From Planctomycetota bacterium (GTDB lineage Bacteria; Planctomycetota; Planctomycetia; Pirellulales; Pirellulaceae), in contig JAPLNL010000119.1 in assembly GCA_026692905.1 (NCBI GenBank), forward strand, positions 186,001 to 250,000: a stretch of 64,000 nucleotides of DNA, written 5' to 3'. How positions within the stretch are numbered: the first letter of the stretch is position 1; each line of letters begins with the position of its first letter. Positions 1 to 64,000 of this stretch are shown here, in pieces. The position numbers and the translations under genes are program-made. The notes beneath the pieces are model-generated. The model was not told the DNA's origin. It saw only the letters and a program-made list of their open reading frames with translations, and did not search any database.

Positions 1-111
1 TAGTGATTTCAAAGCGAATACCCTTGTTCAAAAATTTCTAGGAACACCATAGCGGCTCTTCTCTCGGACCAATCCAAAAATACCAAAACGCTGCGATGAG
101 TTAACGACTCT

Positions 112-1728
112 TTACTCTTGACCTCGGGAATAGGGACTGAAGTCACTATTTGCCCACCGCTTCACTTCAAAATTGTGCTTGTAAAAGAACAAACCCAGCG
201 GCATCAATGATACCAGCAGCATTGAGAGCAACATCGTGCCAACATCCGCTCCCTTGCCCAATTTGAAAGTGCTGAACGCCAAATGGATCAAAGCGAGGAG
301 TCCGATGAAGCCGAGGTTACAGTAAAGTATTTTCCTTCCCTCCATGTTTGGAGAGGGTTGAATCGGACCGACCCCCCAAGGTCGACGGATATCGGACAAG
401 CCAAAGGCTTTTTCGAGTTCGTCTACCGAAATGTAAGTTGCTAGCGAGACATTGATTTCCTCTGATGCACTTTCGGATGGTGAACCTTTCTTTCGATTTC
501 CCGGAGACCCATCCGTTTGGTCCGCATTGACAGACAATGTTCGCTCGAAAGAGAGCATATGCGGCGGTGCGATGTAGTCCATGGTGTTGGATAATTCGCC
601 GATTTCGACCCGCCAAAAAAATTCACCGAGAACGTAACGCACGGTCGCCGTTCCACCATCGTATTTTCGATAGCTTTCGGACTTATAACGAACAAGGTCC
701 GGCGGTGGCCAAGCAGACGGGAAATCTATCTGCTCGACAAAGGACCAATGATCTGAACTATTGACCAGCCATCGAAAGCCACTGGAATGGCTGTACAATA
801 AATATTCCGTCCACGGGAATGAAATTCCGTTGTATAGAACAAAGCGCTCCATGAAGCCGATAACCGTATACTCATTGCCCTGCAACTTTCCTTGCGAACT
901 CAATGGAAGCAAGGGATGTACCTTTTTGACTTCCAATGATTGCAAATACGCTAGTTTTCCATTGCTCACATCTAGCATCGCTGAACAACTTGGGCATGTG
1001 ACTCGCAACGAATCGTCCGGCGCGTAAAGTGTTAACGCACCTGCACATTTTGGGCAACTGAGCTTCAGCGCACTCACGGGAATTGTTTCCTCGGGCGCCA
1101 TCCCTGCGTCGCCCGCAAGTTTCAACTCGTCGGGTTCTACCGACTGTCCCAAGAATATGTGAGGCACTAGCCCAAATTCAAAAGTGGCGAAGGTGCCCGC
1201 ATCGCCGCGCAAATCGGCATAACGATGTTCCGCGCCGGGGCGAACGTCCCATGGTATTTCACCCTCGGCTGAACCTAGTGTTGCCGTCCCTTTCTCCGTG
1301 ACCGTAAGACTACACTCTTTGATCTTAAAAGACTTGCCTAACTCTAATGAATCAAAGTCTGGCAACTTGAAAGTAGATTTGAGACGCTCTTCAAACGTAA
1401 GGTAATAACGTCCCTGCGCTTCTGCCAACCACCCCCAGCGCTCGCCGGGAAACAACAAGTACCACTCATTCCAAACTCCACCTGCCGCATGTTGGTACTG
1501 AACACGCCCGACAACATCAAAACGCTTCTCCTGGTATCTTCCATTCATGCCGAGCTTCAGCCGCGACTGCGTCTGAACGAGATCGGCGATTTTCCCGTGG
1601 TCCTCCACTCGCTTGTCCCCGCGGGCAACGGCAGAGTTGCAGAATTCGCAGATCGTTACGAGCGACGAGCTGGCTCGGAACTCAACCGGACCACCGCAGC
1701 CAGGGCAATTTGCTGTACGAGTCTTCAT
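112..1728 (-). CDS. DUF4178 protein with two zinc ribbons and a C-terminal membrane anchor
   Basis: Protein of 538 aa of unknown biochemical role. It opens with a zinc ribbon (C8, C11, C27, C30), followed by a DUF4178-like beta domain. A second ribbon (CPKC...CPSC, around residues 222-250) and a second DUF4178-like domain come next, so the unit is duplicated. Two hydrophobic helices near the C-terminus (about 470-530) suggest membrane anchoring. I chose the ATG at 1728: the first zinc ribbon begins eight residues later, and this leaves 19 bp after the SPFH gene instead of an overlap. It lies directly downstream of that gene on the same strand, so the two are probably co-transcribed. DUF4178 and SPFH proteins are known neighbours in other bacteria; the joint role is inferred. 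Confidence 0.8.
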   Translation of the reverse strand: MKTRTANCPGCGGPVEFRASSSLVTICEFCNSAVARGDKRVEDHGKIADLVQTQSRLKLGMNGRYQEKRFDVVGRVQYQHAAGGVWNEWYLLFPGERWGWLAEAQGRYYLTFEERLKSTFKLPDFDSLELGKSFKIKECSLTVTEKGTATLGSAEGEIPWDVRPGAEHRYADLRGDAGTFATFEFGLVPHIFLGQSVEPDELKLAGDAGMAPEETIPVSALKLSCPKCAGALTLYAPDDSLRVTCPSCSAMLDVSNGKLAYLQSLEVKKVHPLLPLSSQGKLQGNEYTVIGFMERFVLYNGISFPWTEYLLYSHSSGFRWLVNSSDHWSFVEQIDFPSAWPPPDLVRYKSESYRKYDGGTATVRYVLGEFFWRVEIGELSNTMDYIAPPHMLSFERTLSVNADQTDGSPGNRKKGSPSESASEEINVSLATYISVDELEKAFGLSDIRRPWGVGPIQPSPNMEGRKILYCNLGFIGLLALIHLAFSTFKLGKGADVGTMLLSMLLVSLMPLGLFFYKHNFEVKRWANSDFSPYSRGQE

Positions 1729-1747
1729 GAAAGAACCCACAATGGCA

Positions 1748-2872
1748 TTATGGAGCTGGCGGAGGGACAGCGGGGGGCGACAACGCAAAAATGGAAGCTA
1801 ATTGAGGAACTTGGCCGGCGGGTAGCCAAGCCGGCATACCAGCCGTCCAAACCAGCGTTTCGGTAGTCACCTCCGATCGCGAAACACCACTCATCATTTG
1901 TTGTAGGCTGTATGGTCCAAGAGTTTGGCCATTGACGGCCACATGCCACGGTGAGGCAGTGTTAGGAGGAGGAGGCGGCACAGATTGGCCGGGTGCCGCT
2001 CCCGACACACTACCTGACATTCCGGGAGCCATTCGGTTGGCCATCGCCAATCCAATTCCCAAACCAAGTCCTTCGGCAGCGCCACCGCCCGCTTGGTTCG
2101 CGGCTGCCATCGTCATCGCTTCACCCATTTGAAATTGCTGAAATCGGTCGAGATTGCCAAGCATGCTCATCTTCGTGCGGGTGTCGAGCGCTTGTTCAAC
2201 TTCTTCAGGCAAGGAAATGTTGACGATAAACAGTTGCGGACAATCTAATCCATACTCATCATCGATCCTTTCAACGACCTGCAACCGCAACTGCGCAGCC
2301 AGCTCGCGATACTTTGACGCAAGGTCGAGCGCCGCGATCTGGGCTTTGCCGAGCATATCGGAAAACGCCTCGACAATGATCGATCGCATCAGTTCGGTCA
2401 CTTCATCCGTAGATACCTCGCCGTTAGTCCCCACGATCTCCTTGAGCAATGCTTTCGGATCCATTGCTTTCAACGTGTAGGTACCGAAAGCGCGTATACG
2501 AATTGGACCAAACTCCGGATCTCGCAACATGATGGGATTGGGGACGCCCCACTTGAGGTCGGTCACTGGCCGCGTGCTGACGAAATACACCTCCGCTTTG
2601 AAGGGGCTGTTAAAGCCATACTTCCAACCTTTTAGAGTCGAAAGCACCGGAAGATTAGCGGTCGTCAATTCGTATTGGCCAGGCTCAAAGACGTCCGCAA
2701 GCTGCCCTTGCGAGACGAAGACCGCCATTTGTCCGGGCCGCACAATCAATTGTGCGCCGTTCTTGATTTCGTTCTGGTAACGAGGAAAACGCCAGACAAG
2801 TGTGTGACGTGAATCATCGATCCACTCAACAATGTCAATAAATTCAGCACGAATTTTGTCAAAAAGCCCCAT
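1748..2872 (-). CDS. SPFH/virion-core-like protein with C-terminal GYF_2 domain
   Basis: Protein of 374 aa. Residues 1-240 match the SPFH (band 7) family of the YdjI/virion-core type: an early VEWIDDSRHTLVWRFPR segment and IVNISLPEEVEQALD near the end of the domain. An Ala/Gly/Met-rich linker follows (about 245-295). The C-terminus is a GYF_2 domain with the typical GPYSLQQM and two later tryptophans (LVWTAGMPAWLP). There is no obvious transmembrane helix, so it is probably a cytoplasmic or membrane-associated scaffold. It is the first gene of a two-gene unit with the DUF4178 protein. Family is clear; function is not. Confidence 0.85.
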   Translation of the reverse strand: MGLFDKIRAEFIDIVEWIDDSRHTLVWRFPRYQNEIKNGAQLIVRPGQMAVFVSQGQLADVFEPGQYELTTANLPVLSTLKGWKYGFNSPFKAEVYFVSTRPVTDLKWGVPNPIMLRDPEFGPIRIRAFGTYTLKAMDPKALLKEIVGTNGEVSTDEVTELMRSIIVEAFSDMLGKAQIAALDLASKYRELAAQLRLQVVERIDDEYGLDCPQLFIVNISLPEEVEQALDTRTKMSMLGNLDRFQQFQMGEAMTMAAANQAGGGAAEGLGLGIGLAMANRMAPGMSGSVSGAAPGQSVPPPPPNTASPWHVAVNGQTLGPYSLQQMMSGVSRSEVTTETLVWTAGMPAWLPAGQVPQLASIFALSPPAVPPPAP

Positions 2873-3221
2873 GTCCTGTATTTCCTTTCAACGCGATGCG
2901 AAGCCGTTGTCCCATGATTTTCGAACGAGATTATGGCCGAAAGTGAAGCCACCCATCAGCTTTTTCACACGAGTTTGAAAACAAGTTCATTCGAGTACTA
3001 CCTTTTATAACCGATTCCAAATGGATCTGAAACCGAATTGAAATGCGACGGTCTACTATTCCAATGCCCGAATCGAGTCTCCGCCCGACACGAATTCCCG
3101 CCATTCTGTTAAATTGCAACCGCCATTACCGTGTTTCAACCCCCATCACTCGTCCCCTCGTTCTCAAGCGAGAGCTTGGGAACCAGCAACGGTAAATACG
3201 AGTCTAGTGAAGTCCGCACCA
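2873..3221. other. Intergenic region, no gene recognised
   Basis: Non-coding stretch of 349 bp between the start of the SPFH gene and the 3' end of the ABC permease gene, both on the minus strand. It should hold the promoter of the SPFH/DUF4178 unit. I see no convincing -35/-10 pair, hairpin terminator, or copy of the palindrome families found elsewhere in the window. Confidence 0.5.
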
Positions 3222-4592
3222 CTACAATGACTTCGCCACTGAAGTTCGATACGCTGCCAATGCGGGGATGATTCCAGCCAAGATACCAATCAAGACTAGG
3301 CCGGGTACGATGAAAAGCTCTTCGATCGAATTGATGCTCAGGAAATCAATTCGCACTCCGGTCGCTCGCTCTGTCCAAGCGTTGCTTAACGGGCCAACGG
3401 CATGACCTGCAATCCAGCCAATGAAACCGCCGACTACGGCAATCAATACAGACTCAACTAAGATGATCGCCGTGATGTGATCGCGTGATGCCCCTAACGC
3501 TCGCATGACTGCGATATCGCGTTTGCGCTCGCTCATGCTATTGTAGATGCCGACCAAGATACTGATTGCACTCACGATACAAACCAGACTCGTGATTGCA
3601 AGCAGCGCCCATTTGATGGGCTTGACGAAGAAGTTCAGCAGACCACTTATGACACCGATCGGCGAGACGGCTTGAGCAAACTTCGATTTGTTGACCTGTC
3701 TTTGCAAGCCAATTCCTTTCATCCCGTCCGTTTTGATTAAAATCGCAGTGACCTCTCTTCTCTCGATCGGCAAACGCACCTTCGACCATTTTGTGTCACG
3801 CTCAGGCGCCGTGGCTGACCCTTTTTCTTCTCGCCCTGCCTCGTCGCGATTGGGAGCGACGTGCCCCTCTAGCAGATAGAATCCCTCGATGTTGACAAAC
3901 GCCCCGCGGTCGTTTGGCGTTCCTGTTGGTTCCAAGATACCAACAACAACAAACCCTTGATCGTGTTGAGCACCGCCGGCGGCTCCGTGCGAAGCAAAGA
4001 TTTCACTTCCGAGATTGAGCTTCATTTCGGCTGCGACTTGCGAACCAACAACTGCTTCGAAGTACCCGTGTTCGTCGGAGTAGTCTACGAAATTGCGACC
4101 TTTGGCAAATTTGTAGTCCAGGTCATTGTCGTTGCCGTGCTTCAGCAAATTGAAGTAATCGGGCGTTGTACCAATACAACGAAACGTGCCGATGTAGTCA
4201 CCCATGCAAAGCGGAATAGCAAATCCGCCTTTGATAAGGAATGAGTAAAGTCCACTTCGTTCTGGTTCTTTTAACACTCCGCCGATCCGTTCGTATTCTT
4301 TCTGACGGCCATCGTCAGCCATGTACTCCATGTAATAGGAGTACTGAATGTTCTCAACGGGCTGGCTCAAAAAAAAGACGGTGTTGAACGTCAATTGAAT
4401 GTCGCTGCCCTTCGCTCCAACGATGAGGTTGTAGCCGACATTGCTGGTTCGGTCGAAGGTCTTTTGAATCACTCCCGAAATGGTCAGCACGAGTACCACG
4501 AGCGCAACGCCCAACGCCATCGATAGCATCGTCAGAGCTGTAGGCAGTTTGCGATACGTAAGGTTGCGGACAGCAATGGTAAATAAGTTCAT
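3222..4592 (-). CDS. ABC transporter permease, MacB/FtsX (LolCE-like) family
   Basis: Membrane protein of 456 aa with FtsX/MacB topology. One N-terminal helix (about 17-39) is followed by a large extracytoplasmic MacB-type core domain (about 40-300). Three C-terminal helices follow (around 325-350, 380-400 and 425-450). The segment SERKRDIAVMRALGASRDHI is the conserved cytoplasmic coupling motif of this family. It lies 24 bp downstream of its ATPase gene on the same strand. The pair probably works as a type VII mechanotransmission or lipoprotein-releasing ABC system. The substrate cannot be read from the sequence. Confidence 0.9.
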   Translation of the reverse strand: MNLFTIAVRNLTYRKLPTALTMLSMALGVALVVLVLTISGVIQKTFDRTSNVGYNLIVGAKGSDIQLTFNTVFFLSQPVENIQYSYYMEYMADDGRQKEYERIGGVLKEPERSGLYSFLIKGGFAIPLCMGDYIGTFRCIGTTPDYFNLLKHGNDNDLDYKFAKGRNFVDYSDEHGYFEAVVGSQVAAEMKLNLGSEIFASHGAAGGAQHDQGFVVVGILEPTGTPNDRGAFVNIEGFYLLEGHVAPNRDEAGREEKGSATAPERDTKWSKVRLPIERREVTAILIKTDGMKGIGLQRQVNKSKFAQAVSPIGVISGLLNFFVKPIKWALLAITSLVCIVSAISILVGIYNSMSERKRDIAVMRALGASRDHITAIILVESVLIAVVGGFIGWIAGHAVGPLSNAWTERATGVRIDFLSINSIEELFIVPGLVLIGILAGIIPALAAYRTSVAKSL

Positions 4593-4616
4593 CGGTCTGA
4601 ATCGTTCTGAGGGTTA

Positions 4617-5306
4617 CTATTGTTCCGAGGTTGCGATTCGGTCTGCGAATGCACGATTGATATGCTCCAGCCGTTCCACACGCCCAAACTGATTTGCGAT
4701 TTCGTCGCTGTGGGTGACCATCAAGATTGCGACAGATTCTTCCCGACAAACATCCTTGATCAAATCGATGATCCGTTTTTGATTTGCGGGATCCACGTTG
4801 GCTGTTGGTTCGTCTGCGAGCAAAAGACGGGGCTTGTTGGCAAGCGCTCGAGCTACTGCCACACGTTGCTGTTGGCCGACGGACAGTTGGCTTGGCAGGT
4901 AATGCATTCGGTCCGACAATCCAACTTTATTGAGCAGCTCTTTGCCACGTTCCGCGTTAATCTTTTTGCGAGCGAACGTCATTCCGAGCCGAACATTTTC
5001 CAACGCGGTAAACGCTGGGAGCAAGTTAAAGGTCTGGAAAACATAGCCCATCTTGTCCGCTCGAATGCGGTCTCGTCGCGACTCAGAAAATTGCGTCAGC
5101 TCCGTTCCGTCCAAACGGATTGAACCGCTATCGGCCGACACGATTCCGGAAATGATGTGAAGAAGAGTCGTTTTGCCACCGCCGCTTTCACCACGTAGCA
5201 CAACCTGTTCTGCTTGGGCGATATCAAGTTGTGGTATATCGAGTATCAGCAGTTTGTTCCCACCAGGTTCAGCGTAGGATTTTTTTAGGTTTCGTATTTC
5301 TAGCAT
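4617..5306 (-). CDS. ABC transporter ATP-binding protein, LolD/MacB type
   Basis: ATPase of 229 aa, the usual LolD length. Walker A is GESGGGKTT (about 39-47), the Q-loop is VFQTFNLLP, and Walker B is [12 protein letters not shown], with the switch His in MVTHSDE. The signature loop reads LSVGQQQR rather than LSGGQ, a variant seen in this family. First gene of the ABC pair with the downstream permease. No strong Shine-Dalgarno sequence precedes the ATG. Confidence 0.92.
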
Positions 5307-5406
5307 CGACTGTTCGTTGGATGATGTGTTTAGGTGGCTCGTTCAGGAGTACGAAAGGGAACCAGAATCAGTTCAACGCACTCGATTCGGGCGATTGACG
5401 TTGCGA

Positions 5407-5979
5407 TCAAGCATTTCGATCGAAACGCTTGCTTTTCATGACGCGATCGATTTCACGACTTGCGTCTGCTTTCTTGAGTGTCTCTCGTTTGTCATGAAGT
5501 TTCTTTCCCTTGCACAAGGCAATGACACATTTTGCCTTGCCACGTTCTGCAAAGTAAACTCGCAAGGGGACCAGGGTGAGTCCCCGTTCTTTGGATCGAC
5601 CAACGAAGCGCATCAGCTCGCTTTTGTTCAAGAGCAACTTGCGTACGCGTTTGGTTGCATGGTTCCAGATAGACGCTTGACGGTATTCTTCGATTTCGCA
5701 ACCGACCAGCCAAAGCTCGCCATCTTTAATACGTGCGTAAGCCTCGTCGATGGAACATTTACCATTTCGAAGACTCTTGACTTCGCTGCCATGGAGCACC
5801 ATTCCGCATTCGATGGAGTCCAAGATCTCGTATTGATGTTTGGCTTTTCGATTGTCGGTCACCATTTTGTGCGTGACCGTGCTCGAAGCCTTAGCCAGCG
5901 GGACTTTGGCATCTTTGGGTTTTGCTTTGGTAGGCTTCGGTTTGGTTGGAGCCGTTTGTTGGGCTTTTTTCTTATTCAA
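5407..5979 (-). CDS. smpB: SsrA-binding protein SmpB
   Basis: Protein of 190 aa that binds tmRNA and delivers it to stalled ribosomes (trans-translation). The SmpB core starts near residue 40: HQYEILDSIECGMVLHGSEV, then KSLRNGKCSIDEAYARI, and the C-terminal KGKKLHDKRETLKKAD tail. The first ~38 residues are a Lys/Ala/Pro-rich extension not present in E. coli SmpB. The start is TTG at 5979, three bases after the stop of the upstream membrane-protein gene. An AGCAGG sequence in the end of that gene is well placed as its ribosome binding site, so translation is probably coupled. No tmRNA gene was recognised in the window. Confidence 0.95.
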   Translation of the reverse strand: MNKKKAQQTAPTKPKPTKAKPKDAKVPLAKASSTVTHKMVTDNRKAKHQYEILDSIECGMVLHGSEVKSLRNGKCSIDEAYARIKDGELWLVGCEIEEYRQASIWNHATKRVRKLLLNKSELMRFVGRSKERGLTLVPLRVYFAERGKAKCVIALCKGKKLHDKRETLKKADASREIDRVMKSKRFDRNA

Positions 5980-5982
5980 TGG

Positions 5983-7749
5983 CTACCTGCTGACGTTTGC
6001 TTTTGGCGGAGTGAGCTCAAAAACGGCAAAACTCTCGTTGAACTCGGTTGGGGATGGATACAAGATTGGCAGGAGTGGGAGATTCTGTCCAGTGACTCGA
6101 CGATCCAACAAAACATAGCGGATACCATACTTGGCCTGCAACTCCCAGAGTTTTTCGGTTGTCCAGGGTACCAAGTTTTTGGCTTTGTCGAATGGATACG
6201 CATCCGCGAGCCGCTTGCTCCATTCCACTACGTCTTCCGCGTTTTGTGGAGCGTCTTTCCAACAGGCCAGTTCAGGACGCCCTGTGTGCCATTTAAAAGA
6301 CTGCTGGCGTCTGGGGGTTAGCCAAAGGGAGCCATGTTCTGAATTCTCTTTGATCCAATTGCATACGAGCAGCCAATCTTGAAATTGTTTTTGTTGAACG
6401 CTGTCCGAATCCGTCTTGGCCACGAAATTCGCTTTATCGCCAGCGGGAATCGCTTCCTTCCAATTCGCTTCAAATCGATATCCCAGCAACACGATGCCGG
6501 GCAGCAATGCGCTGCAGCAAACGATCCACCTGGCTAGAACTGGATAGGGCCGATAGCGAAGATGACCAAAGGCAAAGGAAACCGCCAATGCACCGATCAT
6601 CATTGGCATGGCAACGTCATTCCATCGAAACAAATAAAAACGCAGTACCTTGGATGCAATCGGCTTTGAGAATGTCCCAATCCCGTAATCGATTAGCAAT
6701 CCCATCAGGGCAACTGCAAAACCAAATAATCCAGCGCCGACGGCGAATCGAACTCCTCTCGGCATGGAACGACCGTCCCGCCAAATCGAACGAATGGTCA
6801 GCAAAAGCAAGATCGCTGCGCAGCCCAGTTGAAGCTCAAAATTTTGCCATCGAACCGAGTTGAATCTTGACGGAGCGAGATGGTGACCGAGTCGCGTGTA
6901 AACTTGCTTTACCGCACTCTCACTTGCCAAAACGGGGTCCGTTCCCCAGTCGATTGCCATTGCGGGAACAACTCCCATGAGAACTCCGACAATGCACAAT
7001 ACCCAGCCCAGTCGATGCATCGCTACCCACTTCCAGAATCCAATTTTGGGTGTCCACCAATCCAGAGCAATGGAAATGGTACCGACACATGCGATCACCC
7101 AAATTCCCGTGACTACGTGAAACGCTGCTGAGCCACCTAGAAATGTCCAAGCCAAGGTCCAGCGTCGCCGAATGGCCATTGCAAGCCCAGCGAAGATCAT
7201 CGCGTAGGCGATTCCTTTGGACTCACATCCGCCAACGACCCATTCTCCAGCCCAATGCCCGTAATGCAGCCCCGCCAACCAAACTACGGCCCAACAGCTA
7301 GCAACGAGCGGAGCGTAGAAAAGACTCCCACTTGATTGGTCTAAGCTCTCTGTTGCTTCAACTGCTTCAAAGGAATTACGGAACTTCCAGAGTGATCGTC
7401 CGAGAATTGTCCAACCGGCGGCCAAAAACATCCAAGTCACAAATCGGCCAGTCCAAACAGCCCATGGCAACGGCATGCAACGTGTCAGATAGCCGAACGT
7501 TGCGAAAAACAGCCAGTGAGCGTCACCTGATTCCAAAAACAAATCTCCCCTTCCAAAATCGCTATTCCAAAAATGGGCGGCCTTCGTCCAGTAATGCGGT
7601 TCATTAATTGCCGGAACGTTGCTCCCAGCGTAAATGAAAAAAATAGAGAAAACGCAAAGGAAATCGACAAAAAAACCACTCGTCCAGCTCGGATTGCGGA
7701 AATCGTTTCCCACGAACTTCCGATTGGATGATGATTCTGTCATGGTCAT
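5983..7749 (-). CDS. Polytopic membrane protein, GT-C-like, unknown function
   Basis: Protein of 588 aa with about 10-12 predicted hydrophobic helices over the first ~400 residues. A soluble C-terminal domain (about 410-588) contains SLWLTPRRQQSFKWHTGRPE and YGIRYVLLDRR. The layout (membrane barrel, then a soluble tail) resembles GT-C glycosyltransferases and DUF6798-type planctomycete proteins. No catalytic motif is certain. Two adjacent ATG codons (7749 and 7743) could start it. Its stop codon lies three bases before smpB on the same strand, so the two are co-transcribed. Confidence 0.75.
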   Translation of the reverse strand: MTMTESSSNRKFVGNDFRNPSWTSGFFVDFLCVFSIFFIYAGSNVPAINEPHYWTKAAHFWNSDFGRGDLFLESGDAHWLFFATFGYLTRCMPLPWAVWTGRFVTWMFLAAGWTILGRSLWKFRNSFEAVEATESLDQSSGSLFYAPLVASCWAVVWLAGLHYGHWAGEWVVGGCESKGIAYAMIFAGLAMAIRRRWTLAWTFLGGSAAFHVVTGIWVIACVGTISIALDWWTPKIGFWKWVAMHRLGWVLCIVGVLMGVVPAMAIDWGTDPVLASESAVKQVYTRLGHHLAPSRFNSVRWQNFELQLGCAAILLLLTIRSIWRDGRSMPRGVRFAVGAGLFGFAVALMGLLIDYGIGTFSKPIASKVLRFYLFRWNDVAMPMMIGALAVSFAFGHLRYRPYPVLARWIVCCSALLPGIVLLGYRFEANWKEAIPAGDKANFVAKTDSDSVQQKQFQDWLLVCNWIKENSEHGSLWLTPRRQQSFKWHTGRPELACWKDAPQNAEDVVEWSKRLADAYPFDKAKNLVPWTTEKLWELQAKYGIRYVLLDRRVTGQNLPLLPILYPSPTEFNESFAVFELTPPKANVSR

Positions 7750-7924
7750 TTGTGAGGCTTAGGTATTCATTTTGCGGTGGGAAGGCGAAACGCCAGAATG
7801 CTGGCAAGTTTCTGAAAATTAGGAAAACAATAACGATCAGAACACAAACGACTAGCAATCCTGGAATTTTCCGGAAAATCCGCTTGACAGCCCACCCTTT
7901 TTCTTGACTGTCACGGTGTGGCAC
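7604..7924 (-). CDS. Doubtful small membrane protein overlapping the next gene
   Basis: Open frame of 106 codons starting at a GTG. It has one strong hydrophobic helix (about 20-40) followed by a polar segment. The last ~48 codons are out of frame with, and overlap, the start of the 588-aa membrane protein, where the amino acid composition looks like a shadow frame. It could be a small membrane protein, a decayed gene, or chance. Only the first ~55 residues look protein-like. Confidence 0.22.
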   Translation of the reverse strand: MPHRDSQEKGWAVKRIFRKIPGLLVVCVLIVIVFLIFRNLPAFWRFAFPPQNEYLSLTNDHDRIIIQSEVRGKRFPQSELDEWFFCRFPLRFLYFFHLRWEQRSGN

Positions 7925-8056
7925 TTAGAGTTGAAAGGAACTGATTGAGCGTGTGGACACAGTTTCGACAGATGAGCCTCTGCGTTGTAAAGCAGTCTAC
8001 GAAATTACAGGATCAGGAGATGGGTATTTTGCCCAAGGATTGCAGGAAGGGAAGTC

Positions 8057-8266
8057 ATGTTAGTATTATCGAGAAAAAAGAACGAGAGTATCGTTATCAA
8101 CAATGAGATCACGATCGTCGTGGTTGAAATTCGGGGTGACAAAGTCAGGCTCGGGGTTGAAGCCCCTCGGGAAGTGCCTGTTCACCGCCGAGAGGTGTTT
8201 GACGCAATTCAGCGAAATCTAGACTCGCAAACACCAGAAGAGTCCGAACAAAAAGAAGAGTCCTAG
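8057..8266 (+). CDS. csrA: Carbon storage regulator CsrA
   Basis: RNA-binding global regulator of 69 aa that dimerises and blocks or stabilises target mRNAs at GGA-containing hairpins. It starts MLVLSRKKNES and has the core EIRGDKVRLGVEAPREVPVHR, with the RNA-contacting Arg in VHRREV. The C-terminus is acidic. A strong AGGAAGG ribosome binding site lies seven to eight bases before the ATG. It stands alone, between divergent membrane-protein genes and tRNA-Glu. Confidence 0.97.
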   Translation: MLVLSRKKNESIVINNEITIVVVEIRGDKVRLGVEAPREVPVHRREVFDAIQRNLDSQTPEESEQKEES

Positions 8267-8347
8267 GATTCTCGATCTGTTTCTCGTCAGATTGCCTTGG
8301 TTTTTCGTCGGTTTTTGACGATGCAAGGAAGACCTTTCTGGCAAGGC

Positions 8348-8375
8348 TTGACAGAAGCTGAGCGATTCGTACACT
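8348..8375 (+). promoter_or_regulatory. Probable sigma-70 promoter of tRNA-Glu
   Basis: A perfect TTGACA (8348-8353) is followed after 16 bp by TACACT (8370-8375, four of six matches to TATAAT). The predicted start lies about 30 bp before the tRNA, leaving a short leader for processing. Confidence 0.55.
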
Positions 8376-8410
8376 TTCGCCACGCTTCAAGGCATTGCCA
8401 GCAGACATGC

Positions 8411-8483
8411 GGCCCCGTCGTCTAGAGGCCTAGGACATCGCCCTTTCACGGCGGTAACACGGGTTCGACTCCCGTCGGGGTCA
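8411..8483 (+). tRNA. tRNA-Glu (anticodon TTC)
   Basis: A 73-nt cloverleaf. Acceptor stem 8411-8417 pairs with 8476-8482 with one G-T wobble; discriminator A at 8483. The anticodon stem 8438-8442/8450-8454 encloses the loop CTTTCAC, with TTC at 8445-8447. The T arm has the canonical GGTTCGA core. The sequence closely follows E. coli tRNA-Glu. CCA is not encoded. Confidence 0.97.
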
Positions 8484-8520
8484 TTTCGTAGGGCATCATT
8501 AGCCCGCAAACAACCATCAG

Positions 8521-8550
8521 AACCCAGCAATTCGCTGGGTTTTGTTGTTT
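8521..8550 (+). terminator. Rho-independent terminator after tRNA-Glu
   Basis: Stem AACCCAGC (8521-8528) pairs perfectly with GCTGGGTT (8534-8541) around a five-base loop and runs into a T-rich tract. It lies 37 bp after the tRNA 3' end. Confidence 0.8.
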
Positions 8551-8796
8551 CTGTACGGACTTCTGCTACTCATGGGCGGAAGTGGTAAGGGAACCGGCAA
8601 AGGACTGGGATTCGCGAGACGATTGTGATGAATGCGGGCGTTCTGATTTTCCAGTGCTCGATGACAGTGACGTCGAAGAAAATGAGATCGCAAAAGATTG
8701 GGTTTTTCCTTTTTCTGCGTTCGATTTTTCTGCCTAACCCGGTGATTGAAGAATAGCTTTCCGAAGTCGCCAGGTTCGTTTTAACTGCAGGACCGT

Positions 8797-9435
8797 TTAA
8801 TGGAGACAGCAATGCACTCCAACACGCCAGGGCCATGTCGAACCAGCCATCCATGGGATGTTGAGCTGGCGTGCACGATCAGCCATCCACTTGGCATCTT
8901 CCCAAACTGGGCCTGGATGCTTGTCATTGAAGACAGGACCAACCTTTCCGAACTTTTCGAACGTCGATGCAATCTCGTCGAAAAATCTTCGGCGAGGATA
9001 AAGCTGTTGTCCTTTCTCATTGCGAGGATAGTCGCCATGCTCACCGATACTCAAGACCCCTTCGACGGCAACGGTTCCAGAATCGAGTTCGATAGCCTCT
9101 CGAATCGATTTGCAAAGGCGAAATCCATGCTTCGCAGCCAAGGCGACCGACATGTCATCGGCAGGGAACTGATCCACGTAGAGCGACGACAACGTTAACG
9201 CTGGGCCCGTGCCACCGTCCTGTTTCCAGCCCTCGAGAATTTTTCCGACAAGAACATCGGCATGAGAATTCTTCCGATAAATGGTGACGATGGCCGCGAC
9301 GGACTTGGGCTCGGGTTTTGTCTTCGAAGGATGCGTTGCGAAAGACGTATTCCAGCTTCCAAAACCCAACCCAAGAGCAGATGAAGATGTGGCCAGAAAC
9401 TGTCGTCGAGCGATGGAATGGGTTGTTGTTTTCAC
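8797..9435 (-). pseudogene. 3'-truncated Tat-exported planctomycete protein
   Basis: Reading from the GTG at 9435, the product has a twin-arginine signal (ARRQFLATSSSALGLGFG) and then a domain found in planctomycete exported proteins: VAAIVTIYRKNSHADVLVGK, then EHGDYPRNEKGQQLYPRRRF and NDKHPGP. Family members usually continue well beyond the MAGS segment. Here the frame ends 13 residues after it at 8797, and no other frame picks the family up again. I therefore read it as truncated or frameshifted. The break lies about 300 bp from tRNA-Glu. A shorter functional variant cannot be excluded. Confidence 0.6.
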
Positions 9436-9614
9436 GATGCCTGCAGCTAAGCCGAAAAAGGTAGGTTCCAGCTTCAAAAATTCTTCGTTTGCATCAATGA
9501 TGCGGGGGTAGCATCTGGCTTTTTGGCAGAGCGGTCGAAAAGCAGGCAATGGCACCAACTCCGGGGCCACCCAGCTATTTGCACTCTATCTCGATCATTG
9601 TAGCAACATCGTGA

Positions 9615-9917
9615 CTAGCGATAGAGCACTGTCGCATACCAACCGTTGTTGCCACGCGAGACTCCGATGCCCACTGGGCTTCGTTGTCCCCAGTAGCAGC
9701 ATTTACGGACTGCGTCGTCAGCCGACACGGTTGAGAAACCTACGCCCTCGTATCGGCCACTGCCCATGCCACCCCCAACGTGTCGCATTCGCCCTTCCGA
9801 CGCTTGCTGCGCGGCTTTTTGGTTTGCAACGCAATGATCACAGCCTGAGACGCCGCTTGAAAACATGGCGGTCAGCATGACACTCACCAAAAGAAAACGG
9901 AATGCAAATTTCTGCAT
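9615..9917 (-). CDS. Small Cys-containing lipoprotein, planctomycete family
   Basis: Protein of 100 aa. A 25-residue signal peptide ends in VSGC, a plausible lipobox with lipidated Cys26. The mature part has CDHC, a Gly-rich stretch and a C-terminal KCCYWGQRSPVGIGVSR/WYATVLYR module. I recognise that module as recurring in small planctomycete secreted proteins of unknown function. An AGGGAG ribosome binding site sits seven bases before the ATG. Probably an envelope protein, monocistronic. Confidence 0.75.
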   Translation of the reverse strand: MQKFAFRFLLVSVMLTAMFSSGVSGCDHCVANQKAAQQASEGRMRHVGGGMGSGRYEGVGFSTVSADDAVRKCCYWGQRSPVGIGVSRGNNGWYATVLYR

Positions 9918-10417
9918 ACAAACACTCCCTCGTTTCGAATCCTACAACGCGAGCATCTTGCTTTTGAATAGCAGCAATCTTCGTGAACGCTGTACGGCTA
10001 AGACCTTCTTCGGAGGCGACGGATCTGTCAACAGCTTGCCATTGCCGAACTAACCCACTTGACAGCCGCAACATGTTGATATGACAAGACCTGCGACGAC
10101 AAAGAATTTTCTGTTTTGTTGTCTGGAATACAGCGTTTTGCCGAAATGGAAGCAACGAAGCAACTTCAGTTAGGAATAGCTTGCTGATTTTGCGACACCT
10201 AAGCAATAAGACCTCGGGGGGGCATCCTTGTGAAAATTTATCGATATCCTTTTCGAAGAAGAAGCACTTTGAAAGATCGATTCGCAATGGAAATGTCTCG
10301 AATCCTCACGAGGACATTTCTTCGTTCGGCTACAATGCTATCGAGTTGCATTCAACCCGTTTCGGTTGAATCACATCGAATGTTGCCGCAAACGGAATTT
10401 CCAACAGGTTCTCCCAA
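9918..10417. other. 500-bp divergent intergenic region with two hairpins
   Basis: Region between the divergent lipoprotein and sulfur-carrier genes. No gene is supported. Two hairpins precede the sulfur-carrier gene on the plus strand. One pairs GAAATGTCTCG (10290-10300) with 10309-10320, with one bulge. The other pairs TTCAACC (10351-10357) with GGTTGAA (10364-10370). They could form a structured 5' leader. I see no match to a known riboswitch class that I could defend. Confidence 0.4.
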
Positions 10418-10696
10418 GTGAAAGTTAACGTCCACTTTGACTCGCAAGTCCGCCGAATTGCTGGCTGCAGAACGGTTTCGCTCGACGTGGACCAAGATAC
10501 ATCCTTGATCGAGGTGATTAAGCGAGTTGGCAACTCGGGAACGGTGGGGTTGCGATCCACTTTAATGGATGAGGACGACTCTGTTCGGCCCTCCATACTC
10601 ATCTTTCTCAACAATGAGCTTGTCGCAAAAGAGCAGCAGTGCGTTTTGCACGAGGGAGCGGAATTGACTCTCACGACCTTGATCTCAGGCGGCTAG
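10418..10696 (+). CDS. MoaD/ThiS-family sulfur-carrier (ubiquitin-like) protein
   Basis: Protein of 92 aa with a beta-grasp ubiquitin-like pattern (MKVNVHFDSQVRRIAG ... SLDVDQDTSLIEVIKRV) and the required C-terminal Gly-Gly (TLTTLISGG). Such proteins are adenylated at the terminal glycine and then carry sulfur as a thiocarboxylate, for molybdopterin, thiamine or similar pathways. The start is GTG at 10418. The E1-like partner follows two bases after the stop, so they form an operon. The specific pathway is not identifiable because no other cofactor gene lies nearby. Confidence 0.88.
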   Translation: MKVNVHFDSQVRRIAGCRTVSLDVDQDTSLIEVIKRVGNSGTVGLRSTLMDEDDSVRPSILIFLNNELVAKEQQCVLHEGAELTLTTLISGG

Positions 10697-10698
10697 AA

Positions 10699-11490
10699 AT
10701 GTCCGGCAGCAGCTTTTCTAGCGATATGGAAAACGATTTCCCCACACTGGATGCGATGGAGCTAGCCACATACCAATGGCAAATGTGGGCCGATGGTATT
10801 GGAGAACTAGGTCAGCGAAAATTGAAAGCCGCAACGGTTCTAATTTCGCGAATAGGCGGCGTTGGCGGAACGGTTGCGTATCAACTAGCAGCAGCCGGCA
10901 TCGGCAAGTTGATCCTCGTTCACGCTGGTGAGATCAAGCCTAGCGATTTGAATCGGCAATTGCTGATGACTCATGACCGAATCGGCCAATCCCGAGTGGA
11001 GACCGCCCAAGCACGATTGCTTGCACTCAATCCACGACTGATCCTGGAGCTCCATAACGAGAATATAAACGCCACGAACGCTCATGCATTGATAATGGGA
11101 GCAGACGTCGTGGTGGATTGTGCCCCATTGTTTGAGGAGCGTTTCGAAATGAATCGAGCCATCGTACGACAATGCAAACCGATGGTCGAATGCGCCATGT
11201 ATGAGTATGAGGGTAGCCTAACAACGATTCTTCCCGGCGTTTCGCCATGTCTTGCCTGTTTGTCCCCGGTTGCTCCTACAGCCTGGCGCCGAGAGTTCCC
11301 TGTCTTTGGTGCTGTGGCAGGTACTGTTGCGTGCCTGGCAGCCATGGAGGTAATCAAGTTGATAACCGGAGTTGGCGAAATACTTAGCGGCACGATGCTG
11401 ACCATGGATTTGGCGAACATGTCTTTTGCTAAACGAAAAATTCATCGAAACCCAAACTGCAGCGTTTGCAAGGGCAGCGGCTCAGGCTAG
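10699..11490 (+). CDS. ThiF/MoeB/HesA-family E1-like adenylating enzyme
   Basis: Protein of 263 aa that should adenylate the C-terminus of the upstream sulfur carrier. The Rossmann ATP site is SRIGGVGGTVAYQLAAAGIG, and the conserved Arg lies in DLNRQLL. Zinc is held by CLAC and a C-terminal CSVC pair. Length matches MoeB/HesA. The ATG at 10699 lies two bases after the carrier stop, which favours it over an earlier in-frame start inside the carrier gene. There is no rhodanese domain, unlike MoeBR or MOCS3. The gene ends three bases from the convergent BCS1-like gene. Confidence 0.9.
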   Translation: MSGSSFSSDMENDFPTLDAMELATYQWQMWADGIGELGQRKLKAATVLISRIGGVGGTVAYQLAAAGIGKLILVHAGEIKPSDLNRQLLMTHDRIGQSRVETAQARLLALNPRLILELHNENINATNAHALIMGADVVVDCAPLFEERFEMNRAIVRQCKPMVECAMYEYEGSLTTILPGVSPCLACLSPVAPTAWRREFPVFGAVAGTVACLAAMEVIKLITGVGEILSGTMLTMDLANMSFAKRKIHRNPNCSVCKGSGSG

Positions 11491-11493
11491 GGC

Positions 11494-12852
11494 TTAGGCA
11501 AGTTTGTGATGGATCAAGCTGCTCGACACCCAATTGCTTCCTTTGCTGTTCTCATTCCAAACTCGTCCAACCAAGGGTTGTGAGCATAGCAAATCGACTA
11601 GTTTGTCCACTGCCAATTGGGGATCTTCTGAATACATGAGCAGATGCGTTTGAAGGGTTGACATGGTAACACAGTCCAAAGGAACCCTATCCGCAAATTC
11701 CCTTGCCCACGATCCGTCCGCTGTCGGGAAAAAACGCTGAAACAGACGTGCGGCTTGCTCTTGGGTCGCGTAACCGATAAACATTTTGCGGTCGATTCGC
11801 CCTGGTCGAATGAGAGCGGGATCGAGCCGTTCGATGTGATTCGTCGTGGCAAACAACAGCCTTCCCTCGCCTGCCGCGACTCCATCGATTGCATTGAGCA
11901 AGCCACTGAAAGTGACTTTGCTTCGCTTGTCGTCAGCTTCCTTTCGATCGATAAACGCACAATCGATATCCTCCATAAGAACAATGCTATTGACTGGAAT
12001 GGAGCTGAATAATTCGGAAATGCCACTGTCTTCCATATTCGAATCGCCGAGACTCAGCATCGCGATATCCATCCCAAGGGCCGATGCGATTGCAACGACA
12101 GCCGAACTCTTTCCAGTGCCAGGAGGGCCATTGAGCAAATAGCCGCGTCGATACGGAATCCCCCGCTCGCAATACCACTCGCGTCGGCCAAGAAAAGTTT
12201 TAGCGTCTGCAATTAAGTCCTCCATTACCCCTTCCGCCAAAACAACCGATTCAACCGGGCGAGGCAAACGCTTCATCTGCTCGTTCCAATAATTGTGGCT
12301 TGCCCGATGGACGGTAAGTCGAACGTCTGTTTTTGGCAAAGCGACTTCGCGAGCTTCTTCGAGCAATTGATGAGCTAGTTTTCGGTCGCGAGAGAAAATG
12401 GTTACGTTGAAGCACTCACGAACATTCGCAACTTGTGTTGTCGCTTCCTTGAGCTTTGGCCTTTCGCGGTGCAAGCATACCAAACGCCTGCGGAAGAAGA
12501 GCCAATGAACACCCGGCGCTGGGGAAAAGAGGATACGAGGCCGAGCATCCAACATTGGATTGTCTCTCCTTTCTTCGTAATCGATCGCTTCTGTTTTCAC
12601 GGTCAGCGATCGCGCCCGCTTTTTGGAATAGGAATGCTGAGCAAGCCATTTCTCCAACCACTCAAACGCTTGATCGCGATCCAGAATATCAATCTCGGTG
12701 ATGAATTGACGACGAATGAAATGGTAAAGCTGGCTGGGCAGTTGTCGAAAATACGCCAACACCGCACCTCCCACCATCAGAAGTAAGCCACCGCTGAAGA
12801 TTTGATTGTTTTGCAACAGCCCTTGTACGTATATCCAGAATCCTTCGATCAT
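11494..12852 (-). CDS. BCS1-like membrane-anchored AAA+ ATPase
   Basis: Protein of 452 aa. An N-terminal transmembrane helix (about 18-36) is followed by a BCS1_N-like domain and one AAA+ module. Walker A is GPPGTGKSS, Walker B is IVLMEDIDCAF, sensor 1 is LLFATTNH and the arginine finger region is LIRPGRIDRKM. This is the architecture of mitochondrial BCS1, which moves folded Rieske protein across a membrane. Family membership is clear; a matching role here is inference, and no Rieske gene lies in the window. A start at 12903 is also open; I chose 12852 because the hydrophobic N-terminus follows it directly. Confidence 0.85.
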   Translation of the reverse strand: MIEGFWIYVQGLLQNNQIFSGGLLLMVGGAVLAYFRQLPSQLYHFIRRQFITEIDILDRDQAFEWLEKWLAQHSYSKKRARSLTVKTEAIDYEERRDNPMLDARPRILFSPAPGVHWLFFRRRLVCLHRERPKLKEATTQVANVRECFNVTIFSRDRKLAHQLLEEAREVALPKTDVRLTVHRASHNYWNEQMKRLPRPVESVVLAEGVMEDLIADAKTFLGRREWYCERGIPYRRGYLLNGPPGTGKSSAVVAIASALGMDIAMLSLGDSNMEDSGISELFSSIPVNSIVLMEDIDCAFIDRKEADDKRSKVTFSGLLNAIDGVAAGEGRLLFATTNHIERLDPALIRPGRIDRKMFIGYATQEQAARLFQRFFPTADGSWAREFADRVPLDCVTMSTLQTHLLMYSEDPQLAVDKLVDLLCSQPLVGRVWNENSKGSNWVSSSLIHHKLA

Positions 12853-13264
12853 CCTGCCCCAACTTTTTCTTTCGCCAAAATGTGTATGGCTAAACCAAAT
12901 CAACTCACCATTCCAACGTTGCTGCTCGCGTGTTTAGACGCTTGGAATTGGAAAAAGTTCGGAGCTTGAAGCAATTTCGTAATCAGATTGGGAAGGGCCG
13001 ACGACGCGCAGATGGGGGCAAGAGCAATTCCGTTCAAGAACAAATCAGTTGAGCATGCAGGGCATGCCCGTGCAGAGTCACTCTCGGCGAGTTCGGCGGG
13101 TGTGTCCGAGGGTGGGGCACCCTTACCGAGCTTGCGGTGGCTTTGCGTTGGATTACCAAGGATAATTGTCCCTGTTTGTCCTGGAAAGCATGGCTTATAC
13201 TGTATGTTTGGCCATCTTTGCAATTCAAAGCCATTCATCGCAAACCTTTTTCAGCAAACCCCTT
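12853..13264. other. Divergent intergenic region
   Basis: About 410 bp between the divergent BCS1-like and ROK kinase genes; it must hold both promoters. No supported gene, tRNA or long palindrome was seen. Confidence 0.4.
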
Positions 13265-14293
13265 ATGACGTCACAGCCTATTTTGCCGGCCTCCCAAGCC
13301 GTGCACCCGCTTTATTTGGGAATCGATGTTGGTGGAACCGGCATGAAATTGGGCGTCGTCGATGAAAATGGCAAAACACTGGGGTTTACGTCCATTCCCA
13401 CCGAAGAACCGCGCGGGCCGGTTGATGCCATGCAGCGAATTGCCTTGAGCTCGGCACAACTCCTGGCTTCGATGGGGCTATCCAAAAAAGACATCGTGCG
13501 AGTTGGTTTGGGAACTCCTGGCAGTCAGGACATCCCAAAAGGAATGCTCATCGAGCCGCCCAATCACCCGCATTGGCACCATTTTCCGATTGTGAAATGT
13601 TTGGAGGATGCAATCGGGCTACCTGTTTCCTTCGCCAACGATGCCAATGCGGCCGCATTTGGGGAATTTTGGGTCGGCACGGGTGCCGTGTACAGTAGCA
13701 TGGTTCTATTGACGCTTGGAACAGGTGTTGGTGGCGGCATCATTATCGACGATCAACTGGTGGTAGGGCACAACAGTTTCGGGGGTGAGTGTGGTCACAT
13801 GATCATCGATCCCAGTCCGAATGCGAGACTTTGTGTTTGGGGGGGGGGACGCGGCCATTTGGAAGCGTACGCAAGTGCTAGTGCTGTTGTCCAACGTGCC
13901 AGAGAAGAGCTCGCTGCGGGCGCAGCGAGTTCACTCTCATCCGATGTGGAAACGCTTACCACAAAAAAGATTTACGAAGCTGCTTCGTCAGGTGACGCAT
14001 TCAGTTTGAAGATCATTGACGAAACGGCGGACTATCTGGCACTGGGAATCGCAACCGTTGTTCATACTCTAGATCCCGGCCTGATTGTCTTGGGTGGTGC
14101 GATGAACTTCGGCGGATCACAAAGCCCTATTGGGATGCGGTTTCTAAAGCGAATCGGCGAGGAGTTTCGAAAGCGCAGCTTCGAGTATGTCGCAAACGGC
14201 ACCAAGATTGAGTTTGCTTCGTTAGGTGGCGATGCTGGCTACCTCGGAGCGGCAGGTATCGCTCGCATGGAATACAAGAAGCTGGCAACGTGA
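13265..14293 (+). CDS. ROK-family sugar kinase (glucokinase-like) with a degenerate zinc motif
   Basis: Protein of 342 aa, the usual ROK length. The phosphate-1 site is LGIDVGGTGMKLG, the catalytic region is FANDANAAAFGE, and the phosphate-2 site is LTLGTGVGGGI. Most likely it phosphorylates glucose or a related hexose with ATP. The ROK zinc motif CxCGxxGCxE is altered to CVWGGGRGHLE, so two of three cysteines are missing. The change coincides with a run of ten G at 13839-13848. The ATG at 13265 is used because the upstream in-frame codons look non-coding. It lies 61 bp before lepA on the same strand. Confidence 0.88.
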   Translation: MTSQPILPASQAVHPLYLGIDVGGTGMKLGVVDENGKTLGFTSIPTEEPRGPVDAMQRIALSSAQLLASMGLSKKDIVRVGLGTPGSQDIPKGMLIEPPNHPHWHHFPIVKCLEDAIGLPVSFANDANAAAFGEFWVGTGAVYSSMVLLTLGTGVGGGIIIDDQLVVGHNSFGGECGHMIIDPSPNARLCVWGGGRGHLEAYASASAVVQRAREELAAGAASSLSSDVETLTTKKIYEAASSGDAFSLKIIDETADYLALGIATVVHTLDPGLIVLGGAMNFGGSQSPIGMRFLKRIGEEFRKRSFEYVANGTKIEFASLGGDAGYLGAAGIARMEYKKLAT

Positions 14294-14354
14294 TTGCAGA
14301 TCCCTGGAAATCGATTAACCGAAAACAAATGAAACAAAGTACTAGGACTCACGC

Positions 14355-16199
14355 ATGAGCACTGGCGGCAAACACGGTGGCCAACAACTGGGTGAAATGC
14401 CCACCGCCAAAATCAGAAACTTTTGCATCATCGCGCACATCGATCACGGCAAGAGCACGCTCGCAGATCGACTTCTCGAACGCACTGGCACTGTCGAAAC
14501 TCGAAAGATGAGAGAGCAGTTGCTCGACGGTATGGATCTGGAACGATCCCGCGGTATCACCATCAAAGCCAAATCGGTCTCGCTCAACCATTGGCACAAA
14601 GGGGAACTTTACGAGCTGAATTTAATCGATACCCCTGGTCACGTTGACTTTCAATACGAAGTCTCTCGCGCGCTGACTTGCTGCGAAGGTGCATTGCTTT
14701 TAGTCGATTCCTTTCAAGGGGTCGAGGCACAGACAGTCGCCAACGCTTACGCGGCTATGGAACACGATTTGAAGATCATCCCAGTTATCAACAAAATCGA
14801 TTTGGTGCATGCGCGTGTCGATGAAGTCACGACGGAGATGGAACAAAGCCTTGGTATCGACCCGACCGAAATCGTCAAGTGCTCCGGCAAGGCTGGCATC
14901 GGTATCGATGAATTGCTTGAAGCCATCGTCGAACGCATTCCACCACCGGTCGGCGATCGCACCGCTCCTCTCAAAGCCATGGTGTTCGATTCACTTTACG
15001 ATGATTATCGTGGCGCCATTACCTACGTTCGCGTCATGGAAGGCAAAGTCAAGCGGGGCGACAAGGTGCGTTTCTTGGGTGTCGGGGTCAACTACGAAGT
15101 GCTCGAGCTTGGTCAGTTTATTCCCCATCGAATGCCAGTCGATTCGCTGCTGGCAGGTGAAGTCGGATACCTTATCTGCAACATTAAGTCGCTCAAAGAT
15201 GTTCGGATTGGCGATACCGTCGCCATGGCCAACGACGATAAGGCGGTGGCACTTGCAGGTTATAAGCCACCCAAACGAATGGTCTACTGCGGACTCTACC
15301 CCAGCGACGGCCAAGAGTTTACCGAACTCCGCGATGCCCTCGAAAAACTATCGATCAACGACCCGTCCTTTGACTTTGCGCCTGAGTCCAGCGAAGCACT
15401 TGGCTTCGGATTCCGCTGCGGGTTTCTTGGACTGCTGCACATGGAAATCATCCAGCAGCGGCTTGAAAATGAATGCGACGTCGATCTGGTTCAAACGGCC
15501 CCGAACGTCACCTACGAAATCGTCAAGCGGGATGGTACGACACTAGAAATCCACCGTCCGCAGGAAGTGCCTGATTCATGCGATATCGAAGAATTTCGTC
15601 AGCCGATTGTCCGCGTTAACTTCGTGCTACCGATCGAGTATATCGGAGTTGTTATGAAGCTGTCGCAGGATCGACGCGGGATCCTTCGCGGCAATGAATA
15701 CTTGTCCGGAACCCGAGCGCTCGTTAGCTACGATTTGCCTTTGGCAGAAGTGATCTATGACTTGCACGACAAACTCAAAAGCGTAACTCGCGGCTACGGC
15801 ACGATGGACTATGAGATCATCGGCTACGAACCCGCAAACTTGGTGCGAATGGACATTCTCGTGAATGGCAAACGGGTCGATGCACTCAGCATTATCTGCG
15901 ACACTGCGGACTCAGAACGTCGTGGCCGGGCCGTTGTAAAGAAGCTCAAAGAAGAAATCGACCGACACATGTTCGAAGTCGCTGTCCAGGCAGCTATTGG
16001 CTCTCGCATCATCGCACGCGAAACCGTTGCTGCGATGCGCAAGAATGTGACGGCAAAGTGTTATGGCGGTGACATCTCACGTAAGAAGAAGCTTTGGGCG
16101 AAGCAAAAAGAAGGCAAGAAGCGAATGAAATCGATCGGATCGGTCGACATTCCTCAGAAGGCATTTATGGCGATCTTGGACACAGGTGCGGAAAAATAG
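14355..16199 (+). CDS. lepA: Elongation factor 4 (LepA), ribosome-associated GTPase
   Basis: Full-length EF4 of 614 aa that acts on translating ribosomes. G1 is AHIDHGKST, the switch region is RSRGITIKA, G3 is DTPGHVDF and G4 is NKID. The LepA-specific C-terminal domain is present (RKNVTAKCYGGDISRKKKLW). The N-terminus has about 18 extra residues. ruvB follows after one base, so the two are co-transcribed. Confidence 0.97.
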   Translation: MSTGGKHGGQQLGEMPTAKIRNFCIIAHIDHGKSTLADRLLERTGTVETRKMREQLLDGMDLERSRGITIKAKSVSLNHWHKGELYELNLIDTPGHVDFQYEVSRALTCCEGALLLVDSFQGVEAQTVANAYAAMEHDLKIIPVINKIDLVHARVDEVTTEMEQSLGIDPTEIVKCSGKAGIGIDELLEAIVERIPPPVGDRTAPLKAMVFDSLYDDYRGAITYVRVMEGKVKRGDKVRFLGVGVNYEVLELGQFIPHRMPVDSLLAGEVGYLICNIKSLKDVRIGDTVAMANDDKAVALAGYKPPKRMVYCGLYPSDGQEFTELRDALEKLSINDPSFDFAPESSEALGFGFRCGFLGLLHMEIIQQRLENECDVDLVQTAPNVTYEIVKRDGTTLEIHRPQEVPDSCDIEEFRQPIVRVNFVLPIEYIGVVMKLSQDRRGILRGNEYLSGTRALVSYDLPLAEVIYDLHDKLKSVTRGYGTMDYEIIGYEPANLVRMDILVNGKRVDALSIICDTADSERRGRAVVKKLKEEIDRHMFEVAVQAAIGSRIIARETVAAMRKNVTAKCYGGDISRKKKLWAKQKEGKKRMKSIGSVDIPQKAFMAILDTGAEK

Positions 16200-16200
16200 T

Positions 16201-17310
16201 ATGGTTCGAGAACGCAAAATCATTCCAACAGAGCCCGACGATGACGATGACGGCAAAGAGAATGGCAACAAAGAAGGGGACGTAGGATCGGGGAACTCTC
16301 TACCACCATCCAGTCACGTTCCAGGCTCCGGAATCATGGCTCCCGGCGAAAATGATATTGTCCTGCGTCCTAAACGCATTGCGGACATGGTCGGCCAACA
16401 GGAAGTCATGGACGTCATTCAAATCGCCATGGACGCAGCCAAGAAACGCAATGAGCCTCTAGGGCACATTCTCTTTGATGGCCCGCCTGGTTTAGGGAAA
16501 ACAACTTTTGCAACTTGTATCCCGCGCGAGATGGGCGTCAAGGTGGACATGACCAGCGGCCCTGTCCTCAAAGCGCCCAAGGAGATGATTCCTTATTTGA
16601 CGAATCTGGAACATGGCTCCGTACTGTTCATCGACGAAATCCATCGTCTACCCAAGCCGGTCGAAGAGTTTCTTTACACGGCCATGGAAGACTATCGCAT
16701 CGACATCATTTTGGGCGAAGGGGTCAACGCGAGAACGCTCAATTTGCAACTCCAGCCGTTCACGCTCATCGGTGCCACTACGCGAGCTGGCATGCTCAGC
16801 GCGCCGCTTCGCGATCGGTTTCTTATCCGACAGCATTTAGGCTATTATTCTGTTGATGAGTTAATTGAAATCCTTTCGCGTAATGCGAAGAAGCTAAACG
16901 TGACGCTGAACTCCGATGCAGCTGTTGAGATTGCCAAGCGAGCGAGAGGGACCCCTCGTATCGCCAACAATCGTTTCCTTTGGGTTCGCGACTTTGCCAT
17001 GAGCAAGGCGGATGGTAAGGTGAATCTTGACATCGCCAAGCGAGCGCTGGACATGATGGGGATCGACGAGATTGGCCTCGATCGACAGGACCGTCGTTAC
17101 TTGGAAACCCTCATTCGTGTCTTCAACGGTGGCCCGGCCGGCGTGGAGGCCATCGCACACACCATGAGTGTATCTGCCGACACGCTCGAGGACGAGGTGG
17201 AACCGTTTCTGTTGCGAAGTGAGTACGTGATTCGGACCCAGCGAGGACGCTGCGCGACGGCCAAAGCCTACGAGATGCTCAAGCTGTTCAATCCAAACAA
17301 AGACGCATAA
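16201..17310 (+). CDS. ruvB: Holliday junction DNA helicase RuvB
   Basis: Protein of 369 aa, the motor that drives Holliday junction branch migration with RuvA. Walker A is DGPPGLGKTT, Walker B is SVLFIDEIHR, the sensor region is IGATTRAGMLSAPLRDRF, and the winged-helix end is RTQRGRCATAKAY. The first ~45 residues are an acidic, low-complexity extension (a DDDDD run), longer than usual. The ATG at 16201 comes one base after the lepA stop, indicating translational coupling. ruvA and ruvC are not in the window. Confidence 0.95.
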   Translation: MVRERKIIPTEPDDDDDGKENGNKEGDVGSGNSLPPSSHVPGSGIMAPGENDIVLRPKRIADMVGQQEVMDVIQIAMDAAKKRNEPLGHILFDGPPGLGKTTFATCIPREMGVKVDMTSGPVLKAPKEMIPYLTNLEHGSVLFIDEIHRLPKPVEEFLYTAMEDYRIDIILGEGVNARTLNLQLQPFTLIGATTRAGMLSAPLRDRFLIRQHLGYYSVDELIEILSRNAKKLNVTLNSDAAVEIAKRARGTPRIANNRFLWVRDFAMSKADGKVNLDIAKRALDMMGIDEIGLDRQDRRYLETLIRVFNGGPAGVEAIAHTMSVSADTLEDEVEPFLLRSEYVIRTQRGRCATAKAYEMLKLFNPNKDA

Positions 17311-17417
17311 GTGTCGAGTGTCGAACAATTGTCCCAACTGTTCTCTGGCTGCAAATACAATGGTCACCATTATTGTTTTGTAAATAGGAAAAAGGTCGCG
17401 AGGCGGGTTTCAATACA

Positions 17418-17513
17418 CCTAGCACGACGCGCAAGCTAGTGAACGCACTATCTACCTACCCTAGCACGACGCGCAAGCTAGTGAACGCACTCTCCAATTC
17501 ACTAGCTTGCGCG
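17418..17513. repeat. Palindrome family A, two copies in tandem
   Basis: A half copy (17418-17449) is followed by a second copy whose arm CGCGCAAGCTAGTGAA (17470-17485) pairs perfectly with 17498-17513. Both carry AGCACGACGCGCAAGCTAG. Together with the terminator at 17721 they fill the 466-bp gap between ruvB and the lactate permease gene. No protein-coding gene was seen in that gap. Confidence 0.85.
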
Positions 17514-17720
17514 TTTTGAAATTGTACCAATTGGGCATGAAAGGCCGACATATGCCTAGCACGTGCGAATTCTGGCAGTCAATTTTGCCCACAGTGACTT
17601 TGGATATTTGTCGTTTTGTCCGGTTCGGGCTTGTCCCAAATGGACACCGCACTGGTGTTCTAATGGGGCCGCGTGGTGAAATGACAACTCTGGATTTGTC
17701 GCACCGCCAAGGGCGAGTGT

Positions 17721-17744
17721 AAAACGATTGTCCTCAATCGTTTT
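17721..17744. terminator. Bidirectional hairpin terminator
   Basis: AAAACGATTG pairs perfectly with CAATCGTTTT around a four-base loop. It has A and T runs on either side, so it can work on both strands. It sits 33 bp beyond the stop of the minus-strand lactate permease gene. Confidence 0.7.
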
Positions 17745-17776
17745 GGAAGTGCAGACCACAATCGCTCCGCAGCGCA

Positions 17777-19453
17777 TCAACGCACTGGGACAACCGGGAT
17801 CATCTGAGGTAACAAGTACGCTTGTGTTGCCACCATAGCGCCTACCATAATCGCAAGCACAATGCTGTGCAGGAAAACGTAACGCAGGATGGTCCCTTCC
17901 TGGCCTCGCTGGTTGGTTGCGACACTGGCCACCACCAGGGATTGGGCATCGATCATTTTGCCCATGACACCGCCCGAGCTGTTGGCCGCAGCAGCTAAAA
18001 TTGGCGAAATCCCAACTCGCTCCGCGGTGATCTGCTGCAAGTTGCCGAACATGACATTGGAGGACGTGTCGCTACCTGTGAGTGCGACACCTAGCCAACC
18101 CAGCAATGGCGAAAAGAAGGGAAACAGCAATCCGGTACTTGCGAATGCCAAGCCCATCGAAGCGTCCAAGCCGCTGTACTTGGTCGTGTATCCGAGCGCC
18201 AACATCACCGCGATGGTTACAAGCGAAATCGTCGTTCGCTTGAGCGTTCCTAAAAAAAGGGACGCCATCGTTGCCGGTGAAAGCCCGAGCAAAGTTCCTG
18301 ACATGATTCCAGCAAGGAAGAGTGCCGTCCCAGTAGCGGATAACCAATTGAGCTCGTAAATCGCTTTTTCGGGAGTCGGGACAGCGACGATGGGTTGGTC
18401 GCGCACAACCATCAAATGCAAGCCAGGCACGTCTAACTCAAGCCCCTTTTCGCCAACTTGTTGAGCTTGAGGTTTCCGTTTCGACCAAGCGTTGAGTTGG
18501 CTTTTGGCTTGCGGCAGCCCCCAAAGAAAAACCGTCACGGAAAGAACAAGCCAAGGAAGCCACGCGATGCATGTTTCACGAAGCGTTGGCGGAACTTCGT
18601 CGATTGCGGCCGGCTCGTCGGCAAATCGCCAAGTGGTTTTTGGTTGCCAAACTTGCAATAAGCCAACGAGAGTTGCAATCGACACGATAGCGCTAATCAC
18701 GTCCACCAGCCACGGCCCGTGGTAGTTGCTCACGAGAAATTGCATGATTCCAAAGCTGAGGCCCGCGGCCAAGCAAGCTGGCCATACTTCGATCATTCCA
18801 CGCCAACCTGCCATCACCCAGATCAACCAAAAGGGAATCAGCAGGGAGAACACTGGCAATTGGCGTCCCACCATCATGCTGAGCGAATCGAGCGGCAGTT
18901 CCGTCACTTTGGCCAATACAATAATCGGCGAGCCTAGGGCACCGAATGCGACTGGTGCCGTGTTGCCGATGAGTGACAGTCCAGCCGCGGGAAGCGGTTT
19001 GAAACCGAGTCCGATCAGCATCGCCGAGGATATGGCGACGGGAGTACCAAATCCAGCGGCTCCCTCTATGAATGCGCCGAAGCTAAAGGCGATAAGAAGA
19101 ACTTGGATGCGCCGATCGTCAGCGAGGCCTGCGACCGAACGTTTTAGAATTTCGAATTTACCAGTCGCGACCGAAATGTCGTAGGTAAAGATTGCAGTCA
19201 ACACAATCCAGCCGATTGGGAATATGCCATAGGCCGCGCCGTTGGCTGCCGCGGTGAGTGCAAGCGTCGTCGGCATTTTGAATAGCCCGACGGCAACCAC
19301 CAAAGAAACAGCTAAGCCAGCAAGAGCGGCGTAATGAGCTTTCACGTGAAAGCCGGCCAGAAGTCCAAGCAGCACAAAGATGGGCAATGCGGCAAAAACC
19401 GCGGATAGAAAGATGTTCCCAAACGGGTCGTACTGCTGAGTCCAAGGGGTCAT
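17777..19453 (-). CDS. lldP: L-lactate permease, LctP/LldP family
   Basis: Membrane carrier of 558 aa with about 12-14 helices, matching the usual LctP length. Family motifs are [16 protein letters not shown] (about 127-142) and [20 protein letters not shown] near the C-terminus. It should import L-lactate (possibly also glycolate) with protons. It appears monocistronic, with no lactate dehydrogenase or regulator alongside. Palindromes of family A lie on both sides of it. Confidence 0.95.
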
Positions 19454-19530
19454 ATCGGAATAGGAAGGAAGGAATTGAACTGGGCGAGCGCTGGAGTATC
19501 GTCTCTAGGTTAGCGGATAGTTCCAATATA

Positions 19531-19556
19531 TCTAGCACGACGCGCAAGCTAGTGAC
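19531..19556. repeat. Palindrome family A, single arm
   Basis: Contains the family core AGCACGACGCGCAAGCTAG followed by TGAC. Only one arm is present; the matching inverted arm is missing. It lies upstream of the lactate permease start. Confidence 0.8.
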
Positions 19557-19600
19557 AGAAGTCTTAAGTTCCTTCCGGTTTTTAAGTTCAGCTTACCCTC

Positions 19601-19759
19601 GTTCCAAGGCTCGGCCTTGGAACGCACTGCCCTCGAGGCTCCGCCTCGCGTTAGCCATGCCTTTACAACTCAGAAGGCAGGAGCCTCCGGTGCATTGCGT
19701 CCCCAGGCGGAGCCAGGGTACGAGTGCTAAACACCGGAAGGAACTTCCGGGTTTTAGCA
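19601..19759. repeat. Compound palindrome cluster downstream of the frameshifted membrane gene
   Basis: GTTCCAAGG pairs with CCTTGGAAC (19601-19623). A GAGGC/GCCTC hairpin follows near 19634. Then TGCTAAACACCGGAAG (19725-19740) pairs with 19744-19759 with mismatches, ending exactly at the stop codon of the minus-strand gene. The outer parts (CTCG near 19598 and GTACGAG near 19724) are also complementary, so the block is nested. It may terminate transcription, and it looks like another mobile palindrome element. Confidence 0.6.
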
Positions 19760-20189
19760 CTACACTGCAGAGAGATTCGCGCCGAGCAATCCAACTTGGA
19801 TGCCGTTTTGCTTCAATATGCTGGTCGCTTTCTGATTGACGATCAGAAGTACAATAAGACCGATGCACGGTATCAACGAAAGAATGCCAAGTACGATTCC
19901 AAGACCAGTACCATAAACCTTAATCGCTAACAAAAAGACGAAAACCGCGCCTACGATCCCGGCGATGAGTACGGGGATCCCGGCAAGAATGCGGAGTTCT
20001 TGTGGTAGAACGATTTGACCGATGACTGCAATTAAATATACCAGGATACAAATAAGAATTCCCTTTTGGTATTTTGCAACGCTGCGGAGATCTTCTCGGG
20101 TACCGCTAAGGACTCCGATTGCTGCAGGCGCGCTGGTAGTCAATGGAGGGGCTTCGTACGGATTGTTGCTCGTTTCATTTTTTCTCCAT
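19760..20189 (-). CDS. Small polytopic membrane protein, apparent frameshift after the start codon
   Basis: The coding frame shows NPYEAPP, the usual N-terminus of a large class of planctomycete membrane proteins, then four hydrophobic helices. The ATG at 20187-20189 is one base out of frame: it reads ATG-GAG and then a run of six A that leads straight to TGA. Removing one A gives M-E-K-N-E-T-S-N-N-P-Y-E, a perfect start. Either the gene is broken, or slippage in the A run is needed, or the assembly has one base too many. The uninterrupted frame otherwise begins at 20293 or 20419 with unlikely protein sequence. Confidence 0.6.
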
Positions 20190-20410
20190 AAGTGGCGTAG
20201 GGTATGGTAAAGCAATGCTTCAAGAATGTAACATAAAGCAGTCGCAGCGTGGCACTGGCTCGCATCATCGCGAGACTTGTCGATTCCCGTCATAGTGAAT
20301 GGATCTTTGCCGAGCCGCAGCGTAGGTATACTGAGAAAGGTGCATTCTGTATACTGATTGCTGGCCCACCAAACGGTTAGGCGATCGATAGACCTAAATC
20401 TACCGTAGGA

Positions 20411-20456
20411 TGGGACCATTGTCCCGTCCGTCTATTCGTTCGGGACAATGGTCCCA
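20411..20456. repeat. Perfect 16-bp inverted repeat upstream of the lipoprotein gene
   Basis: TGGGACCATTGTCCCG (20411-20426) pairs perfectly with 20441-20456 around a 14-base loop. Each arm is itself a small palindrome (GGGAC-CATT-GTCCC). It is followed at 20478-20495 by the GCCGCTCGCCTTAAG border found beside other palindromes. Confidence 0.85.
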
Positions 20457-20526
20457 AACTACCACGGCAGTTTTCATCCTGCCGCTCGCCTTAAGACGCA
20501 ATCACTACACCCGGCGGAGGACTTCC

Positions 20527-20946
20527 ATGGTCCGACTTTTTTTTCTGCGACTTCAGCAACTAACAATCGTTCTCTGCGCTATCGCGATTTTCAGCGGTTG
20601 CGATCAGCCCGTGGCTAACAAAGCCGTTTCCAACCCCGCACCATGGATGGGCATTCCCTCGGCAGTGAATCAAGTGATCGTTAGCCTACACGATGGTACG
20701 GGTTGGTTGCTCAACAAGAGCGAAGTGGCAGTCAAAAAATCGGGCGAAGTGCGACTCGTAGAGACGAGCGAAAGAGAATGCCTCGCCGACTTCCTCATCT
20801 CCGTTCGCTTCGGAGGCGAAACGTTTGAAACGACGGCCAAAGACGTGCCATGTGATAAAGATGGTATCCCGACCGAAGCGGCCGTCGATCGCTTGCGAAC
20901 GTCCGTGGAAGATATCAAATCCAAAATGAAAAGACTTCAGAAATAA
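20527..20946 (+). CDS. Lipoprotein of unknown function
   Basis: Protein of 139 aa. The signal peptide ends in FSGC, a good lipobox. The mature region contains WLLNKSEVAVKKSGEVRLVE and a Lys-rich C-terminus; no known domain was recognised. The ATG at 20527 is preceded by GGAGG eight bases upstream, which decides the start over earlier in-frame codons that read through the palindrome. Confidence 0.7.
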   Translation: MVRLFFLRLQQLTIVLCAIAIFSGCDQPVANKAVSNPAPWMGIPSAVNQVIVSLHDGTGWLLNKSEVAVKKSGEVRLVETSERECLADFLISVRFGGETFETTAKDVPCDKDGIPTEAAVDRLRTSVEDIKSKMKRLQK

Positions 20947-20980
20947 GCGGTAAGGTGTAAGCTATAAGCGATAAGCCAGA

Positions 20981-21012
20981 CACCTAACACCTAACACCTA
21001 ACACCTAACACC
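20981..21012. repeat. 7-bp tandem repeat (CACCTAA, 4.6 copies)
   Basis: Four complete CACCTAA units and a partial fifth lie 14 bp before the hexulose-phosphate-synthase-like gene, in the space where its ribosome binding site is expected. Such short arrays can change copy number by slippage. Confidence 0.9.
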
Positions 21013-21025
21013 ATACTGCTTACAG

Positions 21026-21709
21026 ATGAAACCGATCGTTCAAATCTCCCTGGACCTTACCAATATTGACGAAGCCCTTGAGACTGCCGCGATGGCGATG
21101 CGAGCTGGCGTCGATTGGCTTGAAGCTGGGACGCCGTTGATCTTGGCTGAAGGGTTGCACGGCATTCGCGCTCTGCGCGCCGCGTTTCCCACGACACCTA
21201 TCATTGCCGATCTCAAGACCATGGACGGTGGATACCTCGAAGCCCAAATGATGGCTGGTGCCGGAGCAACCCATGTGGTCGTGATGGCTCGCGCTCACGA
21301 AGAAACGATTCGATGCGTCGTCAAAGCGGGCAAGGATTTTGGCGTTAAGGTTATGGGGGACAACATGGTTTGCCCTGACATGGTCGCCGGCGCAAAATGG
21401 CTTGAGGATCTCGGTTGCGACTATGTTATCCACCATATTGGCTACGATGAGCGTCGAGGAATCGCGGCCCGTGGGCTTCGCATGCCGAGCCCGTTGGATC
21501 AGCTTCGGCAGGTAGCCGACGCTGTGAAGATTCCAGTTCAAGCGGTGGGTGGGCTTTCTTTGGAGCAAGCGATTCAGTGCCCGGCCTACGGAGCACCCTT
21601 GGTCGTTCTCGGAGCCCCATTAACCATTGACGCAGACGCCTTCAAAACCGCAAGCGGTGACCTGGAATCGTCCTTAAGAATGATCTGCCACGCAATAAAA
21701 GGCACCTAA
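21026..21709 (+). CDS. 3-hexulose-6-phosphate synthase-like enzyme (OMPDC superfamily)
   Basis: TIM-barrel enzyme of 227 aa. The superfamily motif DxKxxD appears as IADLKTMDGG, preceded by DWLEAGTPLILAEGL and followed by IHHIGYDERRG and AVGGLSL. Members form hexulose phosphate from formaldehyde and ribulose 5-phosphate, or decarboxylate keto-gulonate phosphate. The HPS-like N-terminus favours the former, but specificity is not certain. No 6-phospho-3-hexuloisomerase is adjacent. Palindrome border E overlaps its stop codon. Confidence 0.82.
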   Translation: MKPIVQISLDLTNIDEALETAAMAMRAGVDWLEAGTPLILAEGLHGIRALRAAFPTTPIIADLKTMDGGYLEAQMMAGAGATHVVVMARAHEETIRCVVKAGKDFGVKVMGDNMVCPDMVAGAKWLEDLGCDYVIHHIGYDERRGIAARGLRMPSPLDQLRQVADAVKIPVQAVGGLSLEQAIQCPAYGAPLVVLGAPLTIDADAFKTASGDLESSLRMICHAIKGT

Positions 21710-21794
21710 GGCGAGCGGCAGGCGGAAAACGTTCGTAGCTGGATTCGCCAGAATTCAGAACGTACTGAATTCTGGCGAATCCAGCTACGAACGT
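21708..21794. repeat. Border E plus palindrome family B (perfect 30-bp arms)
   Basis: The border AAGGCGAGCGGCA (21708-21720) overlaps the preceding stop codon. A perfect inverted repeat follows: 21729-21758 pairs with 21765-21794 around a six-base loop. The arm contains CGTAGCTGGATTCGCCAGAA. RNA made across it would form a very stable hairpin. It fills much of the 260-bp gap before the giant gene; the rest shows no gene. Confidence 0.92.
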
Positions 21795-21969
21795 CTTAAG
21801 TAGATTTGCTAATCGCAGAAAGCGTCTTTACTCCTCCTGATTCTGTTCAGGCATGACTTTTCGCGAGCTATTCTTTGCCTGAGTGGCCGATTTCCAGGAA
21901 CCGGCCTAGTTAGCCGTTCGTCTATTCCCACGAACCAAGTTACTTCGCGACCCTCTTTAGAGTAAAACC

Positions 21970-24900
21970 ATGTCGATTCTCCATCGTACGATTGGTCTTT
22001 GTTTTTGTACCGTGATCGTCAGCATTTCGAGCCCTACCATGGCATTCGCTCAGGAAGTTGGATTCAGTGAGCGGTTTGCGCTCGCGGAGAATAGGGAAGC
22101 TACTCTGGCGGAGCTCATCCCTGGGACGGACTCTTATTTTTATTACCACTGTTTGCATTGCCAAACGGTTGGAAAGATTGCCGAAGCTCGTGGGCATCTC
22201 GATGTTTGGATTGCCAAGGTCGGCTTGAACGAGCAAACCCAGCGAATGCAAACTCGCCAATTCTTGTTGGAATACAAAACCAACCCACAAGCCACCTTCG
22301 ACCATCTTCGGACGAATTTCGGAATCAATGTCGAGCATCCTGCCCCGCGAAAAGATGAAGCGGCCGAGCTCCAAACCAAACTCGATCCCAATCTAATCAA
22401 CTGGAACGCGATCGTTAAGTCCCACGCGAACAACCCTGGAGCCATCGAAAACGTCGCGCTCGCCAATATCGCTTCGAACCTTGATCAGCCTGAAAATCTT
22501 CGCAATTGGCTTCAGCGAATCGATCGCGTTGATGCGCCAGGGCTGCTCGAACTAATTGTTCGTGAGCTAAATATGCCCGACTCCCGAGGCTTCGGTTGGG
22601 CACCAATCCATTTGCGTTTGACGACTCAGCAGATCCTGGACCTTCAAAAGCAAATCCCAAAATTGATCCAGTCGAATGCTTTCGTTCAATCGCGATTGCG
22701 TCGTATTCGCCCCGATGACGACTCCTCTCTGGAGGATCGATCCGTTCTTCGCAACCATCTCACTGCCCTTGAAACCTTCGTCACGGGACTTCCCGAATCT
22801 CAAAACAGTCTCATCGCGTCCGTTCTCTACAATCGGCTTCAATTCGATGAGCAAGATGGAGCCATGGATCGCGAGCGATTTCTTCGCTACATCAAGCTCC
22901 CAAGCAATCGCCCTTTGTTCAATCAAGAATTCATCGCTCGCCAAAATGCTCGGCCGCAGGTCAATCTCAGTGCAAACTACAAAGGCGAAACGCTGCTCGA
23001 CGCGATTGGCGACGACTCTTCGCTAGTCTATCGCTACCTCGAACACTTCTTCAAAACCGACGCCAACGTCGATGCTTTCTCGGCTATCCTCGATCGAGAC
23101 TATCTGCGCCGCGTGTTCGCTTCGACGAAGATTCTTTATGGTCTCGGCGACGCGAAGGCTTACTATGCTCAGCTATCACCTGACGAACAACGCGAATTGC
23201 AATCCCGAATCGAGCTCAAGTTTGCGTTGAGCAACCCGACTCATTACAAACCCAGCGATACCGTTCGCTTGACGCTAGATCTCAAAAATGTGCCCGAACT
23301 GCTGGTGAAAGTCTATCGGCTCAACGCACGCAATATTCTGATGCAGCAAAAGCAGCCGATTGGCACCAATCTCGATCTTGACGGGCTGGTCGCCAATATC
23401 GAAAAACGCTTCACCTACGCCCAAGCTGCCGATATTCGACACCGTGAAGTGCTCGAGATGCCAGAGCTTGATGGCGGTGGAGTTTGGGTGGTGGATGTTC
23501 TAGCTAGCGGACAACGCAGTCGCACGCTTATTCATAAAGGTCACTTGAATGCAATTCAACGCATGACCGACGCTGGCGATACGTTTCGCGTTTACGATGC
23601 AGAGGGCAAGCATGTTCCCAAAGCCAAAGCACTCTTTGGAAATCGCGAACTGGAAGCGGACGACCAAGGGGACATTATTATACCTTTTGGAAGGGAATTA
23701 CGAACAGATTCACTCGTCTTCATTGATGGACCAATCGCTTCGGTGCAACTATTTGTCCACAACACAGAAAGCTACCAGCTTCGAGCAGGATTCTTGTTGG
23801 ACCCACAATCGCTGTTAGCTGGCGCCAAGGCGAACGTGGTGATTCGACCGAATTTGCTTTGCAATGGCCAGTTGGTCTCGCTCACGCAACTCGAAAAGCC
23901 CATGCTTACGATCACTTCCACCGATTTAGATGGTATCGATGCGACTCAGACGTTTCCCAATGTTAAACTTGCTGACAATGGTGAATTGGTCCATTCGTTT
24001 CTAGTGCCGCAACGACTTGCAAATATCGTAATTGCATTGAGCGGCGAAGTGCTCAAGCTCAGCAATGACTCGCGAGTCCCCGTTTCCGCGTCGTATGCCG
24101 TTGCTATCAACGGGATGGCGAAAACGGCCCAGGTGCGCGATTTCTTTCTGACGCAAACGGACAAAGGGTACTTGCTTGAAGTTCGAGGGCGCAACGGAGA
24201 ACCGGCAGCTCGAGCCCCCGTCCAATTGGAGTTTAAGCTCTTTGGTATTGTTCCAATCGTCAGTGTTCGACTTGCTACCGACGAAAACGGCTTGGTCGAC
24301 CTCGGCTCACTGCCATCCGTAGAACGTCTCAAGTCGACCGCAGATTCAATGATTCCTCGCGACTTTGTTCTTGCTAGCTCGCCACCGTCATGGCCGGAGA
24401 AATACCATACGTTGAGTGGCGAGCCAATCGAGTTGGTCTGGCACAACATTGATCGTTCTCAACCGGGTCCACAGAAGCTAGGCCCCAACGACAAGCTGAT
24501 TTCTCGCCTGAGCCTGATCGAGTTTCGGGGCGGTGTTGACGTCGCAAGCCACGTTGACAAAGTCTCGATCGAAAGTGGCCTCGTCAAAATCAAGGGGCTC
24601 GCACCAGGAACCTATCGTCTGACCGATCATTGGTCAGGTAGTTCGACGCAGATTTCGGTCGTCAAAGGGGAACGCCAAGGAAATGTGCTCATAGGCCAAT
24701 CGAGAATTCTGGAAACCAACCGCGTACGCGCGGTCCACGTTCGTGAAGTGAAACTGGCCGATGAAAAGCTCCAAGTTCAACTCGGCAACTTCGACGAGTT
24801 CACACGCATCCATATCGTGGCCGACGCGTACGAGCCACGACTCCACTCGGGCCTGAATCTATCGGCCCCATTGTTTCCGATGTCGTCCTTGGAACGTTCT

Positions 24901-27900
24901 CGCATCCCGAGCTTCTATATCAATTCCCTCAAATTGGATGAGGAATACCAGTACGTTCTCCAACGTCAACTTGTTAAGAAGTATCTGGGGAGCCTCCTAC
25001 CACAGCCAAGCGCGATCCTAAATCCCTGGGAGCTTTCGGTGACGCAAAACGCTTCGCAAACTGCGGCCACAGGGGATCCGATGGCGGCTGTGGCTCCTAA
25101 AATGGCAGCTCCAAACTCGGCCAAAGAAATGGATGAGAAACTGGCTCGGATCGCAGCGGAATTAACACCCGAGTACGAGTTTTTGAAGCGAGGTTGCATC
25201 ATGCTGACCAACGGTCGATGCGATGCCAAGGGCATGCTGTCGATCGATCGCAAGATGTTCGCAGGGCTGACATCGGTCACGGTCATCGTTGTTCACCCTA
25301 GCGGTACCACCTATCGCACAATTCATTTGCCCCTTGTGGAACCGAGAGCTTTTGCGGACCGTCGCCTTGCCAGTGCATTCTCGGCCAATGACCATTTTGC
25401 CGAAGAGCAAAGCGTTCGCGTCTTACCGAAGTCGGACAAGCATGATCTCGGTGATGCCGCATCGACTCGAGTCAAAGTTTACAGTTCGATTCCAGATGTT
25501 TTTCAGCTTTATCGAACCCTGCTCAATAACAACGCCGCTTGCGACAAATTCGAATGCCTGACCCGTTGGCCTGCACTGAAAGACGCAGAAAGAGAACGTC
25601 ACTATTCGGACCTTGCATGCCACGAGTTGAACTTGTTCTTGTCGATCCATGACAAGCCGTTTTTTGATCGAGTTGTGAGTCCTTTGGTGACGAACAAAAT
25701 GCAAAAGCAATTCATGGACGACTATGTTTTGGGAAGGGACCTTTCTAAATATGTCCAACCATGGAGACTGGTCCAGCTCAACGCAGTAGAACGCGTTTTA
25801 CTCGCCAAACGAATCGTAGACCAATCCGAGAGAACGAAGCGATGGATGGGGGACTTGGTCAGTTCGGTCCCCGTCGACTCGGCGGCTCAGTCGGTACAAT
25901 TTGCCAAGGGGTTGATGAGCGTCGCATTGGGTGATGTCGAAGGATTCGGCAACAGCGATGGAAAGATTAATCTCAATACACTAGGTCTTGAACGACGCCA
26001 ATTGAGTGAAATGAGCGGAAGCGGCATGGGGGGAATGGGGGGAATGGGGATGGCCTCAGGACAAGCCGACCAGCCAGCCGATGCTTTCTTTTTCGACGCA
26101 CTTGCCGAGAGCGAAGGGCTTGCGAAAGGGAAGTCGGAAGGAGAAGACAAGGCTGGTGCAGCGACACTTGGGCGTTCTATGTCGAAAAAACGAATGGCTG
26201 GCGGAGGGTTTGGCGCGCCTGGCGGCGGCGGTCGCCCGGGACGCTTGTACGAATCGCTCGAGTCCACCCGCAAGTGGGCGGAAAGCAACTACTTTCGCCT
26301 TCCATTGGCAGCTCAAAAAGCAGAATTGGTGCGTCCCAACGCGTTTTGGCTCGATTACTTGAATCACCCTGGCGATGCTCCGTTCGTCTCCAAGAACCTC
26401 GAACTTGCCTCGAGCAATATTCACGAAGCCCTCCTTGCCATGTCCGTTCTGAGTTTGCCCCTGGAATCGAAACCAGCAACGCTCAGTGTCGAACAAGGGA
26501 GATTGATAGCGGCCACGACAACCGACTCGATAGCGTTCGTTCAAGGTTTGCAGACCAGCGAGCTTAGCACCGATCTGGCTACTGTCCTTGCCAGCCAAAG
26601 TATCTTTTTGGCCAGCGACCCAGGCGAAGAAGCCAAGCCGGTTAAAGAGCAATCGCTGATCAAGGGAACGGTCTATCGTTTGCGAGTGGTTTTGACGAAT
26701 CCAAGTGCATCGATGATGCGGGTCAATGTGTTGCAGCAGATACCGCAGGGAGCAATTGCACTGGAGAACGCCAAAGTGGTAGCGGGACAAAAGCTTGATC
26801 TCGCTCCGTTCGCCACTCAGGAACTCAACACCAAGTTCTATTTTCCACAATCTGGCACCTTCGAACACTATGGAGCTCAGATCGCGATGGACAACAAGAT
26901 TGCGATCGCCTCGCCATCAGCCACCCTCCATGTTCTAGACGCACCGGACTCGGTGGATGAAACCTCCTGGTCATACGTAGCTGCTTGGGGGACTGACGAA
27001 CAAGTTCTGACGCACCTCAAGAGCGCGAATCTGTTCAAAATCGACCTCGACGCTATTGCTTGGCGAATGGCAAATCACAAGTTCTTCGAATCCTGCCTAA
27101 CTAGATTGACCGATTACGGTACCTACCATTCAAATCTTTGGGCGTACTCCATCAAACACAATGATGCGCCGAGGTTGCGAGAATTCCTTGAGAGTAACTC
27201 GGCCATTGTCGGGCGCGTAGGGCCAATCTTCGCGACCGAGGTCATGAATGTAGAGCCCGTCGACCGACTGCAGTTCGAGCATTTGGATTTCCGCCCTTTG
27301 GTGGTCGCTCGCATGCATCAGTTAGGTCCAAAACGTGTCATCCTCAACGATGGAATCGTTGTGCAATACGAACGGATGATGGGGATTCTAGCCCATCAAA
27401 AGACGATCGAGTCGGAGCAACGACTTGCGTTGGTCTATTACATGTTGCTCCAAAACCGTATTGAAGAAGCGATTGCTCATTTTGCAAAAATCGATGTTGG
27501 GGCATTGGAAAGCAAAATGCAATACGACTACTTTGCCTCGTACCTGGACATGCTCCAAGGGAAATTCGAGGAAGCGGATATTCGGTCGCAAAAATACGCG
27601 AACACGCCAAATCCGCGATGGCGAGATTGGTTTGCGCAAGTGCGATTACAAGTCTCGGAGCGCAAGGCCATTCAGGCAGGCAAGACGGCCGACATCGCCA
27701 ATGCCGAGGACTGGCAAACCGATCCAGCCAATCGACTCTTGTCCGGCGCTCGCGAGTTGCAAAACACCAGCGAGGCTGCCAGCCTACCTGGTTTGGATTT
27801 GATCCAGGATGGCGACAAGATCGTGCTCCGTCATCGCAACCTTGAGGCTGTCACGGTGAAATACTATTTGATGGACGTCGAGTTGTTGTTCAGCCGCAAT

Positions 27901-28365
27901 CCGTTTGCACAACAAGATGGTGGCCGACTAAGCATGATCGAGCCGAACTTGGCCGAGGTCATGAAGTTCGAAGCATCTGAGACATTGAAGGACGCAAGCT
28001 TGCCGATTCCGGTTTCGCTCAAGAACAAGAATTTGGTTATTGAAGTATCTGGTGGTGGACTCATGAAGAATCTGGTGCTGTATTCGAACTCACTGGTCCT
28101 TAACCATTCGCCGAATATGGGCAGATTGCAAATCCTTACCAAACAGGGGCTACAACCGCTTGAGGGGGCGTACATTAAGGTCTACGCCAAGGACAATTCG
28201 GGCGCGGTCAAGTTCTACAAAGACGGTTATACCGATTTGCGGGGTCAGTTTGATTACACATCGTTGAGCACCAAGGACTTGGATACAACGCAACGGTTTT
28301 CACTGCTGGTCTTGCACCCAGAACACGGCACAGCCGTCCGCGAATCCGAACCACCCAAACGCTAA
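21970..28365 (+). CDS. Giant secreted macroglobulin-like protein
   Basis: Protein of 2131 aa with a signal peptide (cleavage probably after AFA, residue 27). An N-terminal helical region (about 30-380) is followed by a run of beta-sandwich domains like the MG domains of bacterial alpha-2-macroglobulins, for example LLEVRGRNGEPAARAPVQLE. A Met/Gly-rich low-complexity segment (SGSGMGGMGGMGMASGQ) lies near residue 1350, then more helical and beta regions. The complement-type thioester motif CGEQ is absent. It probably acts in the periplasm or envelope. I recognise the general type from planctomycete genomes but no defined function. Confidence 0.75.
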   Translation: MSILHRTIGLCFCTVIVSISSPTMAFAQEVGFSERFALAENREATLAELIPGTDSYFYYHCLHCQTVGKIAEARGHLDVWIAKVGLNEQTQRMQTRQFLLEYKTNPQATFDHLRTNFGINVEHPAPRKDEAAELQTKLDPNLINWNAIVKSHANNPGAIENVALANIASNLDQPENLRNWLQRIDRVDAPGLLELIVRELNMPDSRGFGWAPIHLRLTTQQILDLQKQIPKLIQSNAFVQSRLRRIRPDDDSSLEDRSVLRNHLTALETFVTGLPESQNSLIASVLYNRLQFDEQDGAMDRERFLRYIKLPSNRPLFNQEFIARQNARPQVNLSANYKGETLLDAIGDDSSLVYRYLEHFFKTDANVDAFSAILDRDYLRRVFASTKILYGLGDAKAYYAQLSPDEQRELQSRIELKFALSNPTHYKPSDTVRLTLDLKNVPELLVKVYRLNARNILMQQKQPIGTNLDLDGLVANIEKRFTYAQAADIRHREVLEMPELDGGGVWVVDVLASGQRSRTLIHKGHLNAIQRMTDAGDTFRVYDAEGKHVPKAKALFGNRELEADDQGDIIIPFGRELRTDSLVFIDGPIASVQLFVHNTESYQLRAGFLLDPQSLLAGAKANVVIRPNLLCNGQLVSLTQLEKPMLTITSTDLDGIDATQTFPNVKLADNGELVHSFLVPQRLANIVIALSGEVLKLSNDSRVPVSASYAVAINGMAKTAQVRDFFLTQTDKGYLLEVRGRNGEPAARAPVQLEFKLFGIVPIVSVRLATDENGLVDLGSLPSVERLKSTADSMIPRDFVLASSPPSWPEKYHTLSGEPIELVWHNIDRSQPGPQKLGPNDKLISRLSLIEFRGGVDVASHVDKVSIESGLVKIKGLAPGTYRLTDHWSGSSTQISVVKGERQGNVLIGQSRILETNRVRAVHVREVKLADEKLQVQLGNFDEFTRIHIVADAYEPRLHSGLNLSAPLFPMSSLERSRIPSFYINSLKLDEEYQYVLQRQLVKKYLGSLLPQPSAILNPWELSVTQNASQTAATGDPMAAVAPKMAAPNSAKEMDEKLARIAAELTPEYEFLKRGCIMLTNGRCDAKGMLSIDRKMFAGLTSVTVIVVHPSGTTYRTIHLPLVEPRAFADRRLASAFSANDHFAEEQSVRVLPKSDKHDLGDAASTRVKVYSSIPDVFQLYRTLLNNNAACDKFECLTRWPALKDAERERHYSDLACHELNLFLSIHDKPFFDRVVSPLVTNKMQKQFMDDYVLGRDLSKYVQPWRLVQLNAVERVLLAKRIVDQSERTKRWMGDLVSSVPVDSAAQSVQFAKGLMSVALGDVEGFGNSDGKINLNTLGLERRQLSEMSGSGMGGMGGMGMASGQADQPADAFFFDALAESEGLAKGKSEGEDKAGAATLGRSMSKKRMAGGGFGAPGGGGRPGRLYESLESTRKWAESNYFRLPLAAQKAELVRPNAFWLDYLNHPGDAPFVSKNLELASSNIHEALLAMSVLSLPLESKPATLSVEQGRLIAATTTDSIAFVQGLQTSELSTDLATVLASQSIFLASDPGEEAKPVKEQSLIKGTVYRLRVVLTNPSASMMRVNVLQQIPQGAIALENAKVVAGQKLDLAPFATQELNTKFYFPQSGTFEHYGAQIAMDNKIAIASPSATLHVLDAPDSVDETSWSYVAAWGTDEQVLTHLKSANLFKIDLDAIAWRMANHKFFESCLTRLTDYGTYHSNLWAYSIKHNDAPRLREFLESNSAIVGRVGPIFATEVMNVEPVDRLQFEHLDFRPLVVARMHQLGPKRVILNDGIVVQYERMMGILAHQKTIESEQRLALVYYMLLQNRIEEAIAHFAKIDVGALESKMQYDYFASYLDMLQGKFEEADIRSQKYANTPNPRWRDWFAQVRLQVSERKAIQAGKTADIANAEDWQTDPANRLLSGARELQNTSEAASLPGLDLIQDGDKIVLRHRNLEAVTVKYYLMDVELLFSRNPFAQQDGGRLSMIEPNLAEVMKFEASETLKDASLPIPVSLKNKNLVIEVSGGGLMKNLVLYSNSLVLNHSPNMGRLQILTKQGLQPLEGAYIKVYAKDNSGAVKFYKDGYTDLRGQFDYTSLSTKDLDTTQRFSLLVLHPEHGTAVRESEPPKR

Positions 28366-28568
28366 GATTGGAAAGTCTGACTAAGTGCGAATCAGAGTTT
28401 CCATACCATCGCAGCAGCCTTAACTGCGGAGCAGTGGCATTTGAAAGCCACGGATGCAATCTTCGTCACCTCTCCCAACGGAGTTGGGGGAGGTCGAATG
28501 GAGCCTTCAGCGACATTCGGGAGGGGGCTTGAGCTCTGCAGGAGGATGAAATCGCTTTGCTCAGTCGC

Positions 28569-29510
28569 TTACTTAACTTGTCGCTGATGCGCCAAGAACT
28601 TCAGTTGCTGGTACATCACTCGCATGATCGGAGAGGATACATTGGCCCTATCGGCTGCTCGCAATGCATTTCCATAGATTGCTTCCACCTCGATCGGTCG
28701 CCCGGACAGAAAATCGAGTCGCATACTGCTATCGTACGGTACCATCTCATCGGTATGAGTCATCATGTATTGCACAAATTCGGGCTCAATGAAATGCCCG
28801 CAGTCGCAGGCCGTCTGACGCACTTCACGAATGATGGACTCCGCCAACGCTCTCGAATCCGGAAACTCCATAATCCGGTTCGTGCTGGAATTCAAAATGA
28901 CTGAGAGCCCATTGAACGGAATGTTCCACATTAGTTTCCGCCAGCGCGCCCATGTGAGCGATTCCGTCGTATGGCAATCGATGCCTGCCGCAATCATCTC
29001 CGCTTGAATTTTGGCCAACCGCTCCATCGATAGCCCTGCTTCGGTATCGTCCAGTCCGCGATAGGGGCCCATCAAGATCTTTCCATAGTCAAGATGCCGA
29101 ATGTGACCTGGGCCGACTTTGTTGGAACACAGAAAACAACAGCCTCCTGCCACGCGCCCCGGACCGACGACTTCGCGAGTCGCTTGTTCGACGTGCAATC
29201 CATTTTGCAGCACGAGAACCATCGAATCGTCATGCAGTAGAGGTGGTAACAAATCGCTCAACAAATGATTCTGCGTGCTCTTGAGTGCCAAAATCACGCA
29301 ATCGCATTTCGGCATGTCTTGGATGGATGCGTAGACATTCACGCTCGGCAAATGAAAATCGCCAAGCTTGCTGTCAACCCGCAACCCGTTCGCCTTGACG
29401 AAGTCAGCATCGGACCGCATCAGGAAATGGACATCGCTTCCGGCTCGTGCCAGTAGACCGCCATAGAACCCACCTAAAGCGCCCGTTCCTACTACCGCAA
29501 ATTTTGTCAT
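28569..29510 (-). CDS. panE: 2-dehydropantoate 2-reductase (ketopantoate reductase) family
   Basis: Protein of 313 aa that should reduce 2-dehydropantoate to pantoate with NADPH in coenzyme A biosynthesis. The Rossmann motif is VVGTGALGGFYGGLLARAG. The catalytic Lys lies in RWRKLMWNIPFNGLSVI, and a C-terminal ApbA_C domain is present (SMRLDFLSGRPIEVEAI). The ATG at 29510 is chosen because the Rossmann strand follows at once. It is the last gene of a minus-strand set after DUF3088 and dprA. Paralogues of this fold act on other ketoacids, so the substrate is probable rather than proven. Confidence 0.88.
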   Translation of the reverse strand: MTKFAVVGTGALGGFYGGLLARAGSDVHFLMRSDADFVKANGLRVDSKLGDFHLPSVNVYASIQDMPKCDCVILALKSTQNHLLSDLLPPLLHDDSMVLVLQNGLHVEQATREVVGPGRVAGGCCFLCSNKVGPGHIRHLDYGKILMGPYRGLDDTEAGLSMERLAKIQAEMIAAGIDCHTTESLTWARWRKLMWNIPFNGLSVILNSSTNRIMEFPDSRALAESIIREVRQTACDCGHFIEPEFVQYMMTHTDEMVPYDSSMRLDFLSGRPIEVEAIYGNALRAADRANVSSPIMRVMYQQLKFLAHQRQVK

Positions 29511-29570
29511 GTCTTGTTCGTCGCCAAAGTAACAGGCACGTTCCATGTGCCTCTGCAAAAAATGTACCTT

Positions 29571-30872
29571 CTACCGTCGAACGACCGTTCTACCGGAAGG
29601 CCGTTGAATAAGCCCACGCATTTCCAAGACGCTCAGTGTACTCAGGACGCGCGGCACCGGAAGCTTCGATGTCGAGATCACTTGATCGATATCCGTCGGC
29701 GAACTCTCGATCGCTTGCAATACTGCATTTTCGATTTCGTTGAGTTGCAACTCTGCGGGATGATGCACGACGTTGCCTTCGCCTAAAGAAGCCTTTTCGA
29801 CGAGTGGTCCCAAGTGTTCGATTACATCCTCCGCATCCTGGATCAAAATGGCTCCGTCCCGAATCAGTTGATTGCAACCTCGAGACATCCTCGAAGTCGC
29901 TTGTCCAGGCACAGCGAACAAATCCCGTCCTTGCTCTCCGGCATGCCTAGCTGTAATGAGCGAACCAGACCGATCTGCTGCCTCGACGACGATGGTGCCC
30001 AAACTCAAGCCGCTAATGATTCTATTGCGTTGAGGAAACACTCCTGCTTTTGGCTTCGAAAAAGGATGCGTTTCGCTCATGAGGACTCCTCGCTCCGCAA
30101 TTTCGTCCGCCAGTCCTTTGTGCTCCGGTGGATAGATGTCCGTGACGCTGCTCCCAAGTACCGCAATTGTTCGTCCATCCGTCTCCAATGCCCCACGATG
30201 GCAAACCGCGTCGATGCCTCGGGCCAAGCCGCTGACGATGGTGATCCCGTATCGCGACAGGGCTTTGGAGATCCTTTCTGCCATTGTACGACCGTAGCTG
30301 GTGCAGTGCCGCGTTCCAACCATAGCGATCGACAATTGGTCGTTCTTGTGAAATGCCCCTCGAACAAATAGCATCACGGGCGGATCGGACAACTCGGTTA
30401 GCAAACGCGGAAAGCCCGCATCGCCAGCAATCATGATTTCGACAGCATTCTCATGGCAGTGTTTGAATACGCGGTCGGGCAAGTCGCTTTGGGCCGCATC
30501 TCGTATCAGCGTCGAAAGCTTCGGGCCAATCTTAGGAACTTGACCCAATTGCGAAAGCGTTGCACTCAAGACGTTGGAAGCCGTTCCGAAATGATCGATC
30601 AGTCCAGCCAATAATCGAGGCCCAACGCCATTGACCAGCGCTAGTCGAATAAACGACTCCCGATCCACGGTTGGTACAGATCGAATCGGTGGAACCCAAT
30701 CTCCGCCATCGTCATCTGGAACATAGTCAACCAGTTCTCGCTCGCTCTTGCCCAAGTCCTCGAATCCGTCGATCGAGGGTGAAAGATCGAACAAAAATTC
30801 CGTTTGCAATGGTTCGTCGGGCTTGGGCATTGAAAACTCGAGTGTGGCAAGTGGATTGTGTTTGGGCGACAT
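29571..30872 (-). CDS. dprA: DNA processing protein DprA (Smf)
   Basis: Protein of 433 aa that loads RecA on incoming single-stranded DNA during transformation. It has an ~80-residue acidic N-terminal extension, a SAM/HhH-like region, then the Rossmann core: AMVGTRHCTSYGR, VSGLARGID, FPQRNRIISGLS and VVEAADRSGSLITARHA. A C-terminal winged helix (about 370-430) completes it. It lies 23 bp after DUF3088 and 60 bp before panE. No com genes are nearby. Confidence 0.95.
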   Translation of the reverse strand: MSPKHNPLATLEFSMPKPDEPLQTEFLFDLSPSIDGFEDLGKSERELVDYVPDDDGGDWVPPIRSVPTVDRESFIRLALVNGVGPRLLAGLIDHFGTASNVLSATLSQLGQVPKIGPKLSTLIRDAAQSDLPDRVFKHCHENAVEIMIAGDAGFPRLLTELSDPPVMLFVRGAFHKNDQLSIAMVGTRHCTSYGRTMAERISKALSRYGITIVSGLARGIDAVCHRGALETDGRTIAVLGSSVTDIYPPEHKGLADEIAERGVLMSETHPFSKPKAGVFPQRNRIISGLSLGTIVVEAADRSGSLITARHAGEQGRDLFAVPGQATSRMSRGCNQLIRDGAILIQDAEDVIEHLGPLVEKASLGEGNVVHHPAELQLNEIENAVLQAIESSPTDIDQVISTSKLPVPRVLSTLSVLEMRGLIQRPSGRTVVRR

Positions 30873-30895
30873 GCGGGTTCAGACTGCCGATCGCC

Positions 30896-31243
30896 TTAAT
30901 GCGGGCGAGAGACACCATAAACGTGCGACCAGAACTTGGCGATGGCTTTGGCACCTGAGATAAAGCAGTGTCTCTCTGCTTGTCCTGTTAAGAATCCGAG
31001 AGCGTCCATCGGAGGCGCCTTGTCCAAGATCAACACGGGGCAGCTCTGATGGTCTTTGCCAATCAGGTTTACGATCTCAGTGCGAGGGCCAGGGAAGTCA
31101 ACGTAACGGATATCAAGGTTGTGCCGCAGTTTTGGGAAGTAGCTTAGAACGCCAGTGATGGTCGCACAGTCAGGGCAAAAGTAAGGCAGACCGCCGCCAT
31201 CTGGAAAATCCTCTTTGAGCATAAATAAAATATCTCGGGCCAA
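30896..31243 (-). CDS. DUF3088 family protein
   Basis: Protein of 115 aa, reading ARDILFMLKEDFPDGGGLPYF from residue 2, then CPDCATITGVLSYFP and SCPVLIL. The CxxC and general pattern match DUF3088, a thioredoxin-fold-like family of unknown role. I place the start at TTG 31243 because an AGGAG ribosome binding site lies eight bases before it and the family homology begins there. First gene of the unit with dprA. Confidence 0.8.
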   Translation of the reverse strand: MARDILFMLKEDFPDGGGLPYFCPDCATITGVLSYFPKLRHNLDIRYVDFPGPRTEIVNLIGKDHQSCPVLILDKAPPMDALGFLTGQAERHCFISGAKAIAKFWSHVYGVSRPH

Positions 31244-31365
31244 AATTCCAACTCCTAAAGACAAGATGCAAGAAACAAACGGAATCTACCGTCGTTCAAA
31301 ATGATACCGAATCGAAACCTCAAATTGAACCAGTGAGGCCGAGCATAGTGGGATTTGACGGGAAA

Positions 31366-31440
31366 AGGAGCCTCGCCCTCCCTAAGGTTTTCAATGGAAT
31401 TGACTTTGCAAAGATGTTTACAGGGGTCGCCTCACCCTCC
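31366..31440. repeat. Composite repeat family D, copy 1
   Basis: AGGAGCCTCGCCCTCC and a 44-base linker containing GGAATTGACTTTGCAAAGAT (31366-31425) match 57918-57977 with a single difference. A GCCTCACCCTCCC end follows, inverted relative to the second locus. A separate hairpin (AACAGGT/ACCTGTT, 31460-31481) lies just beyond. The rest of the 430-bp gap holds the promoter of the small basic protein and no gene. Confidence 0.85.
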
Positions 31441-31590
31441 CGAAAAACTATTTGTTGCGAACAGGTCGATGGAAACCTGTTTTAAGGCGCTGGCGTTGCT
31501 GTCCCGCCAATGAATGCCAACGAAATCGCGCAAAAACGGGAGCAATTTCGTAGTTTAGGGAACTTTGAGGGCAAACCGAGTGTTTTTGCC

Positions 31591-31619
31591 TTGTGGAGGG
31601 TGCAATGGGTCGCTAAAAT
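31591..31619 (+). promoter_or_regulatory. Possible sigma-70 promoter of the small basic protein gene
   Basis: TTGTGG (31591-31596), a 17-bp spacer and TAAAAT (31614-31619) give a reasonable sigma-70 pattern. It would leave a leader of about 47 bases with TTAGGAG as ribosome binding site. Confidence 0.35.
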
Positions 31620-31672
31620 CTGCCACCTTCACAAGTAGTCAATTTTGGTTGTCCTTAGGAGTATTCGTTTTT

Positions 31673-31897
31673 ATGACTCTCGATAAGAGCTTGAAAGTCC
31701 GCGCTGGGGCGATCAAGAGCCGGAACGTAATGACCCGCGCTGAACGGATTAAACGTTTGCAAGATCTCGATAAGTGGTCGGATAGCAGCGTCGTCCTCGG
31801 TATGGCCAAAGTTCGCGTCCCAAAGATCTCCTTGAAGAAAAAGAAGAAGGTCAAGAAAGAGGACGAAGCAGACGACAAGAAGAAAAAGAAGAAGTAG
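31673..31897 (+). CDS. PVC-group small basic protein
   Basis: Protein of 74 aa: MTLDKSLKVRAGAIKSRNV, MTRAERIKRLQ and DLDKW, then a Lys-rich tail (KKKKKVKKEDEADDKKKKKK). It matches the small basic protein shared by Planctomycetes, Verrucomicrobia and Chlamydiae (TIGR04137-like). Its function is unknown; the charge suggests RNA or ribosome binding. The ATG at 31673 fits the family N-terminus, and TTAGGAG lies upstream. It is monocistronic with its own terminator, consistent with high expression. Confidence 0.9.
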   Translation: MTLDKSLKVRAGAIKSRNVMTRAERIKRLQDLDKWSDSSVVLGMAKVRVPKISLKKKKKVKKEDEADDKKKKKK

Positions 31898-31971
31898 TAG
31901 CCTATGGTTCCGCCCTCGATGGCGAGAGCCTACTTCGGCGAAACCGATCTTCATGTTTGTCATCGCAATTC

Positions 31972-32006
31972 AAAAAGCGGACCGAAAGGCCCGCTTTTTT
32001 TATTTT
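31972..32006 (+). terminator. Rho-independent terminator of the small basic protein gene
   Basis: AAAAGCGGACC pairs with GGCCCGCTTTT with one mismatch across a GAAA tetraloop, followed by a run of T. Placed 75 bp after the stop codon. Confidence 0.85.
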
Positions 32007-32122
32007 GCCGTCAGCAGCAGACGAAGAGAAGCGTGGCGAATACAACCTGCTAACGCCATTCAGCCTCACGCACTACAATTCACGGATGCGAATTAAGCCG
32101 TTCCTCTTACCTCTACACAAAC

Positions 32123-33403
32123 ATGCGCGTTGGTATTATCGGGCTAGGATATGTCGGGTTGCCTCTCGTCCGGGCGTTTATTCAGAGCGGGGCCAGCGTC
32201 ATCGGATTCGATGTGGATCAACGCAAAGTGGATTCGTTGAACCGTGGTGAATGTTACATTCGGCACCTAGAGTCCTCCTGGCTTAATCCTGCGATTGCGA
32301 GCCGTTCGTTTCAGCCAACGTGCGCAATGGAAAGGCTTGACGAGCCGGATGCGATTGTGATTTGCGTGCCGACCCCCCTCAATATGAGTCGCGACCCGGA
32401 CATGACTTATATCGAGAATACCTCTAAAGCGATTGAGCAGAAACTTCGACCTGGGCAGTTGGTTGTTCTCGAGAGCACGACTTATCCGGGCACGACGCGC
32501 GATGTTGTTAAGCCCATCTTGGATCGAGCTGGACTTACTTGTGGCTCAGACTACTTTCTTGCGTTCAGTCCCGAACGCGAGGATCCCGGCAATACCAGTT
32601 TTTCGACGCAGACGATTCCGAAGGTGGTTGGTGGCATTGATCCGTCGAGCCAAAAGCGTGCCGTTGAGCTTTACTCGTTGGTCATGAAGCATGTTGTACC
32701 TGTCGGAAGCTGCGAAGTAGCTGAAGCTAGCAAGATTTTGGAAAACACGTATCGCAGCGTGAACATAGCGATGGTCAATGAATTGAAATTGCTGTTCATG
32801 AAGCTTGGTATCGATATTTGGGAAGTCATTGAGGCGGCCAAGACGAAACCTTTTGGTTTTCAAGCTTTCTATCCAGGCCCTGGTCTCGGTGGCCACTGCA
32901 TTCCTATCGATCCGTTTTATTTGACGTGGCTTGCCCGATGCCACGAGATGCCGACACGTTTTATTGAGCTTGCTGGCGAGATCAATATGTCGATGCCCAA
33001 GTTCGTCGTGGATCGAGTAGCGGAAGCACTTAATTCGATTGGCAAGCCGGTCAAGGGTTCCAACGTTGGAATCCTCGGTGTGGCTTACAAGAAGAATATA
33101 GACGACCCTCGCGAGAGTCCGAGCTTCAAGTTGATGGAGTTGCTTTGCGAGCGAGGCGCTGTCCTCTCGTATTCGGATCCCCATGTTCCGATACTTCCGA
33201 AAATGAGATCCTTTGACGTGCCGGCTTTGTCCAGCCAGGAGATCTCGGCTGGTTATCTTGAGTCACTTGATTGCGCAGTGATCGCAACAGACCATTCGGC
33301 GTTTGACTTTGAGGTCATTGTGGCTGGATCGAAATTGGTGGTTGATACACGCAATGCGACGAACGGAATCGATGCGCCTGAGGGACGAATTTGGAAAGCT
33401 TAG
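32123..33403 (+). CDS. UDP-sugar 6-dehydrogenase (UDP-GlcNAc/ManNAc type, WbpA-like)
   Basis: Protein of 426 aa that oxidises C6 of a UDP-hexose or UDP-HexNAc to the uronate with two NAD. The Rossmann motif is VGIIGLGYVGLPLV, the substrate motif is ESTTYPGTT, and the catalytic Cys lies in PGPGLGGHCIPIDPFYL. The C-terminal domain has GVAYKKNIDDPRESPS. These details favour the UDP-GlcNAc/ManNAcA branch over UDP-glucose dehydrogenase. It would feed surface polysaccharide synthesis, but no glycan cluster is adjacent. Palindrome family B begins three bases after the stop. Confidence 0.9.
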   Translation: MRVGIIGLGYVGLPLVRAFIQSGASVIGFDVDQRKVDSLNRGECYIRHLESSWLNPAIASRSFQPTCAMERLDEPDAIVICVPTPLNMSRDPDMTYIENTSKAIEQKLRPGQLVVLESTTYPGTTRDVVKPILDRAGLTCGSDYFLAFSPEREDPGNTSFSTQTIPKVVGGIDPSSQKRAVELYSLVMKHVVPVGSCEVAEASKILENTYRSVNIAMVNELKLLFMKLGIDIWEVIEAAKTKPFGFQAFYPGPGLGGHCIPIDPFYLTWLARCHEMPTRFIELAGEINMSMPKFVVDRVAEALNSIGKPVKGSNVGILGVAYKKNIDDPRESPSFKLMELLCERGAVLSYSDPHVPILPKMRSFDVPALSSQEISAGYLESLDCAVIATDHSAFDFEVIVAGSKLVVDTRNATNGIDAPEGRIWKA

Positions 33404-33405
33404 GC

Positions 33406-33471
33406 CGTAGCTGGATTCGTGAGAATTCAGCCTGTTCTGAATTCATCTGAATTCTTACGAATTCTGCTACG
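33406..33471. repeat. Palindrome family B, diverged copy
   Basis: Arm 33406-33430 (starting CGTAGCTGGATTCG) pairs imperfectly with 33447-33471. It lies between two convergent genes, three bases after one stop and eight before the other. It may serve as a bidirectional terminator. Confidence 0.8.
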
Positions 33472-33479
33472 AATCGTAC

Positions 33480-33956
33480 TTAGCCGCCCAACTCTAGAAT
33501 AATGTCGAACTCTTGCTTGGTGACAGGCTGAATGCTAAGTCGGGTGCCTTTACGAAGGAGAACCATCTCGGATAGTTTCGGTACTGCCCTCAGCATTTCC
33601 AGGGACTGCGGTGCTGAGAATTTGGACTCCAGCTGGACGTCAACCATAACCCATCGTGGGTTTTCTGGATCGCTTTTTGGGTCAAAGTAAAGGTTTTTAG
33701 GGTCCCAAGCGGTATGGTCAGGGTAGGAGGTCCGAGCGATAGTGGCTGTTCCAACCACGCACGAGGGAGTCGCGTTGCTGTGGTAAACCAAGACGCGGTC
33801 GCCCAGCTGCATCTGGTCCCGCATGAAGTTTCTCGCTTGATAGTTGCGGACGCCGTGCCAGTAGCTGGTTTGGTTTGGGGCCGCAGCCAGGTCGTCGATG
33901 GAGAATAGTTCAGGCTCAGTTTTCATAAGCCAAAACAATTTTTTGGGTTTTGTCAT
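33480..33956 (-). CDS. EVE-domain protein
   Basis: Protein of 158 aa that is a complete EVE (PUA-like) domain: FWLMKTEPELFSIDDL, WHGVRNYQARNFMRDQMQLG, VLVYHSN and a WVMVDVQL strand. EVE domains bind modified bases in DNA or RNA. There is no neighbouring restriction or methylase gene, so this is likely a housekeeping type like human THYN1 or its bacterial relatives. It is followed 22 bp upstream by another minus-strand gene. Confidence 0.93.
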   Translation of the reverse strand: MTKPKKLFWLMKTEPELFSIDDLAAAPNQTSYWHGVRNYQARNFMRDQMQLGDRVLVYHSNATPSCVVGTATIARTSYPDHTAWDPKNLYFDPKSDPENPRWVMVDVQLESKFSAPQSLEMLRAVPKLSEMVLLRKGTRLSIQPVTKQEFDIILELGG

Positions 33957-33978
33957 TTCAGGAACGATATTCGGATGA

Positions 33979-35247
33979 TCAAGCGAGGTCCGAAATAGGA
34001 ACGCCTCGCATGTTGCTTAGCAGGAGTCTATAACGAGTCCGCAAGTGTTTCATCCAAAGTCCTAGGTAAACATTCCCGACGATGGAAACGAGTAGGAGAA
34101 ATGGAAGAAATTTGTCTTTTGCTTGCTCCTCATTCGTCCCGTCGATGTGTTGAGTTTGTTGGAGCTGCGGTTTTGCGATAGGAATGGGCGCAAGCTGGGC
34201 CTGGGCTAATGAACTGAATGGCGGGTTTTGGTATTGATTGTTGGTAGGGTATGTTGGTTGTGTTGCAGGAAATCCGTATTGCTGATTTTGGACGGAAGAT
34301 GGCGACGGTTGATTTGTTGGGTAGGGATTGGAGTCATAGCCAGGGTTTGGCGTAGGATTCGTGGCGACGTTAGGGCGAGCTGGGTAGCCGAGCCCGTTTT
34401 GATTGTTGTTGCTGTAGTTGCTTAGCGGAGAATTATTGTTTGATTGCGGCGAGTAGGGCGTGTTTGATGCGTAGGAACCATTCGCGACTTGAGCCGTACC
34501 GTTATTTGGTTGCAAGAAACCAGGGAGTTTGGAAGGAGGATTGACACCATCTCGACGCAGCGAGTTGTTGGTATCTGGCAGAAAATCCTGTTGTGCGCTG
34601 CTTGCCACAAAGCGGTCGGAAGTGGGAGCACTGTTGAGATTACTGCCCCCTCCCGGGGTTCTTGATGGGGCGAAGTTGTCGGTTGCCGTCAATGGCGAAG
34701 TCGGGAGAACGTTCTGGTTCAAGTTGGAGGGTGGGAAAACTCCACTGTTGGAGTAGCCAGGACCACCTTGGTTGGCAGCTAGGATTGTTGGACGCGGCTG
34801 ATCGATTGTGGCTAGGGAGCCAACGCTTGAGGATGTGGAGCGGTCTAGGTACACGGTTGCGGGATTGGCTGGGATTCGATTCTCTGCAAGCGTCTGTGGG
34901 TTGGCTGGAATTCGCTCAACAGGTTCGTTGCCCACTCGAAACACCACCCTTTGAACGCGACTTCGGAGTTCCTCGGGAAAGTCAGCTGGAAATTCCTGGC
35001 CATGCGAGCCTTGGGAAAACTCCATGATTTTGTCAGGAGGAATCTGAATGATCAGGCAAAACTTATTGTCTCGGTCGGTTCCCCAGCCGATGTTTTGCGG
35101 AATGGTGCGCTGGTTTGGAAGAAGCGGCATCGGGGATTGTGGTCCGCTTGAAGAACCCGATGGGGTATTCGAGCCGGAGTTGGGCAGTACTTCACTAGGG
35201 TTTTGCAGGAGCATCGAGAGAAGCACTAGGATTAGTTGTCCGTTCAT
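33979..35247 (-). CDS. Asn/Pro/Gln/Ser-rich membrane protein of unknown function
   Basis: Protein of 422 aa with a short signal-like N-terminus (MNGQLILVLLSMLLQ). A small ordered part (about 50-115, NKFCLIIQIPPDKIMEF) is followed by a long low-complexity region rich in N, P, Q, S and Y (about 130-370). One transmembrane helix near the C-terminus (FLLLVSIVGNVYLGLWM) and a basic tail end it. Probably an envelope protein with an extended spacer. No family recognised. Confidence 0.7.
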   Translation of the reverse strand: MNGQLILVLLSMLLQNPSEVLPNSGSNTPSGSSSGPQSPMPLLPNQRTIPQNIGWGTDRDNKFCLIIQIPPDKIMEFSQGSHGQEFPADFPEELRSRVQRVVFRVGNEPVERIPANPQTLAENRIPANPATVYLDRSTSSSVGSLATIDQPRPTILAANQGGPGYSNSGVFPPSNLNQNVLPTSPLTATDNFAPSRTPGGGSNLNSAPTSDRFVASSAQQDFLPDTNNSLRRDGVNPPSKLPGFLQPNNGTAQVANGSYASNTPYSPQSNNNSPLSNYSNNNQNGLGYPARPNVATNPTPNPGYDSNPYPTNQPSPSSVQNQQYGFPATQPTYPTNNQYQNPPFSSLAQAQLAPIPIAKPQLQQTQHIDGTNEEQAKDKFLPFLLLVSIVGNVYLGLWMKHLRTRYRLLLSNMRGVPISDLA

Positions 35248-35723
35248 TCTTCAGCCTTCTGTGGCGACGCTCCAATGGGTGATCATCCAATTACAATGTT
35301 TGCTCCGAGTGCAATGTTTGACCAATGATAGAGGAACTGGCAGAACCGCGTAAATAGAAATCGTGTAGCCAAGTGGGGTAAATTCTCCATGACGAGGTAG
35401 TTTGGGAGAGTTACTGGTCAATTGCGATCAAAAACCTTGAAGATTTTTCCGATGCGATCCATTTTTCAAAATTTTTTATTGAATGGAACTTCTTGAGCAA
35501 TTCCAGCTCTAAAAAAGCACATTAACGGAAAAACTGTTAGGGACGGCAAATTCAAACCAGGAACTGGATGAATGGGTAATTTAGGCCGTCTGGGCAAGAA
35601 GTGGATTGAAAACCAGCTGATTGCCAAGTAACCTCACAGTAAGGGGATTTTTGGGACGACCTTTCGTCTTCGGAATTCCTATTCCAAGCTTTACCTTTCT
35701 TGATCTTTACGGTGGAAGAATCG
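35248..35723. other. AT-rich divergent intergenic region
   Basis: 476 bp between two divergent genes, clearly more AT-rich than the coding sequence around it (for example near 35460-35490). It likely holds both promoters. No gene, RNA or palindrome element recognised. Confidence 0.45.
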
Positions 35724-38700
35724 ATGTCCGTTTCGCCAATACGTCAGGCTCGCAAATCATCAACGCGAAATCGCAGCCAAAAGTCTGCCAAACAGGGCTG
35801 GATGAAGCGAATGCTTCGTCTGGAATCACTTGAACAACGGCAATTGATGGCTGGGGATCTCATGCCATTTCATAATTCGATTGCGGCTGCAGACGTGAAC
35901 GGAGACTTTTCGATTTCTCCATTGGATGCTCTGGTCGTCATCAACCGTTTGAATACTCAGGGGAGCGGATCATTGGCTGGCCAGTCGCCAACTGATATCA
36001 ACTCCTTTGTTGACACGGACAACGACAATAATTTGTCTCCGCTCGACGCGCTCATTGTGGTCAACGCCATTAACAATGGGGAAGGGGTCGGCGAAAAAGC
36101 ACAAGTTCGTTACAAATTCTTCTCGGTAAATGCCGACGGGACAGCAGGAACAGAGCTTCCCGATCCGAATCCATTCGACCAAGTTCCCGAAGCGAGCATT
36201 GGGATAGGCGACCGAATTATAGTTCGTACGCAGATGGCGGATCTACGGTCCGACGCGGGAAATCCTCAGGGTGTGTTCAGTGCTTACCACGACTTGTCGT
36301 ATACCAACGCAGACGGCTCGGCAGCGGAAAAACTGCAGTTCCAGTGGGGCGAATATAATCAAATAGACATTGGTAATAGTGTTCGTGGCGGTACGTTCAC
36401 CATTAAGTTCGGAACTCAAACGACTGCTCCCATCGCTCCTGCCTTTATTACGACCGGTACTGGCGTAAAGATCTATGACGCGACTGGTACAGCGACGAAT
36501 ATTCGCAATGGCTTGCAAGCCTTGTCATCCATCGGAACTGGAAATGTGACAGTTCGGACGCTCACCAATTCAAGCACATCCAGATTTGGTGTTAACTTCA
36601 TTGGGAGCCTCGCACACGTCGACGTTCCAGATGTTTTGGAGGTTGGAACGAACAATCTCGTTGATGGAGCGGTGCCCCCCGTTGCTGTTTCTTTGACAAT
36701 CGGCCAAAACACCGCGGACCCTGGCCTGGATCTTGTAGCGTCGGTTGCCCGAAACAATTTTTTGAAATCGGCTAACGCCTTTGGCACCGAAACTGGCCTG
36801 GAATATATCAATGGTTTGGACGGTCGTTTGTTGCCAGCGGTGGCTGGTTCGCCGACCCGCACCATTACTTTGTTGGGAGGATTCTCGAACAAGAATAGTC
36901 TCAAGCTTGTGGAAGCCGTCGAATTTGTCAGTGTCGTCGATACGCTTTTCAAGGGAACTTCGGTTGGCATAATTAATCTGTCAGCAAATACTTCTCCGCC
37001 ACCCGCTTCCGGTTCATCAGGCAACAATCTTGGGATCGCATTGTACGGTGGCCTTGCCCAGTATCTGGCGTCTAATGTGGTTGTGTTGGGTACGGGCAAA
37101 ATCAACATCAACGACAAGCTAACGGCAAACACGGATACGGCGTCGGTTGCTGAAGACTCTGGCCAAACGATTGTCAATGTTGTGGCGAACGACTTGAATG
37201 CAGTTGGGCCCAAGGCAGACATTCAAGTAACTGGCGTGACGCAACCTTCCGCAGGTGGCACGGTGACTGTGAACGGAACGACAAACATCGCGTTCACACC
37301 GGCAGCAGACTACTTCGGCCCTGTTACCTTTACGTACACGATTCGAAACAACGCGACGCCACCTGATACAGCCACGGGAACGGTATCGATCAACGTTACT
37401 GCAGTCAACGATGCCCCGAGGGTTGTAGCCACTGCGTTTTCCGTCGCAGAGGATCCAGCGACTCCGCTCGTGATAACTGCGGCCCAGATTTTCACTCCTG
37501 GCCCAGCTAACGAAAGCGATCAGACAATCACTTTGTCCTCGCTAGGTACAACGCCCAATGGCACGGTTACGATTGTTGGCAACAGCATCAACTTCACCCC
37601 CACTGCGAATTTCTTCGGTAACGCAATCTTCACGGTGACCGGCACGGACAACGGCACTCCAACCTTGTCCACGGTTGCGACAATCACCGTGAACGTAACA
37701 CCAGTCAACGACGCTCCAGTGCCCTTCAACGGAACGTTGACTGTCGCTGAGGATGGCTCTTTGATCTTGATTGGTGCGGGTGCTGGGACCGATATCCTCG
37801 CAAGCTCGAATCCAGGACCAAATGAAGCTTCCACGCAAACCGTTCGACTGATTTCGATTCAAAGTCCGACTGCACAAGCCGGAACGATCACAACCGTAGG
37901 TGGCATCACCACATACAAGCCATCTGCGAATTTCTTCGGAACTGATACTTTCACTTACACGATTTCGGATAACGGCACACCGACCGAGTTAACTGCTGTC
38001 GGAACCGTGACTATTAATGTCACCAGCGTAAATGACGCACCGTCGGCAGTAAATGATACCGGCGAAACAGCTCGATTCGTTGTGCTTGGTATTAATGTTG
38101 CGAATTCGCTCGCTGTCATGCGAAATGATAGTGCTGGTCCGTTTGAAACAAACGATACGATCAATATTGTGTCGGTAACAACGCCAACCATTGGAACGGC
38201 AACGGTCAACGCCGCGGGCACCGCCGTATTGTTCACGCCGCCAACCGGCAGCTTCAATACGACTTCGACGTTCTCTTACACGATTCGTGACTCTGGTGGA
38301 TTGACTTCCACAGCCAACGTCGAAGTCTTTATTATTCCACCTGTTCTGCCATTTGCTTTAACGGATACCGCTAGCATTGCAGAAGACTCGAGTGCATTTA
38401 CGATCGATGTCATTGCGAACGACTTCGCAAATACAGGGGCCATCAAGAGTTTACTATCGTTCGCTCAACCCGCTTCAGGAACTGGTTCTGTTGTCCTCGA
38501 TAATCGATCAACGCCAACGGATCTAACCGATGACCGATTGGTATACACGCCATCAGCCGACTTCTTTGGCGAGGCCGTGTTTACGTACACGATGAACGAC
38601 GACAAGGTTGGGAGTGTTGCTTCGATAGGTACCGTTACCATCACGGTGACTCCTGTGAATGATCCGCCGACCGCGATAGGCCGAACGGCAACCACGAACG

Positions 38701-40391
38701 AAGACGTAGTCTTGAGCGTACCAGGAGCGACGATCACAGAAGGTTTGAGCAAAGGACCGGGTGAGGATGCTCAAACGCTTACGGTCACCAATGCTGTCAA
38801 CCAGACTCCTGGTAGCGGTACGGTCGCGATCGTGAATGGCAACATTGTTTACACGCCAGCCAAAGATTTTAATGGAACCGTTTTGGTGCTCTACACCGTG
38901 ACGGACAACGGCGTCAACAATACGACGCCGGCACCCCTAAGTGCATCCGCCACTTTGACGATCACCGTTGCGCCCGTCAATGATCCACCAGTCGCTGTTG
39001 CTGACTCTGCTGCTTCGACTTCAGAAAATCAAGCGGTAACGATTGCGATTTCAACGCTTCTTGCAAATGACTTGCCAGGGCCAGCCAACGAAAGTTCGCA
39101 GACGGTTTCGTTTGTTCCGTTTTCGGGTTCTGTTGCAACAGCCAAGGGTGGCGCTATGGTGTTGGACAACCGCGGCACGCCAGCAGATCTGACGGACGAC
39201 CGATTGGTCTACACTCCAGCTACATCGTTCAATGGAGCGGATAGCTTCACTTATCAAATTAGCGATGGTCAAGCGACTCTGTCCACTGCGACGGCTACCT
39301 TGGCTATCAACGTTACCGAAGTGAATGATGCTCCAACCGCCGCGAATTTGACGCGAAGTGTTTACGCAAGTGTGCCAACCGTCTTCGATTTGTCGGATGA
39401 CTTGGCGACGATGCCAAAGGGACCAGCCAACGAAAGTGGGCAAACTCTACGAGTTAGCCGCATCCTTCGTGACGCGACCACGATCGGCACGATTGTCTTG
39501 AACGCGAATGGTACGATCACCTATACGGCACCACTCGGAGCCAGCGGGCGAGACACGTTCCGATACGAGATCGTAGACAATGGAACAACCAACGGAGTTG
39601 CGGATCCCAAGACTTCGATCGGTACATTCAATGTTGACATCTCGCCATTTATTCCAAGCACAATTCGCGGAACGGTTTACGTCGACGACAATGCCACTGG
39701 CGTTATGGAATCAAATGAACTGCGAATGGGTGGTGTCGAAGTAACACTGTTCGCACCTGCGACTGCGACTTCTCCAGCCCGGACGCAGATAAAGCAAACG
39801 CATGCAGACGGTACTTATTCGTTCGACTTGCTACCGCCCGGCTTATATACGGTTACCTATGCCGTTCCGTCGTTCACCATCGATTCCCCAAGTCCCAATA
39901 CGTTTACCCGGACGATTGTCGCACCGGGCAACGTGGATGCTGTGTTCAATTTCAGCGTCCTAGGTATTCAGCCTGGTTATAGCAGCGTGCTTGAAAACTT
40001 GGCGTCCAGCTACTATGCCAGCAACCCAAATGCGAGAACCACTGGGGTTTACGCTGCCATCGGGGTCAATGGACGATCGGAATGGACCGTAGCCCGCGAT
40101 GGTTACCAAGGAGATACCTTCCAGGAAGTCGTGCTTAGCGATGATCGACGCAACGCGTTTTTCACCACCGTTCGCGGTGCCGCGCACGAAGTGTTCACGG
40201 CAACTTTGGACACAAGGCAATTCGTTGTGGTGTCGGATGGAAGCGGGCAAAAGATCGTTCGAGTTCTTGCTCGCAGTTCCGACTTGGTCTGGCAGCAAGT
40301 TTCGCTGGCTGCTCCGCCCGTACAAATTACCTCCCGGGCAAAAAGCTACTTGGATTCGGTGGACGAACTCTTCGAACAAGAGAATTGGTAG
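35724..40391 (+). CDS. Giant extracellular protein with dockerin-like and cadherin/Ig-like repeats
   Basis: Protein of 1555 aa. The N-terminus carries the planctomycete export motif LRLESLEQRQLMAGD. Two dockerin-like calcium repeats follow: DVNGDFSISPLDALVVINRL and DTDNDNNLSPLDALIVVNAI. A unique domain (about 115-470) precedes seven to eight tandem Ig/cadherin-like repeats of 90-110 aa, most joined by TPVNDAP-type linkers. An SdrD_B/Cna-B-like domain follows (TIRGTVYVDDNATGVMESNE). It is a surface or matrix adhesin-type protein. The ATG at 35724 follows TGGAAG. Codon-level repetition raises the chance of recombination between repeats. Confidence 0.85.
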   Translation: MSVSPIRQARKSSTRNRSQKSAKQGWMKRMLRLESLEQRQLMAGDLMPFHNSIAAADVNGDFSISPLDALVVINRLNTQGSGSLAGQSPTDINSFVDTDNDNNLSPLDALIVVNAINNGEGVGEKAQVRYKFFSVNADGTAGTELPDPNPFDQVPEASIGIGDRIIVRTQMADLRSDAGNPQGVFSAYHDLSYTNADGSAAEKLQFQWGEYNQIDIGNSVRGGTFTIKFGTQTTAPIAPAFITTGTGVKIYDATGTATNIRNGLQALSSIGTGNVTVRTLTNSSTSRFGVNFIGSLAHVDVPDVLEVGTNNLVDGAVPPVAVSLTIGQNTADPGLDLVASVARNNFLKSANAFGTETGLEYINGLDGRLLPAVAGSPTRTITLLGGFSNKNSLKLVEAVEFVSVVDTLFKGTSVGIINLSANTSPPPASGSSGNNLGIALYGGLAQYLASNVVVLGTGKININDKLTANTDTASVAEDSGQTIVNVVANDLNAVGPKADIQVTGVTQPSAGGTVTVNGTTNIAFTPAADYFGPVTFTYTIRNNATPPDTATGTVSINVTAVNDAPRVVATAFSVAEDPATPLVITAAQIFTPGPANESDQTITLSSLGTTPNGTVTIVGNSINFTPTANFFGNAIFTVTGTDNGTPTLSTVATITVNVTPVNDAPVPFNGTLTVAEDGSLILIGAGAGTDILASSNPGPNEASTQTVRLISIQSPTAQAGTITTVGGITTYKPSANFFGTDTFTYTISDNGTPTELTAVGTVTINVTSVNDAPSAVNDTGETARFVVLGINVANSLAVMRNDSAGPFETNDTINIVSVTTPTIGTATVNAAGTAVLFTPPTGSFNTTSTFSYTIRDSGGLTSTANVEVFIIPPVLPFALTDTASIAEDSSAFTIDVIANDFANTGAIKSLLSFAQPASGTGSVVLDNRSTPTDLTDDRLVYTPSADFFGEAVFTYTMNDDKVGSVASIGTVTITVTPVNDPPTAIGRTATTNEDVVLSVPGATITEGLSKGPGEDAQTLTVTNAVNQTPGSGTVAIVNGNIVYTPAKDFNGTVLVLYTVTDNGVNNTTPAPLSASATLTITVAPVNDPPVAVADSAASTSENQAVTIAISTLLANDLPGPANESSQTVSFVPFSGSVATAKGGAMVLDNRGTPADLTDDRLVYTPATSFNGADSFTYQISDGQATLSTATATLAINVTEVNDAPTAANLTRSVYASVPTVFDLSDDLATMPKGPANESGQTLRVSRILRDATTIGTIVLNANGTITYTAPLGASGRDTFRYEIVDNGTTNGVADPKTSIGTFNVDISPFIPSTIRGTVYVDDNATGVMESNELRMGGVEVTLFAPATATSPARTQIKQTHADGTYSFDLLPPGLYTVTYAVPSFTIDSPSPNTFTRTIVAPGNVDAVFNFSVLGIQPGYSSVLENLASSYYASNPNARTTGVYAAIGVNGRSEWTVARDGYQGDTFQEVVLSDDRRNAFFTTVRGAAHEVFTATLDTRQFVVVSDGSGQKIVRVLARSSDLVWQQVSLAAPPVQITSRAKSYLDSVDELFEQENW

Positions 40392-40414
40392 TCCGACATT
40401 ACCAGCGACCATCG

Positions 40415-40450
40415 AAAGCACCCGAAATCCTTCGGGTGCTTTTTTTGTTT
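40415..40450 (+). terminator. Rho-independent terminator of the giant surface-protein gene
   Basis: AGCACCCGAA (40417-40426) pairs perfectly with TTCGGGTGCT (40431-40440) around ATCC, followed by six T. It lies 24 bp after the stop codon. Confidence 0.93.
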
Positions 40451-40470
40451 TGCTTCAGCGAATTGAGAGG

Positions 40471-40646
40471 TAGCGAAACTCGTCAAGAGTTTCGGCCCGG
40501 TTGGCAAGGCGAGCGGCAGCATGAATACTACCCTAGCACGACGCGCGAGCTAGTGAATCAACTATCCAATTCACTAGCTCGCGCGTCGTGCTAGGTATAT
40601 CTGAACCCGCCGCCCGCCTAACCGAAAGTCTTGACGACTTCCGCTA
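40471..40646. repeat. Three-shell nested palindrome element (families C, E and A)
   Basis: Outer shell C: 40471-40495 pairs with 40622-40646 with three mismatches. Middle shell E: AAGGCGAGCGGCA (40506-40518) faces GCCGCCCGCCTA (40609-40620). Core A: 40533-40558 pairs perfectly over 26 bp with 40569-40594 around a ten-base loop. The whole 176-bp unit could fold into one long cruciform. It lies in the 420-bp gap between the giant gene's terminator and cysK. Confidence 0.92.
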
Positions 40647-40733
40647 CAGCTTCAAGTTCCGCTACAGCTTCAGCCGAATTCTTGCTGGAAGCCTATCTCA
40701 GAGACTCCTGTGGGCGATTTCTTTAAAAAAGCG

Positions 40734-40739
40734 TATAAT
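40734..40739 (+). promoter_or_regulatory. Possible -10 element for cysK
   Basis: A perfect TATAAT lies 74 bp before the cysK start. The matching -35 region is poor, so only the -10 is claimed. Confidence 0.3.
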
Positions 40740-40812
40740 CCAGGTCGTTGGGGAACCGTATGCTTTGCGGTTACCGAATTTAGCATTCCTTCCAGACGAA
40801 AGAGTTTTGCAA

Positions 40813-41754
40813 ATGGCTTTGGGAAAGACCTTTGACAGCGTTGTTACTACGGTTGGAAACACCCCGATGATTCGCATCAATCGATTGGTGCCACCAGAAC
40901 ATGCGACGGTCTTTGCCAAATGCGAGTTCTTTAATCCCCTCCACAGCGTCAAAGATCGGATTGGTATGGCCATGGTTGAGGATGCCGAACAAAGTGGCAG
41001 ATTGACCAAGGAGACTCATATTATAGAGCCAACGAGCGGAAATACCGGAATCGCCTTGGCGTTTGTGTGTGCAGCCAAAGGCTATCGTTTGACGTTGACC
41101 ATGCCCGAATCGATGTCGGTTGAGCGGCGTGCGTTGCTTCGTGCATTAGGGGCAAGTTTAGTGCTAACTCCAGCAGCCGATGGAATGCGAGGCGCGATTG
41201 CCAAGGCATCCGAATTGGTTGCGAACGACCCCAATGGTTGGATGCCGCAGCAATTTGAAAATCCCGCCAATCCTGCGGTCCACGAGAGGACAACGGGGCC
41301 CGAGATATGGGCTGACTCAGCAGGACAGATCGATGCGATCGTTGCTGGCGTCGGAACGGGAGGAACAATTACTGGAGTCTCTCGCTATCTTAAAAAGCTC
41401 AATCCAAATTTCAAAGCGATCGCTGTGGAACCAAAGCAATCGCCGGTGATCAGTGGCGGTCAACCTGGCAAACACCGCATTCAAGGGATCGGAGCTGGCT
41501 TCGTGCCAAAGAACCTCGATCGATCCATTATCGACGATGTGATTCAAGTGGACGACGAGGTCGCGTTTGAGTGGGGCCGCAAGCTTGCCAAGCACGAGGG
41601 AATCCTAGGCGGTATCAGCAGTGGTGCCAACATGTGGGCGGCAGCTCAAGTTGCTGCCCGACCTGAATTCCAAGGCAAACGCATTGTGACCATCATGTGT
41701 AGTCTCGGGGAGCGTTATCTCTCGACACCTCTGTTTGGCGATCTAGGAACCTAA
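40813..41754 (+). CDS. cysK: Cysteine synthase A (O-acetylserine sulfhydrylase)
   Basis: PLP enzyme of 313 aa that makes L-cysteine from O-acetylserine and sulfide. The PLP Lys lies in NPLHSVKDRIG, the substrate loop is EPTSGNTGIALAF, the phosphate loop is GVGTGGTITG, and the C-terminal part is GISSGAN. The ATG at 40813 matches the usual CysK N-terminus and length; the 75 codons upstream in frame run through repeat DNA. It is followed 23 bp later by a Tat-exported gene on the same strand. Confidence 0.94.
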   Translation: MALGKTFDSVVTTVGNTPMIRINRLVPPEHATVFAKCEFFNPLHSVKDRIGMAMVEDAEQSGRLTKETHIIEPTSGNTGIALAFVCAAKGYRLTLTMPESMSVERRALLRALGASLVLTPAADGMRGAIAKASELVANDPNGWMPQQFENPANPAVHERTTGPEIWADSAGQIDAIVAGVGTGGTITGVSRYLKKLNPNFKAIAVEPKQSPVISGGQPGKHRIQGIGAGFVPKNLDRSIIDDVIQVDDEVAFEWGRKLAKHEGILGGISSGANMWAAAQVAARPEFQGKRIVTIMCSLGERYLSTPLFGDLGT

Positions 41755-41777
41755 ACCAGAACTTTTTGAGACCTTTA

Positions 41778-42869
41778 ATGCATGACCCAAGAACGCATGA
41801 GCGTCGTCGGTTTCTATCCCGTTGTGCCAGCACTGCAGCTCTGACGCTAGGTGGGGCGGTGGCCGGACGGGCGATTGCCATGTCGCCGTTGGCTGACGAT
41901 TTCGCCCGCAATTCTCGAGATCCATCTTGGGACAGTGCGACTCAGAAGGGGCTCGTCTTTCTCCAGAAAACGCAGTCCAGTCTCGGACAGTGGAACACGC
42001 CCCCTTATCCTGTTGCGATCGGTGCTCTAGCGGGTTTGGCACTTCTTTGCAGTGGTTCAACCATAACGCAGGGGCCTTATGCGGTTCAGCTGAAACGTAC
42101 GACAGATTTTCTTATCAGCAGAAGTCGAAAGAATGGCCTCATTGGCGATAGCGACGATCAACGATACACGTATGGGCATGGGTTTTCGATGCTTTTCTTG
42201 TCTCAGGTATTGGGCGAAGAAGGGCTTCAGGATCGGCGCGATGATTTGATGGACGTGCTGACGCGTGCGGTCGCGTTTTGCGGTAAAGCCCAGACACCAG
42301 CTGGTGGATGGGGCTATGTCAGCGCCAAGGAAGGAAACGATTACGACGAAGGCTCCACCACGATCACGCAAGTGCAAGGCTTGCGGGGGTGCCGCAATGC
42401 CGGCATTGCCGTTCCGGCGGAGATTATCGAATCAGCCAAGCGGTACATCTATAAGTGCCAAAACGAAGATGGAGGCATCAGCTATTCAAGCCAACAGATG
42501 GGGGCTTCACGGCCAGCGATCACGGCTGCGAGTCTTGCCGCTTTGTACAATGCTGGTGACTATGAGAGCAAAAAAGTGCCCGAAATGCTCGCCTACTCGC
42601 GAAAAAATCTTTACAACATCGGGCCGGGCGAAGATTCATTTGGGCATTGGCACTACACATACCTCTATTATAGCCAAGTCGTCTACCGCCAAGGCGATGA
42701 GGATTGGCTTCCGTTTCGTGATCGTCTCTATGCCAGGATAACGGACGAACAGACCCAAGATGGTTCGTGGGCACAGGAGCAGAACTCGTATGACAAGGTA
42801 TACAAGACTGCCTGCAATTTGATCATGTTGCAATTGGATTTGGGTTATTTGCCTATCTTCCAGCGATGA
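41778..42869 (+). CDS. Tat-exported alpha/alpha-toroid protein (prenyltransferase/squalene cyclase-like repeats)
   Basis: Protein of 363 aa with a twin-arginine signal (HERRRFLSRCASTAALTLGG). The rest consists of repeats of the squalene-cyclase/prenyltransferase toroid fold, such as GLVFLQKTQSSLGQWNTPPY, AQTPAGGWGY and KCQNEDGGISYS. The DxDD acid of cyclases is not evident, so catalysis is uncertain. Similar proteins recur in planctomycetes with unknown roles. The start at ATG 41778 fits the Tat n-region; a TTG at 41766 is also open. Probably co-transcribed with cysK. Confidence 0.8.
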   Translation: MHDPRTHERRRFLSRCASTAALTLGGAVAGRAIAMSPLADDFARNSRDPSWDSATQKGLVFLQKTQSSLGQWNTPPYPVAIGALAGLALLCSGSTITQGPYAVQLKRTTDFLISRSRKNGLIGDSDDQRYTYGHGFSMLFLSQVLGEEGLQDRRDDLMDVLTRAVAFCGKAQTPAGGWGYVSAKEGNDYDEGSTTITQVQGLRGCRNAGIAVPAEIIESAKRYIYKCQNEDGGISYSSQQMGASRPAITAASLAALYNAGDYESKKVPEMLAYSRKNLYNIGPGEDSFGHWHYTYLYYSQVVYRQGDEDWLPFRDRLYARITDEQTQDGSWAQEQNSYDKVYKTACNLIMLQLDLGYLPIFQR

Positions 42870-42882
42870 AATAACTGGTCTG

Positions 42883-43002
42883 CTCGACAGTGGTGTACTC
42901 GACAGTGGTGTACTCGACAGTGGTGTACTCGACAGTGGTGTACTCGACAGTGGTGTACTCGACAGTGGTGTACTCGACAGTGTACTCGACAGTGGTGTAC
43001 TC
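42883..43002. repeat. Minisatellite: 15-bp unit, eight copies
   Basis: Unit CTCGACAGTGGTGTA repeated eight times without spacers; the seventh copy (42973-42984) is shortened to 12 bp. Copies are otherwise identical, which implies recent expansion. It lies between the 3' ends of the toroid gene and the convergent sigma-54 regulator, 13 bp after the first stop. It contains no stop codon in some frames, so it creates false long frames on both strands. Confidence 0.97.
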
Positions 43003-43082
43003 CATGGGGTCACTCTTGCCGAGTGAGCCCTTGAGGCGAAAGCAGCGAATCGAATATCGAAAATCCACCGTATGCAACGAGC

Positions 43083-44489
43083 TCATCCAGTTCGTTTGTT
43101 TGCCAAGTCGCTCTGATTGAGTTTGTTGTATAGTGTCTTGAGGCTGATCCCCAACTCTTCGGCGGCGGCCGGCTTGTTGCCTTGGTGACGTTGGATGGCT
43201 TCTTGGACTGCTAGAGATTCCATTTCTCGAAGACTCAAGGGATTCGTTGGCAAGCTGTTTGCCTTGATTTCCCGCTTCGCTCGTTTGTCTCCAAAGTGAC
43301 GCGGTAAGTGTTCTGGCAAAATCGGCGGTTGATCGCACAGGATCGTCGCGTGTTCGACTACGTTGGCTAATTCCCGGACATTGCCTGGCCAAGGATGCTG
43401 CTTGAAAACCGCAATGGTCTCTTCGGCAAAGATGTTTTCAATCGATGCGTGTTCTGGTCGGTGACGCAAATACAGATGCCGTGCGAGCGGCAAGACATCT
43501 TCCATGCGATCCCGCAAGGACGGAACGTGGATCTCAAATGCATTGATTCGAAACATCAAGTCTTCGCGAAAATCGCCAGACTCCACCATGGTTTCCACGT
43601 CACGGTGTGTGGCGCAAACGACACGAACATCCACATGGAAAGTTTGATTGTCGCCAACTCGACGGATGTCGCCGCTCTCCAAGACGCGAAGTAATTTGGC
43701 TTGCATGGCCAGCGGCAACTCGCCGATCTCATCCAAGAAAATCGTACCTCCGCTTGCAACCTCGAAGAGTCCTTCACGCTGCGCATCAGCCCCAGTGAAG
43801 GCCCCTTTTTTGTGGCCAAAGAGTTCGCTTTCGATCAAGTTTTCAGGCAACGCACCGCAGTTAACAGCGACAAACGCATTTCCGTTTCTCGAACTCTGGT
43901 CATGAAGAGCGCGTGCCACCAACTCTTTGCCGCAGCCTGTCTCGCCACGTATAAGAACGGTGCTTTGAGTGCGCGCTACTTTGCGTATCAATGTCAAAAC
44001 TTCCTGCATCGCACTCGAACTGCCAATTAGTTTAGCGGAACCCGATGGTGAGGACGCGGATTGCTTGTCTAGTGCGGCTGAGTTGCGTTTGAGCTCACGT
44101 CGCGCCGCAACCCGTTGCAACAAAGATTGCAGTTCGGACAATCGGCATGGCTTGCTCAAGTAGTCGATCACACCAAATCGCAGTGCCGACACCGCGGATT
44201 CGAGCGACTGCTTGCCAGTGAGGACGATTGCCTCGGTTTTTGGCGAAAGGGTTGCTGCCCGCTCGATCACTTGAATGCCGTTCATTCCAGGCATGTCCAA
44301 GTCGACGATCAGGCAGTCAAAGTTTTCTCGTTCGAGCGCAGCGACGGCCGTGTAGCCATCGGGGCAAACAGTGACACGATGGCCCAAATGCGGCAACTCC
44401 ATGCGCATCAACTCTTGCAGCGATGGTTCGTCATCGGCAAACAAAATGGAGAGCTGGCTAGGCTGCGATTTTTTCATGGGTGTTGTCAT
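43083..44489 (-). CDS. NtrC-family sigma-54-dependent response regulator
   Basis: Protein of 468 aa. The receiver domain (about 13-125) has acidic pocket DDE and phospho-acceptor Asp63 in LIVDLDMPG. A sigma-54 AAA+ domain (about 150-385) has Walker A RGETGCGKE, the GAFTGA loop and Walker B GGTIFLDEIGEL. A Fis-type HTH lies at the C-terminus (NKPAAAEELGISLKTLYNKL). It activates RNA polymerase with RpoN at unknown targets. It overlaps the end of the sensor kinase gene upstream by 32 bp, so translation is coupled. Confidence 0.95.
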   Translation of the reverse strand: MTTPMKKSQPSQLSILFADDEPSLQELMRMELPHLGHRVTVCPDGYTAVAALERENFDCLIVDLDMPGMNGIQVIERAATLSPKTEAIVLTGKQSLESAVSALRFGVIDYLSKPCRLSELQSLLQRVAARRELKRNSAALDKQSASSPSGSAKLIGSSSAMQEVLTLIRKVARTQSTVLIRGETGCGKELVARALHDQSSRNGNAFVAVNCGALPENLIESELFGHKKGAFTGADAQREGLFEVASGGTIFLDEIGELPLAMQAKLLRVLESGDIRRVGDNQTFHVDVRVVCATHRDVETMVESGDFREDLMFRINAFEIHVPSLRDRMEDVLPLARHLYLRHRPEHASIENIFAEETIAVFKQHPWPGNVRELANVVEHATILCDQPPILPEHLPRHFGDKRAKREIKANSLPTNPLSLREMESLAVQEAIQRHQGNKPAAAEELGISLKTLYNKLNQSDLANKRTG

Positions 44490-46146
44490 AACTTTGATTG
44501 GTGGCAGGTTGATTAGGCAAAATCACTTCGAATCGAGTGCCGCAGTTGGGCCCTTGGCTTTTGGGCAAAATTCGGCCACCATGGTCCGCGATGATGCGGC
44601 TGGTGATGGGCAGTCCGAGGCCTGTTCCACGACCATCCCGTCGTCGGGTGAAGAAAGGCTCGAAAAGATGCTGCAAAACCTCCTCGGTCATGCCGCATCC
44701 ATTGTCTTCGATTACCAACTTGACCGAGTCATGCAGGGCCTCAAGTGTGATGGAAACGAACCCGTCACTTCTAGCGGGATCCAATGATTCCAGGGAATTC
44801 GTAAGCAAGTTCAGTACTACTTGTTTCATTTCTTGAGGGCTAGCCCACGCGATCATTGGCATCGGACGAGGTTGGAATTCGATTCTTCGAGTTCGGAATT
44901 GACCAAGATGTCGTACCATATCTACGACATCGCCCACAATCTCATTCATGTCAATCGAATGCTTGCGTTGCTCGGTTCCCAGTCGAGAAAAGTCGAGTAG
45001 CTTTTCGGTAATTCCTTTGCATCGGAAGGCTTCGTCTTGAATGCGTCGCAGGTAGGTCCGAAGTGTATCTAGATCGAAACCTGAGGCTGGCGTTTCGGTG
45101 GCATTTTCATCTTCAGTCGCAATTGGGTGAAGGATTCGATGGAGCCGTGACTCGAGCGCCTCGGCACTCCAAGCGATCGAAGCCAGTGGGTTGTTGATTT
45201 CATGAGCGACACCAGCCGCCAAGAAGCCGACGCTGGCAAGCTGTTCGTTGCGAATTACCTCCTGAGATCGCTCGCGAACTTGATCATTGAGCTCGCGCTG
45301 AATACTGAGGAAACTCGCTGCACCTAAATTGATTGCATCTGCCAGTTCCGATAGTTCGTCTTTGCTGTCGATATGAATACGATGCGCGAAGTCTCCTGCG
45401 GCGACACGTCGTGAACCGGCCAAGAGCTCTTTGAACGGTTTAATGACAGCGATGCGAGCATAAAGAATCAGGCCGACAAGCAAAAACGTGGCCAGAATCG
45501 CACTGCTCCAGGCTAGGATGATCCAAGTCTGATATCGTGATTTGACTTCTTCTTTGAAGCTAGCCATTCGATTGCCAAAAAACGTAGGTAGCTCGTGCGC
45601 TAGTATCGAGAGTCGTTCGAGATCTTGCATTTGCTCCAACGCTTTGTCTACTCGAAGCGATTCCAACAAAATCAAATGACGGAACCAAATTGCGTTGAGT
45701 ATTTGGGACAACTCGGCCGATTTCGCAAATTCGTCGGTCAAATCTGCCAGGAAAGGATCATCGATATCGGCTTGTTCCAGTCGCGATTTATATCTGGCGA
45801 GTACGACGCGTACGTGATTCAGCTTATCGCCGAATTGACGCTGGCTTTTCAATGCTTCCATTGAACGAATCCCAACGTCCAATTCCTTAGGAGACAACGG
45901 AAACTCCGAAGGGTCTCTCAAATCCATCTGTTGAAAAGTAAGCCGTAAATCGTCAATGGAACGCGTCAAGTCAGCGGTATAACGCATCTCCGAGGCGCGA
46001 CTGCTCAATGTCCTTGCCAGATCACGATAGGCGTACACGCCGCGAAAACTACTATAGCCAAGAACAGCGATGACAAGTCCGAGTACGACCATCGAAACGA
46101 GCAATTTCTTGCGAATCGTCGATCTAGAAATCCAAGGTATGCCCAT
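44458..46146 (-). CDS. Membrane sensor histidine kinase
   Basis: Protein of 562 aa, the partner of the NtrC-type regulator. It has a first helix near residues 15-35 and a helical periplasmic sensor region of about 170 aa. A second helix (ILAWSSAILATFLLVGLILY), a HAMP domain and a HisKA domain with VAHEINNPLASIAWS (His acceptor) follow. The HATPase has NSLES, IEDNGCGM and GRGTGLGLP. Stimulus unknown. The ATG at 46146 is preferred because the upstream 27 in-frame codons lie in palindrome-like intergenic sequence. Confidence 0.92.
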   Translation of the reverse strand: MGIPWISRSTIRKKLLVSMVVLGLVIAVLGYSSFRGVYAYRDLARTLSSRASEMRYTADLTRSIDDLRLTFQQMDLRDPSEFPLSPKELDVGIRSMEALKSQRQFGDKLNHVRVVLARYKSRLEQADIDDPFLADLTDEFAKSAELSQILNAIWFRHLILLESLRVDKALEQMQDLERLSILAHELPTFFGNRMASFKEEVKSRYQTWIILAWSSAILATFLLVGLILYARIAVIKPFKELLAGSRRVAAGDFAHRIHIDSKDELSELADAINLGAASFLSIQRELNDQVRERSQEVIRNEQLASVGFLAAGVAHEINNPLASIAWSAEALESRLHRILHPIATEDENATETPASGFDLDTLRTYLRRIQDEAFRCKGITEKLLDFSRLGTEQRKHSIDMNEIVGDVVDMVRHLGQFRTRRIEFQPRPMPMIAWASPQEMKQVVLNLLTNSLESLDPARSDGFVSITLEALHDSVKLVIEDNGCGMTEEVLQHLFEPFFTRRRDGRGTGLGLPITSRIIADHGGRILPKSQGPNCGTRFEVILPNQPATNQSYDNTHEKIAA

Positions 46147-46318
46147 CGTTCCAGTCCATTTACTCGGGTTACTTACGGCTTCGGTAACCCGACGCGTTAG
46201 CGAGGAGTTTGGCGTTACTCTTCGCAAAAGGTGGCGGTACCGATTAAGCCTTCGGCTGACCGTTAATCGATCAAGTCTACAACCGTACGTCTACGGCTCA
46301 GTTGGTGCACACAAATCA

Positions 46319-47305
46319 TCAACGAGCAAATCCTTCTTGCGAGACGCCTCGAAATGAGGTTTGTGGATAATAAGGCTGAGGAGGTGACACTTGTTGCGGC
46401 GTAATCGCCTGCGGTCCTGTCTGTCCCAAATTGATCACCTTGTAGCCGTTCATGCCAGGCAACTGGAACTGAGTCATGTTATCAGGAGCTAAACTATTAA
46501 CGACGTATGAAGCGATTGAGATTTCGAGCTCTATTACGTCGCTGCCGGCAGGCATCAATTGAACTTTGACTTGATGTGGCAGGCACGATTGAATGGAGGA
46601 ATAGTATTCGTGTTTGGCCTGTGTTGCATTCGCAACCAAACGACCTGTGGGATCTCGCAAGAACACTTGACGGCTATAGCCGAACTTCGGGTCGACAACC
46701 AACGTTCGAGAAAATGTCCCAATGGGCGAGGGTTCGGGGGTCGTCAGTTCGACCATACCGTCGGCCCGCGTGACAGGATCAGCAATGAGCTTATTCATGT
46801 CGATATCGCAAACCCCCATCGCCTGGATCAGCCAAACGGGCGAAACCGGCAACACGGGACGATTGGGCTGAGCGTCAAACTCGACATGCCGGGCATAGTA
46901 CATTTCTTTCGTCAGTCCCGCGCGGATGGTCATCCAAAATTCATTGTCGTTGCTGCCAATATCGACTCCCGCAACCCCCGCAACACTGGCCGTCATTCGA
47001 AACCGCTTTTCGCGAGCCCAAGTCACGTTGGTATTGATGGTCCGTTCGTTGTTGACATTCACCGTAACCGAATTGGACTGGAGCGACTGAACGTTGCGCG
47101 AGCGATTGATCGCTTCGGTGAGCTGGAACAAGGTTGGAGGGCTCGTGAACAACGGCGTTGGTTGGAACTCTGGAATCGATCGCCGAGGCATGCAAGTGGC
47201 CCCGCCGGTAACGAAGGTCAAAAGAACGATCGCCAAGCACTGCAAGGCTCTCCATGATTTTGACTCCTTCGGGCCGAAAGAGATATCGGGCGAATTAGGT
47301 TTCAC
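46319..47305 (-). CDS. Exported protein resembling LolA/LolB-type lipid-binding folds
   Basis: Protein of 328 aa. A hydrophobic segment (CLAIVLLTFVTGGATC, ending near Cys38) looks like a signal peptide, perhaps a weak lipobox. The mature part contains NNERTINTNVTWAREKRFRM and an FWMTIR strand, which recall the LolA-like beta fold found in DUF4292-type proteins. The C-terminus is Pro/Gln-rich. Its stop side is adjacent to the kinase gene's upstream region. It overlaps the end of the preceding minus-strand gene by 11 bp, so these two are co-translated. Function inferred only by fold resemblance. Confidence 0.65.
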   Translation of the reverse strand: MKPNSPDISFGPKESKSWRALQCLAIVLLTFVTGGATCMPRRSIPEFQPTPLFTSPPTLFQLTEAINRSRNVQSLQSNSVTVNVNNERTINTNVTWAREKRFRMTASVAGVAGVDIGSNDNEFWMTIRAGLTKEMYYARHVEFDAQPNRPVLPVSPVWLIQAMGVCDIDMNKLIADPVTRADGMVELTTPEPSPIGTFSRTLVVDPKFGYSRQVFLRDPTGRLVANATQAKHEYYSSIQSCLPHQVKVQLMPAGSDVIELEISIASYVVNSLAPDNMTQFQLPGMNGYKVINLGQTGPQAITPQQVSPPQPYYPQTSFRGVSQEGFAR

Positions 47306-47780
47306 AGTAAAGCAAGTCGATCAGTTTCTGGTGCAAAAATGTTACGCGATCCGAAGTTGGTGTTTGGGCCGGTACGAGAAACTCCCGTCCATTGGTCGGA
47401 TATATCAATTGCAAATGCGAAGGCTCGTCGTCGGAGCCATCGTTCGGTAACTCAGTGAGCAAGCGTCGTCGAATCAACAGGACCGCCAGCAAGTAAGCGA
47501 GATCGCCATCCTCAGGTTGTTCGCATAGTTTCTCTAAAGCATCGAGCAGAACTAGAGTTGGCGCCAACGTCAGCTTTCCGGTTCGCTTGGCGGGCATTTG
47601 ACTAACCCACCAACCGACCGTTTTTTCAGGAGGGCCATGCCAATGTTCTTTGCTAAAATCCTGGCGAACCAGCTCGCTACCTCGTTCGAGCACGACGGAG
47701 TAGTACCGCTCGCCGGGTTCGAATGGGCGTTCTCCTTTGTGGCATTTGCGCGAGCTTCGTTGAATGGTGAATTCCTGCAT
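47295..47780 (-). CDS. Conserved planctomycete protein of unknown function
   Basis: Protein of 161 aa. It starts MQEFTIQRSSRKCHKGERPF, with a single Cys/His cluster and GERYYSVVLERG. A helical region with LAYLLAVLLIRRRLL follows. There is no signal or transmembrane segment; likely cytoplasmic. I chose the ATG at 47780, where the conserved-looking sequence begins. It overlaps the next gene (exported LolA-like protein) by 11 bp. The overlap suggests a joint role in the envelope that I cannot define. Confidence 0.7.
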   Translation of the reverse strand: MQEFTIQRSSRKCHKGERPFEPGERYYSVVLERGSELVRQDFSKEHWHGPPEKTVGWWVSQMPAKRTGKLTLAPTLVLLDALEKLCEQPEDGDLAYLLAVLLIRRRLLTELPNDGSDDEPSHLQLIYPTNGREFLVPAQTPTSDRVTFLHQKLIDLLYCET

Positions 47781-47948
47781 GCGTTCGCTTTTAGAGAAAA
47801 ACGCGAACAAAATCTAGACCAGGAAAAGCGCCCTCATTCCGAGATTCAAGGGCCAGTTACCGAAACAACGGTGAATTCCAATGGCATGCGATCCCTTTCT
47901 GGGTTGAGTAATTTGCGTATTGGATGATACTGAAGTCGCGGATTTTGC

Positions 47949-48719
47949 TTGAAATCCAGCGCGGATTACTTCCCATCGAAACCCATTGTGCTTGAATTCT
48001 TCCATTCCTTAATAGCAGCCCCGGTTCTCCCTGCGACGATACTGCTCGGTGTGCTTGTGGCCTGGAGTTTAATGACCATTTTGATCGGCGGGCTCGACAG
48101 TCACCTCGCCGCTTCCTGGCACTTTCATAATCCATTTTCGGGCTCTGCACCGCTATCCGGCGGTGTCCATATGGATGCAGACGGGATAGGGCATTCGGTT
48201 GTCCATACCCTGGGTGATGCCATGGGGGCACTCGTACTGGTCCCTATGAAATGGCTGAACCTGAAACAACTGCCGCTTGTATTGTGGGCCGGAATTTTCA
48301 CGATCAGTTGGTGGTCTGTCTCAATCTTGATTTGGGTTGTATTCGATACCTCGTTAGTGAAGGAGCCTGGCCTACTAGTCATTTCCATGTTGGTCTTAAG
48401 GAATTTGCTCTTGGGTTTATTGGCGACCAAGGTCATTACGCAACCTATGCGAGGTTGGTTTGACAACAAGGAATTGACATCTGTCTCTCTCGTCGGACAG
48501 GAAGCTGAGATTAGTTCCCTTGACGCGACACCTGAAAATGGTCAAGCGAAGTTCAAGACCGATGGTGCCCCTTTGCTACTCAATGTACGAACCGATGGAC
48601 CGCATGTGCCCAAAGGCACTCGTGTCTGGCTGACCCATTACGATCCTAAAAAACGCGTTTACATCGTATCTGCGACAACGACCACATCGAACACTTCTTC
48701 CAACGGATCTAAGTCATGA
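47949..48719 (+). CDS. Membrane protein with C-terminal OB-like domain, flotillin partner (YqiJ/NfeD-like)
   Basis: Protein of 256 aa with three to four hydrophobic helices in the first ~170 residues. A soluble beta-rich C-terminal part follows (GQAEISSLDA-like start, GTRVWLTHYDPKKRVYIV), similar to the OB folds of NfeD and YqiJ proteins. Its gene overlaps the flotillin gene by four bases (ATGA), the classic NfeD/YqiJ-flotillin arrangement. The start is uncertain: TTG 47949 and a later GTG are both weak. It probably anchors or organises flotillin in the membrane. Confidence 0.75.
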   Translation: MKSSADYFPSKPIVLEFFHSLIAAPVLPATILLGVLVAWSLMTILIGGLDSHLAASWHFHNPFSGSAPLSGGVHMDADGIGHSVVHTLGDAMGALVLVPMKWLNLKQLPLVLWAGIFTISWWSVSILIWVVFDTSLVKEPGLLVISMLVLRNLLLGLLATKVITQPMRGWFDNKELTSVSLVGQEAEISSLDATPENGQAKFKTDGAPLLLNVRTDGPHVPKGTRVWLTHYDPKKRVYIVSATTTTSNTSSNGSKS

Positions 48720-50698
48720 CAGTTTTTGTAACGGTTCTCGCTATCATTTTCGTCGGGTTGCTTTTGATCGTCGCACTTGCCATCATTGCTGGTAAGTTCT
48801 ACGTCAAGGTCGGACCGGATGAGGCTATCGTAAAGACTGGCATGGGAGGATTGAAAGTCGTCATCGATGGCGGGTCGCTTATCTGGCCGGTGATCCATCG
48901 CTACGAAAAGATGGACCTGACATTGAAGAGTTTCGAAATCGCAAGAGAAGGAGCTGAGGGGCTCATCTGCAAAGACAATATCCGCGCTGATATCAAAACC
49001 GCATTCTTCATTCGTGTGGACAAAACGGCCGATGAAATCAAAGAGGTCGCACAATCTATCGGCTGCAAACGGGCGTCTCAAATCGAAACCATGCGTGAAC
49101 TCTTCGATGCCAAATTCTCCGAAGCGCTCAAAACCGTAGGGAAGCAGTTTGAATTCGTCGAACTCTACGACAAACGAGATAAATTCAAGAACGAGATCTT
49201 GAAAGTCATTGGAACCGATCTCAACGGTTACCGCTTGGATGACTGTGCGATCGATTACCTCGAACAGACTCGTCTAGAACTGCTCAACCCGAACAATATC
49301 TTAGACGCCGAAGGTATCAAGAAGATCACGGAGTTGACCTCCCAAGAAAAAATCAAAGAGAACCACTTCACCCGCGAACGGGAAAAGACCCTCAAGAAGC
49401 AGGATGTGGAAGCACAAGAAGCGATTCTCGAATTGGAACGCCAACGTATTGAAGCAACCGAACGTCAGAAGAGAGAAGTCGCCGAAATCCAAGCACGTGA
49501 AAACGCCAGTGCAACGAAATCGCGTGAAGAAAATCGTCTGGAAGGGGAACGCGCTCGAATCAATACCGAAGAGGAAATTGGAATCGCTACCCAGAATAAA
49601 GATCGAACCATTTTGGTAGCCCAAAGAAATAAAGAGCGGACCGACGGAATCGAATTGGAGCGAATTCAACGAGATCGGCAATTGGAGGTAACCGAACGGG
49701 AACGCGTCGTCGGGCTAGCGACCGTCGAAAAAGACAAAGTCCTCGAAACAGAACGACGCAATATTCAAGAAGTGATTCGAGAACGCGTTATGGTTGAGCG
49801 ATCCGTGGTCGAAGAGAAACAGAAAATCTTGGATACCGAAGCATTTGCCGCCGCCGACCGAACCAAGCGGGTTGAGGTGACCGCCGCGGAGATGGCCGCC
49901 GAACAGTCGCTTGTCAAAGAAATCAAGGCTGCTGAGGCAGCTCTCAAGTCGGCTGAAAGTCAAACAGCACAAATTCGTCTCGAGGCCGAAGCGGGTCGCG
50001 ACCAAACAGAAAAGAAATCAGAAGGCATGAAGCTGATGGCTGACGCTTCGCGTGCAGACTTCGCGGCAAAAGGGCTAGCCGAAGCCGAAGTCATGCTGGC
50101 CAAGGCTAATGCGACACAAGATCAAGGATTGGCTGAGGCACGCGTGCTCAAGGAAAAGTACAGTGCAGAGGCCCAGGGTATCACCGAGAAGGCAAATGCA
50201 ATGAAGATTCTTGATACCGTTGGCAAGGACCACGAAGAGTTTAAATTGCGTCTGGAAAAGGATAAGCAAATCGAAATCGCTGCCATCTCGGCGCAAAAAT
50301 CGATCTCCGAAAGTCAAGCGTTGGTGTTGAGCGAAGCTCTGCGATCAGCCAAAATCGATATCATCGGCGGAGATGGCCAGTTCTTCGATCAAATCAGCTC
50401 AGCTGTGCAAGGAGGCAAGGCAATCGATCGATTTGTCCTGAGTTCGAAGGTTGCGACAGACATCAAGGACACGTTCTTTTCTGGCAACCCAGAACAGTTC
50501 AAGGAACGACTGGGTGGATTACTCGAACAGTTCCACTTGGATTCAGGGGACATCAAGGATTTGAGCGTTGCCGCGTTGATCGCAAAGCTGCTTTCAAGCA
50601 GTGGTAGTGACGGTGTCCGGAATCAGCTCGTCCAACTCCTTGGGGTCGCAGGTAATTTGAATCTTGCGGACAAGCCGGTAACGAAGGTGATCGGCTAG
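48716..50698 (+). CDS. Flotillin (YqiK-like SPFH) membrane-scaffold protein
   Basis: Protein of 660 aa. One N-terminal helix (about 3-25) is followed by the SPFH domain (GPDEAIVKTGMGGLKVVIDG) to about residue 190. A long coiled coil rich in Glu, Arg, Lys and Gln (about 200-480) with EAxxA-like flotillin repeats comes next. The C-terminal domain reaches residue 660. It should oligomerise on the inner membrane, probably in ordered-lipid microdomains. It is the second gene of a two-gene operon. Confidence 0.93.
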   Translation: MTVFVTVLAIIFVGLLLIVALAIIAGKFYVKVGPDEAIVKTGMGGLKVVIDGGSLIWPVIHRYEKMDLTLKSFEIAREGAEGLICKDNIRADIKTAFFIRVDKTADEIKEVAQSIGCKRASQIETMRELFDAKFSEALKTVGKQFEFVELYDKRDKFKNEILKVIGTDLNGYRLDDCAIDYLEQTRLELLNPNNILDAEGIKKITELTSQEKIKENHFTREREKTLKKQDVEAQEAILELERQRIEATERQKREVAEIQARENASATKSREENRLEGERARINTEEEIGIATQNKDRTILVAQRNKERTDGIELERIQRDRQLEVTERERVVGLATVEKDKVLETERRNIQEVIRERVMVERSVVEEKQKILDTEAFAAADRTKRVEVTAAEMAAEQSLVKEIKAAEAALKSAESQTAQIRLEAEAGRDQTEKKSEGMKLMADASRADFAAKGLAEAEVMLAKANATQDQGLAEARVLKEKYSAEAQGITEKANAMKILDTVGKDHEEFKLRLEKDKQIEIAAISAQKSISESQALVLSEALRSAKIDIIGGDGQFFDQISSAVQGGKAIDRFVLSSKVATDIKDTFFSGNPEQFKERLGGLLEQFHLDSGDIKDLSVAALIAKLLSSSGSDGVRNQLVQLLGVAGNLNLADKPVTKVIG

Positions 50699-50744
50699 TT
50701 GTTGCAGTGCATTCCAAGGCGGAGCTACGCCCACCATTGCTCGC

Positions 50745-51197
50745 CTACTTATGCTGGCCACCTTTTCCGCCGCTTGGCCCATTTTTCCCTGCGTGGGAGC
50801 CACCATGTGAATTTCCGGCCCCAGGGCCGCGTGAATCGTTGCCTGCTTTAGGTCCTTGTTCGGTACCTCTCTTAGCAGGGCCATGACCGCTTGGCCCTAG
50901 TCCGTCTGGTCCGCCAGGTCGGTGCTCATCCCCTTTGCCCTTGGGAGGTTTGGACGGCTTGCCACTTTCCTTATCAGGTTTCGGTGGGCGTGCACCATGG
51001 CCCTGTTCTCCGACGCTCGCACTACGCCCTTTTGAGCCGCTGGCTCCGCCCGGTCCGTTACTGTGGGCACCAGCTCCTGCTCCATGCCCTTTCCCGCTGC
51101 CACCAGCTCCTCCACCACCTGGCCCGCCAGCATACGCATTGGCGAATCCAGTAATCGATACAGCAGTGAGAAAATAACCGGCGATTCTTAGCGACAT
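50745..51197 (-). CDS. Gly/Lys/Pro-rich secreted protein
   Basis: Protein of 150 aa with a clear signal peptide (MSLRIAGYFLTAVSITGFANAYA) and a mature region made almost entirely of Gly, Ser, Lys, Pro and His. It should be disordered and basic. No family recognised; an envelope or matrix role is possible. GC-rich composition follows from the glycine content. Confidence 0.65.
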   Translation of the reverse strand: MSLRIAGYFLTAVSITGFANAYAGGPGGGGAGGSGKGHGAGAGAHSNGPGGASGSKGRSASVGEQGHGARPPKPDKESGKPSKPPKGKGDEHRPGGPDGLGPSGHGPAKRGTEQGPKAGNDSRGPGAGNSHGGSHAGKNGPSGGKGGQHK

Positions 51198-51292
51198 GAA
51201 TTTGACTCCAACAAAAGGTAAGCTTTTGGTAACTAGTGGGACACCCGCCTGTGAACTCTAACTAGAAACATAGGTCGAAAAAGCTTGGAAGG

Positions 51293-51357
51293 AGCGAAGT
51301 TCGTCAAGACTTTCGGTGGTTCAGGCGATTCAGCCGAAAGTCTTGACGACTTTCGCT
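51293..51357. repeat. Palindrome family C
   Basis: Arm 51293-51316 pairs with 51334-51357 over 24 bp with one mismatch. The arm contains CGTCAAGACTTTCGG, matching the outer shell of the nested element at 40471-40646. It lies just beyond the 3' end of the OleC-like gene. Confidence 0.9.
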
Positions 51358-51373
51358 ACGCATAAGCACGCAA

Positions 51374-53104
51374 TTAGCGGAACTTTTTATTTGCCCAAAC
51401 CGTGAGCTTCTCTCGGAAAATCTTCGAGTTGTGACGTATGTCGGTAGGTAGTTTTGTTGGGTAAACCACCACCCGTTCCACCGCTTGACTGCTTGGGTTT
51501 GCTTGCAGTTGCTTCAAGACCGCCTCAGGCAGTTGATCGTTGCGAAGTTTCCGGCCGTTGGTCCCTTTGGGCCACGGTTCAACGATCACCATCGGTGTTT
51601 GCCAACCAAGCTCTCCGGTTCCAATCAGGGCAGAACGATAGATCTCGGGGTTCGCATTGACGATTGCTTCAATGGTCTCCGTAAAAAGAACCCTTGAGCC
51701 AGTGATCACGCGATGTGTCTTGCGGCCGCAAAACCAAAATCGATTTTGCGCATCAATGTATCCGACATCTCCCATGCGATGCCATATTTCTTGGCCGTCT
51801 TTGACCTTGTGAATCGCATTTTGATCCGGGCGGGTCATATATGTTTTCGATACAACTGGACCGCTAACCATCAATTCTCCGATCTCACCCACGGGTAGCT
51901 CTCGTGTCTTGGCTATATCGTCCATCGGTCCGTCTTCGATAGCGATGACGCGCCAGCGAATGCCGGAGAATGGATTGCCTACACAGGTGCCCGCACCTTG
52001 TCGCGTCAGCGCAGCTGTTTCGTGCAAAACCGTCCTCGATTCGATCGAAGCGATGGGCAACGCTTCGGTCGAGCCATAGGGAGTGTACATGCAGCCATCC
52101 GGATGCATGGCCGCTCGTACCTGTTCCAGAATTCGTGGCGGAACCGGCGCGCCTGCCGACAGCACACAACGCAGGGATTCCACGCGACGTCCTGATTCAG
52201 CACAGAAGCCGCCCACTTTCGTCCACAGCGCGGGTGAACCAAACGATTGATTGATTTGCCATTGATCGATCGCGTCCAGAAGCCGGATCGGATCAACATC
52301 CGCAGGCCGAATCGGATTCATGTCCGGCAAAATCGTCGTCGTTCCCATTACGGCATTGAAAAGCCCAAACAAGGGAAAGCAACTCAAGTCACGGCCGCCG
52401 GGCTTGATCTGATAGTGACCAGCTACTTGATCGATTTGAGCATTGAATGTGCCATGCGTATAGAGCACTCCCTTGGGTGGCCCTGTGCTGCCCGTGGTGA
52501 AGATGATAGCCGCTGGGTGGTCTCGTTGAGTGGGAGGCAATCTCAAGTCCTGAGGCGAATGCCTTTCCAATGCGTCCAAGGTAACGCCAGGAAGTCCAGG
52601 CAGCCAACGCCCCGCTGTTACATTGAGCTTCGCGTTTGGGAAACGCGATTGGAAGAAACGCAAGATGGTGTGAGCCATTGGAATTGCGATAAAACCATCT
52701 GGTTGCGTCGCCGCTAAACATTCAATGAGATTCTTGCGCCCCATTCCTGGATCGATCAACACCAGCGTTGCACCCGACTTGAGCACGGCAAAGACCAATG
52801 CAATAAAATCCTCACCGAATCGAACTAGCAATCCAATACGTTTGCCAGGGCCAATTCCCATGCTTTGCAATCCAGCTGCAATCGACGAGGAGCGACGCTC
52901 CAAATCCTCCATCGAAATGGTATCGTAGGTCCTTTGGTTGCGTTGACGATGTGAACCTCGAGGCGACGCGATTGCAATCGAATTGGGTGCAATCGTAGAT
53001 TGTGCACTTAGTCGAGCACCCACGTTGGCATGGGCTGCTTCAATGGAACTGGCATCGATTGAAAATGGCCCCGGGGCCCCCGAGTCCGCTGAGTGGAACA
53101 ACAA
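51374..53104 (-). CDS. OleC-like fatty acid/beta-lactone AMP-dependent synthetase
   Basis: ANL-superfamily ligase of 576 aa. A3 is IIFTTGSTGPPKG, A5-like is YTPYGSTEALPIASI, and A8-like is GDVGYIDAQNRFWFCGRK. CFPLFGLFNAVMGTTTILPD, SFGSPALWTKV and PTDIRHNSKI match OleC, which turns beta-hydroxy acids into beta-lactones in olefin biosynthesis. No OleA, OleB or OleD gene lies nearby, so the product here is uncertain. The start is TTG 53104, five bases after the DUF2141 stop; a GTG 27 codons inside is also possible. Last gene of a four-gene operon. Confidence 0.88.
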   Translation of the reverse strand: MLFHSADSGAPGPFSIDASSIEAAHANVGARLSAQSTIAPNSIAIASPRGSHRQRNQRTYDTISMEDLERRSSSIAAGLQSMGIGPGKRIGLLVRFGEDFIALVFAVLKSGATLVLIDPGMGRKNLIECLAATQPDGFIAIPMAHTILRFFQSRFPNAKLNVTAGRWLPGLPGVTLDALERHSPQDLRLPPTQRDHPAAIIFTTGSTGPPKGVLYTHGTFNAQIDQVAGHYQIKPGGRDLSCFPLFGLFNAVMGTTTILPDMNPIRPADVDPIRLLDAIDQWQINQSFGSPALWTKVGGFCAESGRRVESLRCVLSAGAPVPPRILEQVRAAMHPDGCMYTPYGSTEALPIASIESRTVLHETAALTRQGAGTCVGNPFSGIRWRVIAIEDGPMDDIAKTRELPVGEIGELMVSGPVVSKTYMTRPDQNAIHKVKDGQEIWHRMGDVGYIDAQNRFWFCGRKTHRVITGSRVLFTETIEAIVNANPEIYRSALIGTGELGWQTPMVIVEPWPKGTNGRKLRNDQLPEAVLKQLQANPSSQAVERVVVYPTKLPTDIRHNSKIFREKLTVWANKKFR

Positions 53105-53109
53105 AATGA

Positions 53110-53805
53110 TTACTTGATCGTGATGGGAATAACTAGCTTTGCCCCAGACTCGTTTCGCACAATAGCCGCGTTGAGGTCGATTGCCGCTTCGTTGAATTTG
53201 GGAGGTCCGAAGCCACGTTTAGGATTCGAGGAAAAACCATATCGCTCGATTGGAATGCCGAATGAATTTTTGTCCAGCCGAGAATTGTCATTTTCGTCAT
53301 GATAGGCGGAAACGGCGATTTCGCTTCTGTCTATTTCAGCGGGGAGCTTAAACTCCAGAGTCGCCTCTGCTTTCGAATCGAGAACGGAAGTCGATTCCTT
53401 TGCGATCGCATACTCCAGATCATTGAAATGGGCTTTACCCAAATACACCGCGACCCGACAAAAACCCTTGTCGTTGGCAAACCCCTCTACTTGCACGATC
53501 AGCTTCAACGTAGTCCCACTCGATGTTGGGGCCGCAACGATTTGCTCGGTAGGTCGAGATTGCTCGGTAGGTTGAGATTGCTCGGTAGGTTGAGGAGGCT
53601 TGGATGAAATCGTTGAATCAACATGAGAGTTTGTAATTGGTTTCTGCGTAGCTGGCCGATCGCAGCCGAGCAACGCTATGACACAGCAAACCAACCCAAG
53701 CCCAAACTCGATGTCTTTACCGAATCCCTTCCACGATTCGTAGCTGGATTCGCCAGAATTCGGCTCTTTCTGAATTCTGGCGAATCCCGCTACGCGATTT
53801 CCCAT
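53110..53805 (-). CDS. DUF2141 lipoprotein with a repeat-encoded N-terminus
   Basis: Protein of 231 aa. The C-terminal ~130 residues are a DUF2141 domain (GFCRVAVYLGKAHF, AYHDENDNSRLDKNSFGIP). Before it lies a lipobox (LVCCVIALLGC) and a Thr/Gln-rich linker made of three near-identical hexapeptides encoded by an 18-bp tandem repeat. The first ~30 codons are palindrome family B read in frame. No usable start codon lies between that repeat and the signal helix, so the protein seems to begin inside or before the repeat. DUF2141 function is unknown. Confidence 0.72.
   Translation of the reverse strand: MGNRVAGFARIQKEPNSGESSYESWKGFGKDIEFGLGLVCCVIALLGCDRPATQKPITNSHVDSTISSKPPQPTEQSQPTEQSRPTEQIVAAPTSSGTTLKLIVQVEGFANDKGFCRVAVYLGKAHFNDLEYAIAKESTSVLDSKAEATLEFKLPAEIDRSEIAVSAYHDENDNSRLDKNSFGIPIERYGFSSNPKRGFGPPKFNEAAIDLNAAIVRNESGAKLVIPITIK
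53542..53595. repeat. 18-bp in-frame tandem repeat, three copies
   Basis: Three 18-bp units with one or two differences encode PTEQSQ-type hexapeptides in the DUF2141 protein's linker. They could vary in number without breaking the frame. Confidence 0.9.
53739..53794. repeat. Palindrome family B inside a coding start
   Basis: Arm 53739-53761 pairs with 53772-53794 with one mismatch over 23 bp, around a ten-base loop. The arm matches CGTAGCTGGATTCGCCAGAA of the copy at 21729. It lies in frame within the N-terminal coding sequence of the DUF2141 lipoprotein. Confidence 0.92.
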
Positions 53806-53842
53806 TGTGGCGTTTGCCTTATTCAAGATTGGTCCCGCTCAA

Positions 53843-55861
53843 TCAAATGAAGACACGGCGATTAAAAACGACCCATTCAATCACCAAAAGCAACAAACCG
53901 GCCAGCAAAATCCAACGCCATGTCTCCTGCCTCGCTTGAACGATACTGTTCGTTGCCGCTACTTTTTCGTATCCCATTTTGACCGAATCAGCGACCGCCA
54001 AATCACTTTCACGGTTAGAAAACAAATTGACGCAGAAGGACTCGACGGGTTTCTCTACCGCTTTGGCGAACACTTGGTAGATACCCATTTCGTCCGTTTT
54101 GGTGAAGGTGTATCGGCTCTCATCGCCACGAATTAGGTCGGTTGTTTTGCCGTCTGGAGCGACAACACGGTAGTCCTGGAATCGACTGGACAACATGAGT
54201 CCAATGGGCCAACCGGGTTGCACTGAGGGGGACGAAGATTCCGTAACTCCGCCACCGAGGTACTCAACAACAGAATAGACAAAGACCGGAAAACTGCGTC
54301 GTGCCCACCAGTTTGTATTTCGAGCCGATCCCTCGTTGGTTTGCTGAACGATCGAAAAGCCTAGGACAGCGTCCTGAAACGGCCCGCGAGGTGCAATTCC
54401 AAAAACAGGGCCGTCCGAGCTGGTCATCAAAACCGTTCCGGATTCACCCGGCTCCACGGTCCTGGCTTCCACTATCTCCACCGCTCCCATTTCCAAAAAC
54501 TGCGTGATCGAGTTAGAGCGATTGACGTCTAAGATGAAAATGGGGCCTTTGGGTTCGCTGAATTTCCAGCCGACAATTTTGGTATCCTCTTTGGACTCCT
54601 CTATCGGCTTGGGCGATGCAACTTGTGGTGGCACGCTGCCGATGAACAGCGTGTTGCTAGAGGGCATTTGCATCGGAGAACATTGATCGAAAATGACCAA
54701 ATCAAAGGTCGCATTGAGAGTCGCATCGATGTACTTGGTGTCGGTAAGAAACGTTGGGCTTTCGACTTGTACGGAGGCGATCTGTTGTACCCTCGGAGTC
54801 TGCAACGCCGTTTCCAAAGCGTTATTACCTGGCGTTACCAACAAGACACTGATCTGCTTGAGCGGTCGAATAGCAGCGTAAGCCACATTGTCGACCGCCA
54901 GCGCATCCTCATAGTCCAATGTCAGTTTCAATTGCCCTTCGTCGGTATCGGTTAGCTCGAATAGCAAACCGGCTTCTTCGCCCGCCTCTACGCTGCCTGC
55001 GGACGCGTCTAACAATTTGCCGTCAAACTCGAGTGAGGCCGTGAAGTCGACTTTTTGGTCACCCCGGTTGGTGATTCTCGCGAACGCTTCTAGTTTGTTC
55101 GCTTTGTCCTCATTTCTTTGTACCGCGAAGCTCAAAATACCCAAGTTGTTCGTCTTGGTCTCGCCGATCGGAATGTACTCGATCTTGAGCTTCCCCATTT
55201 CAAAATCGCCAAGGTCTCCGAAAGCACCGTCGCTCAACAGATAGACTGTCGCTGGAACCGCGTCGGCGACCATGATGTCACTTAAGTTATCGAAGCTGGA
55301 TCGGCCAGGATTCGCGAGACCGGCTGCGGCCCGCAAGGCTTCGCTCACATCCGTGCCTCGCGATGTCGTCGGAATGGATTCCACCGCGCTAAAAAGTCGG
55401 TTTCGGTCCTTGGTAAACCCCTGTCGCACATCCGCCCGATCGGAGAAGGCAATCACCATTCCAACGTCGTCCGCCGACGTGTCCGAGAGCAATTCTCGCA
55501 CTTTCTTTTTGGCCAAATCCAAACGGTTGGGCGACACATCGGTCGCTTGCATGCTGGCAGAGTTATCGATGATGTAAATACGTCGCTCGCCAACACGACT
55601 TTGTCCGCTCCAACCGGGCCTCAAGCAGGCGAAAATCAAAAGAGCCAAGAACAGCAACTGCAAGTACAAAAGCAAGTTCTTGCGAAGCCGCTGCCAAATG
55701 CTGTTCACGTGCACATCTTCCAGCGTTTTCCGCCAAAGGAGCGTACTGGGTACAGCCAGTTCAGTTCGTTTCAGTTTTAAAAAATAGAGACTGAGCACAG
55801 CGGGGGGCACCGCCAAAATCATCAGCCACTGCCATGGGCCAAGAGCACTGATCCAGTTCAT
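53843..55861 (-). CDS. BatA/VWA-domain membrane protein
   Basis: Protein of 672 aa. It begins with the aerotolerance-regulator N-terminal module: two helices around 5-30 and 58-80, and SLYFLKLKRTELAVPSTLLW. A von Willebrand A domain has MIDAS residues in IYIIDNSASMQATD (about 94-107). A beta-rich region and a C-terminal helix near the end (WRWILLAGLLLLVIEWVVF) complete it. Such proteins work with MoxR ATPases and DUF58 proteins in envelope maturation. It overlaps the DUF58 gene by four bases. Confidence 0.9.
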   Translation of the reverse strand: MNWISALGPWQWLMILAVPPAVLSLYFLKLKRTELAVPSTLLWRKTLEDVHVNSIWQRLRKNLLLYLQLLFLALLIFACLRPGWSGQSRVGERRIYIIDNSASMQATDVSPNRLDLAKKKVRELLSDTSADDVGMVIAFSDRADVRQGFTKDRNRLFSAVESIPTTSRGTDVSEALRAAAGLANPGRSSFDNLSDIMVADAVPATVYLLSDGAFGDLGDFEMGKLKIEYIPIGETKTNNLGILSFAVQRNEDKANKLEAFARITNRGDQKVDFTASLEFDGKLLDASAGSVEAGEEAGLLFELTDTDEGQLKLTLDYEDALAVDNVAYAAIRPLKQISVLLVTPGNNALETALQTPRVQQIASVQVESPTFLTDTKYIDATLNATFDLVIFDQCSPMQMPSSNTLFIGSVPPQVASPKPIEESKEDTKIVGWKFSEPKGPIFILDVNRSNSITQFLEMGAVEIVEARTVEPGESGTVLMTSSDGPVFGIAPRGPFQDAVLGFSIVQQTNEGSARNTNWWARRSFPVFVYSVVEYLGGGVTESSSPSVQPGWPIGLMLSSRFQDYRVVAPDGKTTDLIRGDESRYTFTKTDEMGIYQVFAKAVEKPVESFCVNLFSNRESDLAVADSVKMGYEKVAATNSIVQARQETWRWILLAGLLLLVIEWVVFNRRVFI

Positions 55862-56769
55862 CGCACGAGTCCTTTGCTCCGCAGGTATTCGTTGACAAGC
55901 ACATCTGCTGCTTGATCGCTTCTAGCGGGGACATAGGTGATTGAACGTTTGTTACAGAATGACTTCGCTTGTTCGATAAAGGCGGCCAAGGTCTGTTGGT
56001 ACCGATTGAGCAGACCTGCTGAGATGGAAACTTCTCTTTGGTCACCGTCTTCGCAGTCTACTAACTTTAGGTCCCCTTGAGCCGCAGGATTAAGCTCCTC
56101 AGGGCTCAGTAAATGAATTAGAAAGATATCCATCTCGCGAGCGACCAACATTCTGAGGGCTGCTTCGTAACCGGTTTTGTTCATCAAGTCGGTCACCAGA
56201 ACCACGATTCCCTTGCCGGTGTTCTTGACGCAGAATCGTTTGATCGAGTCCGACATCGTGCAGGCCGAGGCAACACAGGTTAGCGACTCAAGATGTCCGA
56301 TCAGACGATGCGCCGATGACTTGCCGCGGATCACGACGGGACTGGCCGACGTTTCAAAGCTGGACACAGAAACGCGATCACCACGGCACAAGCCGATGTA
56401 GGCGAGGCTAGCGGCGATTTGTTTCGCGACGAAAAATTTGCTTGGATCGCCAAAATCCATCGACATAGAATCGTCGATAATGGTGTAAAAATGCAGGTCT
56501 TCTTCTTCGAGAAAGATCTTGAGGTACAACCGATCCATTCTGGCGAACAGATTCCAGTCGATAAACCGCAAGTCATCTCCACTGACGTAATTCTTGAAGT
56601 CCGCGAATTCGACACTTTGCCCTTTGCGTTTGCTTCTTCGCTCCCCCTTCATCCGACCTCGGAAGATCTTCCGGCTAACCAGCTCCATGCGTTCCAGTTT
56701 GGCCATCGTTTCCGCGGAAAGAAGAGCCGAGGAAGGCTTGGAAGAGCGAATTGTAGACGTCTCAGCCAT
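55858..56769 (-). CDS. DUF58 domain protein
   Basis: Protein of 303 aa with the DUF58 motif GDDLRFIDWNLFAR (about 65-78). A VWA-like fold follows (IIDDSMSMDFGD, VTDLMNKTGYE). It is the usual companion of MoxR AAA+ ATPases and BatA/VWA proteins. Here it is the first gene of its operon and no moxR gene lies upstream. The ATG at 56769 is chosen; earlier in-frame codons lie in intergenic sequence. Confidence 0.92.
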   Translation of the reverse strand: MAETSTIRSSKPSSALLSAETMAKLERMELVSRKIFRGRMKGERRSKRKGQSVEFADFKNYVSGDDLRFIDWNLFARMDRLYLKIFLEEEDLHFYTIIDDSMSMDFGDPSKFFVAKQIAASLAYIGLCRGDRVSVSSFETSASPVVIRGKSSAHRLIGHLESLTCVASACTMSDSIKRFCVKNTGKGIVVLVTDLMNKTGYEAALRMLVAREMDIFLIHLLSPEELNPAAQGDLKLVDCEDGDQREVSISAGLLNRYQQTLAAFIEQAKSFCNKRSITYVPARSDQAADVLVNEYLRSKGLVR

Positions 56770-56905
56770 TGGCAACTGACAAGATGAGTGACGCGAAGGT
56801 TCAATAGTCCTCAAGTTTAGCAAAAAAACAAGTAACCTGCATAATGCAACGCAGGAAAGTGCGATAAATCGCTGGCCATGCTAGGATTCTCGGTCGTTTC
56901 ACGGT

Positions 56906-56950
56906 CAGCCGTAGGCGTACCGCGTTCTTTTGGCAGTACGCCTACGGCTG
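56906..56950. repeat. Palindrome family G (perfect 15-bp arms)
   Basis: CAGCCGTAGGCGTAC (56906-56920) pairs perfectly with 56936-56950. It fills the centre of the 307-bp gap between the divergent DUF58 and DUF2071 genes. A diverged relative (CGTACGTCTACGGCT) is visible near 46284. No gene is seen in this gap. Confidence 0.88.
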
Positions 56951-57076
56951 GCTGTTAAGCGAAGTCCCTTCACCCAACGGCTTGCTTCGTTGTAGAATGT
57001 TCTCTTGGTCTCATGCACTCCCTAACATGAGTTTTCGGTCCCATGCGAAACGAGCGTTTTCAATCGAGGAGCAATC

Positions 57077-57796
57077 GTGATTGACCGAGTCTCGGCCACA
57101 GTTCGGCCTGATGGAAAGCCTGCTGGCTATCAGCTTTGGCGAGACCTGCTATTTCTTCATTGGGAGGTGCCTGCGAGTCTTCTACAATCGCTCATTCCGA
57201 AACCACTTGTCGTAGATGAGTTCGAGGGGAAAGCGTTTATCGGTCTTGTTCCGTTTGTGATGAAAAACGTCCGCCCTCGCTGGTGGAAACTAGGGTCCGG
57301 TTTCAACTTTTTGGAGACCAACATGCGAACCTATGTCGTTCATCAGGGGATGCCTGGAGTCTACTTTTTTTCCTTGGATGCGAACTCCGTCATCGCCGTA
57401 TTGGCCGCCAACCTCGGCTGGAGCTTGCCGTACTATGTGGCCCGTCAATCGATCCGACAAAACTCCGATCGCATCGCGTACTCGAATGCCCGAATCGGTT
57501 CGCACGCAGCAGTGCAGGTGGAGTACTCCATCGGCGAACATCTCGGACCATCGAAAATCCATTCCTTGGAACACTTCCTACTGGAACGTTACCTGCTTTT
57601 TGTCGAGCGGCATGGGGTAATGCACTCGGGACAAGTTTCCCACACACCTTATCCAGCTCAGCAAGCCACCGTACTATCGCTAAAGCAAACGATGCTTGAG
57701 GCCGTTGGACTACCCAAAACGGATCGCCCCCCAGACTACGCGCACTACGCAGCAGGGGTCGATGTTGAGGTGTTCCCGATGATCGCTCGTCCGTGA
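57077..57796 (+). CDS. DUF2071 (YqjF-like) protein
   Basis: Protein of 239 aa matching DUF2071: HWEVPASLLQSLIPKPLVVD, then FIGLVPFVMKNVRPRW and FNFLETNMRTYV. The family has an acetoacetate-decarboxylase-like fold of unknown substrate. The start is GTG 57077, supported by a GAGGAG ribosome binding site five bases before it. Monocistronic; palindrome family D follows. Confidence 0.9.
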   Translation: MIDRVSATVRPDGKPAGYQLWRDLLFLHWEVPASLLQSLIPKPLVVDEFEGKAFIGLVPFVMKNVRPRWWKLGSGFNFLETNMRTYVVHQGMPGVYFFSLDANSVIAVLAANLGWSLPYYVARQSIRQNSDRIAYSNARIGSHAAVQVEYSIGEHLGPSKIHSLEHFLLERYLLFVERHGVMHSGQVSHTPYPAQQATVLSLKQTMLEAVGLPKTDRPPDYAHYAAGVDVEVFPMIARP

Positions 57797-57873
57797 AGAG
57801 TTCAGTACGGGGGAGGGTCAGGCCACCGCTGTAAGCAGATTTCTAACGAGTTTACCTAAGCAATTCGTTGTTC

Positions 57874-58037
57874 GGGAGGGTGAGGCTCCTGCCGAACCAT
57901 TGCACCGTTGGCTCGGCAGGAGCCTCGCCCTCCCTAAGGTTTTCAACGGAATTGACTTTGCAAAGATGTTTACAGGGCTGGGGTGAGGCTCCTGCCGAAC
58001 CTTGGCGTCGCAAGCTCGGCAGGAGCCTCGCTCTCCC
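57874..58037. repeat. Composite palindrome family D, two hairpins with a conserved linker
   Basis: First hairpin: 57874-57895 pairs with 57913-57934 (arm TGAGGCTCCTGCCGA). Second hairpin: about 57979-57998 pairs with 58016-58037. Between them lies the linker with GGAATTGACTTTGCAAAGAT; 57918-57977 equals 31366-31425 with one difference. It sits between the convergent DUF2071 and GT2 genes. Confidence 0.9.
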
Positions 58038-58071
58038 GTTTTTACCGGAACACTTGATTTCGCAAAGTTGT

Positions 58072-59058
58072 CTAAATGCTGTTCTTGTGTACTTGATTCC
58101 ACCTGGCGGAGTTTGGCACACACATCTTGGCTGGTCGATTGCGATTTTGACGAATGGCCGATGGCAACTGGATGCCTACTTCGGCGAGCATGCGGAGCGA
58201 ATACAGCCCAAGTCCCTTTTCTTGCCAGAGCGTTCGCAGATGTTTCAACGCCGTCTTAGGATAGCCACCGCGGACCGCTTTGCGAGCCCATTTGCCCGGG
58301 CCAGCAACGGATCGAACCGGTGGCGATTTTTGTTCTCGTATCGCACGTTCGATTCCACGTTCGGCATGCGCCTCACGCATCAGCTCGGACATAAGATCCG
58401 ACCGCAATTGCGCCATGCTCCACGTGCAGCTGGATGGATGAAGTCGATAGCAGAGAACCAATTCGTTTGTGTTGCCAAGTCGGCCAATTTGACTCATTCG
58501 CAACCAGAGATCGTGGTCCTCGATCCATTGGTACTTTTCACGATAGCCGCCGATCCTGCGAAACGCATCGGTCCGCATGATGCACGCAGGATTAAAAAGT
58601 CCGGTTTCGCGTCGCAGTAGCCGCGATACAATCGTCTCGTGATCGGACGGTAGAGACTGCAACCCAAGCGGTTCTGAATCGTTGTCGATTTCCAAAATGC
58701 AACCGCTTACGGCAGCGTATTCTGGATTGCGCTGCATAAACTCCACTTGATGCTGGATGCGATTCGGCATCGAAATGTCATCGGCATCCATACGGCATAT
58801 CAAGTCCGCACGAGCCAATTCGCAACCCCGATTGGCAGCAGGTACTACGCCACCATTCTCTTGATGGTAAACCCGTATTCGTTTGTCTTGGCCAGCAAAC
58901 CAATCGAGCAGTTCGCGGCTTTGATCTGTGCTGCCATCATTGACACAAATCAATTCCCAATCTTGGTAGGATTGGTCGATGATACTACCGATCGCAGGTG
59001 CCAGATATTTGCCTGGATTGTAAACGGGCAAAACGACGGAGACGGTTGGAATGCTCAT
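58072..59058 (-). CDS. Family 2 glycosyltransferase
   Basis: Protein of 328 aa with a GT-A fold. The N-terminal strand is SVVLPVYNPGKYLAPAI, the nucleotide site is CVNDGSTDQS, the DxD metal motif is CRMDADDISMPNR, and the acceptor region is IEDHDLWLRM. It has no transmembrane helix. The basic C-terminal ~100 residues are not typical of the catalytic domain. It lies 10 bp downstream of the GT10-like gene on the same strand, so the two likely act on the same glycan. Confidence 0.92.
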   Translation of the reverse strand: MSIPTVSVVLPVYNPGKYLAPAIGSIIDQSYQDWELICVNDGSTDQSRELLDWFAGQDKRIRVYHQENGGVVPAANRGCELARADLICRMDADDISMPNRIQHQVEFMQRNPEYAAVSGCILEIDNDSEPLGLQSLPSDHETIVSRLLRRETGLFNPACIMRTDAFRRIGGYREKYQWIEDHDLWLRMSQIGRLGNTNELVLCYRLHPSSCTWSMAQLRSDLMSELMREAHAERGIERAIREQKSPPVRSVAGPGKWARKAVRGGYPKTALKHLRTLWQEKGLGLYSLRMLAEVGIQLPSAIRQNRNRPAKMCVPNSARWNQVHKNSI

Positions 59059-59068
59059 GGTGATTGTC

Positions 59069-60070
59069 TTATTGCGTGAGCGAAAGTGCTCGCATAATTC
59101 GTTTCATGCTAAGTTGGACTGAGTTCTTTTTTGGAATCAAAGTCAAAGGCCTAACGGTGTTTTGAGCCAGCCTTTTCTGCGAGGATAAACTCGCTTCCAT
59201 CGCATCGTAAGTTTTGCATAGCACGGCGAACAGATTCAGTTCATCAAGCACGATTTTTCGAGCTTTTTCAAGCTGCTCAATACTTGTTTCGTAGGAGTTG
59301 GATTGAACGTGCGAGCGAATGGTCTCGATGGAGCGGACGGGATCATACATGTCGATCCGAGCAAAGCTCCCCTCCGGAAAGGATTTATCGGCGTGGGTGC
59401 TGCCTGAGTAGAACGGAAAGGTCCATCCCAAGAAACCATCCGGTAGCTTTTCCGACATGTACAATTCAGAATGGTCATTCTCAAGCACGATGTGGTACTT
59501 GTAGTCCCAAATCGCGTCCGCTTTATCTGGCACATCGCGAATTCCGCGACCAAAAACATCGATCTGGTCCCCGAATGCTTTCTTCAGTGCGTCGACAAAT
59601 CGAAGCCGTTGCCGATGATCTTCGGTGATCGCTTTGTTGCTTGAGATCACACTTAGTAGCTTCGTCTTTTTGGGTCGCGACATGTTGGCAAGAGTGTCGT
59701 AGTCCAAAATCTCGGGGTGGGTACGGCAAGAATGCATTCCGAAATGCCAAACTTGCGCTTCGTGTCCGCGAATGATTTGTGGGTGTTCGATTGCGGAATG
59801 GCTTGTGCGAACGGCACCGAACTGGCTGGTGAAAACCGAGCGGTATCTGCGAATGCTTGGTGGTTCGCCGGTGATCAACATTGTTTTTCGTCGATCGACC
59901 CGATGCGTCTCCGGCTTAAGTAGATTGTCGTAGACGAACCAAGCGTCGACGATTCGTTCTTCGCTGCATTCCTTCACGAATTCGTGATTGCACCAGTTTG
60001 GAACAGCGCGAGGAACTTGGCGAAGCACGGGTTCCGTCGGAACAGAAGTGGTTAAGAGGATCGTTGCCAT
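59069..60070 (-). CDS. Family 10 glycosyltransferase (fucosyltransferase-like)
   Basis: Protein of 333 aa. The GT10 signature is visible as YKYHIVLENDHSELYMSEK, then LGWTFPFYSGS and FPEGSFARID, which bind GDP-fucose in alpha-1,3/4-fucosyltransferases. The N-terminus has no membrane anchor. Start ATG 60070. With the GT2 gene it may decorate a surface glycan; no GDP-fucose genes are in the window, and other GDP-sugars are possible donors. Confidence 0.85.
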   Translation of the reverse strand: MATILLTTSVPTEPVLRQVPRAVPNWCNHEFVKECSEERIVDAWFVYDNLLKPETHRVDRRKTMLITGEPPSIRRYRSVFTSQFGAVRTSHSAIEHPQIIRGHEAQVWHFGMHSCRTHPEILDYDTLANMSRPKKTKLLSVISSNKAITEDHRQRLRFVDALKKAFGDQIDVFGRGIRDVPDKADAIWDYKYHIVLENDHSELYMSEKLPDGFLGWTFPFYSGSTHADKSFPEGSFARIDMYDPVRSIETIRSHVQSNSYETSIEQLEKARKIVLDELNLFAVLCKTYDAMEASLSSQKRLAQNTVRPLTLIPKKNSVQLSMKRIMRALSLTQ

Positions 60071-60278
60071 GTCCACAAGTCTAAGCATTTGCAGCACAGA
60101 GAATCAAGATCGCCCCATGTCTCAAATGCTATCAATCAGTGCCCCTTACAACCGTTACAAGCGTTAGATTCACTCAACTCATCGAAGCTTCGCAACCGAT
60201 ATAAAGGATTAGTGGCGTTTCTGGAGGCGGCGAAGTCGTTTCGGTGCGCTGAACAGCAGAAGGATAGGGGCCGGGCAA

Positions 60279-61838
60279 ATGCATAGCAAACGAATCTTGA
60301 GCATTCAAAGACGAGCAAAGCGAAGATTGGTTTTGATGGCGATCGTTGGAACTGCATTCGTTGGATATAGCGCACTATCCCTATTTGCTCAGGATGGCGG
60401 ATCGGGCCAGAAATTACCTTCGAGAATGAACGCTATCCCGGGTGTTAAGGCGGTGGGCATTCGATTGATCACTAGCAACGCAAAACCGCAGAACCCGGTA
60501 TTGCAAGAGCCGACGAGCACTTCGGCACTCTTGTTGCCATCAACGCAAACGCTTCTTCCGGCGTTTGATTTACACCCGATGGATAAATCTGCAGCCCCGT
60601 TGCCTGTACCATCAACGGTTGACGCAGCCCCAAAGTTGCCTGCAAGTGGTTTCTCGAGTTTGCCGGTCCCGCCGCGAATGTCCGACGTTGTGCCTTCGAG
60701 TACGAGCGGAAAAGTGGTAATGAAGCTCAGCGGCAGTGATGAGATCAAGGTCCCCATCGAAGCACCAAATCTTTCGGCGAGCAAATGGTCAGCCCCAGTT
60801 CCGAATACCGAGACGGTGGACATTCGAATCATCCAGCCTTTCTCGTTGGGTGAGCCCACCGCGTTGCCTCCGCTGGTGGTTGAGAAATCGCAGAAGCGAG
60901 TTGACCAACCTATCGCTGTTGAGCCTATAGCTCCTACGCCGACGGGAATTCGAGTCTCACTTGGAGATAGTGGCGTCAAGCAGAATAGTTTGCCTCCTAC
61001 GTCCGAGAAAAGCAAAGCGGTGACGCCAAAGCCTCGAACTCCGCAGCTGGTAAAGGCGAAAGCGACTCAGATTTCTCACACGGTCGTAGTAGCTCAATCC
61101 GCCGATTTTGATTCTACCGAGCCATCGGTTCCTGAAGAAATGGCTCGCCCTGTCGAAGTAGAGACTTCGCTCGTTCCGAGCTCCATCGCGAGAGCCGCTT
61201 TTGAAAACGAGAAAGATGCTGTGGAGCCAAAGAAAAGTAGTGCGGCACAAGTTGCGATCAAGGATGCGGTGCCAGATCCGTTGCTTGAGATCGTCCCTCC
61301 GCCAGCAAACACAGTTGGGACTGTTGTTGATCGAACCACCGACGATGCGCGTCGCAAATTTGACGCGAGGCCTGAGATCCAGTCCGTCGCCGCTGTCATC
61401 GAGCTGGAGTCATTGACTGCCACCAACATCGATCTGACAGGGAAGTTAACCGGATTGGCGGTACAAGATGAGAGCGTTTGCAAAGTCATTCAAAGTGATC
61501 GAATGGTCGCCCTCGTCGGCAATCAGGTCGGTACAACTTTGGTGCAAATTTGGTCGGCGGACCTGGGCGATAAACCACAGATGATTCGAGTCAACGTTAC
61601 TCAGAAAAAGGGACATTTCCAGACGGGACGCGATGATGTCAAAGACATCAAGCAAGTCATCGCTCAAATTTTCCCCCGCGCTGAAGTCAATATCATTAAT
61701 CTAAATGATGGCGGCATCGAAGTTCGGGGTGCAACGGAAAGCGAGGAGTCCGCGAAACGTATTCTCGAACTGATACGCAAAGTATATCTGGTGCCAGTCA
61801 AAGACAAACTCGTCGTCACCCGCAAATCGGTTACATAG
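60279..61838 (+). CDS. Exported CpaC-N/BON-like protein without secretin domain
   Basis: Protein of 519 aa. It has an N-terminal membrane segment/signal (LVLMAIVGTAFVGYSALSLFA) and a long Pro/Ser/Thr/Ala-rich linker (about 60-370). A pilus-formation-protein N-terminal domain follows (VQDESVCKVIQSDRMVALVG, about 400-445), then a BON-like domain (EVNIINLNDGGIEVRGATES). In CpaC these precede a secretin barrel, which is missing here. Possibly an accessory of a type II/IV pilus or secretion machine. The stop is overlapped by palindrome border E within one base. Confidence 0.8.
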   Translation: MHSKRILSIQRRAKRRLVLMAIVGTAFVGYSALSLFAQDGGSGQKLPSRMNAIPGVKAVGIRLITSNAKPQNPVLQEPTSTSALLLPSTQTLLPAFDLHPMDKSAAPLPVPSTVDAAPKLPASGFSSLPVPPRMSDVVPSSTSGKVVMKLSGSDEIKVPIEAPNLSASKWSAPVPNTETVDIRIIQPFSLGEPTALPPLVVEKSQKRVDQPIAVEPIAPTPTGIRVSLGDSGVKQNSLPPTSEKSKAVTPKPRTPQLVKAKATQISHTVVVAQSADFDSTEPSVPEEMARPVEVETSLVPSSIARAAFENEKDAVEPKKSSAAQVAIKDAVPDPLLEIVPPPANTVGTVVDRTTDDARRKFDARPEIQSVAAVIELESLTATNIDLTGKLTGLAVQDESVCKVIQSDRMVALVGNQVGTTLVQIWSADLGDKPQMIRVNVTQKKGHFQTGRDDVKDIKQVIAQIFPRAEVNIINLNDGGIEVRGATESEESAKRILELIRKVYLVPVKDKLVVTRKSVT

Positions 61839-62095
61839 TTAGGCGAGCGGCAAAATGAAAACTACCTTAGCACGACGCGCAAGCTAGTGAATTGGATAGT
61901 AGATTCACTAGCTTGCGAGTCGTGCTAAGCACATCCGCATTTGCTTTTCGCATTAATTATCCGACGGGCGCTAGCCCCGGTTCTCGACGAAGGTCGAGTA
62001 GAAAACCGGGGCTAGCGCCCAACGGCTAAAGGTTTGTTTCACTAAAATTCATGCCGAAGTGCTTAGGTACATTGGAACCCGCCGCTCGCCTTAAG
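61839..62095. repeat. Composite palindrome element: border E, family A, palindrome F, border E
   Basis: Left border TTAGGCGAGCGGCA (61839-61852). Family A: 61867-61892 pairs with 61903-61928 with one mismatch. Palindrome F: GGGCGCTAGCCCCGG (from 61966) pairs perfectly with 62004-62020 and encloses a CTCGAC/GTCGAG hairpin. Right border GCCGCTCGCCTTAAG (62081-62095). The borders form inverted ends of a 257-bp unit. The remaining ~110 bp up to the BBP7 start shows no gene. Confidence 0.9.
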
Positions 62096-62205
62096 TGCTA
62101 GGAGTCCTTGTTGTTAAGCTTCCAGGCTTTTTGTCTATTGGCTTTGACCCGAAGGGTACGCGATCTCATTCTCATTGTCTCACAATCGCAAGGCGTCCGA
62201 AGACC

Positions 62206-63402
62206 ATGAGATCGATGCTAACTTGGCTACTTTTGAAGTTGACGTTTGCGGTATGTATCGACGCGTTCACGATGCCTAAGGTGGACGCGCAGATCCCCAA
62301 TAGCGAACTTCGAAACGCGGTAAGTTCGGACGTCTTTCTCAGAGGTTTACCCTCAACCAGCTTAGAGCAAAATTCTGGGGTATTGCAGCCTGTAACTACC
62401 GCACAATTCGAATCTCCAGTAACTCCCAACGCAATCGGGACTGGCGTTTTAAACCAGTTTCAGCTAACTTCCATTGCGACACCTGTTTCGCAAACACCAG
62501 CCAGCCAACCGTCGCACACATCGACCAGGGAAGCGACTCGATTGAACTGGCGAGATCGACTGGGACTGGATCGAGATCAACCCAATTTCCTAGTCGGATA
62601 CGAAGTGCTCGGCTTTCGCCGAGGCAATGACACGGTCGGTCCTTATTCACAAGGGCAGGGGCTCGATCGATTCGATCAAGATACGGCAGCGCGATACACT
62701 TTTTCGAGGCTCCTTGGTGGCATTGAGCGTGTTGAGTTCAATTTCACAGGGCCGTTTCACTGGGACAAACAGTCTACCGTGATCGGGCCCGTGGACTCCC
62801 ATTTTTCACCGAGTATCAGCGCGGCCTTCGATCAAGCGGACAATCATCGACTCTCGCATCAGGTCCGATTGTCTTCTTATGAGTTGAATCGCTGTTGGTC
62901 GTCCGATGAGTTATCTACATTCTTTTATGGCCTGCGAGTATTCGATCACGCGGAAAAGTATCACCTCGATGCGAGCAAAGGTACAGGCAATAGCACCTTC
63001 CAGCTTGGTACCAACAACTTTTTGGCTGGTGGTCAGATAGGCCTTAACCTTTCCAGGCCATTAAGCCAACGCTGGACAGTTGGTTTTGACGGAGGGCTCG
63101 GACTTTACGGGAACTTCGCAAACGGATCTTTGGATGCCAGAAATGGCTCCTCGACTCTTTTGGATACGAGCGACAGCAGGCTCCGCTTGACTTCGGTAAT
63201 GACGACCGGCGGGCGAATCCATTATCGCGTTTCGCAGAACATTGTGGCTACCGGAGCGTACGAGTATTGGACCTTTCCCGGCCTAGCAACCGCCGCGGAT
63301 CAGCATCTTTCCAGCAATGCTCAACTAGGCGCTTTGGCCTTGCGAACAGGCGATGACCAGCTTTTTCGTGGTTGGTCCTTTGGTCTTTCCGCTAGATTCT
63401 GA
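62206..63402 (+). CDS. BBP7-family outer-membrane beta-barrel protein
   Basis: Protein of 398 aa with a signal peptide (LTWLLLKLTFAVCIDAF, cleavage near VDAQ). A disordered linker is followed by a C-terminal barrel of alternating strands: YTFSRLLGGIERVEFNFTGP, STFFYGLRVFDHAEKY, LSRPLSQRWTVGFDGG and a final GWSFGLSARF ending in aromatic Phe. This matches BBP7 proteins, common in planctomycetes. Located in the outer membrane; role unknown. The ATG at 62206 precedes the signal and excludes upstream in-frame codons. Confidence 0.85.
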   Translation: MRSMLTWLLLKLTFAVCIDAFTMPKVDAQIPNSELRNAVSSDVFLRGLPSTSLEQNSGVLQPVTTAQFESPVTPNAIGTGVLNQFQLTSIATPVSQTPASQPSHTSTREATRLNWRDRLGLDRDQPNFLVGYEVLGFRRGNDTVGPYSQGQGLDRFDQDTAARYTFSRLLGGIERVEFNFTGPFHWDKQSTVIGPVDSHFSPSISAAFDQADNHRLSHQVRLSSYELNRCWSSDELSTFFYGLRVFDHAEKYHLDASKGTGNSTFQLGTNNFLAGGQIGLNLSRPLSQRWTVGFDGGLGLYGNFANGSLDARNGSSTLLDTSDSRLRLTSVMTTGGRIHYRVSQNIVATGAYEYWTFPGLATAADQHLSSNAQLGALALRTGDDQLFRGWSFGLSARF

Positions 63403-63513
63403 GCTCGACGTTGGCTGGGCAGGCCAATCCGCCTTGAATCGCATCCGCTTTGCGATGACAATCACAACTCACATTCGTAAAGGTCGGTTCGCCCAAACAG
63501 GTCAGGAATCATC

Positions 63514-63861
63514 GTGAAGTTGATTATTGCAATCGTACAGCCAAACCGATTGGAGGAGGTCAAAGAGGCCTTGACCGAAGTTGAGGTCTTTCGGTTGACC
63601 GTGCTTGATTGCCTTGGTTTTGGTCGTCAGAAAGGGCAGAAGACAGCTTTTCGCGGACATGACGTATCCGTGAACCTACTTCGAAAAGTCCAGCTCCAAA
63701 TTGCTGTTAACGATGAGTTCGTCGAACCGACGATCAACGCAATCCTCAAGGGCGCAAAGACCGGCGATAAAGGTCAAATTGGAGACGGGAAAATTTTTGT
63801 GCTCCCGATGGACGATTGCATCCGCATTCGAACTGGCGAAAGAGGGCCAGAGGCTATCTAG
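63514..63861 (+). CDS. PII-family signal protein with altered T-loop
   Basis: Protein of 115 aa, with the PII core and Q39, K58 and C-terminal RIRTGERG conserved, so 2-oxoglutarate and ATP binding is likely. The T-loop reads KTAFRGHDV: Phe46 and Val51 replace the tyrosines modified in classic GlnB, so uridylylation at 51 is not possible. The B-loop TGDKGQIGDGK is three residues longer than usual. The start is GTG 63514 with AGGAA upstream. An ABC ATPase gene follows after nine bases, suggesting that this PII regulates that transporter. Confidence 0.9.
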   Translation: MKLIIAIVQPNRLEEVKEALTEVEVFRLTVLDCLGFGRQKGQKTAFRGHDVSVNLLRKVQLQIAVNDEFVEPTINAILKGAKTGDKGQIGDGKIFVLPMDDCIRIRTGERGPEAI

Positions 63862-63870
63862 CCGTTCGCC

Positions 63871-64000
63871 ATGAACCGTTCGCTTGACAACCTAATTCAG
63901 ATCAAAAACGTTTCGAAGATTTACAAGCTCGACGAGGTAGAGGTGCGCGCGTTGGACGACATCGACCTCGTTATGAAACGAGGCGAATACTCAGCGCTCA
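63871..64000 (+). CDS. ABC transporter ATP-binding protein, cut by the window end
   Basis: The first 43 codons are present: NLIQIKNVSKIYKLDEVEVR, then ALDDIDLVMKRGEYSAL. This is the standard N-terminus of MacB/LolD-type ATPases, ending just before Walker A. It follows the PII gene after nine bases on the same strand. Rest of the gene lies outside the window. Confidence 0.85.
   Translation, partial: MNRSLDNLIQIKNVSKIYKLDEVEVRALDDIDLVMKRGEYSAL

Follow-up and report, generated by a model that had tools for sequence, protein, structure and literature searches.

The stretch of DNA analysed here (the window, 64,000 nucleotides) covers positions 186001-250000 of contig C119 in a planctomycete draft genome of 5.96 Mb in 148 contigs. 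Three inverted repeats, named C, E and A from the outside inwards, lie nested inside one another at 40470-40647 (Table 1). Before them, a dockerin/cadherin-domain gene, which also carries a planctomycete extracellular motif with a sub-threshold score, ends at 40391; after them, the start of a PALP-family gene is placed at 40813. The three-layer palindrome is confirmed, and its layers are three short mobile repeats, each abundant in the genome, set within one another like Russian dolls. The initial annotation, made from the sequence alone, had already described it at 40471-40646, with three mismatches in C and a perfect A, and in this it was right; its arm lengths of 25 bp for C and 26 bp for A come to 26 and 27 nt, respectively.

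Table 1. Coordinates of the nested palindrome and of related repeats in the window
Feature	Position	Strand	Remarks
A repeats, two direct and one inverted, decayed	17418-17514		region differs in G021
E-D-E element	20380-20490		D doublet at 20405-20462; absent in G021
E left end and B doublet	21710-21794		right E end absent; G021 synteny breaks
C left arm, outer shell	40470-40495	+	GTAG-tagged REP hairpin
E left end, GGCGAGCGGC	40508-40517	+	terminal inverted repeat of MITE-like shell
A left arm, core	40532-40558	+	27 nt, perfect complement
A right arm, core	40569-40595	-	27 nt, perfect complement
E right end	40609-40618	-	one mismatch to left end (10 bp)
C right arm	40622-40647	-	GTAG-tagged REP hairpin, inverted
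C doublet alone	51291-51359		also in G021
B doublet	53740-53793		also in G021
E-A-F-E element	61842-62090		E at both ends; absent in G021

Geometry of the nested palindrome

The C arms are 88% complementary. Stem differences between the two arms (..ACTCGTCAAGAGT.. versus ..AGTCGTCAAGACT..) account for two of their three mismatches, and since these stem positions distinguish one arm from the other in all 21 distinct C doublets examined, the two mismatches reflect a difference that runs through the whole family. The E shell of the locus extends to about 40531. It is preceded by the triplet CAA and followed by TAA (40619-40621), which adjoins the right C arm, so that the 3-bp flanks of E are not identical here. 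Palindromes of this quality far exceed chance in the window: perfect arms of at least 14 nt with a loop of up to 200 nt were found at 14 centres, versus a mean of 0.05 (maximum 1) in 20 Markov resamples, and perfect arms of at least 20 nt at two centres versus none. As single-stranded DNA the whole element folds at -66.7 kcal/mol (z -14.4), a value equalled by none of 200 shuffles, while a lone A arm folds weakly (z -1.85; 9 of 200 shuffles equally good).

Such a stable fold, the intergenic position between the dockerin/cadherin and PALP-family genes and the reading GTTAGGC / GCCTAAC at some E ends, which we take to resemble attC core sites, could be expected of a conserved functional element, either a terminator or attenuator or an attC-like recombination site. 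We give this explanation hardly any credence. An ordinary terminator-like hairpin stands apart from the composite, at 40415-40442, which led us to discard the terminator reading, and the composite was not found in the corresponding intergenic region of G021, a relative about 90% identical (long aligned blocks mostly 86-92%, one block 80%). The attC/integron reading was dropped because GTTAGGC/GCCTAAC is not constant among E copies and, at the E ends that have it, points the wrong way for attC.

REP-type modules and Y1 transposase genes

All modules are high-copy genome-wide, as the initial annotation proposed to check. Pattern matches on both strands, with the reversed pattern as control, number 769 for A and 293 for C (both with up to 2 mismatches), 92 for B and 70 for D, each with a reversed control of 0, and 128 for E, with a control of 16. 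Genic placement was read from an 864-kb sample (40 stretches of 20 kb and the window) in which stop-free stretches of at least 200 codons cover 85% of bases. Inside such stretches fall 6/100 A, 7/55 C, 5/22 B, 6/19 D, 24/84 G and 12/40 H matches, and 46/91 of E, whose short pattern includes chance matches. G denotes palindromes (GGCAGGAGCCTC..) like those at 57873-58038, and H an outer repeat, GGCAACGCTGTGAAGCATTTT.

C, B and D start with GTAG and a hairpin and occur as inverted doublets. C, being mostly extragenic, high-copy and arranged in inverted doublets as REPs and REPINs are, is a GTAG-tagged REP doublet, and A is a REP-like doublet going with a class-3-like Y1 (HUH) transposase. The genome yields seven Y1_Tnp matches, six of them above the Pfam cut-off. 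Y1 gene L036 has A copies on both sides; L035, with HUH and Tyr both present, has D doublets on both sides, the arrangement of a GTAG REP system; L037, on contig C124, lies between copies of a palindrome, AACGATTGTCCTCAATCGTT, that also occurs in the window near 17723. The expectation that a RAYT-like gene would be found with a repeat copy beside it thus holds for A and D, whose genes are of the IS200 type. For C it holds in part: L033 (C99:53074-53412) has a single C doublet, on one side only, and shows Phe at the column of the catalytic Tyr, versus Tyr in the other eight aligned proteins. This Y1-type transposase is possibly inactive or domesticated; a Tyr-bearing RAYT gene between two inverted C copies was not found, and a better partner for C may be absent from the draft assembly. 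No Y1 gene could be matched to B.

Among the six Y1 proteins scanned with NCBIfam models, a set outside which L033 falls, none reached the RAYT cut-off of 80 bits (best 65.3, L035), which speaks against calling them simply RAYTs; L031 and L032 score high enough to count as IS200 transposases. The L036 protein carries NHVH, WWT and Y----Q, matching the NHVH, W[TA] and Y----Q listed for class 3 Y1 proteins in the portion of PMC6006769 that bears on them; the class 3 motifs recur in L226 and L228, the latter with NHIH. A-like hairpins (up to 5 substitutions in 22) lie within 500 bp of seven of ten L036 homologues, and the L036 gene itself is flanked by several high-copy hairpins. In its motifs, its several flanking hairpins, its hundreds of copies and its planctomycete host, the A system therefore resembles the class 3 Y1 systems with atypical hairpins presented in that part of PMC6006769. 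The CnGA foot given there for class 3 was not recognised in A copies, which were checked by eye only, and the repeats here lie in a shell of terminal inverted repeats, unlike those class 3 systems as far as that account goes. Of ten homologues of one transposase of the genome, nine come from MAGs named as planctomycetes and one is titled merely 'bacterium'; the genome is assigned to the planctomycetes by this kinship.

Single A hairpins also form tandem arrays with a period of about 34-46 bp (C103:4-277, C61:19185-19326, C99:20686-20949); several contigs begin or finish in such arrays, probably as assembly breaks. Other repeats were noted as well. Two of about 200 bp (17564-17766 and 19521-19728) have many copies in G021, tandem GTGGTGTACTCGACA units at 42880-43010 are absent from G021, and a 122-bp repeat (CACCCTCCCTCCGGGAGG..) at C29:188678-188799 (L196), with dozens of G021 matches, occupies a site where G021 has a B doublet.

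The E shell, its cores and its mobility

E is not a REP; it is the terminal inverted repeat of a MITE-like shell of about 110 bp, a short non-coding element. Each side of the shell measures about 25 bp, and the inner ends, ACTACC / GGTAGT, carry the GTAG motif. The combinations of modules announced for the window by the initial annotation were largely recovered (Table 1): the lone C doublet expected at 51293, the E element with A and F expected at 61839 and the A copy at 17418, which has a second tandem A arm, are there; the A copy at 19531 is a single arm and not a doublet, and the E-B combination sought at 21708 lacks E on one of its sides. The D doublet bordered by E ends at 20380-20490, one more combination, had been missed.

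Six E elements were compared with G021, and two of them are cleanly absent there with exact E ends. The E-D-E element is flanked by TTA at 20377-20379 and 20491-20493, and the G021 site holds one TTA; the E-A-F-E element is flanked by TTA at 61839-61841 and 62091-62093, and the G021 site holds a single TTG. These are the presence/absence differences between empty and filled sites that the annotation had asked for. Elsewhere, an E-B element at C29:184449 is common to both genomes, a decayed E-B at C29:187326 is also in G021, and an E-A at C29:185095 is absent from G021, but the sequence there is disturbed. The six also include the E element of the nested palindrome and the E-B element of the window (21708-21795); at the latter, synteny passes from G021 contig C16 before it to C139 after it, perhaps because the repeat was the site of a rearrangement. 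G021 alone has a C doublet near 50731.

The 3-bp flanks were compared in 57 E pairs from this genome and its relatives, with chance pairings kept in. Identical flanks were found in 18/57 pairs versus 11.2 by permutation (P 0.007), while inverted identity was found in 5/57. Split by genome, the duplication signal is modest, with 12/37 in the own genome (P 0.055) and 6/20 in relatives (P 0.07). Flanks are mostly TTA or TAA, and identical pairs include TTG/TTG and TAA/TAA. Target-site duplication and empty sites thus both place E with the MITEs, and in duplicating 3 bp of TTA/TAA it is reminiscent of some IS5-like and PIF/Harbinger elements.

Of the 128 E ends, 102 were surveyed for neighbouring cores. 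In 70 of these a core begins no more than 35 nt from the E end (A 48, B 13, D 7, G 2), and the A core sits 15-16 nt from the E end in 38/48. Of the remaining 32, 14 have a module farther off and 18 have no tested module within 180 nt; some of the 32 look, by eye, like decayed or further cores (C29:207680, L268, L271). The inner flanks form one pair in copies that carry A and a different pair in copies that carry D, so that each composite seems, by eye, to have spread as a unit. A search for core-less shells among E pairs 36-66 bp long turned up 26 distinct ones, which by eye are mostly chance; L259 (50 bp) and, in G017, L276:1236 (45 bp) look shell-like, and C29:207683 and L271 hold decayed B cores.

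The shell extends beyond this genome. Its 25-bp pattern, allowing up to 3 mismatches, was found in seven of 40 genomes, with one reversed-control match in all: 94 copies in the own genome, 146 in G021, 82 in G017, 57 in G015, 42 in G009, 28 in G022 and 8 in G002. It was found in none of the 18 other same-genus and 15 same-order genomes searched. Cores in the other genomes were read from the 30 loci returned. Among these, G017, G015, G009 and G002 frequently carry another hairpin core (TAACCCGA..GAGGG), which resembles repeats beside L036 homologues in L228-L230; G022 cores include GTAGCAGGCACATTCC.., and G009 has a D-like core.

Mosaics of this kind could arise mainly from recombination or gene conversion among existing repeats, like BIME mosaicism, rather than from insertion. 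Module order does vary widely, the synteny break falls at an E-B element, and the tandem A arrays point to local amplification; the distance from E end to core is nevertheless fixed, and the clean empty sites with exact E ends weaken this explanation further, leaving it very improbable.

Another possibility is that shell and core travel jointly, as single-stranded DNA, under the action of Y1 (HUH) transposases. TTA would then be a target motif, as in IS608, where the flanking motif is the target motif rather than a duplication, and E would be no separate MITE. Almost all cores are REP-type palindromes, which would fit a role of the core in movement, and TTA/TAA flanks dominate. The 864-kb sample of the own genome and some stretches of relatives yielded no transposase recognising the ends, and with it no enzyme moving E, nor an autonomous E element, two long pairs being unconvincing. 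Against movement by Y1 enzymes alone, identical flanks also read TTG/TTG and TAA/TAA, direct identity exceeds inverted identity, empty sites hold one TTA or TTG where filled sites hold two, and no E ends occur in the inspected flanks of the A copies at L036 and the D copies at L035. We therefore regard it as unlikely.

Probable nested insertion and relation to known repeat systems

The composite most likely unites three non-autonomous kinds of element, an A doublet inside an E MITE that lies between the arms of a C doublet. The E element would insert with a 3-bp duplication, mostly of TTA or TAA, and the E-A unit would have moved as a whole and landed between the arms of the C doublet, the presumed order of events at this locus. 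On this reading, Y1 enzymes would first have placed the cores at the shell centre, as the GTAG in its inner ends suggests, and the shell would be moved by its ends, by a transposase that did not turn up here. The initial proposal of palindromes inserted into palindromes by non-autonomous, REP/BIME- or MITE-like elements is supported; its single mobile family becomes at least three kinds of element, mobile and REP/MITE-like as predicted.

A second A-in-E-in-C composite opens contig C29 (C29:1-163), with TTA on both sides of E and its left C arm cut by the contig end. In G021, an E-A that encloses an E-B (L296) and an A core that encloses a C doublet (L289) were noted by eye, and, again by eye, D doublets lie between G arms at L100 and L106; an H end occurs in 16 of 24 C-doublet clusters in the module strings. 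As other module orders occur, the layers reflect repeated insertion, often near palindrome centres, and not one fixed architecture. A test of whether the flanks of doublets are themselves palindromic, with the 95% level of shuffled flanks as threshold, partially supports insertion near palindrome centres: 5/15 B, 4/13 D and 1/37 C doublets exceed that level. The C value argues against a simple 'centre of a palindrome' rule for this module; H lies off-centre around C, past the offsets that the test allowed.

At the locus itself, three observations weaken this reading: the 3-bp flanks, CAA and TAA, are not identical, the C loop left over differs from the usual 17-nt loop, and comparison with G021 gave no clean empty C. 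Near the corresponding site, next to the matching terminator, G021 carries only a C doublet, which we considered as an empty site and rejected because its orientation is opposite and other sequence of about 1.8 kb separates it from the PALP gene.

Sections of PMC2817692, PMC3116915 and PMC3733652 deal with GTAG REP families, REPINs and RAYT transposases. C, B and D resemble these in their GTAG tag, hairpin, inverted doublets, high copy number and mostly extragenic position, and D resembles RAYT systems in lying on both sides of a Y1 gene. Unlike GTAG REPs, the doublets here sit inside other repeated palindromic elements (E, G and H ends), and, unlike RAYT systems, B lacks a matched Y1 gene and C has a partner without Tyr and on one side. 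The closest precedents retrieved are in the part of PMC3733652 that describes REP dimers within longer palindromes in A. variabilis, T. roseum and H. neapolitanus; it also reports that R. baltica has several REP families and very many tyrosine transposases. What these precedents share with the present case is a longer repeated palindrome centred on a REP dimer. The cases described there have one REP type per palindrome, whereas here one shell holds several, and the present shell differs from them in its 3-bp duplication, its empty sites and its occurrence in several species. REPs also serve as IS insertion targets, according to PMC1525189; in contrast to those insertions, the insert here is a small palindromic element and not a gene-bearing IS. 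The E element resembles MITEs in its size (about 110 bp), its terminal inverted repeats, its duplication of a 3-bp target and its lack of an internal gene, but its centre is an interchangeable REP-type doublet. Our literature search returned no report of one shell of terminal inverted repeats with target duplication and interchangeable REP-type cores across species, and nothing closer than PMC3733652 and PMC6006769.

How such a shell acquires its cores can be addressed tentatively. It is conceivable, at somewhat less than even chances, that E serves as a chassis, with a palindromic centre containing GTAG into which any REP doublet produced by resident Y1 (HUH) transposases can land, so that a MITE lineage gains cores within and between species. 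If so, the spread of a single 110-bp element would depend on two enzymes unrelated to each other, of which one works on its ends and the other on its core.

Small repeats are commonly divided into REPs and MITEs as if these had nothing in common. In the present case, a single shell of terminal inverted repeats bears REP-type doublets of several families, including ones tied to different Y1 transposases; its composites occur in several species and lie inside one another. If the shell takes on new cores, REPs would be able to spread by another route in addition to their own transposase, and such a route would bear on how RAYT-type systems reach hundreds of copies.
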